Shown piece after piece: positions 1 through 64,000 of a stretch of 64,000 bases of DNA (within the stretch, counting starts at the first letter, position 1; each line of letters starts with the position of its first letter). Location of the stretch: NCBI GenBank assembly GCA_963971425.1, contig OZ020517.1:23818462-23882461 (forward strand), given 5' to 3'. This stretch comes from Bryoerythrophyllum caledonicum (lineage: Eukaryota > Streptophyta > Bryopsida > Pottiales > Pottiaceae). The notes beneath the pieces were generated by a model. It ran no database searches. It was given only the letters and a program-made list of their open reading frames with translations, and was not told the origin of the DNA. Both the position numbers and the translations under genes were made by a program.

Positions 1-82
1 TTATTTAGAAACATAAAACCTCACAACAGTTTCAAATATTATTTTTGAACTAATTGAATACTTTCAATCTATTAGAAAAACA

Positions 83-84
83 CA

Positions 85-138
<54 letters not shown>

Positions 139-157
139 CATACACACACACATACAT
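83..157. repeat. TG/TA/CA dinucleotide microsatellite
   Basis: A short (TG)n run passes into about 20 TA units and then into CATA/CACA repeats. It is a compound simple repeat with no coding value. Confidence 0.95.
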
Positions 158-279
158 GATGTTCCTAAAAGCATTGAAGAATTTGTGTGAAATACTATGT
201 ATGATGGTTGTCTTTTTTCATTGGGCTTGATTCTACTTAGTAAGAGTTGTCTTGAATTCATTTTCATTGTTTGACATGA

Positions 280-455
280 AAATTTAGGGGCCTATATTCA
301 AATTTTAAATGCATTTACCAATAGCTCTAATGGTTCTATCATAGTTGTGTTTTCAACATAATTTAATTTGTTGTTAGCTTCAAATTGTTCATAGAGCCCA
401 AGGACCAATTTCAAATCTTTACAATGGAGAGATATAGTCATTAATTTGACACCAA
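280..455. repeat. Dispersed repeat fragment, paralogous to 28,918-29,045
   Basis: This segment aligns by eye, in the same orientation, with 28,918-29,045, including the phrase around TTTAGATGCATTTAC and the following AATGGAGAG. It belongs to the same AT-rich repeat family as 1,690-3,095. No coding potential is apparent. Confidence 0.6.
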
Positions 456-1689
456 GTGATGTCATGAACGCATGAAAAAAATAACTTTTTTCATCACTTC
501 AAACACTATGATCTTTCAATCCATGTGATCAATGTTTTTAAAAGGTACTGAGAATGTGGTTTTAGTAGTATAGATTAGGATCTAACAATTGAAGTTGGGA
601 TTCACAACTTTATTACTTTTTTTTCACTCTTTGCACTCATATGTAGTTTTGAAGTATTTTTGGTGAGAAATAGTCCAAGGACTTTAAGGGCATGAGTTGT
701 GTAGTTTCACTTTTAATCCCTAAAGGACCTAGAGTTTGTTTCACCAAAACCACCCCAAAACCTACCTCTCTAAGATGAGACGTTGCAAGACTAAATGAGA
801 CAAATTTTTACAATTCTCAAACGCAGGGACCTTTAAGTTAACTACTACAAAGAGACACTCAAACAATTTCGTAAACTTTAACCGTATTGGAAGATACATG
901 CATTTGAAGAGTGTGGCATGCTTTTTATATTCCGTGCACAAAGAGATTCAGGGGTACTTTGACTCAAGATATTGCTATATTTTTCAACTACACATTACAT
1001 GCTTTATGGAACTATCTTCTACATTATATGAAGTCATTGCACGCCAAAAATCACAAGTAATGCAGGTTCTTATAACAATAAGAATGGACTTGCAATGACT
1101 AGGGGTATAGGAAGTATCCATTCATTTAGATAAGCAATTTTTGAAAAATATCTTTGAAAAGATGAAAACTCCTTCTATGCATTTCTAAGTAAGAACAATG
1201 AGGTTTCCATGAACTTTCTTTCACTCCTACCTCCTTTAAAAAAGTTCGCTATTAAGCTCTACAATAATACTATTCAGATTTCTAGTAACCTATTCAACTC
1301 CCCTAACTTGAGCTTTTGATGTTTGAAGCCCCATAACTTTTTTCCTATAATTCTAAAAAAGAAAAATATATATCCCCACAATGACAAGATGCATTCCTAT
1401 TCTCAATAAAAATTTCAATAATTTATCTTCAAAATGAGATTCTTAGAAGCCTGCCCAAACTCTATGTATCCCACAAGTACAAATTGTCTATTAAGGATCA
1501 AAAGTAGAAGGATATCTCTAATAATTTGGAATGACTTTGCAGGATGTAAGAAGTCCAAGCTAGTTTTTATGCCAAAAGGATTGGCATAAAGCTATAATAT
1601 TGTGGGATAAACAAATCCACTCTAATAAATGGAAGCTTCATAAGATTTTTTCCGCAAGAAATTACTCGAGTTAAATTTGGATAAGCATT
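456..1689. other. Gene-free AT-rich stretch with repeat relics
   Basis: No gene was recognised. A 130-bp relic at 712-842 starts with a decayed TTAA-CCCTAAAGG end and resembles 31,835-31,950. The part at 935-1,075 aligns with 48,955-49,075. Short open frames here have no recognisable domain. Confidence 0.6.
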
Positions 1690-3095
1690 TAATAATAATT
1701 CAAGTTTTGTTGACTTGATTACTTTTCTTTGAGTATTCTACCTTTTGATCTTGATTGATTATATTTAGATTTTGTATGAAATATAATCTAATTTGAAATG
1801 AGTTCTCATCCTTAGGCCCTTGTCTGAAACAAATACATATCATGACTCACAGTATTTGCACAAGCACGTTATGAAGAATATGCTAATTTAAGATTGTTTT
1901 GAAAGTTTGAAAATAACATATTTCTAATTTACCTCTTATTCTCACACGATGCAATATTTATTTAAACCATTCGTGCATTGATGATGTATTGATGATGCAT
2001 TGTCTGCAGCATCTACTTATTGTAATTAAATACTAGAGAGTAGTCAAATTTGCATTCAGTAAATTGTAATATCCTAGATAACAAAGATATTAATGTTGAT
2101 CTCAAAACTCATTAAACTAGTAAAATTAGTTATTAATAGTTCATATCTCTTGGAATAGTCTAAACAATTTTCATGCACAAAAAAAATGAAATTCTTGTTG
2201 ATATTTCATCCCCCTTCATACATTTTAAGCGTATCAATTGAAATTTACTTGACAATAAAACTCTCAAACATTAGCTTTCTTAGAGAAAATAATGATAAAT
2301 AAATGGTTAATTACTAAGTAGTTACAAAACTCTTAAACAATTGTTGTTTATCTCAATCTTAAAGGTGAAAAAAAGAAAAAAGAAAATTTGTGATCCAAAA
2401 CTAAAAACTCCTTTCTAAGCTTTTTAGTGAAACAGAGGGTGGATAAGATAACTTATGGATAGACATCTAAATTCTTGATAGTCTTATCAAGATTATTAAG
2501 AATTTAGATGTCTATCCATAAGTTACCTTTTTGCTATATTTCTATTGTCGTTTCTTTCTATCTCATGGTTTGAGCCTTGATACTATTGCACTCTCTTTGT
2601 ACAAAAATGAATTGAGTATGATCAAATCTCATGCCCACTTTTACTTTGGCAACAATGAAATGCATGAATGGTAATGGGCCCAATTGAATGCAAGCAAATG
2701 CTCCTCCAAGATACCCTACATTCGGTAAGTGTTGACCATGCATTCCCCCACCATGCATTTCCCAACCAAATCACCTTCTCTATGTGAAAATGATTGCCCT
2801 GACTAGAAAAAAAAACTAGAGGTTGACAATAGGTATTTTCTCCTCCACTTTCAAGGTGGTTTAAATTTCATTTTGACGAATCTACTGTCAAAAATTTTGA
2901 ACCATGTTTCACTACTAGAGATGGTGTGAGAGGCCCAGTGGTACACTTCGAATTGGCAAACTGTACCAAATATGGTCACTGTTTGGTATACAATGTTGGT
3001 GGTATCATATCATCTTTCTTGTGTGCTCATGACATCATAAATATATTCAATGAGGCACATCACAAATGGGTTCAGTCACACTTAGGTCCAAACCA
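1690..3095. repeat. 1.4 kb dispersed repeat, paralogous to 32,375-33,790
   Basis: The segment is colinear with 32,375-33,790 over its whole length, with many substitutions and small gaps. Part of it (about 2,700-3,010) also aligns with 29,060-29,340, so at least three copies lie in this window. No protein domain is visible, and its transposon class is unknown. Confidence 0.65.
2450..2524. repeat. Perfect 27-bp inverted repeat (hairpin)
   Basis: Positions 2,450-2,476 and 2,498-2,524 are perfect reverse complements separated by a 21-nt loop. The paralogous repeat near 33,120-33,160 retains only the right arm, so the hairpin arose or was lost in one copy. Confidence 0.9.
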
Positions 3096-3204
3096 GACCA
3101 CCACAGATAAAAACAAAATCATGCTTTTATTCCTATCACAGAGACATCATCATCAAATTCAAAGAACCCATGTTACCTTGTACCCACAGCACCTCAGCTC
3201 CAAC

Positions 3205-3545
3205 TAAGTTTCATGACATGAAACCAGCATCTAGGAGAGGCTAAACTACAACCTCTCGGTAACATAGTGTAGATTCTAAAATGTAGGGGATGAAGTATCT
3301 GAAAGGAAACTACACACGAGTCACAAATCAAAAAAGACCATTGGTCTCTCACAGAATCAATGAGTGGAATCCCAGCAGTAAAATCTCCTGATGGATTACG
3401 CCCAGCGTAAGGAACTCGAAACTCATGCCCATGCCTTGTGGAAAGTAACCTATGTGTACACCAACACAAAGAACAAAAAAAAAAAACAAATGAAGCAAAT
3501 TTTTCTTATCCCTATAGAAAAAGAACCCAAAAAAACATGTAAGGA
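3205..3545. repeat. Repeat paralogous to 59,468-59,850
   Basis: About 340 bp align closely and in the same orientation with 59,468-59,850. In both places the segment lies to the left of a copy of the small leftward gene (6,252-6,542 and 59,885-60,192). It may therefore be part of the same duplicated unit, for example downstream sequence of that gene, interrupted here by later insertions. Confidence 0.65.
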
Positions 3546-4139
3546 AAACCCCCCATGACCTCCACCTTCGTATCACCCTCACTCTATATTTGGTCCAATT
3601 CCATCCCGTATCCGTCCCATTTCTACTCATTCACTCTTTGCCAACTCCAAATAAAGGCTAACTATTGGTCAAGACCCCGAACTTTTGGTCGGTGCTAATG
3701 GGGGGTATCCAGTGGCTAAACATGGCTACCACTTTGAAAGTTCATAACTACTTCACATCTCATTGAAAAAATATGAAATCTCTAGAGTTGAGATTGTCAT
3801 TCTAATGGCTATTACAAAAAAATATTTGTATTATTGTAATTTGGGTTCTCCTTACATGCACATTGCTTTAAATGTGGGTCAAGGGGGGATATACCTTGGT
3901 TATCCAGTCTCGTGACAAATCACCAAGTATAGAACTTGGTTAACCCTGGAATGTCCAAGGAGACATAAATTGGCTTCTCCAATGACAATTTGAGGATGAT
4001 AATCAATGTGAATGATTTTTTTCATCCAAAGCTTTTTTTGATGACTTAATTGAATGTGTAAGTAATTGATGATGATGAAACTTGCCTCAATGAGGTCGTC
4101 ATGTTTTATCTAGAGAAGAAAATCTTTGTGAAATGGATC
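3546..4139. other. Gene-free spacer
   Basis: I see no gene, strong repeat or RNA feature. A short stretch near 3,905-3,940 (TCTCGTGACAAATCAC) resembles 59,850-59,870, which fits the idea that the 3,205-3,545 repeat once continued toward 6,250. Confidence 0.5.
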
Positions 4140-5157
4140 TCAATGTAGTGTATTTTAGAAACTTCTAGCTTTTGCTATGAATCTGAATTAGAGCCATTCA
4201 AATGATACTCTTTGAATTTTATGAACTCTAGTTTCCATTCCAATAAAAAAATTAATAAGTTATTACAATTTGAACTTTGCGCCCATAACCATGGTTGACC
4301 AATTTACTAATTTTAGCTGAACACGGAAGTTTCATCTACACCCCAAATTTTAGCACTCTAATTCAAACCTCTAGTGAAATTTTCAGAATTTTTAAGCATA
4401 CTTTGTATTTGATATGAATTTTCTTCACTTTTGCATCGGAAAAACACAATAATTTCAAAATTTCACCAAAAAAATCTGCAATTTTTGTGACATAAGCAAG
4501 ACACGTTATCTCATTGTGAAAAAAGCTGAATAAAAATTCCCACCTATATTTCATGAAGTAATAGAGCACACAGTGGAATGGAAATTGGGATTGATGCCAT
4601 GGTCATAGGCTCTTCTCATTAGAGGTTAATCCTTAAATGACAAAGCCTATGACCATGGCATTAATTTTAATTTCCAATCTACTGTATGCTCTGGTGTCTC
4701 ATCAAATATAATTGGATTTTTTTAATTTTATTTTTTAGAGATGATCACATGTCTCAATTATGTTACAGAAATCATAGATTTTTTGGTGAAAATTTGAAAT
4801 TATTGTGATTTTCTGAAGAAAAAGTGAAGAAAATTCATAATAAATACAAATTATGGTAAAAAATTCTGAAAATTTCACCAAAGGTAGACATTATAGTGCC
4901 AAAACTTGTTGTGTAAATGAAAGTTCCGCGTTCAGTTAAAATTAGAACCACGATTACAGGTCCATGTTCAAATTGCAATAACTTATTCACTTTTAAGTAT
5001 CTATTTAATTTTCAAAATGGTATGAAACTAGACACCATTAGCTTCAATTCATTAGTTGGACTCAAATTCAAAAAATATCCTTTTGATGAATCAAATTCAA
5101 ATCTAAAGCTAAAGCTAGGAGTTTCTCAAATTCTTTATATAGAACATCTACTGTAGC
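4140..5157. repeat. Long imperfect fold-back (about 1 kb)
   Basis: Two arms of roughly 450-500 bp face each other around a centre near 4,600-4,645. The innermost part pairs ATGCCATGGTCATAGGCT with its complement. Further out, GTTCAGCTAAAATTAG-like, AATAAGTTATTGCAATTTG and CTTCTAGCTTTTGC blocks recur in inverted order. Single-base differences and small gaps are scattered through both arms. The right arm abuts the TTAA element beginning at 5,158. It could be a fold-back transposon or an inverted duplication; a transcript would form a long double-stranded RNA. No ORF of note. Confidence 0.75.
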
Positions 5158-6090
5158 TTAACCCCTAAAGGACCACGACCACTTTCGCTCTAAAACCAAT
5201 CCAAAGCTGCCACTCCCAAAAAGAAACATGAAAATCACATTTTAAAGTGAATTTAGGATTTTCAATCATAAGATCTTAAAATAGACTTCTACATAAACAT
5301 GCCATTAAATTTTGGTTGCAATCCAGCGCACAGATTGATAGATTTTAGTGTTTACAGTCAAAACAATGGTTCATTTTCTTCCCTGCGTTGAGTAAATCAG
5401 CAAACTTTGACTCCACTTTGTATCAAATTTTTGCATTGTACAAGGTCTAAATCTTTTACCATTATCTTAAGCATGATGTTATTTCCCAACACACCAATTT
5501 TTAGTGGTAAAAAATGGGTGTAGCATATTCAAAACAAGTGTGCAAGGAATGGAGGTTCAAAAATTGCCATTTCACGTTTTATTTTTTTGTGAACTACGTA
5601 TGTATTTGAATGATAATCCAAACGGTCAATAAGAAGGTTTTCACCGCATATTGTTGTTGAAAAAATAAAAAGTGAAAAATACAAAGATCTCTAGGTTTTA
5701 TGTAGAAAAGATGAATTTTTTTCCCGCGTTGCCCGACAATGTGTGAAAATGTTTGACTTGGAATTCAATGCCTTTTTACACTAAAGACAAGAATTTTTTT
5801 TGAAAATTTCCAATGAAGGAAATATTCTTTACATGTGAGAAAAATATCAATGTCAATAGAAACTTTTGTCAAAAAATTTGGAGGTGCCCGGAGTCCCCAC
5901 TTTTGGCTTTCAAGTGGTACTAACCTTCAAACCACAAATCCAAAAAATCAAATAAAAATATCTCCACAAAGCTCTTATCAGAGGCAATCTAGAATAAAAA
6001 ATTCACAGAAAAAGGATTTTTTTTTGAATTTTAGGAACCTGCCCAAAATCATAAATCCCCCCGAAGGAGATTTGGTCCTTTAGAGGTTAA
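5158..6090. mobile_element. TTAA-flanked non-autonomous element, long form
   Basis: It starts TTAA-CCCCTAAAGGACCA and ends TTTGGTCCTTTAGAGG-TTAA, giving terminal inverted repeats with TTAA on both sides. TTAA target sites plus a terminal CCC suggest a piggyBac-type element; this is inference, as no transposase is encoded. Length is about 933 bp, close to the copies at 8,079, 49,725 and 51,873. Confidence 0.75.
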
Positions 6091-6251
6091 AACATGATGA
6101 CCTCAATGAGGCCCATTTCATTATCCTCTTATACTTATACATTCAATGAGCTCTCCCAAAACATACTGGATGAGAAATGGTTGTTTACATCGATGATCAA
6201 CCACCAATGTCATCCGAGAAGCCGATTTCTGGCTGCTCCTGCGTGTAAGGA

Positions 6252-6542
6252 TTAATGAGCCCCATCGTCATGAAGCCATGCGTAGGTTTCATACTCAAAG
6301 CTGCGTTTTGTTGGAACCGGGCCCCGGCGGAGACCTTCATCCACGTCAAATCTAGGTACCACCACATTCGCAACCGCAGGTACAACCGCCACCACTGCCG
6401 CCTGTGCCCGCGCGGGTGCGGCATTCCCCGCTGGTGCGGCCGCCACCGGTGCCAGCCCGCGAGCGTTGACCTCGCTCCTGGGGGCGCTTCCGTTGCCCGC
6501 CTGCCCCAAGTTCGGTGCGTCTCCGTTGCCCGCCTGTGCCAT
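6252..6542 (-). CDS. Small Ala/Pro-rich protein, leftward gene of the duplicated unit (copy A)
   Basis: An ATG at 6,542 opens a 96-residue frame. The first 60 residues are rich in Ala, Gly, Pro and Val. The C-terminal part, RFDVDEGLRRGPVPTKRSFE followed by YETYAWLHDDGAH, is less biased. I do not recognise the family. A copy at 59,885-60,192 keeps the same C-terminal 50 residues almost unchanged but is frameshifted near its start. Both copies lose similarity right after the TAA stop, so the true gene may have been longer and cut there. Its upstream side carries the conserved region and palindromes of the unit. It could equally be a first exon or a non-coding GC-rich stretch that happens to be open. 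Confidence 0.4.
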   Translation of the reverse strand: MAQAGNGDAPNLGQAGNGSAPRSEVNARGLAPVAAAPAGNAAPARAQAAVVAVVPAVANVVVPRFDVDEGLRRGPVPTKRSFEYETYAWLHDDGAH

Positions 6543-6599
6543 CTTGTGCTTCGTCGTGGAGTAACTCACCTCGGATTGAGTACCTTGGCACCTGTTCCT

Positions 6600-7490
6600 G
6601 CTGGAAGACAGAACAAATTTCAGTAGATGCAAGAACAGCGAGAGCTGGACAGGTACATCGTTTGTGATCGTTCTCTTATGACTGCAATGCTGGCTAAGAG
6701 TGAGTATCGGATCCGGTGCCTAACGTTCGGAGTTGCGCACGCTGGAACGATCGTCGAACGCACAATTCGAATGGGGCGGCGCCGAAATGGAAATGGTGTC
6801 AGATTGCGGTACATCACGAGACTGTTGTCTCCATTGTAAAATAATATTTGAGACAGTTTCAGATCTCTCAAATATTGAAAAAGTTGAGCAAGGCGCACAG
6901 GCAGGGGAAAACCAAAACAAACGGGGTACATGACTCTTAGACGTAACTCGGACGTGTGCACAATACACCAAGCATTCGTCACAGTGGTCAACGATTTCAG
7001 CTCAGATGCGGAGCAGCTGTTGAGAACCAATGGAGCGGATTAGAACGTGTCTGTGTCCCGACTGTCTATCAGTGACACACAGTAGTTAGCAATGCTTGTG
7101 ACGCCCAAACAGGATTTATATGACAAAGTAGCAACAATGGAGTCAATTTACAGATAAATTTCCAAATCAAGGTATGTAAGACGCGAATACTCTGTGCCAA
7201 CTCGAATCCAATCAACTACAACTTGATATGAACAACATCGTACTCTCTGCACTAGAGTGATCTTTCCGACACAAATCCAGGTCCTGCGGAAACCATTCGG
7301 AGAGAATTGCACACAAGAAACACACTCTGGACAGAACAGGACCCTGGATTCAGAACAGACCAGCTTCGAAAGGGAGCAGCTCAGATTGTTGCAGAAACAA
7401 GTTTGCTTGAGCCATGAGAACCTGGTCGATTTATACAGTGTGATCACCTCAAGACTGACCAAGGGCCCATGAGCGGTGACGTTGCAATGG
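6600..7490. other. Conserved upstream region of the leftward gene (copy A)
   Basis: This region recurs at 33,800-34,470, 60,280-60,950 and, from its middle onward, at 46,752-47,340. A block around 6,640-6,830 stays open in one plus-strand frame in three copies, but the minus strand is also open and no domain is recognisable, so I do not call a gene. It leads directly into the palindrome cluster. Confidence 0.6.
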
Positions 7491-7496
7491 TGCTCG

Positions 7497-8002
7497 TCCG
7501 ATGTCGGAGGCTTTTTCATCCTCATACGAAGCGAGCAGTGCACGGATAAACGACACGGAAATCGGGGAAGCAGGGTGAATCTCAAAACAGCACCCCTCCG
7601 ACGTCGGAGGCTTGAAATTAGAAATATCATTCCGCCTGGTCACACGCAGGCGAGGGTGAGCTCCCTCCGATGTCGGACCTGGAAAAAGCCCCACATGCTC
7701 CGGCGCAGAGCATGCTCGAGGCGAGTCAAGTGACTTGATCGCAGGGAAAGGAATGAATCCTTCAACCACGAACTACAGTACAGGATTTCGGGATGGTTCC
7801 TAGTACGGTAGAACTTGTTGTGTTTGCCACACAAGCACAGCTCCGATGTCGGAGCACACCCACTACTTTTGTTGCTACCACACGACTGTTGTTGACCAGC
7901 ATCCAATCCAGCGATCAATGCGGAGACCCCGGCACATTGGTGGTGATACAATAATGTGTACCTGCATTGACATCACGATGTGCAACGTCCTCCGATATCG
8001 GA
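7497..8002. promoter_or_regulatory. Palindrome cluster A: five TCCGAYRTCGGA sites
   Basis: Sites lie at 7,497-7,508 (centre TG), 7,597-7,608 (CG), 7,666-7,677 (TG), 7,842-7,853 (TG) and 7,991-8,002 (TA). All five have intact TCCGA and TCGGA arms. The order and spacing match clusters at 47,362-47,841 and 61,133-61,651. The position, between a leftward gene and where the rightward protease gene sits in other copies, suggests binding sites in a shared upstream region. Function is inferred. Confidence 0.65.
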
Positions 8003-8078
8003 TGGTGCCAGTCATGCCAGAAATTTCTTCACCACCTCCAGATGGAAAGGTGAACTTACTTTTATTTTTGGGCACAAA

Positions 8079-9030
8079 TTAACCCCTAAGGTACCAAGAC
8101 AGTTTTACACCAAAAACACTTCAAAATTAATGGATTCTAGTGCAATGAATAAAGAAGGTAAAAAAAACTTCTATTTTTAGTTCTGACCGTAGGATCTCAA
8201 TAAAGGCTTATTCAGTAATACATGTACAAAATTTCATAAACTTTGACCGCACGGATTGAAAGATTATAGTGTTTGAAGTCAAGCAAATGGTTCATTTTCT
8301 TCCCTGCGTTTAGTGGATCAGCAGACTTTGGCTTCAGTTGGTGTCAAGAAATTTCACTACACAAGGTCTAAATCTATTACCATCTTGTTAAGCATGACGT
8401 TAGCTCCTTACACACCAATTTTTAGAGGTAGAGACGGGGTGTAGCATATTCAAAACAAGTGTGTAAGGAGTGGAGGCTCAAAATTTGTTAATTCACACTT
8501 TAATTGTTTTTGAAATTAATATGTTTTCGATTGATAATCCGAATGGTCAATAAGAAGGTTTACATTACATATTGTTGTGGAAAAAATAAAAGTGAAAAAT
8601 ATGAAGATCTCTAGGTTTTATGTGGAAAAGAAGAAGTTTTTTTGGTACCTTGCCCAACAATGAGTGACAATGTGTGAAAATGTTTGACTTGGGTTGGTAT
8701 GCTATTTTCCACTAAAGACAAGAACTTTTTTTTGACAACATGAAGGGAAATGATATTACTTGCGAGTACTCAAAATCTCACTTTCAATAGAGTGTCTTAT
8801 CAAAAGTTTTTGGAGGTGCCCGAGGTGCCCGCCCTCCCCATTTAAAATTCAAAACCCTATAACTTTTTCATCAAATGTCCAATTTAGGAAAAAATTGTTT
8901 TCCCACTAAGCTCTTGGTAATGTCTTTCTATAGTAAAAATTTCAAAGTGGAATGTTGGAAATTGACACCATAGGAACCTGACCGATTTTTCAAAAAGCCA
9001 AATTTGGACACTTGGTCCTTTAGGGGTTAA
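8079..9030. mobile_element. TTAA-flanked non-autonomous element, long form
   Basis: Ends are TTAA-CCCCTAAGGTACCAAG on the left and CTTGGTCCTTTAGGGG-TTAA on the right. The interior matches 5,158-6,090 and, inverted, 11,152-12,049. It inserted just beyond palindrome cluster A. No coding capacity. Confidence 0.85.
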
Positions 9031-9574
9031 AACGAGATTTATATGTGAAAACGAAAACCACAACAAAAGTTGCACCAAGACCGGCCACAACCAAGGACTA
9101 CAAAGAGGCCAAAGCCAAGACACTAACCACAAGACCTAACCCAAGAATCCGACGTCTCATTCTTGGTGCAAAGAATCTCTAAAGAGCCCAAGTGGAGTTG
9201 AATAAGGTAGGAGCTTTTATCCTGTCAAAATCCAAATTAGGCATGATGACCCTCCTCCGAACAACTCTGCCGTAGTTGGTGAGACTCTTTCAAATTGAAT
9301 TATGTGGTTGCCAACTGTCAGGGTTGTCTATTGTGTCGTGACGGGGACAATTTCCGTCACAATGTCACAATGTCACGGCACAATGACAACATGACATTGT
9401 GACGGATCGTGACTTTACTGTGACGGGCCCATTTTGACGTCAGAAAACACAATATTTACATTTACATCTCGAGAGACACGTTGGATACAGAAAGAAATTT
9501 GTATGCCACATGTGCACACATGTCATCAACTACGGTAAATTCATGTCCCAGAAATTTTCAGAATGGGTTGAAGG

Positions 9575-9730
9575 AGTGTTCGCGCCAATCCGCGCCTGAC
9601 TCCGTTTTCGAAGGCTGTCCACGGCCATTCCGCGGCCATCCCGCGGTCAATCCGTAGCAATTCCGCGGTCAGTCCGCGTCTTGTCCACGCCATGTCCGCA
9701 TGCAGTCCGCAGCCATTCCGCGTAACCCCT
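9575..9730. repeat. Left subterminal GC-rich repeats of the hAT element
   Basis: About a dozen variants of a 10-11 bp motif near TCCGCGGTCA follow one another. The same motifs occur inverted at 18,165-18,250 near the other end. Subterminal repeat arrays in hAT elements such as Ac bind the transposase; that role is inferred here. Confidence 0.75.
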
Positions 9731-9734
9731 CACC

Positions 9735-10850
9735 TTTGAGCGACATAGGGCACAGAGTTCTTGCTCATATCTTACATTTGAGGACATTTTCGACATCTAC
9801 ATTTCACAAGGATGTCAAAAATGTCCTTGGAAGTATAGTTTAATTTGTGTATCAGGGTTGTAATAGCTAGACTCGTTGTCCTCAACTTTGTAGGACCCCA
9901 TCCAACTCCTTCTATTTTGGAGGTTGTGGCGGAATAATTATTCCTTCATTGTTTCTTATGAAGACACTTCTGGCATCAACATTTAACAAGGATGTTAAGA
10001 ACGTCTTTCTTTATAGGATTTGAATAAAATATGAGGTTGCTAGAGCCTCCTAAATGTGGCCATATTCTCCCACCCTACTTCCACTATCTATTCAACTTTG
10101 AGACCTTCTCCCTCTTCCTCACTCCTCCCTCTCTTATTCCCTCACTCCCACTTCCTCTCTTGCCCTCTCCTTCCCTCCTACTTTGTCTCCCTCTCCTTCC
10201 CTCCTACTCCGTCTCCCTCTCCTTTCCCCACCTCCTTCCACTCCCTTTCCCTCCTTGTTTGCTCTCCATCTTCCTACCCCTCTCTTTTGTTATTTCTTTC
10301 TTAATATCTTTCTTTTTTTGTTTTTTTCTTAAATTCATTTCTTTGTGGATATGAATATTTTCAACTTAGACTTCATGATTTTGTTTTTCGAATAAACAAG
10401 TGTCTCTTTTCTAAATTTCATCCTTATTGAAATCCTCCTTGCTCTATTCTTTTCATGTGTTTTTATTCTTAGTTAATAGCTTGGTGTTTTGTTTTTTTGT
10501 TTAAAATGGTTAAATGCTCAATCATCGACTCTAGTGTTTCACGGTAGGCTACTTCTATGAAGTATGTTCTTTACAATATCCATATGGCATTCAAATTTAG
10601 TTCCACCAACCAATTAGTTTGAAGCAACTTTATGGTTGGTACAACCTTCCAAAGATAATTTGTGAAATCCTTGCAATCATTAGTCTTTATGAAGCTCCTT
10701 TTTTACCCATATGAATCATGTAAGATCCATCTTTGGCATTAATAGTTTGTATGGATATTCAATTTCTCTTTTCATGTAGCATTTGGTTCCATATGGTAGC
10801 TTTTCGGAGTACCAATGCATCAACCTTTCTTCCTCCACCTTTCGTATTCT
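9735..10850. repeat. Left inverted arm of the hAT element
   Basis: This arm is the reverse complement of about 16,865-17,975 with a few percent difference by eye. It contains a CT-rich stretch at 10,095-10,300 whose Pro/Leu/Ser-rich open frames reflect base composition, not a gene. Confidence 0.85.
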
Positions 10851-11151
10851 CTTTAGGGTTTGTAGGTGAAAAAGTCTATGAAGAACGTAATATTTCAGCA
10901 AGCGTTGGGTTCACATTCAAGGAAATTAATGAAATTGATTTATTTACGAATAAGTTATTAAAAAAGTTGTCCTTTGATTGAAATATATTATATACATTGC
11001 ATATTATAAAAAAACATGACAATGTTTGTGGATAGGGAAATATTTTTATATTTTGTGGCAATTCAAGTTTAATTTTTTGCGTTGAAAATTCATGTTATAT
11101 CAACAAATCAATGATTATATATGTTTTGAGCTTTTTATAGTATTGTGTTTT

Positions 11152-12049
11152 TTAACCCCTAAAAGCCCAAGTGTCACGAAATGGCAATTTGAAAATGGTG
11201 TCAATTCTAACATTCTTCTTCAAAAATTTATTGTAGAAGGGCATTACTAAAACCTATGTGGGAAATTTTATAGCGATTTGAATTTCAAACGGGGAGAGAA
11301 AGCACATCAGGCACCTCCAAAACCTTTTGCTAGTAGAGTCTATTGAATGTGAGATTTTCACTACTAGCAAATAATATTATTTCCTTTCATATTTTCAAAA
11401 AAAAATCTTGTCTTTAGTGGAAAATAGCGCATGAACCCAAGTCAAAGATTTTCACATATTGCCACACATTGTCGGGCAAGGTACCAAAAAAAAATCTTCT
11501 TTCCACAAAAAACTTAGAGGATTTTTTTTTTTTACTTTTGATTTTTCCACAATAGTATGTGGTGTAGACCTTCATATTGACCGTTTGGATCATTAATCTA
11601 AAACATGTAAAGTTTCTGAAAAATTAAAACGTGAATTGGCAGTTTTTGAACCTCCACTACTAGCACAGTTGACTTGAATAAGCTACACCCTTTTTCTACC
11701 TCTAAAAATTGGTGTATGATGAACTAACATCATCCTAAACACAATAGTAATGGATTTAGACCTTATGTAGTGCAGAAATTTGATGCCAAGTGAAGTCAAA
11801 GTTTGCTGATTCACCAAACGCAGGGAAGAAAATGAACCATTTGCCTTACTTCAAACACTATAATCTTTCAATTTGTGCGGTCAAAGTTTATGAAATTCTG
11901 TGGGGACATCAATAAGAAAGTCATTATCGAGATCCTACGGTTAGATGTAGAAATAAAAAGTTTTTGCCTCCCTTCTTAGGCATTATACTAGAACCGAGCA
12001 ATTTTGAAGTGTTTTTTGTGCAAAAATGCCTTGGGCCTTTAGGGGTTAA
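11152..12049. mobile_element. TTAA-flanked element nested in the hAT element (reverse orientation)
   Basis: TTAA-CCCCTAAAAGCCCAAG opens it and CTTGGGCCTTTAGGGG-TTAA closes it. The inside is the reverse complement of the 8,079-9,030 family. It lies outside the inverted arms, in the spacer, and so is younger than or independent of the arm duplication. Confidence 0.85.
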
Positions 12050-15000
12050 TCTAAAATATGTTGATTTGATTTTGTATGCAAGGCGTTTAGACCAAAGTAA
12101 TTCCTTTGAATTGCTTGCATATGTATGGTTGTTCAAAGTTTTAGAGCTTAAAAGTGTTGGTTGCTTGTTTTAATTTTGTTCCATATGGAAACAAAGAAAT
12201 CATTTCCATTGCTATGGTGTCGAGATTGGCGCACAATAGAGTTTGCAGAGGTGGTTTAAGTGTTAGAAACCACCTAATGTAGTAATATGTGCTTTTGTTG
12301 TGGCAAGGCATTAAAATTAACTCTAATTAGATATCAGGGTTAGTTTTAATGCCAAGTGGCTTTAGGTCAATGACAGTGTCTTTTGGACACCTCATTTGGG
12401 ACTTGGGTCTCAAATGACCTTTGTAGATGTTGTTGGGAGACTTATCTTTCTCAAATTGAGTCTCCCACATAACGAAGTGAGGGTTTGTGTACACACACCA
12501 CTAGCTCCATTATTATCATGCAATCATTCATCAAGAATGGCATGGACTTGACTATGTTGTAATGTATAAGTGTTTTCTACTTCTTTATTAGTAAAGAAGT
12601 CCGTGGACTGCTTACTACATGAAAGTATTGGTGGTTATGGACTCTAAAATTCTTTTCCCGAGTCTTAGTTGTTGATAGTGTTTGCTTTATAGTATGACCT
12701 ATTGTTTTATTGTTTGTGGGGACAATGGTGTTAGTTTTGGACACTGTTGGTCCCGGGTTTTGTCCAGGGGTGTACGATTGCTCATGTGGCACGATGTTAT
12801 CTGCACACGATTTCCTGATGGAAATTCTTCCATCATGTAGATATTAATACCAGTGTGGATATGTTTTGATTACAGCTAGCGATTAGATGAGGTAAAAAGG
12901 TTTGGTCGTGGTGAGAACCACGGTTTGAGGATTTGGGCAAGTGTTAGCATGTAGGTGCTGTACCGTTCTTGTCACTGCTCAGGGGGGTAGGTAGCGGGTT
13001 GATTGGTATTTTTCCTGCCTCATTAGCGAGCCAAGCCGTGGGCCGCCCAACCACTCGACAGACTCGATTGGGTTCAAACCCGGACCGGCGGCGGCCACTG
13101 ACCACGACATTTCCAGCCAACCAAGTCCACGACTTGGCGATCAGGTTGTGCGAATTAATACCTTTATACGTCCGTACCATCAGCTATTTTACGATAAGTT
13201 TTTTTATTTAGTTATTTTTTTAATTTTACTTATCTTGTTGGTTGGAAGGTCTAAGTTTTTAGTCTTCTCATAAATTAACGACTAGGGGATTTTATGTGGT
13301 TGAAAGTGGAAAGGATAAGAAAGTAATGAAGTACCTTGTAGGGTACTTTGGGTAGGGTCATATGGGCTGGAGTGCCCACGTCCACTTGAAGGAAAAGGGT
13401 TGGAAAAAGAGATTCCTTAGTGAGTGTGTGTGTGTGTGCGGGTGAGAGAGCAAGGGTTTGAAGCAGAATTTTGACTGTGTGTAACTCGTTGAGCTTGAAT
13501 GATATGGAATTGAAAATTTGTGATCTTGTTCCTTGTTTCAAAAGCTTTCCATACTCGTTTTAAATTTTGAATTCGGAGTTGTAGATAAAAAGTTATTGAG
13601 GTTTTAATTCTGTGAAAACCCGAGGCCATCCATTGAGGGGCAGAGGTTTCGAGGAGCTACAACTTTTTCTGTAGTTTTCAATATGATTTGAGATTTTGAG
13701 GGAATGTGCATCTCTATCTTAGCTTTATAGAAAGATATTACAATTGAGATTTGGAATTCTGAGCAAGAAGTTATAGAGATCCGAACGAATAGGGGTAGGC
13801 AGAACTTTGATCGTCCATAACTTTTGGACAGTAGTTTGGAATTTTTTTAGAATTGGAAGGTGCGTGAACCATGGTCATAGCTCTTCAAAAAGTTATTACA
13901 ATTGAGATTTGGAGTTTTGAAGAAGAAGTTATGAGCGATTGAATATCTAGAGGGGCAAAACTTTGAACTCGTATAACTTTCGGACAGTAGTTTAGATTGA
14001 CTTGAAATTTGGAGGAGTGTTAGTTGTCTGAATTAGCTTTCCAGAGAGCTATTACACTTAGTATTTGAAGTTTTGAGTCATCTGTGTCACTTGTTTGAAG
14101 GTTACAGCCTTGGTGAAACTTTTCCATTGTGTTTTTGAACACTTCTTTTGAGTTCTTAGTGTTTTTGAACACTTGAAGACTTTGGAGTTGAAGGATGGAG
14201 GAATTGAAGACTTGAGGCTTGAAGAGAAGAGAAAATGGAGACAAGTGTGTTGTGGCTTGTGGTCCGATTTCTTTTTTTGTGATTCCAAGCCAGCTTTGGA
14301 GGCTAGTTGTATTTCAATTCTGTTCTTGTAAACTCTGTTGTGGCGAAGTGGGGTTAATTGCCCACACGGTCGTGTTTATGTCGTTCCCACCGGTGAGGCA
14401 CGTTCGCTGGTCACCGTGGGTTTGAATTTTAGGAGCCAATCTTTCGGACGGTTTCAGCTTGTGGTCTGGCTGTCCCGTTTTACCCGTCCGAGGCCGTGGT
14501 TTCTTATCACCCACCTTTACCCTTAACCCTTTAGAGCCACCACAGGATAGGCCAATGGGGAGGAGTTTGAAGACTGAAGACTGAAGATTGAAGACTGAAG
14601 ACCGAAGATTACAAGATTTGACAGAACTTTGTAGCAGACTGTAAGAAGTCGCAGCCAGATACCTCGCGTATTCTCAAAGCACGCTCCTCTCTACCCGACA
14701 ACGATGTGGTGGTGTATGACAATGGTTTAAAATAAGATTATGAATTTTGGTATACTGCAAATTCTATAGAAACTTTAAATGTATCTGTTCTCAAATCTCC
14801 AATTAGATTTTGGCTAATTTAATTGAAGATGTAGGTAAATTTTTTTATACTTTCTAGATAGAAGTTTTGTTTTTTCTTTGCTTATAAATCATTTAAGATT
14901 TGTAATGCCTTTTATTCTTTGAATTTTATTGGTGGAATTTTATTAGAGAATTTAAAATCAAAGGTGGACTTAGTATTACATAAGTATTGAACCATTATTA

Positions 15001-16864
15001 TAAAGTTGGAGAAGGTACACTAGGTAGTAGGGGGTATCCTAGAAAAATTTCATTTTTATTTAATTTTTAGTTAAAATCAAATGTGCGAAAGGGAAACCAA
15101 AATTTTTAACTACGTGTTCTATGCTATGTAGGATGGATATGCATTTCTTTCATAGTTTCACATGATTGGGCAAGCTACCAAAAACATTTATTCTTTTCCA
15201 CATAAACTTATAAATATTCATATTTCTTACATTCTATTTTTCAACAAGAAGATGTGGTGTAACCTTCTTATTGACCGTTTAGATTATTTTCCTAAAAGAT
15301 AATAGTTCAGAAAACATTATAAAGTGGCTTGGCAATTTATGAACCTCCACTCCTTGCATAATTGTTTTGAATATGCTTCACTCCTTTTCTATCTCTCAAA
15401 TTTGGATTATGAGTAACTAACATCATGCTAGATATGATGGTATTGAACTTAGACCTTGCGTGTGCAAAGATTTGACACTATGTGGCGTCAAGGTCTTGCT
15501 AATCTACTCAATTTAGGGAAGAAAATGAATTGTTTTCTCTATTCCAAGCACCATAATCTTTCAACATCTCCTATCAATGAATATGAAATTTTTTGAGTAT
15601 GTTACTTAATAAGTTTTAATTGAGGTTAATTAGGATTCTACGGTTAGAAATATAAATAAGAGGTTCTCTTTTCTTCCTTACTCATTGCACTAGATTGAGT
15701 AGTTTTGAAGTGTTTTTGGTGTAAACGAACCTTGGAAATTTAAGGGTTATGGAGAGTGGGAAGAGATGAAAGAGAGTGGTTGAGAGACAATTTGAATTAA
15801 AGTAGGGAAGAAAGTGGGTGAGGAATAATCTCAATTACAAAAGATAGTTTGGGAGAAGAGAGGAATAATCTAAATTAGAATTTTTTAACATAATAGAAGG
15901 GGAGGGAGGAAGGAATGAATCATAAAAGTAAGGAGGAAATCCTATAAGGAATTCAAGGAAAATAATTTTCTGAATAGTGTATAATTAATTAAATAAGCAA
16001 GATAAAGCAAGATATAGAGAGGGAAACCGAAGGAGAAATGGAATTCATTTCTCGAAAACAAAAATTAGAGAATTAATGGAGAGAGGTTCAAAGAGGGACA
16101 ATGACCTACAGGAGGAATAGAGAGCCCGGATGACATGGCGATTCAAATTCATTGAGCTTAACAATAATGCATATAAGAGAGGAGAAAAACTTTACAAGGA
16201 GGAATAAATCTTTTTAAAAGAGAGACAAATTATAAATCCTAAATTATAATGTGGCAATGCAAACTAGTAGGACTTAGAAATAATGCATTAATTACCAAAG
16301 CTCATCATCAATCTCGCCAATAATAATAATTGATGTTATTAACTCCGATAATTTGAGGTCCAAGGGCACTCTCAATGACGTGTTTTTTTAATTTTCTAAA
16401 GAATAAAAAATACTTACTAAGAATAGGGCCACTTGAAAGACCAAAACTAAAAATTAAATAGAAATAGTGAGGAAGAAGGAGGGAGGAAGTGGGACAATTT
16501 TTCAAAGAAAATAAGATATTCATTGAGGGGCAATAGGAAAGAAAAATATATATCAACATCAAATTAAAAAACAAACACAATTTTGATGGAGGAAATTTGG
16601 AATCCTACGTGGGATCTAAGAAAAAGATTACATACTTTCTCAATCAAGTGGTAGAATTAAAATTAAAATATAAGAAAATCCAAAAATGATGTCAAATCTA
16701 TAATAAAAGATAGAGAAAGAGAATAATGGAAGAGTAGGACAATTTTTCAAAAATAAAAAATTTATAAAAGAAGGGAGAGGGATTATGGAGAATGAAAGGA
16801 AAAAGGAGTGAGACAAGAAGAGGAAAGACGGCGCGGAAAGGAATGATCCCACTCCAAAAATTGC
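12050..16864. other. Gene-free interior of the hAT element
   Basis: No transposase or other protein was recognised. A GC-richer patch at 12,960-13,160 contains GGTTCAAACC, which looks like a tRNA-type B box, but no tRNA folds around it. A loose repeat with a period of about 130-150 bp spans 13,470-14,100. A small GAAGACTGAA minisatellite lies at 14,568-14,612. A decayed TTAA-family copy spans about 15,100-15,750. The rest, to 16,800, is purine-rich sequence. Confidence 0.6.
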
Positions 16865-17975
16865 AATTGAATGTATACGGGAGGTGGAGGAAGAAGGATT
16901 GATGCATTGGTACTCGAAAAAGCTACCACATGGAACCAAATGCTACATGAAAAGACAAATTGAATATCCATACAAACTATTAATGCCAAAGATGGATCTT
17001 ACATGATTCATATGGGTAAAAAAGGAGCTTCATAAAGACTAATGATTGCAAGGATTTCACAAATTATCTTTGGAAGGTTGTACCAACCATAAAGTTGCTT
17101 CAAACTAATTGGTTGGTGGAACTAAATTTGAATGCCATATGGATATTGTAAAGAACATACTTCATAGAAGTAGCCTACCGTGAAACACTAGAGTCGATGA
17201 TTGAGCATTTAACCATTTTAAACAAAAAAACAAAACACCAAGCTATTAACTAAGAATAAAAACACATGAAAAGAATAGAGCAAGGAGGATTTCAATAAGG
17301 ATGAAATTTAGAAAAGAGACACTTGTTTATTCGAAAAACAAAATCATGAAGTCTAAGTTGAAAATATTCATATCCACAAAGAAATGAATTTAAGAAAAAA
17401 AACAAAAAAAGAAAGATATTAAGAAAGAAATAACAAAAGAGAGAGGGGTAGGAAGATGGAGAGCAAACAAGGAGGGAAAGGGAGTGGAAGGAGGGGGGGG
17501 GGAAAGGAGAGGGAGACGGAGTAGGAGGGAAGGAGAGGGCAAGAGAGGAAGTGGGAGTGAGGGAATAAGAGAGGGAGGAGTGAGGAAGAGGGAGAAGGTC
17601 TCAAAGTTGAATAGATAGTGGAAGTAGGATGGGAGAATATGGCCACATTTAGGAGGCTCTAGCAACCTCATATTTTATTCAAATCCTATAAAGAGAGACG
17701 TTCTTAACATCCCTATTAAATGTTGTTGCCAGAAGTGTCTTCATAAGAAACAATGAAGGAATAATTATTCCGCCACAACCTCCAAAATAGAAGGAGTTGG
17801 ATGGGGTCCTACAAAGTTGAGGACAATGGGTCTAGATATTACAACCCTGATACACAAATTAAATTACACTTTGAAGGACAATTTTGACATCCTTGTGAAA
17901 CGTAGATGTCGAAAATGTCCTCAAACGTAAGGTTTGAGCAAGAATTCCGTGCGCTATGTCTGCTCAAAGGTAAGG
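16865..17975. repeat. Right inverted arm of the hAT element
   Basis: Reverse complement of 9,735-10,850. Just outside it, 18,060-18,175 repeats the outer end of the arm (the GAGGACATTTTCGACATC block), a local tandem duplication absent on the left side. Confidence 0.85.
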
Positions 17976-18164
17976 GGTTACGCGGAAGGGCTTCGTACTG
18001 CCCTCGGACTGCCCGCGGACAAGAGGCTGTAACAGCTTGTATACAGGCTCAAACGTCAATTGTGAGGACATTTTCGACATCCCCGTATGTTGTTGATGTC
18101 CAAAATGTCCTCAAACATAAGATTTTAGCAAGAACTTTGTGCACTATGTCCGCTCAAAGGTGAA

Positions 18165-18250
18165 GGGTTACGCGGATTGCCTGCGGGCTGCCCACGGACT
18201 GCTTGCGGACTGACCGTGGATTGATTGCGGACGGATTCCGGACTGCCCTC
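18165..18250. repeat. Right subterminal GC-rich repeats of the hAT element
   Basis: Variants of GCGGACTG and CCGTGGATTG in tandem, the inverse of the array at 9,575-9,730, with fewer units than on the left. Confidence 0.7.
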
Positions 18251-18530
18251 GAATTGGAGTTGAGGGAAAATTAGAGTTAATTCACTAAGGTAAAATGATG
18301 GTGTACACATAGGATATCACTGCCATCCAGGATAGCCACATTGGATTTCATTGCCACATAGGACGGCCACATCTACGCCGAGGTAACTAATGTAAACTAC
18401 ATAGGGGTCATATCCGTCTTTGACCCTACGTTGACTCTATTGTGTCATGACGAGAGGGTCTGTCACGACACGACGCGTCATGACTACATGTCACTGTCAG
18501 AATGTCACGATAGACAACCCTGCCAACTGT

Positions 18531-19679
18531 GTTGATTTAACACCCATTCATTCTTAGTAATGATCCACAAAGTCCAAATATTGATGCTTCTCAAGAGAAG
18601 CCAAAGTTTTCTTCCGTCTCAAGACTAAGCATTCAAACCACAAATAGGGATTGTTCAAGGTTGGGCTTCTACCATCGTCTAGCGTTGGTGTTGCCGATGG
18701 TGTTGTGATCATGAGAAACTTAGTTCTATGCCTCCTTGGCAGGCTCGTGCACTGCTAGAGACATTGAAAGGTGAACTAAATGTAGTGAATAGCTATAGAA
18801 CTTGTGCTCTAGAATTTGACATTCTTGGTGGCCAATCCTCGACATTGGAGGAACAATGGTGCATTGTGGGTCCAAGATTCACAAAGAAGCCTATCCCCTA
18901 ATAGCTTGGTTCTTTCACGTACTTAAAACCTCAATTATCCACCTTAATTAGGGTTTATTTGGAAGTGAAAGGAGTCACCTTGCATGTCTCGAGCTACTTT
19001 ATGGTCTTAGAGAATTCCTAGCAGTTAGGGGTTTGACGCCCTCAACCGGGCCTTTTGGTGGGATAATAATAGTGTTGCAAAGGGGAGTCTGCAGTTGATG
19101 CCTCACCAGCCCTCAAAATCGCAACCCTCATTACCCCAACCAAATTTTCAAGTAGACCACAACTTTTGGAATGACTTTCCTTGTGGGCCATGTCACACCA
19201 ATCACTCTTGAGGGCACTCTACAAAAGCCCCTTTTGGGCATGAGCCTCTATATTTCTAGGGAGCCACTATTTTTTCTTAGAGTTTCATAGCGTAGGAGGT
19301 GAGCTGATACCAATGTAGCCGGCCTGCAAATTGGAAACTGATTGTTCGAGGGAGCAGTTGGGCATGCTTCTATGTTAGAGAGGATAACTTGGCTTGGGAA
19401 AATTACATAAGAATTGTTAGTCAACTCTTTGAGAACTTAGAGTATTATGGGGAAGCTTTAGCTTGTAATGGATAGGGCCCAAGAGCAATGACTGCCATGC
19501 ATTTTTTTTTAATATCTCATAATTTTTAATCATTTTCTTTTAGCATATACTATAACGAGTCATATATTTTATTTTTTCATGAATTATCTTAATATGATAA
19601 AATTTGTAAATATTTATTTTATGAAATAATTCATAACTTCAAATATATGAGAAATTTTCATTTCAGAAATCCTACTTTT
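18531..19679. other. Gene-free stretch right of the hAT element
   Basis: Together with 9,031-9,318 this is the sequence into which the hAT element inserted. I see no long open frame, RNA gene or recognisable transposon end in it. Confidence 0.5.
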
Positions 19680-20300
19680 GCATGCAATTAGTCATTTCCA
19701 ACAATCATATGCAAAGCTTAATTGAAATATGATTTCTTTAATTTCAAAATTCACCCTCACATATCACACATGTGTACATGTCTTAAGTATATGTAGCACA
19801 CATTTTTTTATACATATCTTACAAATCCAAATGAAATTCTATCACTCATCTAACCCATAAAGGACCAAGCGGCATTTTAGAGGAATCTCTATTACATTGA
19901 TTAAAATTGCCAAGATGAACTTTTCGAGAATTTAACCGTAGGATCTTATGTCAAACTTATATGAGATGATGTGGGAAAAGAAATTGTGAAATTTGACTGA
20001 GTGGATTGAAAGATTAATGCAGACAAGTGAATTTTTTTGATACTGTCCCGTAAGTACATTTGGTTCTGTAGGGGTTAACAATATGTGCATGTGCTCAAAG
20101 TACATGCACAACTTTTCAACATAAGGTGCATGTTCGTGCACACTTCACCAAACTTGTCGAAAAGTGAGTGAAGAAAGATCCCAATTTTTTGTATTGTACG
20201 AAGTGAGCAGTGTATATACAACCGGCACAAGAGTTGGGGGGGGGCGGATTTCATCACAATACCCCTCTGATGTTAGCCTTGAGATCATAATCTCCCGGTA
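19680..20300. repeat. Repeat paralogous to 63,400-63,860, with a decayed palindrome-block fragment
   Basis: The first part (CACACATGTGTACATG, then a run of TGTGCATGTGCTCAAA) matches 63,420-63,560. The second part (20,190-20,295) is a decayed piece of the palindrome block: its TCTGATGTTAGCCTTGAG corresponds to TCCGATGTCGGAGCCTTGAG at 47,464. Both arm CpGs are lost here. A MITE at 19,851-20,078 splits this copy. Confidence 0.65.
19851..20078. mobile_element. Short TTAA-family MITE (about 225 bp)
   Basis: It begins CTAA-CCCATAAAGGACCAAG (first T of TTAA changed) and ends GTTCTGTAGGGG-TTAA. The paralogous repeat at 63,501-63,520 lacks it and shows a single TTAA at 63,512-63,515, so this is a natural empty site. 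Same short form as 40,592-40,818. Confidence 0.8.
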
Positions 20301-20888
20301 GGCTAGCGGACCTTGTTATTTCAAGGTGACGGATGCCTTGGAAGGGTGGACTAGTGTGGGCCTCATTTGTCTAGCTTTTATTTCCCAAGAGTTTAGAGAT
20401 TTTTTAAAGAAAAAATTATGTCAAATTTGGAACCTATGGCTCCAAATTATCCTCGGAGGCCCCACCGTGGTATAAATAGGGCCCCCCTCCAACATAAGAA
20501 TAGGGGGCCGGTCTTTGTCCACACCTCCTTTGGCATGTCATTCGTCACCTGGGTTCAGGCTGACGACACCCACACGTACAGTGGCAACAAAAAGTGTCTT
20601 AACTATGAAGCATCTCTCCACTAGGTGTTTACTGTAGCGTACTTGGTGGGTAGATAAGAGATTTTTTGGGCTAGCTTTAATTAGTACACTTCATGGCACC
20701 TAATTAACATTGACTTCCTCAAAATATGCCACTTGTAGTGATTTTACATGCCAAAATCATGACATGTTGTGTACTTAATATGCACATAAGTTCCACACAC
20801 CACTCTTTTATCATTACAAGTGCACTTGTGAGGCTTTTTGTTTTGGATTTTTTTGGGTAAGATTTGGAGGGGCCTTTGGTGATTTGCT
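20301..20888. other. Gene-free stretch
   Basis: No gene recognised. About 20,440-20,545 (GGTATAAATAGGGCCC onward) resembles the ends of the 61,693-62,256 MITEs and has a good TATA-box match at 20,471, probably inherited from that element. Confidence 0.45.
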
Positions 20889-21482
20889 ATGGCTCCGAAT
20901 AGGTTTGAGAATCAACGTATGGCAATTCTTGAGATGTATGAGTGAGGCAACTCATATGGCGAGATTTCAGCTGTTCTAGGTATTCCTTGAAGCACTTATT
21001 CTAATATATATCAAACATAAAGGAGGAAACATAATGGTCTAGGGTTGTATGAGTTGGAATGGAGTTGGCAAGCTTCATCTAATTGAAGGGAAGATGGATA
21101 AACATGTATATTGCAACATTAAAGAGGCGAAACTTGGTGGCACTATACAAATGCAAGGTTTAGAAGACAATGAGGTTATTTTCCAGCATGACAATGACCC
21201 AAAGCATATTGCACATTATGTTATAGATTGGTTGCGAGCTAAAAAATTTCAACTTATTGGACACTCTCTACAATCACCTAACCTCAATCCAATAGAACAT
21301 CATTGGAATGAAGTAGATCGTCATCTGAGAAGGTCTAAGAGTAAACCCACTAGTAAAAGTAACTTCTGGGAGAAGATCCAAGAAATTGGTACAATGCAGA
21401 GCTTGATGTTGTTAGGAAGTTGATACAATCTACGCTTGAAAGAGCTCTTGATGTCTACCAAGCAAGAGGTGGCTACACATAG
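20889..21482 (+). pseudogene. Tc1/mariner (DD34E) transposase, dead
   Basis: The enzyme cuts and joins Tc1-type transposon ends. An ATG at 20,889 starts a helix-turn-helix-like N-terminus (MAPNRFENQRMAILEMYE), then in-frame stops appear. After an internal deletion, the C-terminal half is readable: IMV-stop-GCMSWNG, then HDNDPKH and, 34 residues after its first Asp, the Glu of LNPIEHHW. That is the second and third catalytic residue in DD34E spacing; the first Asp is deleted. A frameshift near 21,395 precedes a normal Tc1 tail ending at 21,482. At least three stops, one deletion and one frameshift make it inactive. No clear terminal inverted repeats were found beside it. Confidence 0.88.
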
Positions 21483-21690
21483 TAGTGTTTGTGAGTGCTT
21501 ATGAGTTGAATCATTGAGTTGAAAAGGTGTTTAGTAATCTTTAGTCTTGGTTTCTAAAGTTAATATGCAATAAAAATCAGCTTGTAGTTGTGTTCTTGCT
21601 ATTTATTGAGAGTTCATGTAGACTTGGTAGCGGATTTTCTAAGAAAAACTCCTCTCGTACAACTATATCTGGTTGCCAATGTGGGCCTCT

Positions 21691-22121
21691 TCCGATATCG
21701 GACCAGGGAGTAGGTCCCACACGCGAGGGACTCGAGCATGCAAGAAACGAACGAATCCCTTCCACTACAAATCAGAGGATTGGTTCTGTGCCGTGCAAGT
21801 GGAGCTCCGATGTCGGCACACACAACCACTTCAAAATTCACGCTTGTTGTAGACCTGGATCCAGCGCAATGGAGCAAACCGGAAATTCCTGACAACGACT
21901 ATGATGTGTGCAAACTTCACAGCACCTTGCGTTGACCTCCGATGTCGGATTGGTGTTACTGAATATAGTCGAATTATCACTGAAAGAACATTTTTATCGA
22001 GGCTGATCAGAAGGTATCTCTTCACATAACATTCTTGAAATAGCCGAGAGTCTCCGACGTCGGAAGGCACCGGGTCGCAGTGGGACCTCCACGATCCGTA
22101 GCATTGTCCTCCGATATCGGG
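21691..22121. promoter_or_regulatory. Palindrome cluster B, upstream of the protease-trihelix gene
   Basis: Sites: 21,691-21,702 (centre TA), 21,806-21,817 (last base changed), 21,938-21,949 (TG), 22,053-22,064 (CG), 22,110-22,121 (last base changed). The last site is about 920 bp upstream of the start codon of the protease-trihelix gene. The sequence between sites aligns with the clusters at 7.5-8.0 kb and 51.6-55.3 kb. Confidence 0.65.
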
Positions 22122-22139
22122 CTGAGGCAGAATAGGCTA

Positions 22140-23040
22140 TCCTAGTCATCAGGGTACAGTACAACATCAAGGAATAGTGGCGGGATGCGGGGTGATTGCG
22201 AACCAACCCTTCCGCCTCCATTGCAACTGTCGGTACGGGCTGCTCTGCACCTTTCCCACCACTCTGTCATCAGTTTGATGATCATCCAAGCCGCTAGTAG
22301 TACTGGTGATGGTAGCAGGCGATGGGCGTCGGCAGCCTTGCTCCTGCTCCAGACGTGCGAGTACGGCTCCAGGTTCACAATCGAGCCTCTGTCTTCGTGT
22401 CTGGTCTTGCGCTTTCTACGAGGTGGCTCTGCTCTGCCAGGTTTTGTAACACCGACATCCTGTGAGAGTAGTGGCGACCCAGATGCTCTACGACTTCAAC
22501 CTAGCTTCTGTCTTCTTGTCCCACCTCGCACCTTCTCTAAAATGGCTTAGCTCTGCTTTTGTAACCCGGAAACATGCTCCCGAAGGTCTCTCTGAGGGGA
22601 GATTCAGAAGTGGGAATTGTATACTAGCGGCGAAAATAGTTACTCCGAGAGCTACTTTTGTGATCGCTCCAGGTCTGTACTTGCTATTATTCCATCGACC
22701 GACAGACCATCCCATAGCTTTCTTCCAGCAATCGTGGTTTATGTTCTCAAACCCATCTCGTATCTTGCGGGCATCCGAAGTAGTTGACTTTTTATGTGGC
22801 TGATTACTCGACTTCTTTCAAAGTTTGGTGATTGTACGGTTGGTGTATTCCAGTGTATGGTTTCTAAAGCAACGCTCTTGACTGTAATTGCAGGAGGTCG
22901 ATCGCTGCAGCCCCGCATGAGCCATGGCTTGGAGGTCACCCACTCTGGACCCTGCTAGAGGAAGCTCCAGGGCTGGGGATTTCTTCCAGGATAATTCCAG
23001 ACCTTTGGAAGCTCGCAATCTCTGAAGCGCACCTCCGGCG
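22140..23040 (+). promoter_or_regulatory. Conserved leader region of the protease-trihelix gene
   Basis: This region is shared with 55,255-56,151 and partly with 34,478-35,030. From about 22,637 to 22,772 the two longer copies differ by almost nothing by eye, more alike than some coding exons. GTAATTGCAG at 22,883-22,892 is a likely 3' splice site, so a 5' untranslated exon and an intron are probable. An upstream ATG at 22,924 opens a 33-codon frame that ends before the main start. An open plus-strand frame through 22,620-22,803 is kept in both copies, so coding is not excluded. Confidence 0.55.
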
Positions 23041-26000
23041 ATGGAAATTTCCCATTCTGTGGCTGCAGGGCAGGCATCTTTAGCACAAGCTGGTACTTCA
23101 CATGCGCCGAGGGACCCTCCAGTGGAGTACATCTCAACGCAGAACTGGTTTAGACAGCTTCCCCTCGATATTTCCACACTGCAATACTCTCAGAGTTTGG
23201 TAGTGACGGAACATGGTGGTAAGTGGGGTTTACAGACCATGCCACCAGTCTGAGATCTTAGAGGCAGCAATTTGCTCAGGCGACGGTCTTCTGTTGCTCG
23301 TCGCACCAACTGTGCTAACTAACACACCTCGCCTGCATGCTCTAGTTTCAGGCTTGGGAGACGTACGTGTGCTAGGTTATGGTGAGCAGGAGCATCAATC
23401 CCAAACACCAGAGGCCTACACCACAAGCAAGTACGAATATGAGCAGAGCGCGGGCACTTCTATCTTGGGCAACGACCGACGAGGTGAAGTGCTTACCTAT
23501 CCTGAAGGTGAAGCTGATGCTGTGACAATCACTGAGCTAGATGTGGAGGGTCTCCGACCGACAGAGTATCTGGGCAACAACATAATCGACTTCTATATCA
23601 AGTGAGTCAGCCGGGTCTTGGTGTTTCCATTAGATTTGTTTCGGTAAGAATTCTGCTTGTACTTGCCAACTGTTCATTTTTTGTTAACTTGATTTCTAGA
23701 TTGTTGGTACCAAATGTAGTGGTGTTGGTGCAGGTATCTGGAGAGAAAGCTTTTCCCTGGGGACAGAGCACGTTTTCATATCTTCAACAGCTTCTTCTTT
23801 TCGAAACTTTTAGGGTTTAACAGTGCAACTGACGACATCAGTCAGTGCAAGGTTGACTATGAGCAAGTGCGAAAGTGGTCGGCAGAAGTGAATATGTTCG
23901 AGAAGGACTTCGTTTTTATTCCTGTCGTTAGAAGGTGACTGTACAGTACAGCAGTGTTCCTATGCATGGGTGAAGTGTTGATTGCAGTGCTTTCAGTACG
24001 GTTACATTGATCGAGCATTCGTTCGAACCATCTGGTGAGGTGTATTGTTGTGTGTACACAGCAACAAAGAGTGCGTTCGTTGGTCGTATGTGGAGCGCAG
24101 GCGGCTCTACGGATTCTAAAGTTTGGGGTGAGTTTTGTTGGATTGCAGATCGCATTGGAGCCTGGTCATTATCTGCCATCTTCGGAGCCTTTGGAGCGCA
24201 TCTGGTGAGGCCGTGTTGACGTGCACTTTGTTTGATGCTATTGTTTGTTTTTGGATGGATGAAGTTCTTACTTCCTATGACATTCCCTTGACAGGTGAAA
24301 AGAGGGGCACACCGTGTATTCTTCATCTGGATTCGCTTGAAGGGATTCACGAGAACTTCAAAAGGCAGGTTCGGAGGTGAGTATATGTGGATATCATTAC
24401 ACATGAATCTCATTTTCTCAGTGTGATGATTCCTGAATGCATGTCTTGTATTGCACAAGCTTCGAAGAGTTCTTTGAGTTACTCTGGCAGAACAACTGGC
24501 AGATGGGAAGTACATTCATTTCGTACAGATTATTGCAATATGTTGGAGGCTCGTTCCGTACTACTCACTTTTTCCTGGAAAGCAGGAGTTGAACTTGGTA
24601 TTAGTGTGATAATAACTCATGTTTCCTTGTAGCAAGCGACTAACGCTATACTGGATCGCAATGGCCATTAATCCCCCGTGCAGCTACCTATCTAAAACAT
24701 GGATGGAGAAATGCCATGCTTCAGATGACAACATGGATCGGCTACTTGACCTCTGTCAACTGAAGTACATACAAGCTGAGGTATTGCCCAAGAGAAGTTG
24801 TGATGGTTTTGTCTGTGATTTGGGCGGGATGTTGGAACCTTACAGTCACGATGGGACAGACATAGCTGTGGCAGAGTTAGGTGTGGAATTCTGATTTTCA
24901 GATTGATTGCATATTTCAGGTTCCACGACAGAAGAACGCGTACGACTGCGGTGTATACCTCTTACACTATATCGAGGTTTTTTTGTCTGAGGCAACCTCA
25001 GTGAGGTTTGCTCCAAGGAGAGGGGTTCCACTCTTTACCCGTCCGCAGTTTGCAGAAGAGGTTTCGGACAAACGCAGGGCTATTCAGGAACTCGTCCGTG
25101 GACTTGAAGGTGAATATCTATCCCGTAGATATGTTATGTTGTTTGTACTTGGGTCTACTTACGGTATGTTTACGTATCGTCGGAATCATGCTCAAGGCTG
25201 TGTCAAACTCCTCTGATGCATTTTACTGATGTTTCCAATGACAAAGAATTGGATGTTCTGTTTCGTCTCTGTGCATGCCCTGAGTAGCCGTTTCTTGTAC
25301 CTCACCTTGACGTGTCCGTCGAATGATAGTTTTATGATTGTTGTTGGTCGGAATCTAGTGGTGGTTTATGCACCTCAGTCAATGTAGCGGTTTATTTGCA
25401 GAAATAATGATGCGTTAGAAACAGCATTGCAGTCGATATTCCGATCCGATTCTTAGGGTTGTGTCCACAGCATCTGGTGGGCGCATTGCAGATGTGCAGA
25501 GCAACAGCGTGTCTATGTCCGATCCTCACGCAGACAGTCGAACAACTCGGAAGTTGAATTTAGATAGCAAGCCTCTAAATGGTGTCGCGGTTGCGCATGA
25601 AGAGTACAAATCATCTGAAGGAGTTTCAATGGACAGAAACCTGCAAGTCAGGAATAGCCCAAGTGCAGCGTTGCGTGCGCCATCGAAGCAGTTGAGTAAA
25701 AAGCGGAAATGGACCGACGGGGAGACTTGGACTCTTCTGAACTGCAAGGCCGAAGGAGGCCGCTTCTGCAAGGGTAACCAAACTGATATGAACTGGGACA
25801 GTGTCTCTCAAGAAATCACAAGCAGGCTGGGAACCACACCGTCGGCGGAGCAGTGTCGGCGCCGGTACGAGACTTTGCAGAAGGCTTACAAGAGCATGAA
25901 GGACTATTCTGCGAAAACCGGCCGGACGTTTTCAGAGATCACGGAAGAGGAGAGACTGGAGCTGAAATTGGCAACTACCTTGAATGAGGAATGGTACAAG

Positions 26001-26685
26001 TGTATCGACGCATTCTCTCACAAAGTCAGGTCCCTAAAGCGAGCCAGGCATAGTGGTGGTGATGGTACTGGCCAGGTTTCAGCGGGTGATGTGAACCACT
26101 CAGCACCTGTGGGCTCAGCAGTCCCAGCCACTGCAGCAATGACTGCTCCAATGTCAGTTCCAGCACCGTTTCGAACTAGAAATTCATCCCGGAAACAAGT
26201 TGTAAGTGCTGGATCACCTCCTCCCTATGCTTTGGACATGTCTGATAGCACCGAGTCTCGATTGCAGTGGTGAGGTTCAGATTCTTCTGTGCGTCCAAAT
26301 GATGGGCCATGCATCTGGTTTGCATTGACGTCTTGGGTTTGTGGGGCAGGCTATTCCCGGTTTCAAGAGTTTAAAGGAGGACCTGAGATCCACACTTATG
26401 GATCTTGTGATGCTTCCGGAAATTGATGAATGTCCATTCTACAACGTCGAAGTGATATGCCAAAAGGTGGGAATTGTGCATGACCGGAAACCGTCGGTCA
26501 TTCGCAAGCATGTAAGTTTTCGATTGCAAGGGCTTCAACTTCAAATTGCGTGTTTGGATGAATCATTTCATACCAGTCCACTAGGGTGCAATATGCTTTC
26601 AGTACGCTCTGGGGAGTAGGAACAGACCGAGCGTGCTCAGAATCATGTTGCAGCATTACCTGCAGAGTTTTGTTCGTCTACTTAG
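23041..26685 (+). CDS. Ulp1-type SUMO protease fused to a trihelix DNA-binding domain (predicted, 10 exons)
   Basis: Predicted exons: 23,041-23,218; 23,352-23,601; 23,734-23,934; 24,149-24,204; 24,295-24,376; 24,684-24,780; 24,920-25,109; 25,471-26,201; 26,350-26,511; 26,641-26,685. All junctions are GT-AG, phases agree, and the total is 1,992 nt, or 663 residues. Residues 205-350 match the C48 (Ulp1) cysteine protease fold: His212 in SHWSLVIICH, Asp241 in CILHLD, oxyanion Gln292 and Cys298 in VPRQKNAYDCG. Such enzymes cleave SUMO from proteins. Residues 430-533 are a trihelix (Myb/SANT-like) domain with Trp432 and Trp460, and a basic KKRK just before it suggests a nuclear location. A second copy at 56,152 shares exon structure but is broken. 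Alternative: two adjacent genes, with the trihelix starting at ATG 25,515; the in-frame sequence upstream of that ATG is kept in three copies, which favours fusion. The last exon is the least certain. Confidence 0.72.
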
Positions 26686-26719
26686 GTGGCTTGTCTTCGG
26701 ATGGTTGTGATGATGCTTG

Positions 26720-27853
26720 ATGCACACGGAGAGGCTTGTCGATGTGCAGTTGTTTCAGCTTTCGGCGCTCAAGTTTCTGAGCTTTGAGGATGATAATGAT
26801 CATGAGGGGTATTATCTGCATTTGGGGTATCTGCGGGTGTACAAGAAATTCGTGGAGAAGGTGTTTCGCAAGATTCCCGACTTCGACATCTACCTGAAAG
26901 TAATGCGCAATGATGGCATCGTTTCGTTTTCCGAGGCGTCAGTTCCGTTGTCTGTGCATCGAATTAGAGTGCTGGTACTCTCTGAGTGTGGGAACCTCCA
27001 GCTTGTCGACTTGAGTTTCTTCCCAGAGCTGCGCTACCTCCGCATCGATGCTTGTTCTAGCCTGGAGAAGGTAACAGGGTGGGAAGCGGTCAAAGGACTG
27101 GGATACCTTGAAATCGGTGGGTGTGTTTCTTACATGGATTTTCCTCCAGTACAGTGCCTTCCTTCTTTGAGGAGGTTTAGGGTTTCTGGATGTTGCATCG
27201 AATTGGTTTCGGTGGCTGACTTTAGCCAGTGTGTTCGACTGCGGACACTAGAGATCAGGCGTATTTATTCTTCGGTGCCGTTGAATGGTATGGATTTGAG
27301 CACGTTGCGGTGCTTGGAAGTCTTGGATCTCTCTTATTGGGATGCCCTGACAAGCATCCAGGGTTTGAGCGCACTACATTCCCTGACGACACTGAACCTT
27401 GTAAACTGCAGAGCGCTGAGAAGAGTTCCAGCGTTAGGTTGCTTGAAGGCTCTCACTGAGTTGAGTATGATGGGCAGTGGTGTAGAAGAGATTTCAGGTG
27501 TGCAGGAATTGCACTCGCTCACTTCATTGGACCTTGGTAGATGCCGTTCATTGGAAACATTGCCGTGGTTAGGTCACTTGAAAGCGTTGACTATGTTGGA
27601 TATAAGGTGGAGTGGTGTGGAGGAGATCCCAGGCGTACAAGACCTGATCAGCTTGGAGAAATTATGGTGTTATAAATCAAGATTGAAGTGGCTTCCTGAT
27701 TTGCATCACTTGCCTCGGTTGCAGTCGGTGTGGATAGAGGACACTCCTTTGAGTACAACGGAGTCCCCTTCATCGATTTATTATGGGAAGTTGTGGTTGG
27801 AGTATAGTTGTGAACGGAAGTGGAAGGACTTTGACGATGATGTCAGTGAGTAG
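26720..27853 (+). CDS. Leucine-rich-repeat protein (377 aa)
   Basis: From ATG 26,720 the frame runs 377 residues to 27,853 without interruption. From about residue 85 it is made of leucine-rich repeats of 22-24 residues, for example LTSLDLGRCRSLETLPWLG and LTMLDIRWSGVEEIPGVQ, about ten in all. The repeat style resembles the LRR parts of plant resistance-type proteins. No kinase, NB-ARC or signal peptide is seen. The N-terminal 80 residues (ALKFLSFEDDNDHEG onward) are unfamiliar. It starts only 35 bp after the predicted stop of the protease-trihelix gene. Its 5' part could be cut off, so it may be the C-terminal exon of a longer gene. A fragment of the same sequence lies at 44,668-44,930. Confidence 0.75.
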   Translation: MHTERLVDVQLFQLSALKFLSFEDDNDHEGYYLHLGYLRVYKKFVEKVFRKIPDFDIYLKVMRNDGIVSFSEASVPLSVHRIRVLVLSECGNLQLVDLSFFPELRYLRIDACSSLEKVTGWEAVKGLGYLEIGGCVSYMDFPPVQCLPSLRRFRVSGCCIELVSVADFSQCVRLRTLEIRRIYSSVPLNGMDLSTLRCLEVLDLSYWDALTSIQGLSALHSLTTLNLVNCRALRRVPALGCLKALTELSMMGSGVEEISGVQELHSLTSLDLGRCRSLETLPWLGHLKALTMLDIRWSGVEEIPGVQDLISLEKLWCYKSRLKWLPDLHHLPRLQSVWIEDTPLSTTESPSSIYYGKLWLEYSCERKWKDFDDDVSE

Positions 27854-30394
27854 TTTTGAGATATTTTGGATGAGATATGATGAACGTATAGAAATTGGTT
27901 CCAGAAGTGGAGTGTATTTGAATTCAAGTTTTCAATGTTTGATAGGGAATGGTCTAACACTTGTGAATTCTTCTTTTCATGTGATATGAGGGAGAAAGTA
28001 GGTATGTTGTTTATTATTGGTCGATTCATCTATTTCCACTATGAAGAAATTTAGTTGAATTGAAAAGAAAACATCATAATTAGTGTTTATTGCAAGTCAA
28101 TCCCTTATAAAAAGTCATTACCGATTTGAAATTATATATGATAAAGTTATAATTTTCTATTCCATCACACTATATATTATATGGTGTCATATGAACTATG
28201 TTGGTTTAATAATCTCGAGATCAATTATGTGAAATAATTAGAAATATTTTACAGAGACATAAACATATGATTTGTTCTTCATGAGAAACAACTTTAGAAT
28301 GAAGAGTGTTTTTTTTTTTCTCTCCAGTACTACCATTGTTGTTCTTGTATTAAAGTATAATTAAGAAACTATTAAGCATAATGAATTATGCGTTGTTTTT
28401 GTATGATTTATGGTTATATGATAGAATCATATATATTATTGTTCATTACATTACATCATTAGATGTATATTATTTAATGGACTATTCAAGTGATGCATGA
28501 TAAGGAATGTATTAGTTCAATTTAAGTTAAAAAAGTTCTTAACTATAAAGATTATTATTGACTTCAAATTCAAGTCTACAATTGATCACTACTATGTATA
28601 TGATAGTATTTTTCATGCAAAATAAATGACAAATTCTAGTATATTTTGTAAGTTTTTGTGCATTGTAGCATTCTTTGAGTAATTAAAAAAAAATGGCACA
28701 TTTTTCTTACTTTGCATGTTGAAATTTCAACTAAAGGTTGTATATCATTTTGATTGATGTAATTCCATTAGTTTACTTAATGAGTTGTATTTAGTAATAT
28801 CATAAAAGCACTTGTATACACTAGCTAGGTAGATCTTATGTTTGATTTCATATTGCCCTCGTGGCTACCAAGAAAAACAAAAGAAAAGTTTAGAGTTGTT
28901 TTGAGTTCAATTTTTTGTTTGACACAAAAATTAGGGGCCTCTATTCAGATTTTAGATGCATTTACTAATGGCTCTAATAAGTTTTTTATAAAGCCCTAGG
29001 ACCGATTTCATATATTTACAATGGAGAGTATAGTCATTAATATTTGAGAGATATAGTCTCCATTTGTATCCTAGGCTCTCTAAGCATTGACCAATCGTTC
29101 ACCCACATGTTTTCCAAGCCAATTCACCTTCTCCATGTGGGTCCAATTATCATAATGAGGCTTTAAACTAGAGGGTGACATGAGGCGTTCACTCCTCCAC
29201 TTTCACAGTTACTTTTATATCATCATGACTAATCTACCATCTAGAAATTTGAAGTACCTTTCACTACTAGGAAAATGGTATGAGATGACCATTGAGTATA
29301 CCACATTGTGGCAAACTATACAAGAGCTAAGGTATCCTTCCCTACTACCACCACCTTCTTATCATTGCCACTCTATATTTGGTCATAAAGGGATATACCT
29401 TAGTCAGTATTTGCTATACTCCTTTGTCTTACACAATCTCTATAGCCCCTAAGTTTAGGACCATTTCTCTTTGGGGGGACGTTTCCCATTTTGGGCACGG
29501 CCCTACTGTCTCAATTTGGATCATAAATTTTTGAATTCTTTGTGAAGATGTGGCATAGTAGTAGCTTTGTGGAATATATACTTTTTTCACATGGAACCTT
29601 TAAAAATTACTTTTGCTATACTAAATCTTATGGACTCCGGGCAACTCCAAAATTGTTTGCTACAAGTTTCTACCAACATTAAGACACATACAAAACAAAA
29701 CAACAATCACGTCCTTTATATTGGTTGCTTTGGTGGTAGTTTAAAAACTATTTCACAAAGAAGAGGACTTCATTTTTTATTTAAAACTTTTAGGTGCTTT
29801 ACATTTTAAGAAAGAGTAAAAGAGATATAGGGTCAATAAGAAACCACATTCCTTATTTTCACTGTTTGTGGTATTTCTTCCATGAATATTTCAAAATCAT
29901 GTTCTTAATAGAAACATTCTCTTCATGAGAATGAATCTTGAAGGTTTACCTCAGCGTCAAGTGAGATTTTTTGAACCATCCTTCATTCCATAATTTTTTT
30001 GAAAATGCTTCACTTTTCTTCAACCATTAAACATTAGACTATATGGAACTAACATCACTTAGTACATCTTAATGGTAACAATTAAACATACCTTCAAAAA
30101 TATCAACACCATCGCAATCCAACATGCTATGTCCATACTTTTACATAAACAAAAAATGTTGAATAACCAAACCCTCCCAGATCCACATGACACACCATTA
30201 AACATCCAACTTCCCCATTGCCCCACTCATTTCCTCTCCTTCCTCCCTCCCCCCCCCCGGTCCTTCCCTCTTCTTTGTCTACCCTCGAGAGGAGGAAGTA
30301 GCTCCATACTACTAATTCCTTGCTAGGTGGGCACGGTCTTAGTGGTGGAGCGAACAGACACTTTATTCATGCCGGTCCCCTTCGGGAACTGGCG
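27854..30394. other. Gene-free AT-rich stretch with repeat pieces
   Basis: No gene was recognised. 28,918-29,045 matches 280-455, and 29,060-29,340 matches 2,700-3,010, joined here without the 2 kb that separates them at the left end of the window. The remaining sequence is AT-rich with scattered short frames. Confidence 0.55.
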
Positions 30395-31448
30395 TTCTTC
30401 TTCTTCTTCTTCTTCTTCTTCTTCTTCTTCTTCTTCTTCTTCTTCTTCTTCTTCTTCTTCTTCTTCTTCTTCTTCTTCTTCTTCTTCTTCTTCTTCTTCT
30501 TCTTCTTCTTCTTCTTCTTCTTCTTCTTCTTCTTCTTCTTCTTCTTCTTCTTCTTCTTCTTCTTCTTCTTCTTCTTCTTCTTCTTCTTCTTCTTCTTCTT
30601 CTTCTTCTTCTTCTTCTTCTTCTTCTTCTTCTTCTTCTTCTTCTTCTTCTTCTTCTTCTTCTTCTTCTTCTTCTTCTTCTTCTTCTTCTTCTTCTTCTTC
30701 TTCTTCTTCTTCTTCTTCTTCTTCTTCTTCTTCTTCTTCTTCTTCTTCTTCTTCTTCTTCTTCTTCTTCTTCTTCTTCTTCTTCTTCTTCTTCTTCTTCT
30801 TCTTCTTCTTCTTCTTCTTCTTCTTCTTCTTCTTCTTCTTCTTCTTCTTCTTCTTCTTCTTCTTCTTCTTCTTCTTCTTCTTCTTCTTCTTCTTCTTCTT
30901 CTTCTTCTTCTTCTTCTTCTTCTTCTTCTTCTTCTTCTTCTTCTTCTTCTTCTTCTTCTTCTTCTTCTTCTTCTTCTTCTTCTTCTTCTTCTTCTTCTTC
31001 TTCTTCTTCTTCTTCTTCTTCTTCTTCTTCTTCTTCTTCTTCTTCTTCTTCTTCTTCTTCTTCTTCTTCTTCTTCTTCTTCTTCTTCTTCTTCTTCTTCT
31101 TCTTCTTCTTCTTCTTCTTCTTCTTCTTCTTCTTCTTCTTCTTCTTCTTCTTCTTCTTCTTCTTCTTCTTCTTCTTCTTCTTCTTCTTCTTCTTCTTCTT
31201 CTTCTTCTTCTTCTTCTTCTTCTTCTTCTTCTTCTTCTTCTTCTTCTTCTTCTTCTTCTTCTTCTTCTTCTTCTTCTTCTTCTTCTTCTTCTTCTTCTTC
31301 TTCTTCTTCTTCTTCTTCTTCTTCTTCTTCTTCTTCTTCTTCTTCTTCTTCTTCTTCTTCTTCTTCTTCTTCTTCTTCTTCTTCTTCTTCTTCTTCTTCT
31401 TCTTCTTCTTCTTCTTCTTCTTCTTCTTCTTCCTCTTCCTCTTCTTCT

Positions 31449-31495
<47 letters not shown>

Positions 31496-31530
31496 TTCTT
31501 CTTCTTCTTCTTGTTTTTTTTTTTTTTTTT
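30395..31530. repeat. Very long (TTC/GAA)n microsatellite ending in a T run
   Basis: TTC repeats run from 30,395 to 31,512. They are pure for about 345 units up to 31,431, then show a few C insertions near 31,432, 31,438 and 31,471. A 17-base T run follows at 31,514-31,530. The strand is wholly pyrimidine on one side, which favours triplex (H-DNA) structures. Open frames of poly-Ser, poly-Phe or poly-Lys through it are artefacts of the repeat. Confidence 0.98.
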
Positions 31531-33790
31531 AATGGTATAAAATTTTATAGCTTTTGTAATGCACAAATTTGACACCAAGTGAAGTAAAAGTATGAAGATC
31601 CTATAAACGCAATGTGAAGAAGAGTGACAACTTTCATTACTTCAAACACTATAAGGTCAATATTTTTGGAAAGTTGTGAGCATGTCGGTTTAGTATTACA
31701 TAGATTTCGATTTTACGATTGGAGTTGGAATTACAATTATATATATTTTTTTCATTTTTTTTCATTATATTTAGATTGAATTATTTTTGGTGAAAAATAG
31801 TCAACGACTTTTAGGGATTGAGTGGTGTGTTCAACTTTTAAAGTACCTAAACTATGTTTCATTAATACCACTCCAAAACCTGCCTCTTTATGATGAGACG
31901 CTGCAAGACTAAATGGGAAATTCTTTAAAACTTTCAAGTGTAGGATCTTTAACCCATACATTTCTTCTACACATTTGATACCAAAAGCACGTCGAAATTG
32001 CTCATTTCAGCAAGTAAAAGAGAAAACAAATTTTTTTTTACCTATATCTAACCAAAGGATCTCAAGTAAGACTTATTAAGTAACATTCTCACAAAATTTC
32101 ATGAACTTTCACAGCACGGATTCAAAGATTATAGTGTTTGACATAGAAAAACGGTTGGCGCCAAAACTTTGCAAAAGTACCCCCATGTAGGCACATTGGA
32201 AGACGACGGCCTTTGGACTTTGGCCTTTGGTGTGAAGGCCGAGAGGCCAGACTTTGGCCATTCAAGCAATCTCATTAGTGGAAACCTTTGGACTCTTGAC
32301 TAGGGCGTTAGGTGTAAAGCGGCCCTCACTTGAGTTCAATATGGAATATGCAATTAATAATTAAGCTGAAATGGATATTTATCCCTTATTCAAGTTTTAT
32401 TGACATAATTACTTCTTTTGGCATACTTAATTTTTAAACTTATTTTATTTTAACTTAGAACTTTAGATGAGATAGAATCTTATCTAAAGTGATTTCATTT
32501 CCTTAGATCCTTGTATCAAGAAAATACATATTATGACTTACATGCATAAACATGTTATGAAGAATACGCTAATGATCAGTTTCGAAAGTTTGAAAACAAC
32601 ATACTTCTAATTTACTTCTCATTTCTCACTACATGCAATATTTTTTCAATGATTATGTACTCCTCAATGTATTCATGATGCATTATTTGCAGCATGTACT
32701 CATTGTAATTAAAGACAATTAGAGAGTAGTCAAATATGCATTAAGTGAATTGTAGTATTCTAGATAACAAAGAATGAATGTTGACTTCAACTCACATTAA
32801 AATGCTCAATTTATATACTAATAGTTCATATCTCTTGGAATAGTCTAAACTATTTTGACACATATGAAAATGAATTTCATGTTGATGTTTCATCCCCCAT
32901 TATTCATATTGAGCATACAATTTGAAATCTACTTGACATTAAAAGTATCAAAACATAAGCTTTCGTAAAGAAAACAATGATAAATAAATGGTTAATTACT
33001 AAACACTTACAAAAGACTCAAACAACTGTTGTTTATTCAAGTCTTTAAGATGAAAAGTACAGAAAGGAGAATATTATGATCCATAACTAAAAGACTCTTG
33101 ACTAGGCCTTCTTTCATTATCAAGATTATCAAGAATTTAGATGTCTATCAAAAAGTTACCATTTTGCTCCAAATTGGTCTCAATGCCTTATTTGTCTATC
33201 TCATGAATTGAGCCTTGGTACGATTTCACCCTCTTTGTACAAGAGAGAATTGAGCCTTGGTACGATTTCACCCTCTTTGTACAAGAGAGAATTGACCATG
33301 GGTAAATCTCAGTGCCCACTTCTACTTCACGCCAATGAACTGCATGAGTGGTAATGGCATTGACTAATTTGGGCCCAATTGAATGCAAGCAAAAGCTCCT
33401 CCATCATTCCCTATGTTTCCTAAGCATTGACCATCCGTTCCCCCACACTTTTCCAAACCAAACCACTCTCTCTACGTAATTTAGATTACCCTAACAAGAC
33501 TTGTAACTAGAGGTTGACAATAGGGATTTACTCCTATTTTTGAAGGTAACTAAAACTTCATTATCACCAATCCACTGTCAAGAATTTTCAACTACCTTTC
33601 ACTACTAGAGATATGGTGTGAGGACGACTCGTGCACCAAATAGTGACAAACTATACCAGAGATGGTCGTTGTTTGGTATATCAAATGTTGGTGGTCTTAT
33701 AGCATCTTACTTGTAGTGCTTATGACACCAATAGTACATTTGATGAGGGACATCACAAATAGGTTCAGTCACACTGACTTCCAAACGAGG
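31531..33790. repeat. Dispersed repeat region, paralogous to 700-850 and 1,690-3,095
   Basis: 31,835-31,950 matches 712-842 and 32,375-33,790 matches 1,690-3,095, same orientation and order. A 51-bp stretch around 33,202-33,300 (GAGCCTTGGTACGATTTCAC) is duplicated in tandem. At 33,790 the repeat passes into the deleted copy of the protease unit. No gene seen. Confidence 0.6.
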
Positions 33791-33799
33791 TGACTACAA

Positions 33800-35545
33800 T
33801 TTCAGGAGGTGCAGCAACAGCGAGAGCTGGATGAGTACAACATTTGTGATCGTTCTCTTATTGACTGCATTGATGGCTAAGAGTGAGTATCGGATCGGAT
33901 GCCCAACGTTCGGAGTTGCGCACGCTGGAACGATCCTTGAACGCTCAATTGGAATGGGGCGGCGCGGAAATGGAAGCGGTGTTAGATTGCGAAACATCAC
34001 GAACTGTTGTCTCCATTGTAAAATAATATTTGAGACAGTTTCAAATCAATATTGAAGTAGATGAGCAAGGCTCACCGGCAGGGCAAAACCATAACAACTG
34101 GGGTAAACTCTAAGATGCATCTCGGACGTGTGCACAATACACAATCATTCGTCACAGTGTTCACCGATTTTAGCTCAGATGCGGAGCAGTTGTTGAGAAC
34201 CAATGGTGTGGATTAGGACATGTCTGTGTCCGACTGTGTTTTCAGTGACATAGTTAGTTAAAATGCTGTGAAGTACAAACAAGATGTGTATGACAAACGA
34301 GCAATGATGGAGTCTTTTTACAAAAAAAATTCAAAATCAAGGCATGAAAGACGTGATTACTCTGTGTTGACTCGAATCCAATCAACTACAACTAGAAATG
34401 ATCAACGTCGATGATAGAGGAAAGTATACACTATCTTCGGACTCTCTCCACTAGAGTGATCTTTCCAATACAAATCCATCAAGCCACGACATCATGGAAT
34501 AGTGGCGGAGTTTCGGAAAGATGCGGCGTGTCTACGAACCAACCCTTGCGCCTCCGACATTGGACCCCATTGCACCTGTCGGCACGCGCTACTTCGCATC
34601 GTTCCCACCACTGTACGTTCAGTTTGATGAACATCCAAGCAGCTATTAGTTTTGGTGATGGTAGTAGACGACGGGTGTCGGTGGCCTTGCTCCTGCTCCA
34701 GATGTGCGAGTACTCCTCCAGGTTCACAATCGAGCTTCAACCTCCTTGTCTCGACTTTCTATGAGATGGCTCCACTCTGCCAGGTTTTGTAACACCGACA
34801 TCCTGTGAGGGTAGTGGGGACCCAGATGCTCCAGGCCTTCAACCTTGCTTCTATCTTCTTGTCCAGCCTCCCACCTTCTCTGAAATGGCTCAGCTCAGCT
34901 TTTATAACTCCGACACAGTACTCTTGAAGCTGGGCTCTCTGAGAGGAGACTTAAATGTGGAATTTGTATAGTAGCGGCGAAAATAGTTGCTCCGAGAGCT
35001 ATTCTTGTGGTCATTTCAAGTATGTACGATCAATCTATGGGATACACACCTTAAGCTTTTGTCAAACTATGTCGATGCATTTATCGGTCGTCTGCATAGC
35101 ACAGCGAATCAGATGGTACGTTCCGTCTCAGTAGCTCTTTCTTCCACTTCACCTTGTGTCCCCTAATGATTCATAGTATAATTGCTGATGTTGGTAAAGT
35201 CTTGGGCAGAATTGGGCATCCCAATGACACGCGCAGTGATATATTTAAGATCTTTTCTCTTTGATTTGCTTGAATATGAGCCATATTGTGAATATGCCGA
35301 TTTATGCCTTTCTGATTAGCTACATCCGGTGGGTGCAGTGCAGAAGCGCAGAGCAACACCGTCCCCATGTTCGATGCTCAACGTCATTTAAGCAAACACC
35401 CATCGATTGATGCGGTTGCGGTATTGAACAATCATGAACAGTGTCTCACAGAGACTCATCAAAGAGAAAATCGACCAAGTTGCGAGTTGACATTGGATAC
35501 CAAAGCACTTAATGGTGTCGCGGTTGGGCACGAAGAAATCTCTAC
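33800..35545 (+). pseudogene. Deleted third copy of the leftward-region/protease-trihelix unit
   Basis: 33,800-34,470 matches the upstream region of the leftward gene. 34,478-35,030 matches the leader of the protease-trihelix gene, with one decayed palindrome at 34,553-34,564 (right arm TTGGA). At about 35,030 the sequence jumps to what lies at 58,225 in the second copy, so all seven protease exons (about 3.2 kb) are missing; the joint falls in a short shared ATCAATCT. The trihelix exon start (from about 35,323) is still open but stops at 35,545, where a MITE cuts it. This copy shows both halves of the unit side by side. Confidence 0.8.
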
Positions 35546-35716
35546 TCCATGGATTAGAAACAGCCTACGTGAACTTTTCTAGAATAAAACCGTAGGATCT
35601 TCTTCTAAACTTATATGAGATGATGTGGTAATTTTTTGGTGGAATGGGACCGTAGGGATTGAAGGAGAGAATTGCAGTCAAAGTGAAAACTTTTGTCCCC
35701 GTCCTTTAAGGGTTAC
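35546..35716. mobile_element. Truncated short TTAA-family MITE
   Basis: It matches the inside and right end of the 225-bp MITE family (ATGAGATGATGTGG core, GTCCTTTAAGGGTTA end) but lacks a left end. It interrupts the third trihelix copy. Confidence 0.65.
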
Positions 35717-36434
35717 AGCCAGGGTAATTGCAAATGCTGAAAGAAGTAAGTGATTGACTTTTTGGTAACTTTTTTTTGCCTCTTTCCTCTGCTTTGATTT
35801 TTACAGAATTGCCTTTCTGCATGATTGTGAAAACAGTACAGTAACTGAATTGGTTGTGGTGATTTTTTTTCCTTTAATAACATAATCCTTAGGCCGGAAT
35901 CAAAGTCAGTCCTGACTCTCCTTCTGTGCAGTCTTGAGTTTGACGGAATGCCTTCGGAAATGAGTCAAAGGAAAAATAATATTATAGGTTATGTTTTTGT
36001 GTAGTTTTATTATTGGAAATTTCTACTGTTCAAGTGTTGGGTCAAGCCTGCTACGCTCAAGGAAGAAGCAATTCCGTCAACCCTTAAACGTCAGTCGAAA
36101 ATCGTATATACAGGACCGTATTTTCAAATGTAGGATACAGAAAATGTATTGTAGTTCAGCCAGATTTACACCTTTGAATTGAAGAATCTTCAACTAACAT
36201 CTTTCATTTGGGAGTCATTTCAATATCTAAAACTTATCATGGTCAAATACAACACTGTACATGTAGAATATGGTGGCCACCGTCGGCGCCTTCATACGTT
36301 TAAGGGTTAACCGCTCTGGCAATTGGCTGGTGTTCGTTGGTGGATATGTATTTGTCAGGTACATGTGTCATCATGTATGCATGTGCATGTACATGGTCGT
36401 ATATGGCGTCGTGTATTTGGTTGTATTTTGTTGC
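35717..36434. other. Gene-free stretch
   Basis: No gene. About 36,165-36,290 (GTGGCCACCGTCGG end) is paralogous to 42,725-42,850. The rest is unremarkable. Confidence 0.5.
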
Positions 36435-36658
36435 TTCTTTTACGAAAGGGACCAAGTGTCCATGCAGGGGACAAGTTTTTCACTTTGACTACAATTATCT
36501 TTCAATGCATATGGTAAAAAATCACAAAACTTTTACCACATCATCTCATATAAGTTAAGAAGAAGATCCTACGATTACATCCTCAAAAAGTTTGTATAGG
36601 CAGTTGTTCATCAATGGAGTAGAGGGTCTTATAAATTGTTGTGTTTCTTTAGGGTTAA
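36435..36658. mobile_element. Short TTAA-family MITE, decayed left end
   Basis: Reverse orientation relative to the copy that follows; the two form an inverted pair around the shared TTAA at 36,655-36,658 (AGGG-TTAA-CCCC). Confidence 0.65.
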
Positions 36659-38207
36659 CCCCTAAAGAATAAAGGGATTTTAGAGGAATTTGTACTCCAT
36701 GGATTAAAAACCGCCTATACAAACTTTTTGAGGATGTAACTATAGGATCTTCTTCATAACTTATATGAGATGATGTGGTGAACGTTTTGTGATTTTTGAC
36801 TGTACAGTACCCTCATACAAGTATACGTACTTTTTGCTTTTGTACGTTTCCACACTACACTGCTGCCAACTTTGGCACCGTCCTGAGGGCTAAAAATTTG
36901 TCAATTTACCATGAAATTTTTGGCACAAGATCACTTCTATGTTGAAAACATGTGTGCCAAATTTCAAGGCCAGAAGATTTATACAAAAAAAGATATCCAA
37001 AATTTACCAACATGGGGTAGCTCTAAGAAAAGTTTCACAGCTGCCAACTTTGACACCCTTCCAAGGATTGAAAGAATTTTTTTTGCCCATGTAATTTTTA
37101 GCATGAGACGACCTCTATGTGGATTATATGTGCGAAAAATTTCAAGTCCAAAAGATCCACACAATTAAAACTACATCAAAAGCTAGCAACATGTGTAGTT
37201 GTGAGAATCATTTCACTCCTAGCCGACTTTGACACACTCCCAAGGATTGGATTTTTTGGTATTTTCCCATGAAATTTTTGACATGAGACTATCTCTATGT
37301 TGATCACATGCGTGCCAAATTTGAAGGCCAAAATGTCTACATATAAAAGGATTTTTGAGATCTACCAACATGTATAATTGTGAGAAACATTTCACTGCTG
37401 CCAACTTTGACACCCTCCTAAGGATTCAATTTTTTTTTTTTTCCTATGATATTCAGGACATAAGACCATATCTATCTTGATTATACATGTGCTTAATTTC
37501 TAGTCCAAAAAACCCACAAAAGAAAAGAAACAAATCTAAATCTACCAACATGTGTAGTTGTGAGAAACAATCAGCGAAAGCATTTCACTATTGTCAACTT
37601 TGGCACCCTCCCTAGGTCGGAAAAATTATTAATTGACCATGAAATTTTTGACACAAGATCACCTTCATGTTGATAATATGTGTGCCAAATTCAAGGCCAT
37701 AAGATGAATACAAAAAACCATCTTCAAAATCTACCAAAATATGTAGCTACGAGAAACAATTTTGAATATCCTTTTTTCTATTCATCATGTGGCCTTGGAA
37801 TTTGGCACACTTATTATATACATAGAGGTGGTCTCATGCTAAAAACTCCATGGGCAAAATAAATTCTTTCAATCCTTAGGAGGGTGTCAAAGTTGGTTAG
37901 CTGTGAATGGCTCACAACTACACATCTTGGTAGATTTTGAATATCCTTTTTTATATTTATCTTCTAGCCTTGAAATTTGGCACACATGTTGTCAACATAA
38001 AGGTGATCTTGTTCCAAAAATTTCATGCTAAATTGACAATTTTTCAGCCCTCAAGAGGGTGCCAAAGTTGGCAGCAATGTAGTGTGGAAACGTACAAAAT
38101 CAAAAAAGTACGTATACTTGTGTGAGGGTACTGTACATATTGATAGATAATTGTAGTCAAAGTGAAAAAAATTGTCCCCCGCACAAACATTTGGTCCTTT
38201 ATAGGGT
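36655..38207. mobile_element. Short TTAA-family MITE split by a TA element
   Basis: Left end TTAA-CCCCTAAAG; right end TTTGGTCCTTTATAGGG with a decayed TTAA. Removing the insertion at 36,805-38,133 and one TA leaves about 224 bp, the standard short-form length. Confidence 0.75.
36805..38133. mobile_element. 1.3 kb TA-flanked element with internal direct and inverted repeats
   Basis: Ends are TA-CAGTACCCTCATACAAG and CTTGTGTGAGGGTACTG-TA; inverted similarity continues for about 65 bp to TGTAGTGTGGAAACGTAC. A TA duplication and CAGT start fit the pogo/Tc1-mariner group (inference). Inside, a unit of about 170-190 bp beginning CTGCCAACTTTGRCACC occurs five times forward (from 36,866, 37,043, 37,218, 37,397 and 37,587), then twice inverted (to about 37,915 and 38,070). 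No transposase. Confidence 0.8.
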
Positions 38208-38815
38208 AGTGCATCTACAGCAGGAAGCACTACATAATGGAAAGCTCCAATACATGTTCATGGAGTTTGTAATCCACCATATATACACATCCAATACAAA
38301 ATAATGAACTAGTCACAAGTGATTTTAAGTGAAGTGGATACTAAATATTACTGTTTATTCTTGAAAATCATCTAAAATTAGCAATTGTGTAGAAATTAGA
38401 GAGCCCTCCAAATTTTAATTATTCTAGTGTCCTCTTTCAACTTCATTCATTGATGAGTGTCAATTCTACAATGTGTTTGAGGCTTGGCAATGCACAGTGG
38501 GATGCCCATAATTTTATAGGATTTTATGAATGGCGAGGAACATTGGAGGTTGAGTCTTGGTGGCGGGTAATGTTTGCATACTTGTACAAAGAATCCATAG
38601 TGGTTTACAATGTGCATTTCTCGATTGAAGTCTAAATGATATTGGTCTAACACCCTATGGTACTTGCTTGATATAGAGGTGCTTATGTTCTAAAAGAGTA
38701 AAATTACAAGGTTAGGGATTTCTTTGAAAACTTACAATATCTTAATTTAGAAAGCTTTGGTTTAAGATTGGAGTTATTCATTTATTTCAAGAATTCACCT
38801 TTTACTAATCATTTG
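38208..38815. other. Gene-free stretch
   Basis: AT-rich; a 61-codon open frame near 38,450-38,635 has no recognisable feature. No repeats noticed. Confidence 0.5.
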
Positions 38816-39236
38816 TTAACTCCTAAATGACCAAGATTCCCCTTGGGGGGCTCTTGCATGTTTGGGCTCGTTCCTACTGTGTCAATATAAAACATTATTT
38901 TTTGAAATATTTACTGTAGATGGACATTACTAAAAATTTTGTGTGAGTCCAATTTTTTCTTTATGTGAGTCCAAATTGGACACCAAGTGAAGTCAAAGTT
39001 TGTTGATCCACTAAACACACGGAACAAAATAAACCGTTTTCACTACTTCAAACACTATAATTCTTCAATCCGTGCGGTCAAAGTGTATGAAATTTCGTCA
39101 GTGTGTTACCTAATAAGTCTCAATTGAGATACTACACTACAGTTAAAACTAGAAATATAAGTTTTTTTTTCTTCCTTACTCATTGCACTAAAATGAGCAG
39201 TTTTAAAGTGTTTTTGGTGAGAAATTTCGGGGTTAA
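38816..39236. mobile_element. TTAA-flanked element, internally deleted (about 420 bp)
   Basis: Left end TTAA-CTCCTAAATGACCAAG, right end AAATTTCGGGG-TTAA. The interior carries the family phrase for the ends (CACTACTTCAAACACTATA) but lacks the middle of the long form. Confidence 0.75.
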
Positions 39237-39996
39237 ATTCATGAAAGATGTATTCAATCAACACCAAACTTTGATTATAATTGGATAGGAATATGAATCT
39301 GAAAGGAGGTAATAAGGTATCTAGGTCTTTGTGGCATAAACAGTAGCTCTACCCTCAACAAACTTGTTGATACTTGTCAATATGGCTCTTGTTATTCTTC
39401 TTCTTTTAGCTGAAATGAGAAGTTTATTCACTGCAAAGGTAAGGGATCCATAACAAAGGTTATATGGTGGCTTTTTCACAACTTGAGATACTACTTAAAG
39501 AAGAAAACATAAGGTATTTAGAGTGCAAAAACCATTAGTTGTGATTAAATTTTTGTTGTCAATGTATATATCCGCTTCTTTTCCTATTTATTTCACTATG
39601 ATTGGTTATAAACACGGACACAACATTTGCTTAACATTATAGATACAATAAATCATAAGGTTTATGATATTGGGTATTTTAGAAATGTATATATTGGAAC
39701 ATCAATGTATTGTATATTCCAAAGAGGAATATACAATAAAAACATACAATATTTTTATTTGCACGATAAGATTATATGTAAACATGGATATATTAAACGT
39801 TTTTAGAATAAAAATTGAGTTTGTAGTTAAATCAACACTGGAAAAAAGAATATGAAAAATATTTATGAACATATCTTTAAAACGATTAGGAAAGAAGGAA
39901 AAGAATGGCGACAATAGATTCCAATCACAACATTTTTAAAAATGTTTCATTCTCACACTCCACACCTTCTTTAATCACCTAAACACTAAGTATACT
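39237..39996. other. Gene-free AT-rich stretch
   Basis: Nothing recognised on either strand. Confidence 0.5.
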
Positions 39997-40360
39997 GTAG
40001 GTGAACTCTAGTTTGGCATTTATTAATTAGAAAAATGCTTGCCGAATTTAGTGGGAAAATATTCAATGAAATTGTTGAAATTAGAGAAACTATATATTTG
40101 CAGATTTTGTCCCATTGGAAGACATCGTAGTGTGTGGGGCTTGGAAAAGTCTCCCTTCAAGGTTGGGCATGCATGGAGGCTTTGATTTAGAACCCCAAGG
40201 TCTTGGGTTCAAACCCCACGGTTGTCAAATGTGCTAAATACAGTAAAATGTGATTTCTTGCCAAAAATCATAAATTTATTTTTATTTTGGATGCCGAATG
40301 GCCTTTACTCACTTTAATTAATTATTCGGCATGGAGGTGCCAAACTAGAGGTTCACCTAC
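39997..40360. mobile_element. MITE with GTAGGTGAAC termini
   Basis: GTAGGTGAACTCTAGTTTGG at the left is the near-perfect inverse of the right end, with CCAAACTAGAGGTTCACC. A related element is at 62,331-62,700. Inside, GGTTCAAACCCCAC near 40,209 resembles a tRNA B box. Class and target duplication are unclear. Confidence 0.65.
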
Positions 40361-40591
40361 GTAGTGGTGCAAATGAAGAAATGAAGATTCCTTGATTCTT
40401 TCATTCCTATGATGATTGGATAAAAAAATCTACTAAAATTTATTATGCATGTACACAAGCTGCAAAATATTTGTAATGACTTTGTTCCAATCCTCATGTT
40501 CTTTGGTGTCACTACTATGGTCCACCCAATTATGGTGGAACTCTCAAGTACCACCAAAAATGTTTTGGTATAAAGAACACATTTGTTCTTC

Positions 40592-40818
40592 TTAACCCCT
40601 AAAGGACCAAGACTTGTTTGTTGGAGGGACAAAACCTTTTACTCCAACCACAATATCTTTCAATCTGTCTGCTCAAAAATCCCCCCAATTTTCACCACAT
40701 CATCTCATATAAGTTTAGGAGAAGATTCTACGGCTACAATCTCAAAAAGTTCATCTCGGTTTTTCCAAAACCATGGAATAGATTTTCCTCTAAAATGCCT
40801 TGGTCCTTGAGGGGTTCA
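40592..40818. mobile_element. Short TTAA-family MITE
   Basis: TTAA-CCCCTAAAGGACCAAG at left; CTTGGTCCTTGAGGGG-TTCA at right (TTAA changed in one base). It is the best-preserved short form here, 227 bp. Confidence 0.85.
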
Positions 40819-42253
40819 TACACTTAGTAAATAGGCCTTGTAGTTATAAAATTCACCTTCGAGAGGAGGACTTAAGGATGGACAAAGCTTTCGAAATCCT
40901 AGTGGCAATATCCCAACTAATGCTTGATTCATCTTGGTCTGTAGGCTCTATGCTCTATCCACTACTTCAAGAAGAAGAAGAACTCCAGTGTCCGAAGGAG
41001 ACCGGCGTGAATATAGTGTTTGTTCATTCTCTTCACTAAGCAGATGGCCACGGGACATAGGCTAGCGTAATAAACTACTCCCCCCTCTCGAGGATAAACA
41101 CTTTTCTACACTATATGCTTCTCTATACTAATTGCCTTAAAGACAACAGGGGTCCCCATACAACGAGGCCTTGGGACCCCCCACCATAATTGGGTTGACT
41201 ATGGTGGTAGGCACTACACCGGCAATAGGACTTGAACTCCACTACTTCAATTGTAACAATTCAACTAAAACCACAACCGTCACTAGAATGATTAACCTTT
41301 CACGCCTAAGTGGACCATGAGAGCCTGGGAGAATCTACGAGCATAGGCAGAACATCATTTACACAACCCCAGTTCATGGAAATCATTGTAGTTTGCTAAT
41401 GCCTGCATGGATTGGGGATTAAAGGGATCCATCGGAATGCTAACGAGGAACTTCAAACCCGCGAGAGACAAATGACCAATTGTGGAAAGAGTCAGAAGAG
41501 CAAAAGCACCAAAATCAACACTCCCACCCTTTAAAGGATTAATGAACTTAAACTATGTAATAGCACCGAAAGTCTTTACAAACGAGGAGCTTCAAACCCG
41601 CAAGTGACAAATAACCAATCGTGGAAAGAGTAAGAAGAGCAAAAGCACCAAAATCAACCCCGCCAGGTGTAAAATGATGAATGAACGTAGATTATGCAAT
41701 AGAGTTATCCGCAAAGTATCCAAAATCCTCAGTTTCTAACCTGTAAAATGGAAAAGCCAGGGTCGCAGAGTCCACTAGCAGGGTTTTACTATAGACCTTG
41801 AATAGAACACTAGATAGATTAGTTTTTGAGCCCCAGAATTCCCAAACTCCAGTTTGAGCCTGGCTTTTATTTTAAGCAAACTCTGACCCTTCAAGTCATG
41901 CACAACTCTAGGATTGTAGGATACATGCCAGAGTCTCATGACGTTCAATACTCTTCTTGTTTGTTTTTGGGAGATTTGTGCCATTTGTGCCATAAATAAC
42001 ACCTCCGTAAAACTGTCAAATACTGAATTTATTTCATAGGATTACTTTGCGGCTACACTCAAATCCAGGTTAGATTTTCTTTAGCATGAAAAAAAGGAGG
42101 ACAAAAGACCGGTTCCCTTTACGAATAACTCAAATAGCACCAAAAGTCTTTACAAACTTTCTATGATAGGTACACAACCCCAAAGAACACATCCAACCTA
42201 CTAACATCTTGGAATAGACACCACCACTTCCCACTTTGCTAACTTCCACACTT
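40819..42253. other. Gene-free stretch with a local tandem duplication
   Basis: No gene recognised. About 41,443-41,560 is repeated at 41,583-41,700 (AACTTCAAACCCGC onward), a tandem duplication of about 140 bp. A third fragment (AGCACCAAAAGTCTTTACAAA) is at 42,131. Confidence 0.55.
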
Positions 42254-42499
42254 TTATGACTCTTCTCGTAAGAAGTGATCCAAAGTGTCGAGGAAGTGCA
42301 ACTGCTTCATCGTCGTCAAGGTGCCGAAGCTGAAAGGCTTGTATTTGCAGGGATTGTGCAGCGCGTCCACCATGTCCGGCGCGGCGACGATGTCGATGGT
42401 GGTCAAGGGCACCCAGAAGTAGACGAGGGAGATGCGGGACTGGCTGTCGTTCACCACAGCCTGGTGCGGCACGCTCTTGTATCTCGCGGTGGTAAGAAC
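42254..42499 (-). pseudogene. C-terminal exon of a 2-oxoglutarate/Fe(II)-dependent dioxygenase
   Basis: Such enzymes hydroxylate or desaturate small molecules, often hormones or flavonoids, using iron and 2-oxoglutarate in the cytosol. Following a good acceptor (TTTTCCGCTGCAG, minus strand) come 81 residues starting VLTTARYKSVPHQAVVN. The His in SVPH is the second iron-binding His, and SRIS gives the Arg-x-Ser that holds 2-oxoglutarate. The frame ends in a normal stop at 42,254, and the length after the His suits the family. An intron just before the TARYKS region is common in plant members. The N-terminal exons, with the HxD half of the iron site, are not found in the 1.1 kb before the hAT fragment. 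It is therefore a fragment, or the end of a gene with a very long intron. Confidence 0.75.
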
Positions 42500-43187
42500 C
42501 TGCAGCGGAAAAGCGAGAGTTACAGGCGGTACAACCAGTCGACGACGACGACGACGACGACTAGGCTTCAACCATGTACTGCAAAGCAAGAGACGAACAG
42601 TTACAAGTACGACGTCCTCCGGATCAGAATCAGATGATACGATTGCAAACCATGCACTAACGTTACTACTGTTGTAGTTGTGGTAGTACTGTAAACTACA
42701 AAAAAAAATATATTAAACTTGAGCAAGCACCTTACACGTTTGGATTGAGGATTCCTCAACGAACATCTTTCTCTTGGGTCATTTCAATATCTGAACCCTA
42801 TCATGTTCAAATACAACAGCATACAAGTAGAATATTGTGGCCACCAGCGGGTCAGTATGACGTTCAACGGTGAACAAGAACAAAACTCTTGTTGGTATCT
42901 TTGGGTGACTGTACAGATAACTCTAAATTGTCGGATGATACTTGTTCCTATTCACAAAAGGTTGGAGAAGAGAGAGCTCATGAACAGTGACCTTGTAGTG
43001 TGTTGATGGCATTCTGAGGGAAAAGAAAAAGCAGAATGATGCGAAGAATGATGGTGTTTCCTTCCAGTCGCTGGATGTGAAAGAGAGGAGGGTGACATCA
43101 GCAGTAACGACTAACTGCTCTCGCCGCACCAGCACCGGACTTTCAAATTCCAAACTGCTCCCTGCAATAGATGCTTTTCTCCTCCAC

Positions 43188-43221
<34 letters not shown>

Positions 43222-43665
43222 CATAGCAGGAGAAGGAAAAGGGTGTTTTCCAGCCAAAATGTAATAAGCAAAATTTGGGCAATTACAGCAGCATCCGTAA
43301 TTATGTGACGAAAGAATGCGTGCACCCAGTTTTGATGAATCATCTGTATAATGCACAGCTAGCTCCTGCATCTGATGGTAGCTTGCAACCGAACTACTGG
43401 TTGTTGGGGGGAACAAAAAAATAATAAGAATAGTTTACCTGACATTGACCTTTACCAGTGGAAAGAAAGCAAAAGTTCCTTGTACCAGTGTCGTGAAGGG
43501 CGGTGCTATGATCCTTGGTGAACCTCCCCGGTCAGATGATGATGGTGATGATAGAGCACCTCAAAATGTACACACGAGAGCACAGTAGAAGGAAGAACGA
43601 GAGACTAGCAGCCCGCCTAAGTCTATGTGCTAAGTGCGTCCCTGTTAGTTGACGTCCTGCCAATG
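42500..43665. other. Stretch between dioxygenase exon and hAT fragment
   Basis: No convincing exon. It holds a short (ACG)n at 42,540-42,560, a piece (42,725-42,850) paralogous to 36,165-36,290, and a TAG microsatellite of about ten units at 43,190-43,220. A Leu/Tyr-rich open frame across that microsatellite is not a gene. Confidence 0.5.
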
Positions 43666-44661
43666 TTACAAAGTAGCGTTGAGGAAAATCTCGTCGGTTA
43701 GTTGATGTTCATCGCTGCCACCGTTTCCGTTCATGAACAGCTCGGCGTCCTTCTCCTCCTCGTTCGAGTAATCCCTGCGCTCCAGCTTCGTATGGGACGC
43801 GATGAAGATCATCTTCTCGGCCTTGTCCACCGCTAACCGCGAGTTGCCGTTCCGGGAAGCCCAGCGCCAGAGCGACCAGTTGTACTTGAGCCCACAGCTG
43901 GTGGCGTGGAGGAAGATCAAGCGGACGGCCACTTTCCCCAGGGACTTGTACTCGTTGAGACAAGTCTCCCACACCAAGCGCCGGCTCTGCGGATTGACAG
44001 CTCTCATGCGGCCGGTTAACGGATCGCGCTCCTTCACCTGGACGGCTTGCGCGTACAGCGGGTCGAGCCCCTCGGCGCGCCATTTCATGAGCTCCATCAG
44101 GGCGATGTGCGCTTCCTCCCGCGGCACCATCCGGGTGATCAACCGGTCCACATCCTTCTCCTGCTCACTGGTTAAGCACCGGAAGGGAGGCAGGTACTTA
44201 CCACTCGAGTCGCGCAGGAGGTACAGCGGGTCGAGGATAAACGCCGCGGACCAGGCTGGGTGGTAGTTCTTGTTGAACCGCTTCTCGATGAACTCGTACA
44301 CCGGCGTCTCGTCCTTGTCGTAATGCGCGCACCAGTCCTTCACCTTGCCCCGGAGCTCGTCCCAGAGCGGCAAGCACTGACTCACCAACGGGCGATCCAC
44401 TTCGATGTCGTTCACCATCACCTTCACGATCTTCACCAACTCCTGCACCGCTTCCAGGTCGGACCAGAAGCGCATGCTGCCCACCAGATCCGTCACGTCG
44501 CGCCGCAGCTGGTCGTCCGGGAATTGCACGCAGAACTGGTCGTCGGCCACTGTGTTCTGCAGCGCTCGTGCAGACGCCGCGATGTCGTCCAGCATCACCA
44601 GCACGTATGCGTAGTGAGGATCCGCGAACTGAGGGTCAGGCGGCGTTCGTAACAGTTTCAC
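43666..44661 (-). pseudogene. hAT transposase, C-terminal part
   Basis: An open frame of 331 residues on the minus strand matches the plant hAT transposase/DUF659 type. A region around RFNKNYHPAWSAAFILDPLY is the usual ILDP block. The C-terminal dimerisation-like part reads LGKVAVRLIFLHATSCGLKY followed by NWSLWRWASRNGNSRLAVDK. The enzyme would insert and excise hAT transposons in the nucleus. The N-terminal half, including any BED zinc finger and first catalytic Asp, is missing; the frame begins with GTG, not ATG, and similarity stops where an LRR fragment begins at 44,668. The region is clearly GC-richer than its surroundings. The remaining frame has no stop, so the truncation is probably recent or the exon is part of a larger gene. 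Confidence 0.72.
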
Positions 44662-44667
44662 GCTATC

Positions 44668-44930
44668 GTACTCTTGAAATCGGCGGGTGTGGTTCTTTCA
44701 AAGATTTTCTTCCAGTACAGTGCCTCCCTTCTTTGACGGAGTTTAAGGTTTCTAAAACGGATATTGCAATAAATTTGGTGGCTGACTCCAGCCAGTGTGT
44801 TCGACTGCGGAGATCAGAGATCTCGCGTATTTAATCCTCGGCGCTGAACAGCATGGATTTGAGCACGTTGAGATTCTTAAAAGTCTTGGAACTCTCATCA
44901 AATTATGCCCTGACAACTATGCAATGTAGG
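44668..44930 (+). pseudogene. Fragment of the leucine-rich-repeat gene
   Basis: It aligns with about 27,105-27,365 of the LRR gene: CTTGAAATCGG, CCAGTACAGTGCCT, CCAGTGTGTTCGACTGCGGA and GGATTTGAGCACGTTG recur in order. Small deletions and a stop near 44,832 break the frame. It directly abuts the truncated hAT transposase, on the opposite strand. Confidence 0.85.
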
Positions 44931-46256
44931 TATTTATGCTTTTGTAAAGTACCATGTTCGTGATCGGCATAACAAATATCAAATGAAGCAAACGGGTGCT
45001 GCAAACTCATTTCGGATGGCAAAATTTATTCTTTGTACTTTGTCAGATAACAAATTATACATCCACAAAGCTCTTACTTTCTTAAGTTGCTGATTGCAAG
45101 AGGTGACAGCCACGTACAAAGAATTTGAACTTCGATTATTCTGTTGTATCAAGCTCTCTCGTAGCAATGAATCCGTAGAAGTTATCCTTCCATTTGTACA
45201 TGTTGATATCCTCCAAGAACTGCTCGAAACCAACACCTTAAAAGTAAGACCCTGACCTAAGTGGATATCCAACTCACACACAAGAATCTAAGTCGGCACC
45301 TCTCGAACTGCAACGCTGCCTTCGAAAATCGCACATTTCCCGACATCTTGTGGGGCTTCGAGAGCCGGATGCTGGACGGTGAGGTCTAGGGCTGGAGTGG
45401 TGGCCGGGTCTTCACCATCCATATTGCGGCGTTGTGTTATCTCAAGACCAATCTCCAGATCTATACAAATGACATGAGTTTCGTCATCATTGGATCAACT
45501 GGATCTATGCAGTTTTAACTCTTGCTGTCCCACATGCCTCTCCGAAATGGGAACGCAAGCAGAACTATTGCATCAGTAAAATAACATTGACAAGGGAGTC
45601 ACATCTACTCAACATAATCTCAATGGAGGTAAAGATTCGCCATTAAGGTATGTTCTGAATGGCAAGTGAGGCACGTCAGAGCTCATAGTGCCCAAGATCG
45701 ACCTATTTCTATTGCAAATTGTGACTAAGCTGGTATTGCAAACACGTTCTACTGATCTAAAAACTAAAAAACTATGATGTACTCACTTCACTCTGACAAA
45801 GCAAGCTCCCTACTTGCTAAGAGCACTTGATTGGAGAGTAACATGGATCAATCCTTGCTTCTCTGATCACCTTGAGTGTGTTCTCTAACTCTGAAATTGG
45901 ATGCTTTAAAAGGACAACTTTGATTCAGAGTTTCATCATACATTCCATGATCGTGCAACCTTTAGTTTAAATATCGATAACACAAACTTCAGCTGCAGCC
46001 TGCTTTAAGATCAGCGGCTCCACTTGGTAATTCATAATCAGGCTAGATCATGGGATACAATCGCTGGTCATTTGGTACGTCCCTTGCCACCGCAGTAGCT
46101 TAGTAGTACCTGACCTTCGATTATATCCTGTACTCCCTCCTGCTTCTGAATTACCTAGTCGACAACCGTATCCTAGACTCAACAGATTGGACATCCCGAC
46201 GAATATAGAAATTGGACGCACCGACACTTGCGAGACTTTTAATGTGAATCCAAACA
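44931..46256. other. Stretch without an assignable gene
   Basis: On the minus strand, 45,293-45,490 is open and acidic (ending FEGSVAVREVPT), and 45,170-45,240 can be read as GFEQFLEDINMYKWKDNFYG with a nearby acceptor. Either could be exons of an unknown gene. I cannot link them or name a family. No repeats noticed. Confidence 0.4.
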
Positions 46257-46714
46257 TCAACATAATCCCGATCCGACTGCAAATGGCTTTGTTCCCTCAC
46301 CTCGTGCATCACGGTTGTATCTCGGGTCGGAATTGGTGGTCCGCTCCAGAGGTGTGTTCGGCGATTCCACTTCAGCCCCGGTCAAGCGCTTCCAGAGCGC
46401 CATGTTTTCTATCAAGCCCCAAGTGCAGGCTCCCACGAGAAACACCATGAGAGGCACAGCAGTGATTTCCAGCCACTGTAGAACGTTGTCTTCGTTTCTG
46501 GCAGCCAAGCTGAACACACCTCAGAATAACATTCATCAGCCTCCATGAGACTTGTGCAAACCCATCATATTGTAAGGATGACTGGGACTCACGTCACGGT
46601 GACGGTAACAACCATGGGAGCGGGAGCTGCTACGTCCCGGGCAGTCGCCGCCGCCTCCGGCATGATGATTGCCAAGACCGCCATGAGGAGAATCCATTTA
46701 GCGTTGGAAGCCAT
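46257..46714 (-). CDS. Small predicted secreted or membrane protein, two exons
   Basis: Exon 1 (46,714-46,593) starts with ATG and encodes a likely signal peptide, MASNAKWILLMAVLAIIM, then PEAAATARDVAAPAP. A consensus donor GTGAGT joins in phase to exon 2 (46,509-46,257) after the acceptor GTGTTCAG. Exon 2 has a hydrophobic segment, ITAVPLMVFLVGACTWGLI, probably membrane-spanning, then a polar tail. The product is 124 residues. A second possible donor (GTGAGG at 46,300-46,295) would send the tail to another exon. I do not recognise the family. The sequence upstream of its start joins the palindrome block of the duplicated unit at about 46,752, so here that block faces a different leftward gene than at 6.5 and 60.2 kb. 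Confidence 0.6.
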
Positions 46715-46751
46715 TTCTGTCTGCTCGACTCAGCAAATTACTTGTTTGAAG

Positions 46752-47340
46752 ACTTGAGCAAGGCGCACAAGCAGGGGAAAACTGAAAACAACAGAGGTAT
46801 ACTCTTCAAAGTAATACGGATATCTGCACAATACACCAAACATTACCACAGCGGTCAGCGAATTGAGCTCAAATGCGGAGAAATATTGAGAACCAATGGT
46901 GTCGATTAGGGCATGTCTATGTCCGACTGTGTTTCAGTGTCAGAGATAGTGATGCTTGCGACGCACAAACCCGCAACAATATTGGAGTCTCTTTTACAAA
47001 TAAATTTCCAAATCAAGGCATGAAAGACGCGAATACTCTGTGTCGACTCGAATCCAATCTACGACAACTAGAACTGAAGAACGTCGATGACGGAGAAAAG
47101 AACGCACTAATTAACGTCGGACTCTCCCCACTAGAGTGATCTTTCCAATACAAAACGACCTGCAGAAACCATCGGAGAGAATTGCACACAAGGAACAGAC
47201 TCTGGGCAGATCAGGACGGTGGATTCAGAACAGACCAGCTTCGAGAGGCAGCAGCTCAGAAACAAGTTTGCTTGAGCCAAGAGAACCAGGGTGATTTATA
47301 CAGTGTGATCACCTCAACACTGACAAGGGCCCCATGAGCG
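46752..47340. other. Conserved upstream region (copy D)
   Basis: From TTGAGCAAGGCGCAC at 46,752 onward this aligns with 6,882-7,470 and 60,530-61,110. The part nearer the leftward gene in those copies is absent, replaced by the membrane-protein gene. Confidence 0.65.
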
Positions 47341-47361
47341 GTGATGTTGGAAAGGCGCTAG

Positions 47362-47841
47362 TCCGATGTCGGAGGCTTTCGCTTTTCATACGAAGCGAGC
47401 AGTGCACGGAGAAACGACACGGAAATCGGGGAAGCGGGGTGGATTTGAAAACAGCACACAGGCTCCGATGTCGGAGCCTTGAGATTAGAAAGATCATTTC
47501 GCCTAGCCACACGCAGGCGAGGGTGAGCTCCCTCCGATGTCGGACCTGGAAAGAACCCCACATGCGCCGGCGCAGAGCATGTACGAGGCGAGTCAAGTGT
47601 CTCGATCGCAGGGAAGGAATGAATCTTTCAACCACGGGCTGCAGTAAAGGATTTCGGGATGGTTCCTATCATGGTAGAACTTGTTGTGAGTGCCATACAA
47701 GCACAGCTCCGATGTCGGAGCATACACTTTTGTGGTCCAATCCAGCAGTCAATGCGGAGAAACCCGCAGAAATTTGGTGATGAGAAGAATAATATTGTTT
47801 ACTTGTCTTGGCACTTGTGTGCTACATCCTCCGATATCGGA
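47362..47841. promoter_or_regulatory. Palindrome cluster D: five intact sites
   Basis: Sites at 47,362-47,373, 47,464-47,475, 47,533-47,544, 47,708-47,719 (all centre TG) and 47,830-47,841 (TA). Every arm is intact, and the order matches cluster A site for site, with TG here where A has CG at the second site. Confidence 0.65.
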
Positions 47842-47954
47842 TGGTGCCAGTCATGTCAGCTCTGGAAGGCGAATCCTTCAACAGCTCGACATGGAAGGGT
47901 TAACTTGATGCTGTGAATGAAATTAGAATTTTTGCAATAGTATTAGGGGCGCTT

Positions 47955-48290
47955 CACACTTGGAACAAGGACTGGACCCCATCAAAGACCGTGTGGTGAG
48001 GTTTTGTTTTGGAGTTTGAAATATGCAATTTGGTGAATTTGGGTCTTTGTAGTGTGAAGCCCTAAAGGTCAAGTTGAGGGATTGTTATCCATATCATATG
48101 GGAAATCCCAAGTTAAAATTGTAGTCTTTGAAGGTCTTTATGTTATAAAAAGTTCTTCTCACTTTCTCTACCATGAAGCCCAGACAAAAACACTTTTCCG
48201 GCCAAAATCATCCAAAAAAATGGTCAAAATGCACACTATTCTAAACGTTCCAATACAAGCGCCACTACAATAATTGTTTACAAAATATCA
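47955..48290. repeat. Repeat paralogous to 62,965-63,295
   Basis: It is colinear with 62,965-63,295 (GTTTTGGAGTT, ATATGCAATTTG, ACCATGAAGCCC-like blocks). Both copies lie to the right of a palindrome block, so the duplicated segment extends beyond the block. Confidence 0.65.
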
Positions 48291-49724
48291 ATAAATGAGA
48301 TTTCTTTCACCGGAGGAGAATAGGTGGGAAAGTTGCTAATGGAAGAAGAAAAACTTTGTCGTGCAATAGAAGCTGCCGTGAAAAGAGTGTTTGTTTATTC
48401 CCGTCACTATATTCTTGTTCACCCGAAATAAAATTTAAAAATTGCTAATGTTGGATTGGGCCATAGAACAGTGTGGAGGAGATTAGAGTTCTAATTCTTA
48501 GAGCAGCATAACTTAATGCACACTCCTTGGGGAAATGGGGAGCTTGGGGGCAAAGACAAAGGTAAAGTTAGGTAAATATAGGTAAAAAATCCTTGGCAAA
48601 ATTCAGCCAAAAAATTAAGCTAAAAAACATCAGAGAAAATTTCGGTAGAAAATTTGGATAACGTGTATGAATAATTGCATGCCAAAAATCACAAATAAAA
48701 GAATTCATCTAAAATATTTAGGTAAAAAGTTATAGATTGATAAATCAAATAAAAATTGAGATAAATCATTAAGGCAAAAAGAAATAGCCATGTCAATCTA
48801 ATGGCTAAGATCATGTAAAATATTGATTATTTTAACCACAAAGGACGGTGAATATGTTTCTCCAAAAGCGTCCAAAAATTGCCTCCTTCAATTGATCTAT
48901 TATTCAACTAAAGGGAGCAATGTAGGAATTTTACGAGTCCGTGCGAACAAGGTCAATGTACTTTGACTACAAATATTAACCTATTTTTCCACTACACAAT
49001 GCATAAATTTTATGGAATTGATTTATGTATTGCCTTACGTTAGGTCATTGCATGCCGAAACGCACAAGTAATGGAGGAATTTAGGATACTAGTTTTTTCT
49101 TCAGCAAAACAATAACATTCTTTACTTAAATAAATATTTGTTGGATCTAATATCCGGACCGTAAATGACATTATCATGCCTTCTTCTATTATGAGGAAGT
49201 CATTTTGAAAAATAATTGAAAAAGAACTTCCCTTCACTTGAGCCTACAATACTATTTTCAATTCTATAGTACCATGTCTAGTTGTCCTAGTCTTAAGCTT
49301 TTGATGTTTGAAGCACCATAGCTTTTTTCTATAAGTCTAGAAAAAAGATAATTATATATCGCCACAAAGATAACCTGTACTCCTATTTTTAGTAGATTAA
49401 TCAAAATTTTGGAACAAGAGTTTTAGGAACTTGCCAAAAATCAATTTGTACCCCGTAGGTACAAGTTATCTTGTAAAAGTTGATGAAAAAAAAATTAGCA
49501 AGTCAACAAGAATTCGAATTTCCATTTTTGCTCCACTTTCCTCAACAGGTCCAATCTAAACTCTTGCCACCAAGACTCTATGAAAGTATTTCCATGTAGG
49601 CATTGAGACGTGGTTGGCACTTAACACTTAGTTCCTAGTGTGAAGCTTCAAGGGCTGAGTTTGAGCTCTCGACCTTGGTCCCTATTGTGCATTGTGCAAA
49701 GACTCTTGAGGAATCACATTTTAT
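48291..49724. other. Gene-free AT-rich stretch
   Basis: 48,955-49,075 matches 935-1,075. No other feature recognised. Confidence 0.5.
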
Positions 49725-50670
49725 CCCAAAATTTCTTCGGCAATTTTACATTGAAAACACTTCAAAATTGTTGATTCGAGTGCAATGAGTATGGGAGGAA
49801 ACAAAAATCGTTGTTTCCAATTCTAATTGTAGGATCTTAATGAAGACTTATTGCGCCACATACTTACAAAGTTTCATAAACTTTGACCCCACGGTTTGAA
49901 AGATTATAGTGAATTTTGAAGTATAAAAAATGGTTCAGTTTCTTTCGAGCGTTGAGTACATTAGCAGACTTGATTTCACTTGGTGTTAAACTTTTGCACT
50001 CCAAAAGGTCTAAATTCATTACCATCTTGTCAATCATTATACTATTCCTTCTACACCAAGTTTTATAGGTAGAAATGGGGCGTAGAATATTCGAAAAAAT
50101 TGTGCAAGGAGTAGAGGTTCAAAATTGCCAATTCACATTACATTATTTTGTGAACTTAATAAATTATAGAATGAGATTCCAAACGGTCGATAAGAAGGTG
50201 AACACCACATCTTGCAATAGAAAAGATAAAAAGCATAACATATGAAGGTCTCTAAGTTTTATGTGGAAAAGAACAAGGTTTTTTTGTACCTTGCTCAACA
50301 ATTAAGGTGTGGAAATGTTTGAATTAGGTTAGTATGCTATTTTTTCCCCTAAAGACAAGAAATATTTTTTGACATTATGAAAGGAAATAATACTACTTCC
50401 TAGTGTTGAAATTCCCACATTTAATAAAGTGTCCTAGAAAAAGTTTTTGTAGTTGCCCGACGTGCCCACACTCAACATTTTTTTCTTTATAATGACATAA
50501 CTTTTTTTCCATAGGTCCCTTGAGAATGAAAAATTATATTCCCATGTAGCTCTTGTCTTCTTGCATCTTTGGACAAAATTTCAAAGATTGGAGATATAAA
50601 TTGCAACCATGGGAACGTGCCTCAGATTTTGCAAAAGCCCACCTCAAGACTTTTATCATTTAGGGGTTAA
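49725..50670. mobile_element. TTAA-family element, long form, decayed left end
   Basis: The interior matches 8,079-9,030 throughout. The right end, TTATCATTTAGGGG-TTAA, is clear; the left end near 49,725 has lost the CCCCTAAAGG motif. The estimated length of about 945 bp matches other long forms. Confidence 0.65.
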
Positions 50671-51464
50671 CCCCTTTAGTGCCCATGTCATGTTTCTCCA
50701 AAACCAAGACATGTGCTAATTTTTTCTTTGAACTAACTTTGATGGAGATAGAATACCTAATTTTAGTATCCAACCTTACAAAATTAAACTCAACCTATGA
50801 CCTAAACTTTGGGGAAAATTTGCACAACATCCAATGGTTGATGAAATAGATTATAGTGTTTAAAGCTACCGTACATTGGTTATGAAAATCGTGGACTTTG
50901 GAGGGTACACTACTTTATCCATCAATAGATTCTTGCAAGAATGTTTTTACTTTGAATAAAAGAGGTTCACATGTGCACTAGGTCAATAGCTTCGCATTGA
51001 CATATCATACGCCAAGAAAACATTTATATGTGATTATTGATGATTTTTTAACTTTCGTCTCCTCGATTGTATACAAAAATGTTCCAATCTTATATGAATT
51101 TAAACGGAAGTTTTGTATGCAATGAGAGAGATCAACAATCAAAAAACAATGAAGAAGCTCTAGAAGACAAATTTCAATAAAAAATTTAAAGACCAGAATC
51201 ATTTTGCTTGTGTATGAAATACAACATAGCATGCGGCATGGTATTCCTTGTACCTTAGGGTATGTGGCGTATTTGTGTTATATTCCTAGCTTTTTCATGA
51301 GTTCTACAACTCCAAATCATGATTTGATTGCGGAGAGTGTTCATGTAATTTGTGCGCAAATATGAACTTCAAATTTCACAACCTAATTCCTCATGGACTT
51401 TATGCAAATTGAGTTTTAACACCTCAGAGTCCCATTTTGGGTCTCCTGGGCAATAAAGGGTTAG
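50667..51464. mobile_element. Second TTAA-flanked family (TTAA-CCCCTTTAGTGCCC)
   Basis: It begins at the TTAA shared with the preceding element and ends GGGCAATAAAGGG-TTAG. A shorter relative at 54,179-54,667 has the same ends and the phrase CCAAAACCAAGAYATGTGC near its start. Its interior differs from the CCCCTAAAGGACC family. Confidence 0.75.
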
Positions 51465-51577
51465 GAATGAATCCTTCAACTGTTGCATCCAAGCCGGCGA
51501 TCAATGCGGAGAAACCGGCACATTGCTGATGATAAGAATAATTTGTACTTGTCTAGACATCACGGCGGGCAGCGTCC

Positions 51578-51867
51578 TCCGACATCGGATGGTGCCAGTG
51601 ATGTCACAGATTTCTTCACCAGCTCCAGATGGAAAGGATGACTTCCTGTGGTGAATAACCATAAAACTGGTGCACTGGAATTACACATTCTTGGAGGCCA
51701 GTCCCCGACATCGGAGGGACGCTGGTGCGCTGTGGGACCAGGATTCATGACGAGGTTGTTACCCGACAGCTTCGTTCTCCGCCTTTCCAGCTCAATTTTC
51801 CCCCTAAATCATTTCATCACCACTCTGAACGATTTCTCACCACTGTGTCATGTCCTCCGATGTCGGA
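51578..51867. promoter_or_regulatory. Palindrome cluster E
   Basis: Sites at 51,578-51,589 (centre CA), 51,704-51,715 (first base changed) and 51,856-51,867 (TG). The left part matches the end of cluster A. The right part matches cluster B, which continues after the TTAA insertions at 54,668. So E and F (55,220) were once one region. Confidence 0.65.
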
Positions 51868-51872
51868 TGGTG

Positions 51873-53380
51873 TAACCTAACTCCTATGAGCCCAAGGCAT
51901 TTTCCGTCCAGAAACACTCCAAAACTGCCACTGTCAACAAGTGGCAACATAATCTAATTTTGAAGTATAATTTTGGGCTTTTGACCGTCAGATCTTAAAA
52001 TAGACTGCTATATAAACTTACCAGAGTAATTTTGGCTACAATCTATAGCATGGATATCAAGAGTATATTGTTTGAAGTCAAGAAAATGGTTCATATTCTT
52101 CCCTGCGATGAGTGAATCAGATGACTTTGACTTCACTTGATGTCAAATTTTTGCACTACACAAGGTCTAAATCCTTTGCCTTTGTGTTAAGAATGATGTT
52201 CAACCCTTTATTTTTTGGCTAAAATGGGCCACACTCCTAAAAAATAAAACCTCCTGGCTATACGGCCTTTGTTAAAGAATGGAGGATTTTTTTTAAAGCC
52301 ATGTGCCGCCTTGACGTCCCAGTTTCAAAGCCAGAAGGCGAGAATGTTGGGCCAGCATGGGCTAGTCGCAAGGGAAACCAATTCAACATGCTGACAAGGT
52401 TGGTTGCCTTCAAGCCCCCATTCGAGGGCACCAACCTTTGTAATTAGAATTCAAAAATGGAATCCCAACATAATGGCAAATTTGACTGGCCATCTTGTGC
52501 ACTGACAAATCATTAGTGCATGATAGTTGCTCTTAGTATCAATGCATGTACAAATCTCCAATCTAATCCTTAGTTGTTGATTCCAATAGGAACTGGAGCT
52601 TCGATTTCTTTTTCCTACTTGGTGCCTAATTGCTTCCATTCCACTCTCTCAATCGCCATATGTTTCCACCTCTCACCTCCCTTGAAAGGCAAAATTGCCT
52701 CCACTCCCCTGTAGTTACATCCACTATGGCTATCATATCAAAACAAAAAAAGGGTTGATGATGTTAGTTCGTTATACACCATTTTTTCAAAGGTGGAGAA
52801 GTGATGTAGCATATTCACTGAACAAGTGTGCAAGAAGTAAAGGTTCAAAAATTGCCAATTCAAGTTATATTTTACTGTGAACTTAATATGTTGAAAAATG
52901 ATCATCCAAACGGCCAAAAAGAAGGTTTTCATGACATGATGTTGTCAAAAAATAAAAAGTGAAAAATATGAAGATCCCTGGGTTTTATGTTGAAAAGAAG
53001 AAGTTTTTTTGGTACCTTGTGTGCAACAATGTGTGAAAATGTTTGACTTGGGTTAAAATGTTTCTTCACATTAAAGACAAGATTTTTTTTGACATTTTCA
53101 AAGAAGGTAATATTCTCTATATGTATGGAAAATCTCAATGTTAGTAGAAACTTCTAGCAAAACTTTTGGAGCTGCCCAAAGTCTCCAATTTGACTTTGAA
53201 GGCTAATAACTTTCATACTATGAATCCAAAAAAAAAAAGGTTAAATTCACAAAGATCTTATCAAGGACAATCTAGTTTTAAAATTTTCAAAAAGAAAAGA
53301 TTTTTTTTTCAAATTTGAAGAACCTTCTTTTAAAAATAAATAAACGTCCCATCAAGGTTTAATGGGCTTACAAGGATTAA
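51873..53380. mobile_element. TTAA-family element, long form, carrying a hAT-type MITE
   Basis: Left end TAACTCCTATGAGCCCAAGG is decayed; right end reaches the TTAA at 53,377. Without the 52,201-52,757 insertion and its extra 8 bp it is about 943 bp. The interior aligns with 5,158-6,090. Confidence 0.7.
52201..52757. mobile_element. 557-bp MITE with 8-bp target duplication (hAT-type)
   Basis: The ends CAACCCTTT and AAAGGGTTG are inverse, and ATGATGTT is duplicated exactly on both sides (52,193-52,200 and 52,758-52,765). The host element reads straight through when it is removed, as seen in the related copy near 8,395. Eight base pairs fits hAT. Confidence 0.8.
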
Positions 53381-54182
53381 CCCCTATAGGGCTTTGACAT
53401 TTTAGCACCCAAACCACTAAAAATTGCTAGTTTTAATGCATGCAACACAAATTTATGCAAACAAACATAGTTTTCTAATATCTAACCGTTGGATCTTGTA
53501 CTAGGATTGTATGAAAGTGTGTGGTAAAGAATTTGTTCACTTTGATTGGACGAATTGGAAGATATCAACCTTTGAACTTATACATAAACTCTTCTTGAGC
53601 TCAAACTAAACACCTTCAACAAACTTTGACCACCCTCTACGGCATCTTTTTACACTACGGTCTATGGTATACTAATTTCAACTATAAAAGGATCATGTTA
53701 GGCACATTTATGCCAAATTTTAAAAGTAAAAGTAGGGTAGAAAATGTCAATAAAAATCTTACAATGCAACTATGTGCTAAGAATTAACAATACACTATAA
53801 AATTTTGCATATATCATATTCTTCTGATATTTATGAAATCCAAAAATAAGTATAGTAGATGCAAGATTTTCATTTTCTTTCCAAGAGGAATTTTTCTTTT
53901 ATTAAATGGTTTTTCTATTGAATTTAGAATCAATTAAAGTTTTGCTACACTATTTGTTATATGTCACACAAAACCGCCGCACTATTTGTATATGTTATTG
54001 AGAAATGTTTATATCTTTGAACCGTAAGTCAGATTTCCACAAAATTTATGTAAAAAAAAAGCTATTAAAAAGTTGCACAATTAATATAAATATCTCGAAA
54101 ACTCATGCCAGAATTTGAGATTGAAGGACTCAAGTGAAACTCAAAGTGTCCCTCAAGAGGACTTCGGTCCTTTAGGGGTTAA
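53377..54182. mobile_element. TTAA-flanked element between two others
   Basis: TTAA-CCCCTATAGGGCTTTGAC opens it and GGTCCTTTAGGGG-TTAA closes it. It shares its TTAA with neighbours on both sides. The interior is mostly unlike the long form, so it may be a separate subfamily. Confidence 0.75.
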
Positions 54183-54667
54183 CCCTTGAGCGCCTAGGTC
54201 TTGTTTTCCAAAACCAAGATATGTGCCGATTTCTTCCTTTGAACTAACTTTCATGAAAATATAATTCCAAATTCATAGTATCCAACCTTACAAAATTGAA
54301 CTCAAACCATGACCTAAACTTTGGAGAAAATTTGCACAACATCCAATATTTGATGAAATAGATTATAATAGTGTTTAAAATTACCATATATAGGTAATGG
54401 AAATTGTGGACTTTGGAGGCTATACTACTTTATCCATCAATAGATTATGGCAAGAAATTTTTTACTTTAAATAAAAGAGGTTCACATGTGCACTAGATTG
54501 ATAGCTTCACATTGACATATAACAATGTGAAGAAAACATTTATACATGATTATTGATGATTTAAAAAATAAATTATCTACTTGGTAGTATTCAAAAATGT
54601 TCCGAGGTAATATGAACTCTAACACCTTAGAGTCCTATTTTGGGACTCGTGGGCATTGAAGGGTTAA
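54179..54667. mobile_element. Second TTAA-flanked family, short copy
   Basis: From TTAA-CCCTTGAGCGCC to GGGCATTGAAGGG-TTAA; related to 50,667-51,464 but missing its right-central part. Confidence 0.75.
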
Positions 54668-54754
54668 TGAATACAACCGTATCATCACTGAAGAACATAG
54701 TATTTCATCGAGAAAGATCCAAGGAGTATATGTTCTCACAATATTCTTGAAGTA

Positions 54755-55154
54755 AGGTTGGATAACTTATCACCACCACCAACCCCAGAATCAATAGTCT
54801 TATGTGGGCCAAAATCACCAGCCGCCCACCCCATTTCCGAAATTTTAGGAAAGTCAGTTATAATTGGGTGTCAATTTATAATTGGTTCAAAGCTCTCGGT
54901 TTTTAGTCTCTTGCACAAGTGGTCATTAGCACAACTTACTGTGGAGGTAGAGAGTTTTGTTTGTCGAGAATGGGTTACGGCTGACTATCCACGTAGAAAA
55001 TTTGTAGCAATTTCAATATGAAGAAATAAATGGTCACGACAATTGCAATATTCATGAAATCCTATTTTTAATTCCCAAAAAAATTCCTACCACGTATACA
55101 AACGCTATAAATAGGTCAGCAAGCTTAAGTTGGTGGTTATAGGTCATCCAACCT
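54755..55154. mobile_element. 400-bp MITE with TA target duplication
   Basis: Ends AGGTTGGATAACTTATCACC and its near-inverse GGTCATCCAACCT are flanked by TA (54,753-54,754 and 55,155-55,156). The corresponding place near 22,040 in the first copy of the unit lacks it. A TATA-like CTATAAATAGG at 55,106 lies inside. Confidence 0.7.
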
Positions 55155-55219
55155 TAAAGTCTCTGAAGTCCGAAGTGGGGGGTCGCAGTGGGACCACCAC
55201 GACTCCAATGAAACTGTCC

Positions 55220-55332
55220 TCCGATATCGGACTGAGGCAGAAAAGGCTTTCTTGGTCATCAAGGAATCTTGGCAGAGATGCGGTGGTTTGCGGGTGAATG
55301 CGAACTGTTACCCTTGCGTCTCCGATATCGGA
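55220..55332. promoter_or_regulatory. Palindrome cluster F, upstream of the second protease-trihelix copy
   Basis: Two intact sites, 55,220-55,231 and 55,321-55,332, both with centre TA. The first corresponds to 22,110-22,121 in cluster B. Confidence 0.65.
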
Positions 55333-56151
55333 CCCCATTGCAACTGTCGGTACGCGCTGCTTTGCACCTTTCACACCACTCTGTCACCAGTTTGATGAAC
55401 ATCCAAGCCTCTAGTAGTTCTGGTGACGGTAGCAGGCGATGGGCGTCGGCGGCCTTGCTCCTGCTGCAGACGTGAGAGTACTGCTTCACATTCACAATCG
55501 AGCTTCTATCACCTTGTCTGGTCTTGCACTTTCTACGAGATGGCTCTGCTCTGCCAGGTTTTGTGACACCGACGTCCTGTGAGAGTAGTGGCGACCTAGA
55601 TGCTCCAGGGCTTCAACCTAGCTTCGACTATCTTCTTGTCCCGCCTCGCACCTTCTCTTGTTACTTCGACACAGTACTCCCGAAGGTCTCTCTGAGGGGA
55701 GATTTAGAAGTGGAATTTGTATACTAGCGGCGAAAGTAGTTACTCCGAGAGCTACTTTTGTGATCGCTCCAGGTCTGTACTTGCTATTATTCCATCGACC
55801 GACAGACCATCCCATAGCTTTCTTCCAGCAATCGTGGTTTATGTTCTCAAACCCATCTCGTATCTTGCGGGCTTCCGAAGTAGTTGACTTTTTATATGGC
55901 TGATTACTTGACCTCTTTCAAAGTTTGGTGATTGTACGTTCGGTGTATTCCAGTGTATGGTTTCAAAAGCAACGCTCTTGACTGTAATTGCAGGAGGTCG
56001 GTCGCTGCATCCTCGCTGCAGCCCCGCATGAGCCGTAGCTTGGAGATCATCCACTCTAGACCCTGCTAGAGGAAGCTCCAGGGCTGGGGATTTCTTCCAG
56101 GACAATTCCAGACTTATCGAGGCTCGCAATTTCTTCAGCGCACCTCCGGCG
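55333..56151 (+). promoter_or_regulatory. Conserved leader of the second protease-trihelix copy
   Basis: Counterpart of 22,220-23,040. About 55,735-55,870 is nearly identical to 22,637-22,772. The probable acceptor GTAATTGCAG is also kept, followed by a small local duplication (GCTGCATCCTCGCTGCAGCC). Confidence 0.55.
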
Positions 56152-58980
56152 ATGGAAATTTCCCATTCTGTGGCTACGGGACAGGCTTCTTCGGCAGAAG
56201 CTGGTGCTTCACAAGGGCAAAGGACCTCTCCAATGGAGTATATCTCAATGCAGAACTCAATAAGCCAACCGCCCCTCGATATCTCCACACAGCATTACTC
56301 TCACAATTTGCCACTGACGGAACATGTTGGTAAGTCAGATTTCCTGACCATTCCACCAGTCTGATATCTTAGAGGCAGCACTTTGCTCATGCCTTGGACT
56401 TCGGTTGCTTGATGCACCAACTGTGCGTGCTTACACACATGCTCCGCATGCTTTGGTTTCAGGCTTGGGAGATGTACGTGTGCTAGGTTATGGTGAGCAG
56501 GAGCTTCAAATGTCCGAAATACCAGAGGCCTACACCTCAAGCAAGTACGAGTATGAGCAGAGCGCGGGCACTTCTTTCTTGGGCTACGACCGACGAGGTG
56601 AAGTGCTTACCTATCCTGATGGTGAAGCTGATGCAGTGACAATCACTGAGCGAGATATGGAGGGTCTCCGACCGACAGAGTTTCTGGGCAACAACATAAT
56701 CGACTTCTATATCAGGTGAGTGGACCAATTCTTTCTCCGCATTAAAGAAGTTTGCTTTCTAAGGACGTTGGTATACATATTGTTTTTACGATGAAATCTG
56801 GGACTATGTGCTTCTGTGAGTGCAGGTATCTGGAGAGGAAGCTTTCTCCTGAAGACAGAGAACGTTTGTATTTCTTCAACAGCTTCTTCTTCACACTTTT
56901 AGGGAGTAACAGCGCATCTTACAACGTCGATCAATGCAAGGTTGACTATGAGCATGTGCGGCAGTGGTCTCGGGAAGTCAACCTTTTCGAGAAGGACTAC
57001 ATATTCATTCCCGTCATCAGAAAGTATGAGTTCAGTTCTTTGGTGTGAATTGAATGTTGATTGCCGAATGGAAAGAAGAAAATAGAATTCCAGTCTACTT
57101 TGAGTAATGATGCGTGTCAGAATAGCTTCCTGGGCAAGTGTAATTTTTCATGTAGGCGGTATGAAAGGGCGCCTCTTCTGTTATCAACTAGGTGCTGTAC
57201 TAGATTCTCATAATTCGTCAAGCTTTGTTTGATGGCAGTTCGCATTGGAGCCTGATCATCATCTGCCATCTCCGGAGCCTTTGGAGCGCATCTGGTGAGG
57301 CTCTATTATCATGCACGCTTTGGACACATGGGTTTTTAAGTGGAGCATTTCAGTTTCTTACTTCTGTTGATGTCTCCTTGACAGACGAAAAGAAGGGGTC
57401 ACCTTGTATACTTCACCTAGATCCGGTCTTAGGAAAGCACGAGAGCTTCAAAAGGCTTGTCCGAAGGTAAGGTTTTGGCTAATAATCGTCATATATTGGA
57501 TCAGACAGATCATCGTGCTCAATGTTTCTGGTGGACCCGCCACTTGAATGACTTGATGGTGAGAAATCGCTAATTCAGGAGTTCCTTTTTTTCTTGAGAA
57601 GTAAGAGATATGGAAATTCTTGTGTGTGTTATGCTGACATTCTTTATCTGCATAGTTGCCATTGATCAGTTCTAGGCTTAATCTATTTATGGTCATTATT
57701 TGACGTGTGCAGTTTCATATCAAAAGCATGAATGGAGAAACACCCAGGTGCTTCAGATAATATGGACCAGTTATTCGACCTGTTTCAAATGAAGTACATA
57801 GAAGCGGAGGTACTGACTGGAATCTATTGTTCAGATGGTTTCGGTTGTATCCTGGGAGGAATGTCGTCAATGACTGCAAATGGCATCAACAAGCCATGAC
57901 ATTGATTTATTGAAAAAGAGGTCATGGAAAGCTGATTGTTAGGTTCATTGTGTCTCAGGTTCCACGACAAGACAACGGCTACGACTGTGGTTTGTATCTC
58001 TTACACTATATAGAAGTCTTTCTGCTTGAGGCGACCTCACTGAGTTACAGCCCTGCGCCACGTAAAGGGGTTCCACTTTTTAGCAGTCCACATTTTGCAC
58101 AGGACATTTCTGTCAAACGCGTGGCTATGAGGAACCTCATCCTTGGACTCAAAGGTGAATATCTATCCTCTAGCCATATTGGGTTGGACGTGCCGGTCTA
58201 TGTACGTTATTGCTATCAAGTCCTGGAAATCAATCTTTGGAATACACAACTTGGGCTCTCTGTCAGACTATGTCGATGCATTTATCGGTTGTCTCCATAG
58301 CATAGCGAACTAGATGTTATGTTCCGTCTCAGTAGCTCTGACTTCCTTTTCACCTTGTGGTGTCCTTGAATGGTTCTTAGTAAATTCTGCTGTTCGTCAG
58401 ATCCTGGGCAGAATTGGGCATTCCAATCACACGCGCAATGATATATTTAAGATCTATTCTCTTTGATTTGCTTGAGTATGAGCCATATTGTGCATATTCT
58501 GTCTTATGCCTTTGTGATTAGCTACATCCTGTGAGTGCATTGCAGATGCCCAAAGCAACACCGTCCCCATGTTCGATGCTCAACATCATGTGAGCGAGCA
58601 CCCATCAATTGGTGCGCTTGCGGTGATGAGCAATCCTGAACAGAGTCTTACAGAGACTCATCAAACAGACAATCGGACAAGTTGGGAATTGACATTGGAT
58701 ACCAAAGCACTGAATGGTGTAGCGGTTGGGCACGAAGAGTGTCAATCGATAGGAGAAGTTGCTGTGGACAAGAACCAGCAAGTCAGAAAGCGCCCTGGTG
58801 TGGCGTTGGCTGAGCCATCCAAGGTTAGTAAGAAGCGGATATGGACGGATGAGGAGGCTCGGAGTGCAAGGCAAGTGCAGGGCTGAAGGAGGGCGCTTCT
58901 GCAGGGAAAACCAGACTGGTATGAATTGGGACAGTGTTTCTCGAGAAATCTCAAGCAAATTGGGAACCACACCGTCGGCA
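56152..58980 (+). pseudogene. Second Ulp1-trihelix copy, inactivated
   Basis: The protease exons align one to one with the first copy: 56,152-56,329; 56,463-56,715; 56,826-57,023; 57,239-57,294; 57,385-57,466; 57,713-57,809; 57,959-58,154; trihelix exon from 58,522. Splice sites and phases are kept, as are the catalytic blocks SHWSLIIICH, CILHLD and VPRQDNGYDCG. Three lesions kill it. A TGA at 57,729-57,731 replaces the Trp codon in exon 6, upstream of the catalytic Cys. A one-base gain near 58,856-58,884 shifts the trihelix frame. An unrelated sequence replaces everything after GTTPSA at 58,980. Ahead of the frameshift the trihelix exon remains open in frame with exon 7, supporting the fusion model. 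Some of its coding exons are more than 90% identical to copy 1, others noticeably less. Confidence 0.85.
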
Positions 58981-59467
58981 AATAATATGGTATATGGTCA
59001 GACCTTTGCTGGTGATGTCTTAGATCCAGAGCACATAGACTGCAATACCCAAATTACGGATGTAGTTCACAAAGATAACGAGCACATTAAGTTGTCCTGT
59101 GTAAAAACCACTGAGTCCGCAGAGCCATATATGCTTACTATTGTAGTGAACAATGTTGTATACACATCTCCATTCTCTATCAAAGATTGTGCCAATACAC
59201 TTAGGGGGTCTAAATTCAATGAAGTAGTGGCTCAAATCGACCACAAAATTTCACTGAAGATATTGGAGACTAGTACACTAAAATTTATGTTTAGTGTAGT
59301 ATACACTAAATGCGAACCCATACACCAATCGCAAACAAGGCATTTAGTGTAGTGACAAAATCCTACACTAAATGCCAAGTACTACAATATTTGTCAATTT
59401 TAGTAAAGATTTCAACATGATTTTTTCTCACTTGTGCGCATTTAGTGTATCAATAGTAGAAGCACAA
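58981..59467. mobile_element. Unidentified insertion cutting the trihelix exon
   Basis: The sequence changes abruptly at 58,981 and rejoins a duplicated segment at about 59,468. The plus strand is open to 59,352 with an unfamiliar frame (around AEPYMLTIVVNNVVYTSPFS). Between 59,275 and 59,450 the motif TTTAGTGTA or its complement TACACTAAA recurs at least five times. Ends and target duplication are not clear, so the element type is unknown. Confidence 0.5.
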
Positions 59468-59850
59468 GTTTCATGGAATGAAACTAGCATCTACGAGAAG
59501 AGGCTAAACTACAACCTCTTCGGATACACAGGCAAATTCTAAAATCTAGGTAATGAAGCACTTGAAAAGAAACAACACACGAGTCACAAAACAAAAAAGA
59601 CCATTGGTCTGAGTGACCTCACTCTACGAAAGGCTGCAGACATGCCCCCCACAGAATCAGACCATGTGAGTCGAATCCCAGTGATAAAATCTCATGATGG
59701 CAATTACCCAGCGTAAGGAACTCGAAACTCATGCCCTTGCCTTGTGGACGGTAACATATGTATTTACCAACACAAAAACCAAGAGAAAAAGAAGAAGCGA
59801 ATTTTTCTAAACCTTGTAGAAAATGAACCCAAAAAAACATGTAGTTCTCT
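59468..59850. repeat. Repeat paralogous to 3,205-3,545
   Basis: Close alignment in the same orientation, including GACCATTGGTCT, CAGCGTAAGGAACTCGAAAC and ACCCAAAAAAACATGTA. A 33-bp insertion near 59,610 distinguishes this copy. Confidence 0.7.
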
Positions 59851-59884
59851 GGTCTCGTGATAGATCACAAAGAGTAGGACTTGT

Positions 59885-60192
59885 TTAATGAGCCCCATCG
59901 TCATGAAGCCATGCGTAGGTTTCATACTCAAAGCTGCGTTTTGTTGGAACCGGGCCCCGGCGGAGACCTGCGTCCACGTCAAATCTAGGAACCACCACAT
60001 TCGCAACCGCAGGTACAACCGCCACCACTGCCGCTTGTGCCCGCGCGGGTGCGGTATTCCTCGTTGGGGCCGCCGCCACCGGTACGAGCTGGTGCACGTT
60101 GACCTCGCCACCGGCGATCGGGAGTGGCGGGGGGCTTCGTCACCTTGCCGATCACCGGGTTCCGGAGCGCCTCCATTGCCCGCCTGCGCCAT
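59885..60192 (-). pseudogene. Leftward Ala/Pro-rich gene, second copy, frameshifted
   Basis: The start ATG (60,192) and first residues MAQAGNG match the copy at 6,252-6,542, but the frame shifts before residue 40. From about 60,097 the original frame resumes as LVPVAAAPTRNTAPARAQAA and ends in the same RFDVDAGLRRGPVPTKRSFE region, then YETYAWLHDDGAH and TAA. Function unknown. Conservation of the last 50 residues with mostly silent or mild changes suggests it was once coding. Similarity to copy A ends at the stop codon. Confidence 0.45.
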
Positions 60193-60279
60193 CTTGTGCT
60201 CTGTCGTCTGGAGTGACTCACCTTGGATTGAATTCCTTGTCACATGTTCCTGCTAGAAGACAACACAAATTTCAGAAGG

Positions 60280-61130
60280 TGCAGAGCTGGACAGGTACAT
60301 CGTTTTGTGATTGTCCCCTTATTGACAGCAATGATGGCTAAGAGTGAGTATCGGATCGGATGCCCATCGTTAGGAGTTGCGCACGCTGGAACGATCCTTG
60401 AACGCCCAATTCGAATGGGGCGGCGCGGAAATGGAAATGGTGTTGGACTGCGGATTTTCACGAGCTGTTGTCTCCCATTGTAAGATAATATTAATTGAGA
60501 CAGTTTCAAATCTCTCAACTATCGAAAAAGTTGAGGAAGGCGCACAGGCAGGGGAAAACCAAAACAACCGGGGTACATGACTCTTAGACGTAGCTCGGAC
60601 TTGTGCACAATACACCAAACATTCGTTACGGTAATCACCGACTTCAGCTCAGATGCGGAGCAGCTGTTGAGAACCAATGGAGTGGATTAGGACGTGTCTG
60701 TGTCCGACTGTCTATCAGCGACATAGTTTGGAAAAATGCTTCTGATGTACAAACAGGATGTATATGACAAACGAGCATCAATGGAGTCTTTTTACAGATA
60801 AATTTCCAAATCAAGGTTTGTGAGACGCGATTACTCTGTGTTGACTCGAATCCAATCAACTACAACTAGAAATGAACAACGCCGATGACAGAAAAAAGAA
60901 TACACCAACGTCCTACTAACTCCACTTGAGTGATCTTTCCGATACAAATCTACCTGCAGAAAGCATTCGGAGAGAATTGCACACAAGAAACAGACTCTGG
61001 ACAGAACAGGACCCCGGCTCCAGAACAGACCAGCTCGAGAGGGAGCAGCTCAGAATGCCGCAGAAACAAGTTTGTTTGAGCCATGAGACCAGGCCGAATT
61101 TATGCAGTCATGTGATGTTGGAAACGCGCT
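60280..61130. other. Conserved upstream region (copy G)
   Basis: Colinear with 6,610-7,490 and 33,800-34,470. No gene called, for the same reasons as in copy A. Confidence 0.6.
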
Positions 61131-61132
61131 AG

Positions 61133-61651
61133 TCCGATGTCGGAGGCTTTTGCATCTCATACGAAGCGAGGAGTGCACCTAGGCTCCGATGTCGGAGCCT
61201 TGAGATTAGAAATATCATTCCTCCTGGTTACAGGTAAGCTTGGGTGAGCTCCCTCCGATGTCGGACCTGGAAGGAGCGCACATTTGACCGCGCAGAGCAT
61301 GTACGAGACGAGTCAAGTGACTTCATCGCAGGAAAGGAATAAATCCTCCAACCACGAACTACAGTACAGGATTTTGGGATGGTTCCTAGTACGATAAAAC
61401 TTGTTCTGTGTGTGCCACACAAGCGTAGCTCCGATATCGGAGCGCACCCACGCCTCAGAGTTTTGCCCACTTTTCTCATTTTCACTCTCATTGTTGTGTG
61501 TGCCTCAGAAGCGCAGCTCCGATGTCAGAGCACATTCTCTTTCGTGTTTAATCCAGCAATCAATGCGAAGGAACCCGCAAATTGGGGATACAGTAGTATC
61601 AATATTTTTTATATCGCTGGACACTTGTCTGCCACATCCTCCGATATCGGA
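61133..61651. promoter_or_regulatory. Palindrome cluster G: five intact sites and one decayed
   Basis: Sites at 61,133-61,144, 61,185-61,196, 61,254-61,265 (centre TG), 61,430-61,441 (TA), 61,518-61,529 (arm changed to TCAGA) and 61,640-61,651 (TA). Colinear with clusters A and D. The decayed site lies in a small duplication of the fourth site's surroundings (GCGCAGCTCCGATGTC). Confidence 0.65.
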
Positions 61652-61692
61652 TGGGGCCAGTCGTGTCAGCGTTTCATCACCAGCTCCAGATG

Positions 61693-62256
61693 GCCCGATT
61701 TGACAGGACACCCCCACGCTTGGACTTACCAGGTGGGGGAGGAGGTGGTGGGGCCAAAACCTGGCCCCTATTTTGTTTTTGGATGGGGCCCTAAATTTTG
61801 CAAGGGGGTCCTCTATACTAAGATGGAGCCGTAGGCCCCAATTTTGTAAAAAAAAGCCAAAAAAAGCCTCTGACCCCCCCCCGAAATGGGAGGGCCAGAA
61901 AAATGAGCCCATGCAATTAAGACGGGGCCCCACCTCGGGTGAGTCCGAGCTTGGGGGATTTCCTGTCCACGCCCAGATGGCCCACGGCGAATTGACTCCT
62001 CGTTGGTACTTACCCGAGGTGGGCCCGGTCTTAGTTGCATGGGGTCGTTTTTTTGGCCCTCTTAATTTGGGGATCCAAGGGTTTTTTTTGGATTTTTTTT
62101 GACAAGTTTGGGTCCTACGGCCATTGTTTACCTTCGAAGACCCTCCCTTGCTATAAGTAGGGCCCTATCCAAAAACAAAATAAGAGCCAAGTTTGGCCCC
62201 ACCACTTTGTGGCCCCCTCGGGTAAGTACCAATGAGGGGGTCAATTCGCCTTGGGC
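61693..62256. mobile_element. Two tandem MITEs (278 + 277 bp) with 9-bp target duplications, Mutator-like
   Basis: CTCCAGATG lies at both outer edges (61,684-61,692 and 62,257-62,265), and a diverged copy, GCCCAGATG (61,971-61,979), sits between the two units. Unit 1 is 61,693-61,970 and unit 2 is 61,980-62,256. Their ends share GCCC, CTTACC and GAGGTGGGGCC blocks in inverted order. Nine-base duplications fit the Mutator superfamily. No ORF of interest. Confidence 0.7.
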
Positions 62257-62330
62257 CTCCAGATGGAAGGGTTCGCTTACTATAGTGAACGACCTTAGAA
62301 TTTTGATCTATCTAGGGTTGATTTTAATTA

Positions 62331-62700
62331 CCATAGGTGGATGGCATGTTCGGCTTTTATTAATTAAAAAAAAAGACATGCCGAAGTATGTGGGAATTAT
62401 TAAGTGAAAATGTTGAAATTGAAGAATATACAAATATATAATATCCTCAAACTTAGAACTCATCAATGGGGAATGGGGCCTTGAAAAAGCCTTGAACTTT
62501 GAATGTGTGTGCATATGGAATTTGAGTTGGAATCTTAAGGTCTTAGGTTCAATCCTCCAATCTGCAAAAAAAAGCTAAATATAGAAATATGTGATTTCAT
62601 GACAAAATTTGCATAATTTTCAATTTGAAAGCCAAACCAACTTTGTGAACTTAATTTTATTATTTGGCACGGAGGTGCCAAAATTGCCTTTTACCTATGG
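62331..62700. mobile_element. MITE related to 39,997-40,360
   Basis: Ends CCATAGGTGG and TTACCTATGG are inverse. The inner ATGCCGAA and GGCACGGAGGTGCCAAA blocks match the other copy, as does a B-box-like GGTTCAATCC. Confidence 0.65.
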
Positions 62701-62964
62701 TAGTGAAAATGAGAAAAGAGGTCAAAACTCACAGTTTCTTTGCCTCACTTCACAAATTATTCTATTAGGTGGTAACAACTACATAATTAGTTGTTGACTT
62801 TTAACGCAAACGTGGTTGCGTCCTGTTAGCAATTCATCACCATTTCCATGAGAAGTTTTAACTTGCGTCCTTCCGTCCTTCCAACTCATATCTTACACTT
62901 TTGAATCATGAAGACCAAGGGTTGTGATTGAAGAATGAATAACTGGTTATGTAGGATAACCTAG
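62701..62964. other. Spacer without recognised features
   Basis: Nothing recognised. Confidence 0.4.
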
Positions 62965-63295
62965 TGGCTCATGGATCATCTAATGAGAGGTTGGGTTTTG
63001 GAGTTGAGAAAAAACAATTAAATATGCAATTTGTGGAGTTTGGATCTTTGTAGTATGAAGTCCAAAGGGCCAAGCTAAGTGGCTAAGAGCCATACCATTT
63101 GGAAAATCCCAAGTCAATTTGTAGTCTTTGGAAGACTCCATTCTATACAATTTTCCTCTCTTACTTTCTCTAATCAGGAGCGTAGAAGAAAGCACATTTT
63201 GGCCAAAAATATATAAGAAAATGGCCAGAATGCACATTATTCAAAAACTTCTAGTAGAAGCACCGGTACTATTATTGTTTTCAAAACATCAATAA
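62965..63295. repeat. Repeat paralogous to 47,955-48,290
   Basis: Colinear, same orientation, right of a palindrome block in both cases. No gene. Confidence 0.65.
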
Positions 63296-63298
63296 TTT

Positions 63299-63398
63299 TT
63301 AATCCTTGAGTCCAAACGTTCTAAATTGACACCATAGGAAAGGGATGCCCAGACGTCTAAAATTGCCCCAACGGGACTCTTGAAAATTTAGGGATTAA
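63299..63398. mobile_element. 100-bp TTAA-flanked relic
   Basis: TTAA-TCCTTGAGTCC and TTTAGGGA-TTAA enclose 92 bp with inner similarity to the end of 8,079-9,030 (ATTGACACCATAGGAA). Probably a deleted TTAA-family copy. Confidence 0.6.
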
Positions 63399-63399
63399 T

Positions 63400-63860
63400 T
63401 TCAAAACTTGCCTTCACATATCACACACGTGTAATGTCTTATGTATATGTGGCACACATTTTTTCAAAACATATTTTGAAATTCCTAAATACAATTCTGT
63501 TACACTCATTTTTAACACGATGTGCATGTGCTCAAATTACGTGCACAAGTTTTCAACATAATGTGCGCATTCTTTAAATGTCTAGACAAATTTTCATACT
63601 ATGTGCATTTGTTTAAAGTGTGTGCATAAGTTTTCAACACATTTCTTGTAATATACAAAAGATCCCAATAAGTTTTTGTGACATGCACAAGATTTGACAC
63701 TTTTTTCCGATACTTCACCAAAACATTGAAAAAGGAGTGTTGAAAATAGCCTAATCTCTAGTGTTGTAGGAAGCTAGCACTGCATGGATAAACGACACAG
63801 GAGTTGAGGAAGGGCGGCAGATTTCATAACAAGACCCCTTCTATATCTGAGCCTCTAATG
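63400..63860. repeat. Repeat paralogous to 19,680-20,300, with a decayed palindrome-block piece
   Basis: It matches the 19.7 kb copy but lacks its MITE; the TTAA at 63,512-63,515 is the unoccupied target. At 63,770-63,855 lies a decayed fragment of the palindrome block (ATAAACGACACAGGAGTTGA, then TCTATATCTGAGCCT where a palindrome should be). Confidence 0.65.
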
Positions 63861-64000
63861 GATTTCAAAGTAGAGAAGATAAATTGAAAGTGAGAGCAAT
63901 GAGCTCTAACAAACAAAGATGAACAACCGCGCACCAACTAAAACCTAATGGATATGTACAATCACTAATGAAGGGTTTCCAAGTAAATCTAGTTTAGAAC
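63861..64000. other. Window end, nothing recognised
   Basis: No feature seen. Confidence 0.4.

Follow-up and report, generated by a model that had tools for sequence, protein, structure and literature searches.

The closest known systems to the gene family described here are soybean Rpp1 (ULP1-NBS-LRR) and the bacterial effector XopD, which combines a DNA-binding domain with a C48 protease. Rpp1 carries an N-terminal ULP1 (C48) domain together with an LRR and lies in a multi-copy locus (PMC9528084, PMC12460401), and it therefore resembles our family in having C48 and LRR within one plant protein of a multi-copy family; in the excerpts of these sources an NBS is named for Rpp1 and a trihelix is not, whereas here C48 and LRR are separated by a trihelix and the proteins scanned yielded no NB-ARC. 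XopD of Xanthomonas is a nuclear protein that likewise unites a DNA-binding domain and a C48 SUMO protease (PMC8415633), while the excerpt of that source names no LRR and the domain order is opposite to that of our protein. A XopD-like bacterial secreted effector was rejected as an identity for the present gene, which bears introns and lies in a genome of 437 Mb. RRS1 (WRKY) is an NLR with an integrated DNA-binding domain (PMC9528084). It shares with the family a DNA-binding domain and an LRR in one protein. RRS1 has TIR and NB-ARC, whereas neither was found in the family proteins. As to the single domains, the C48 catalytic part is of the SENP6/7 (Ulp2) type, its best PDB relative being SENP7 (E 1.7e-29), and to our knowledge SENP6/7 proteases carry no trihelix and no LRR. 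The family shares with trihelix (GT) transcription factors a Myb_DNA-bind_4 domain above cut-off, and we know of no such factor with a protease or an LRR.

NLRs of strawberry, soybean and maize are known to contain integrated C48 domains (PMC4759884), and an expansion of NLRs with integrated domains has been reported for Sphagnum (PMC11218826). The parts are already known. For the combined C48-trihelix-LRR architecture, or for a C48-trihelix protein, we recognised no description in the excerpts of the open-licence literature covered, subscription journals and preprints lying outside this scope. Since surveys such as PMC4759884 begin from NB-ARC, as far as the excerpt indicates, a C48-trihelix-LRR family would be missed by them.

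Gene structure and family copies

The window, i.e., the whole stretch of 64,000 nucleotides analysed, corresponds to C4:23818462-23882461 in an assembly of 894 contigs. Genes with introns, LRR models of the plant type and numerous NB-ARC matches point to a plant. Ten GT-AG exons on its forward strand (Table 1) assemble into a model of 1016 aa with no internal stop, which reads from the N- to the C-terminus as a SENP6/7-type C48 SUMO protease, a trihelix domain and an LRR domain. In Pfam scans the assembled protein reached 99.4 bits for C48 (PF02902), 38.9 for Myb_DNA-bind_4 (cut-off 27) and 60.9 for LRR_4, and single open frames of the window matched Peptidase_C48 (two frames) and Myb_DNA-bind_4, all above cut-off. 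The protein also holds basic NLS-like stretches (KKRK and KRAR), and a motif scan of the family copies found no EAR motif common to them.

Table 1. Exons of the ten-exon gene and further family pieces, in window positions
Feature	Position	Strand	Content
Exon 1	23041..23218	+	N-terminal region, start ATG 23041
Exon 2	23352..23601	+	N-terminal region, C48 domain begins
Exon 3	23734..23934	+	C48 protease, Pfam PF02902
Exon 4	24149..24204	+	C48, catalytic His (SHWS)
Exon 5	24295..24376	+	C48, catalytic Asp (HLDS)
Exon 6	24684..24780	+	C48, weakly conserved
Exon 7	24920..25109	+	C48, Gln and catalytic Cys (VPRQKNAYDCG)
Exon 8	25471..26201	+	Linker, trihelix (Myb_DNA-bind_4), basic NLS-like stretches
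Exon 9	26350..26511	+	Conserved, leads into LRR; without Pfam name
Exon 10	26750..27853	+	LRR domain; stop 27851-27853
Third copy, remnant	34477..35536	+	Upstream piece 34477-35026 directly joined to linker 35029-35536
LRR fragment of family	44673..44916	+	78% to 27107-27353
Second copy	55155..58979	+	90% identical to L048; cut inside trihelix

The initial annotation had proposed ten exons of 663 codons without a stop, joining the protease to the trihelix. Exons 1-9 could be rebuilt with GT-AG introns and fitting phases, including the phase-1 end of exon 7 that the trihelix exon takes up, and the motifs with His, Asp, Gln and Cys of C48 were all found in the protein. The last exon, ending at 26685, did not hold: with the acceptor at 26603 the model gave 676 codons and no stop there, and we rejected this ending in favour of a conserved splice to the LRR exon, which had been missed. 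The LRR open frame (26714-27853) begins directly downstream of the exons proposed earlier, and the TGATGA at 26708 is intronic in the ten-exon model.

When the genome was searched with the trihelix part, 48 matches were obtained and 14 loci (L039-L052) were taken from them, while the C48 copy number in the genome rests on a Pfam search with 25 matches, counted exon by exon. By tblastn, 13 of the 14 loci showed C48, trihelix, exon 9 and LRR matches in identical order, with some exons unmatched, and the remaining one (L047) showed trihelix, exon 9 and LRR matches and no C48 match. We distinguish subfamily A (the window gene, L048, L049, L050 and the broken second copy) and subfamily B (L039-L046, L051 and L052), the identity being 72% within A (window vs L048), 82–90% within B and 45–48% between them. 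The tblastn gaps concerned exon 1 (matched in L048, L049, L050 and the second copy, with no match in B) and the linker, both matched only in A, as well as exon 6, matched in one of ten B loci, and exon 4, missed in L046. Thirteen other modelled loci share the order and the splice sites, and GT-AG is found at every modelled intron in 12 of them (13/14 with the window gene; the exception, L051, is decayed), and the gene model is therefore not due to chance. Eight of the 14 modelled loci are intact (window, L048, L041, L040, L042, L043, L045 and L046); as an example, L041 assembles into 1017 aa from nine exons with no internal stop, and the LRR is shorter in L040 (861 aa), L042 (973 aa) and L046 (958 aa). 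The other six (L050, L049, L039, L044, L051 and L052) have no open frame as modelled, and some of them may be model faults, because the limits were transferred from one locus to another by alignment. His, Asp, Gln and Cys are kept in 8/8 intact copies, with the catalytic Cys read from the alignment, and L045 has Ser, not Gly, directly after this Cys.

The copies form an array on C4 (23807, 23843, 23877 and 23913 kb, where 23877 is the broken second copy of the window) and another on C8 at 23.09–23.22 Mb, with further copies scattered. For the second copy, the frame said initially to stay open from the acceptor into the trihelix is indeed open over 58518-58883; beyond this the frame shifts and the copy breaks off inside the trihelix, with neither exon 9 nor the LRR matched in the rest of the window. 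No protease exon was found in the third copy, and the GATTAG acceptors reported for both copies were seen. Elsewhere, a family member that appears to have decayed is represented at C12:21293739-21294745 by its post-trihelix piece and LRR, and C2:1.84–3.2 Mb together with contigs C839-C872 holds many near-identical trihelix and NB-ARC matches, perhaps duplicated assembly pieces. Note that the window also contains a 343-codon open frame (43666-44697, reverse strand) that overlaps the edge of the LRR fragment and has no Pfam match, presumably a hAT-type transposase fragment, a partial match to 2OG-Fe(II) oxygenase that narrowly misses the cut-off (42254-42712, reverse strand) and a tract of >1 kb made almost entirely of T (30302-31641), whose long Phe frames are meaningless.

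The join of protease and trihelix can be read directly in subfamily B, where no intron separates the catalytic-Cys segment from the trihelix. Both lie in one open exon at 8/10 loci (L051 and L052 have stops), which supports the early claim of one protein with both domains, and the only one of these exons that was scanned, from L041 and in direct translation of the DNA, reached 42.6 for Myb_DNA-bind_4 (cut-off 27) and 22.2 for Peptidase_C48 (cut-off 20.7). Because both domains share one open exon in this subfamily, their join is independent of splicing, and these single-exon paralogues make a poly(A) end near 25216 or 25417 unlikely for the family. Helices were predicted for the trihelix of L041 by a structure model of the exon-7 fusion that is weak overall (mean pLDDT 58.2) and was used only for these helices. 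The LRR domain, in turn, appears to belong to the same protein as C48 and trihelix: in 15/15 aligned copies exon 9 begins after GCAG and stops before GTA and the LRR acceptor is GTGCAG, the passage from exon 9 to the LRR exon is phase 0 to phase 0 in two templates, and the first in-frame ATG lies 154–156 codons inside the LRR part in 6/14 copies. Two or three neighbouring genes (a protease, a trihelix factor and an LRR protein) would fit the 361-base gap with in-frame stops between exons 7 and 8 in the window, the ATG 10 codons before the LRR acceptor in the window and L050, and the ATG that is the first codon after the acceptor in L039; this reading is very improbable against the single open exon of subfamily B, the invariant LRR acceptor and the 12/14 copies that have no in-frame ATG before it (all but the window and L050), and we rejected it on the single-exon loci and the missing start codons. 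The three-part architecture is thus well supported by the genomic sequence.

Selection on the domains and exchange between copies

Omega was estimated from NG86 counts, with seven pairs of copies for the comparison of domains. C48 is under purifying selection (0.27–0.62 in the seven pairs). The trihelix ranged over 0.17–0.99, with 0.76–0.99 in three recent pairs, and the whole LRR exon over 0.44–1.48, exceeding 1 in 3/7 pairs; values above 1 were also obtained in some pairs for the N-terminal, linker, post-trihelix and exon-9 segments. Relaxed constraint may therefore play a part, given these trihelix values, the whole-exon LRR omega above 1 in only three pairs and the values above 1 in other segments.

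The exposed positions of the LRR domain, its contact surface, diversify, as those of plant immune receptors do. In the window protein, 12 LRR strands were assigned by hand, and the x positions of xxLxLxx, five per strand, were taken as exposed (60 codons). Between the window and L048, the exposed codons carry 36 nonsynonymous and 3 synonymous changes (omega 3.62), compared with 35 and 16 at the other LRR codons (omega 0.65). Over nine pairs, which share branches and are not independent tests, omega of the exposed codons was 3.62, 1.59, 1.66, 6.44, 3.76, 1.73, 2.78, 1.03 and 0.88 (the last two between subfamilies), i.e., above 1 in 8/9 pairs, vs 0.25–0.65 for the other LRR codons. The nonsynonymous/synonymous contrast between both classes reached p <0.05 in 7/9 pairs, the two others being L042/L046 (p 0.075) and L040/L043 (p 0.22). 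In permutations the excess at exposed positions was reached by 0/20,000 random draws, in A and in B. When the register was shifted, the excess in B was highest in the true register (0.62 per codon, followed by 0.49), while in A the true register (0.60) equalled shift +5 (0.61). No amino-acid change was seen at two of the three leucine positions, and little at the third (0.08 in A and 0.25 in B).

In addition, the copies differ unevenly along their length. The window and L048 are separated by a synonymous distance of 0.52 in C48 and of 0.11 in the LRR exon, suggesting that copies have exchanged sequence, and the near-identical pair of the window and L050 is 95.5–100% alike in exons 1-8 and only 88–89% in exons 9-10. 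Window positions 24131-25167 stand out against L048, with 70–76% identity in exons 5-7 compared with 94% in exon 2, 93% in exon 4 and 85–87% in exons 8-10; this mosaic suggests gene conversion between copies.

Origin of the parts and putative function

The family appears to have been assembled from parts that are still present in the same genome, namely a C48 gene on C3 with matching exons and, on C6, a trihelix with LRR downstream for which no C48 was found directly upstream, and the joined genes lie on C4, C8 and C2. The C3 gene matches exons 2-7 one to one (best matches at 31–72% identity, with exons 2 and 7 partial and exon 6 weak, E 0.004), and its exon edges, compared by eye, fall at the same places and phases as those of the family. 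As the edges coincide, the protease part probably arose by DNA duplication and not through RNA. In the C6 cluster (20.43–20.53 Mb), trihelix matches are followed at two places, after ~1.1 kb, by LRR matches at 36–48% identity, and one 1.9 kb piece, L063 (in particular 1308-1901), contains a trihelix-coding exon that has an ATG of its own (29.5 bits, cut-off 27). No C48 was seen in the frames read for this piece, nor any match to the cluster in the genome C48 Pfam search. A protease-free trihelix-LRR form may thus exist on C6, where the spacing suggests that the LRR would belong to the same gene.

Some plant MULE and other transposons carry C48 domains, and upstream of the gene (21043-21420, forward strand) there is a weak match to the DDE_3 transposase (22.3 bits, cut-off 28.6). 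Both would agree with C48 and trihelix parts that belong to a mobile element, which we regard as barely credible: the Pfam matches of the two assembled proteins include no transposase domain, exons 2-7 correspond one to one to the C3 gene with the same edges by eye, many copies stand in arrays, and C48 evolves under purifying selection.

With regard to the LRR domain, a structure model predicts a solenoid (mean pLDDT 75.3). After the generic LRR_4, its best Pfam models are LRR_R13L1-DRL21 and LRR_RPS2, both of plant disease-resistance proteins, and ten NB-ARC loci of the same genome match it at ~26–47% identity; among the best 111 of 776 candidates, LRR genes outside the family (C1 and C9) reach equal or higher scores. 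In a sequence comparison with PDB chains, bacterial Rab-family (Roco) proteins (E 9.8e-23) and internalin A come first, and plant NLRs rank lower (e.g., Roq1, 1.6e-10). As the concave face of the LRR changes fast, it would be in contact with a changing partner. Diversification indicates that the partner changes and not which partner it is, and the nearest PDB chains are not immune receptors, so that the gene might instead be a developmental or genome-conflict factor whose LRR diversifies against an internal fast-evolving partner (a mobile element or a mating protein) and not a pathogen; we consider this improbable in view of the disease-resistance type of the Pfam models.

The family shares with NLRs a C-terminal LRR with diversifying exposed residues. 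However, NB-ARC was found neither in the two assembled proteins scanned by Pfam nor in 20 other open frames of the window, and NLR membership was rejected because the proteins scanned are without it. The genome holds at least 122 NB-ARC matches, some of them on C8 near 22.5–22.7, 24.0 and 24.5 Mb, and the matches listed (121 of 311 candidates scored) include none on C4 beyond 13.2 Mb. The signal could come from an NB-ARC partner encoded elsewhere, while protease and trihelix act mainly as baits that mimic effector targets under the watch of the LRR. For such an integrated decoy speak these genomic matches, including those on C8, and the C48 domains known in plant NLRs (PMC4759884; soybean Rpp1, PMC9528084 and PMC12460401, as excerpted). 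We nevertheless hold it to be rather unlikely, as all eight intact copies keep the catalytic residues, which a bait need not, and the two assembled proteins lack NB-ARC.

Nuclear recognition with deSUMOylation near bound DNA would be the simplest reading, because a trihelix, NLS-like stretches, an apparently intact SUMO protease and a diversifying LRR occur together. If transcribed and spliced as modelled, the gene would, with about even chances, encode a nuclear recognition protein (~1017 aa at full length) made of a SENP6/7 (Ulp2)-type protease, a trihelix and an LRR solenoid. In the mechanism that we infer, the fast-changing concave LRR face would meet a variable partner as its putative ligand, and this would most likely be a pathogen or another foreign molecule, while the trihelix, if it binds DNA, would hold the protein on chromatin; the protease, if active, would then be released or repositioned and would strip SUMO chains from nearby regulators, thereby switching transcription. 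The initial proposal of a protein that removes SUMO at chosen DNA sites was right in placing C48 and trihelix in one protein and incomplete, since the gene runs on into the LRR; such removal would be at most a part of the function, and recognition is probably carried by the LRR domain. With an immune role, the family could represent a class of plant immune receptors without NB-ARC, in which a diversifying LRR is fused to a chromatin-tethering trihelix and an active SUMO-chain protease and recognition leads to local chromatin deSUMOylation, a proposal that we put forward only tentatively.

Altogether, if this proposal is true, the family would link recognition to transcription through a single plant protein that dispenses with the nucleotide switch of NLRs, and the plant would have its own equivalent of what the bacterium achieves with XopD. 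The family allows a direct test of whether chromatin-aimed deSUMOylation is an immune output.
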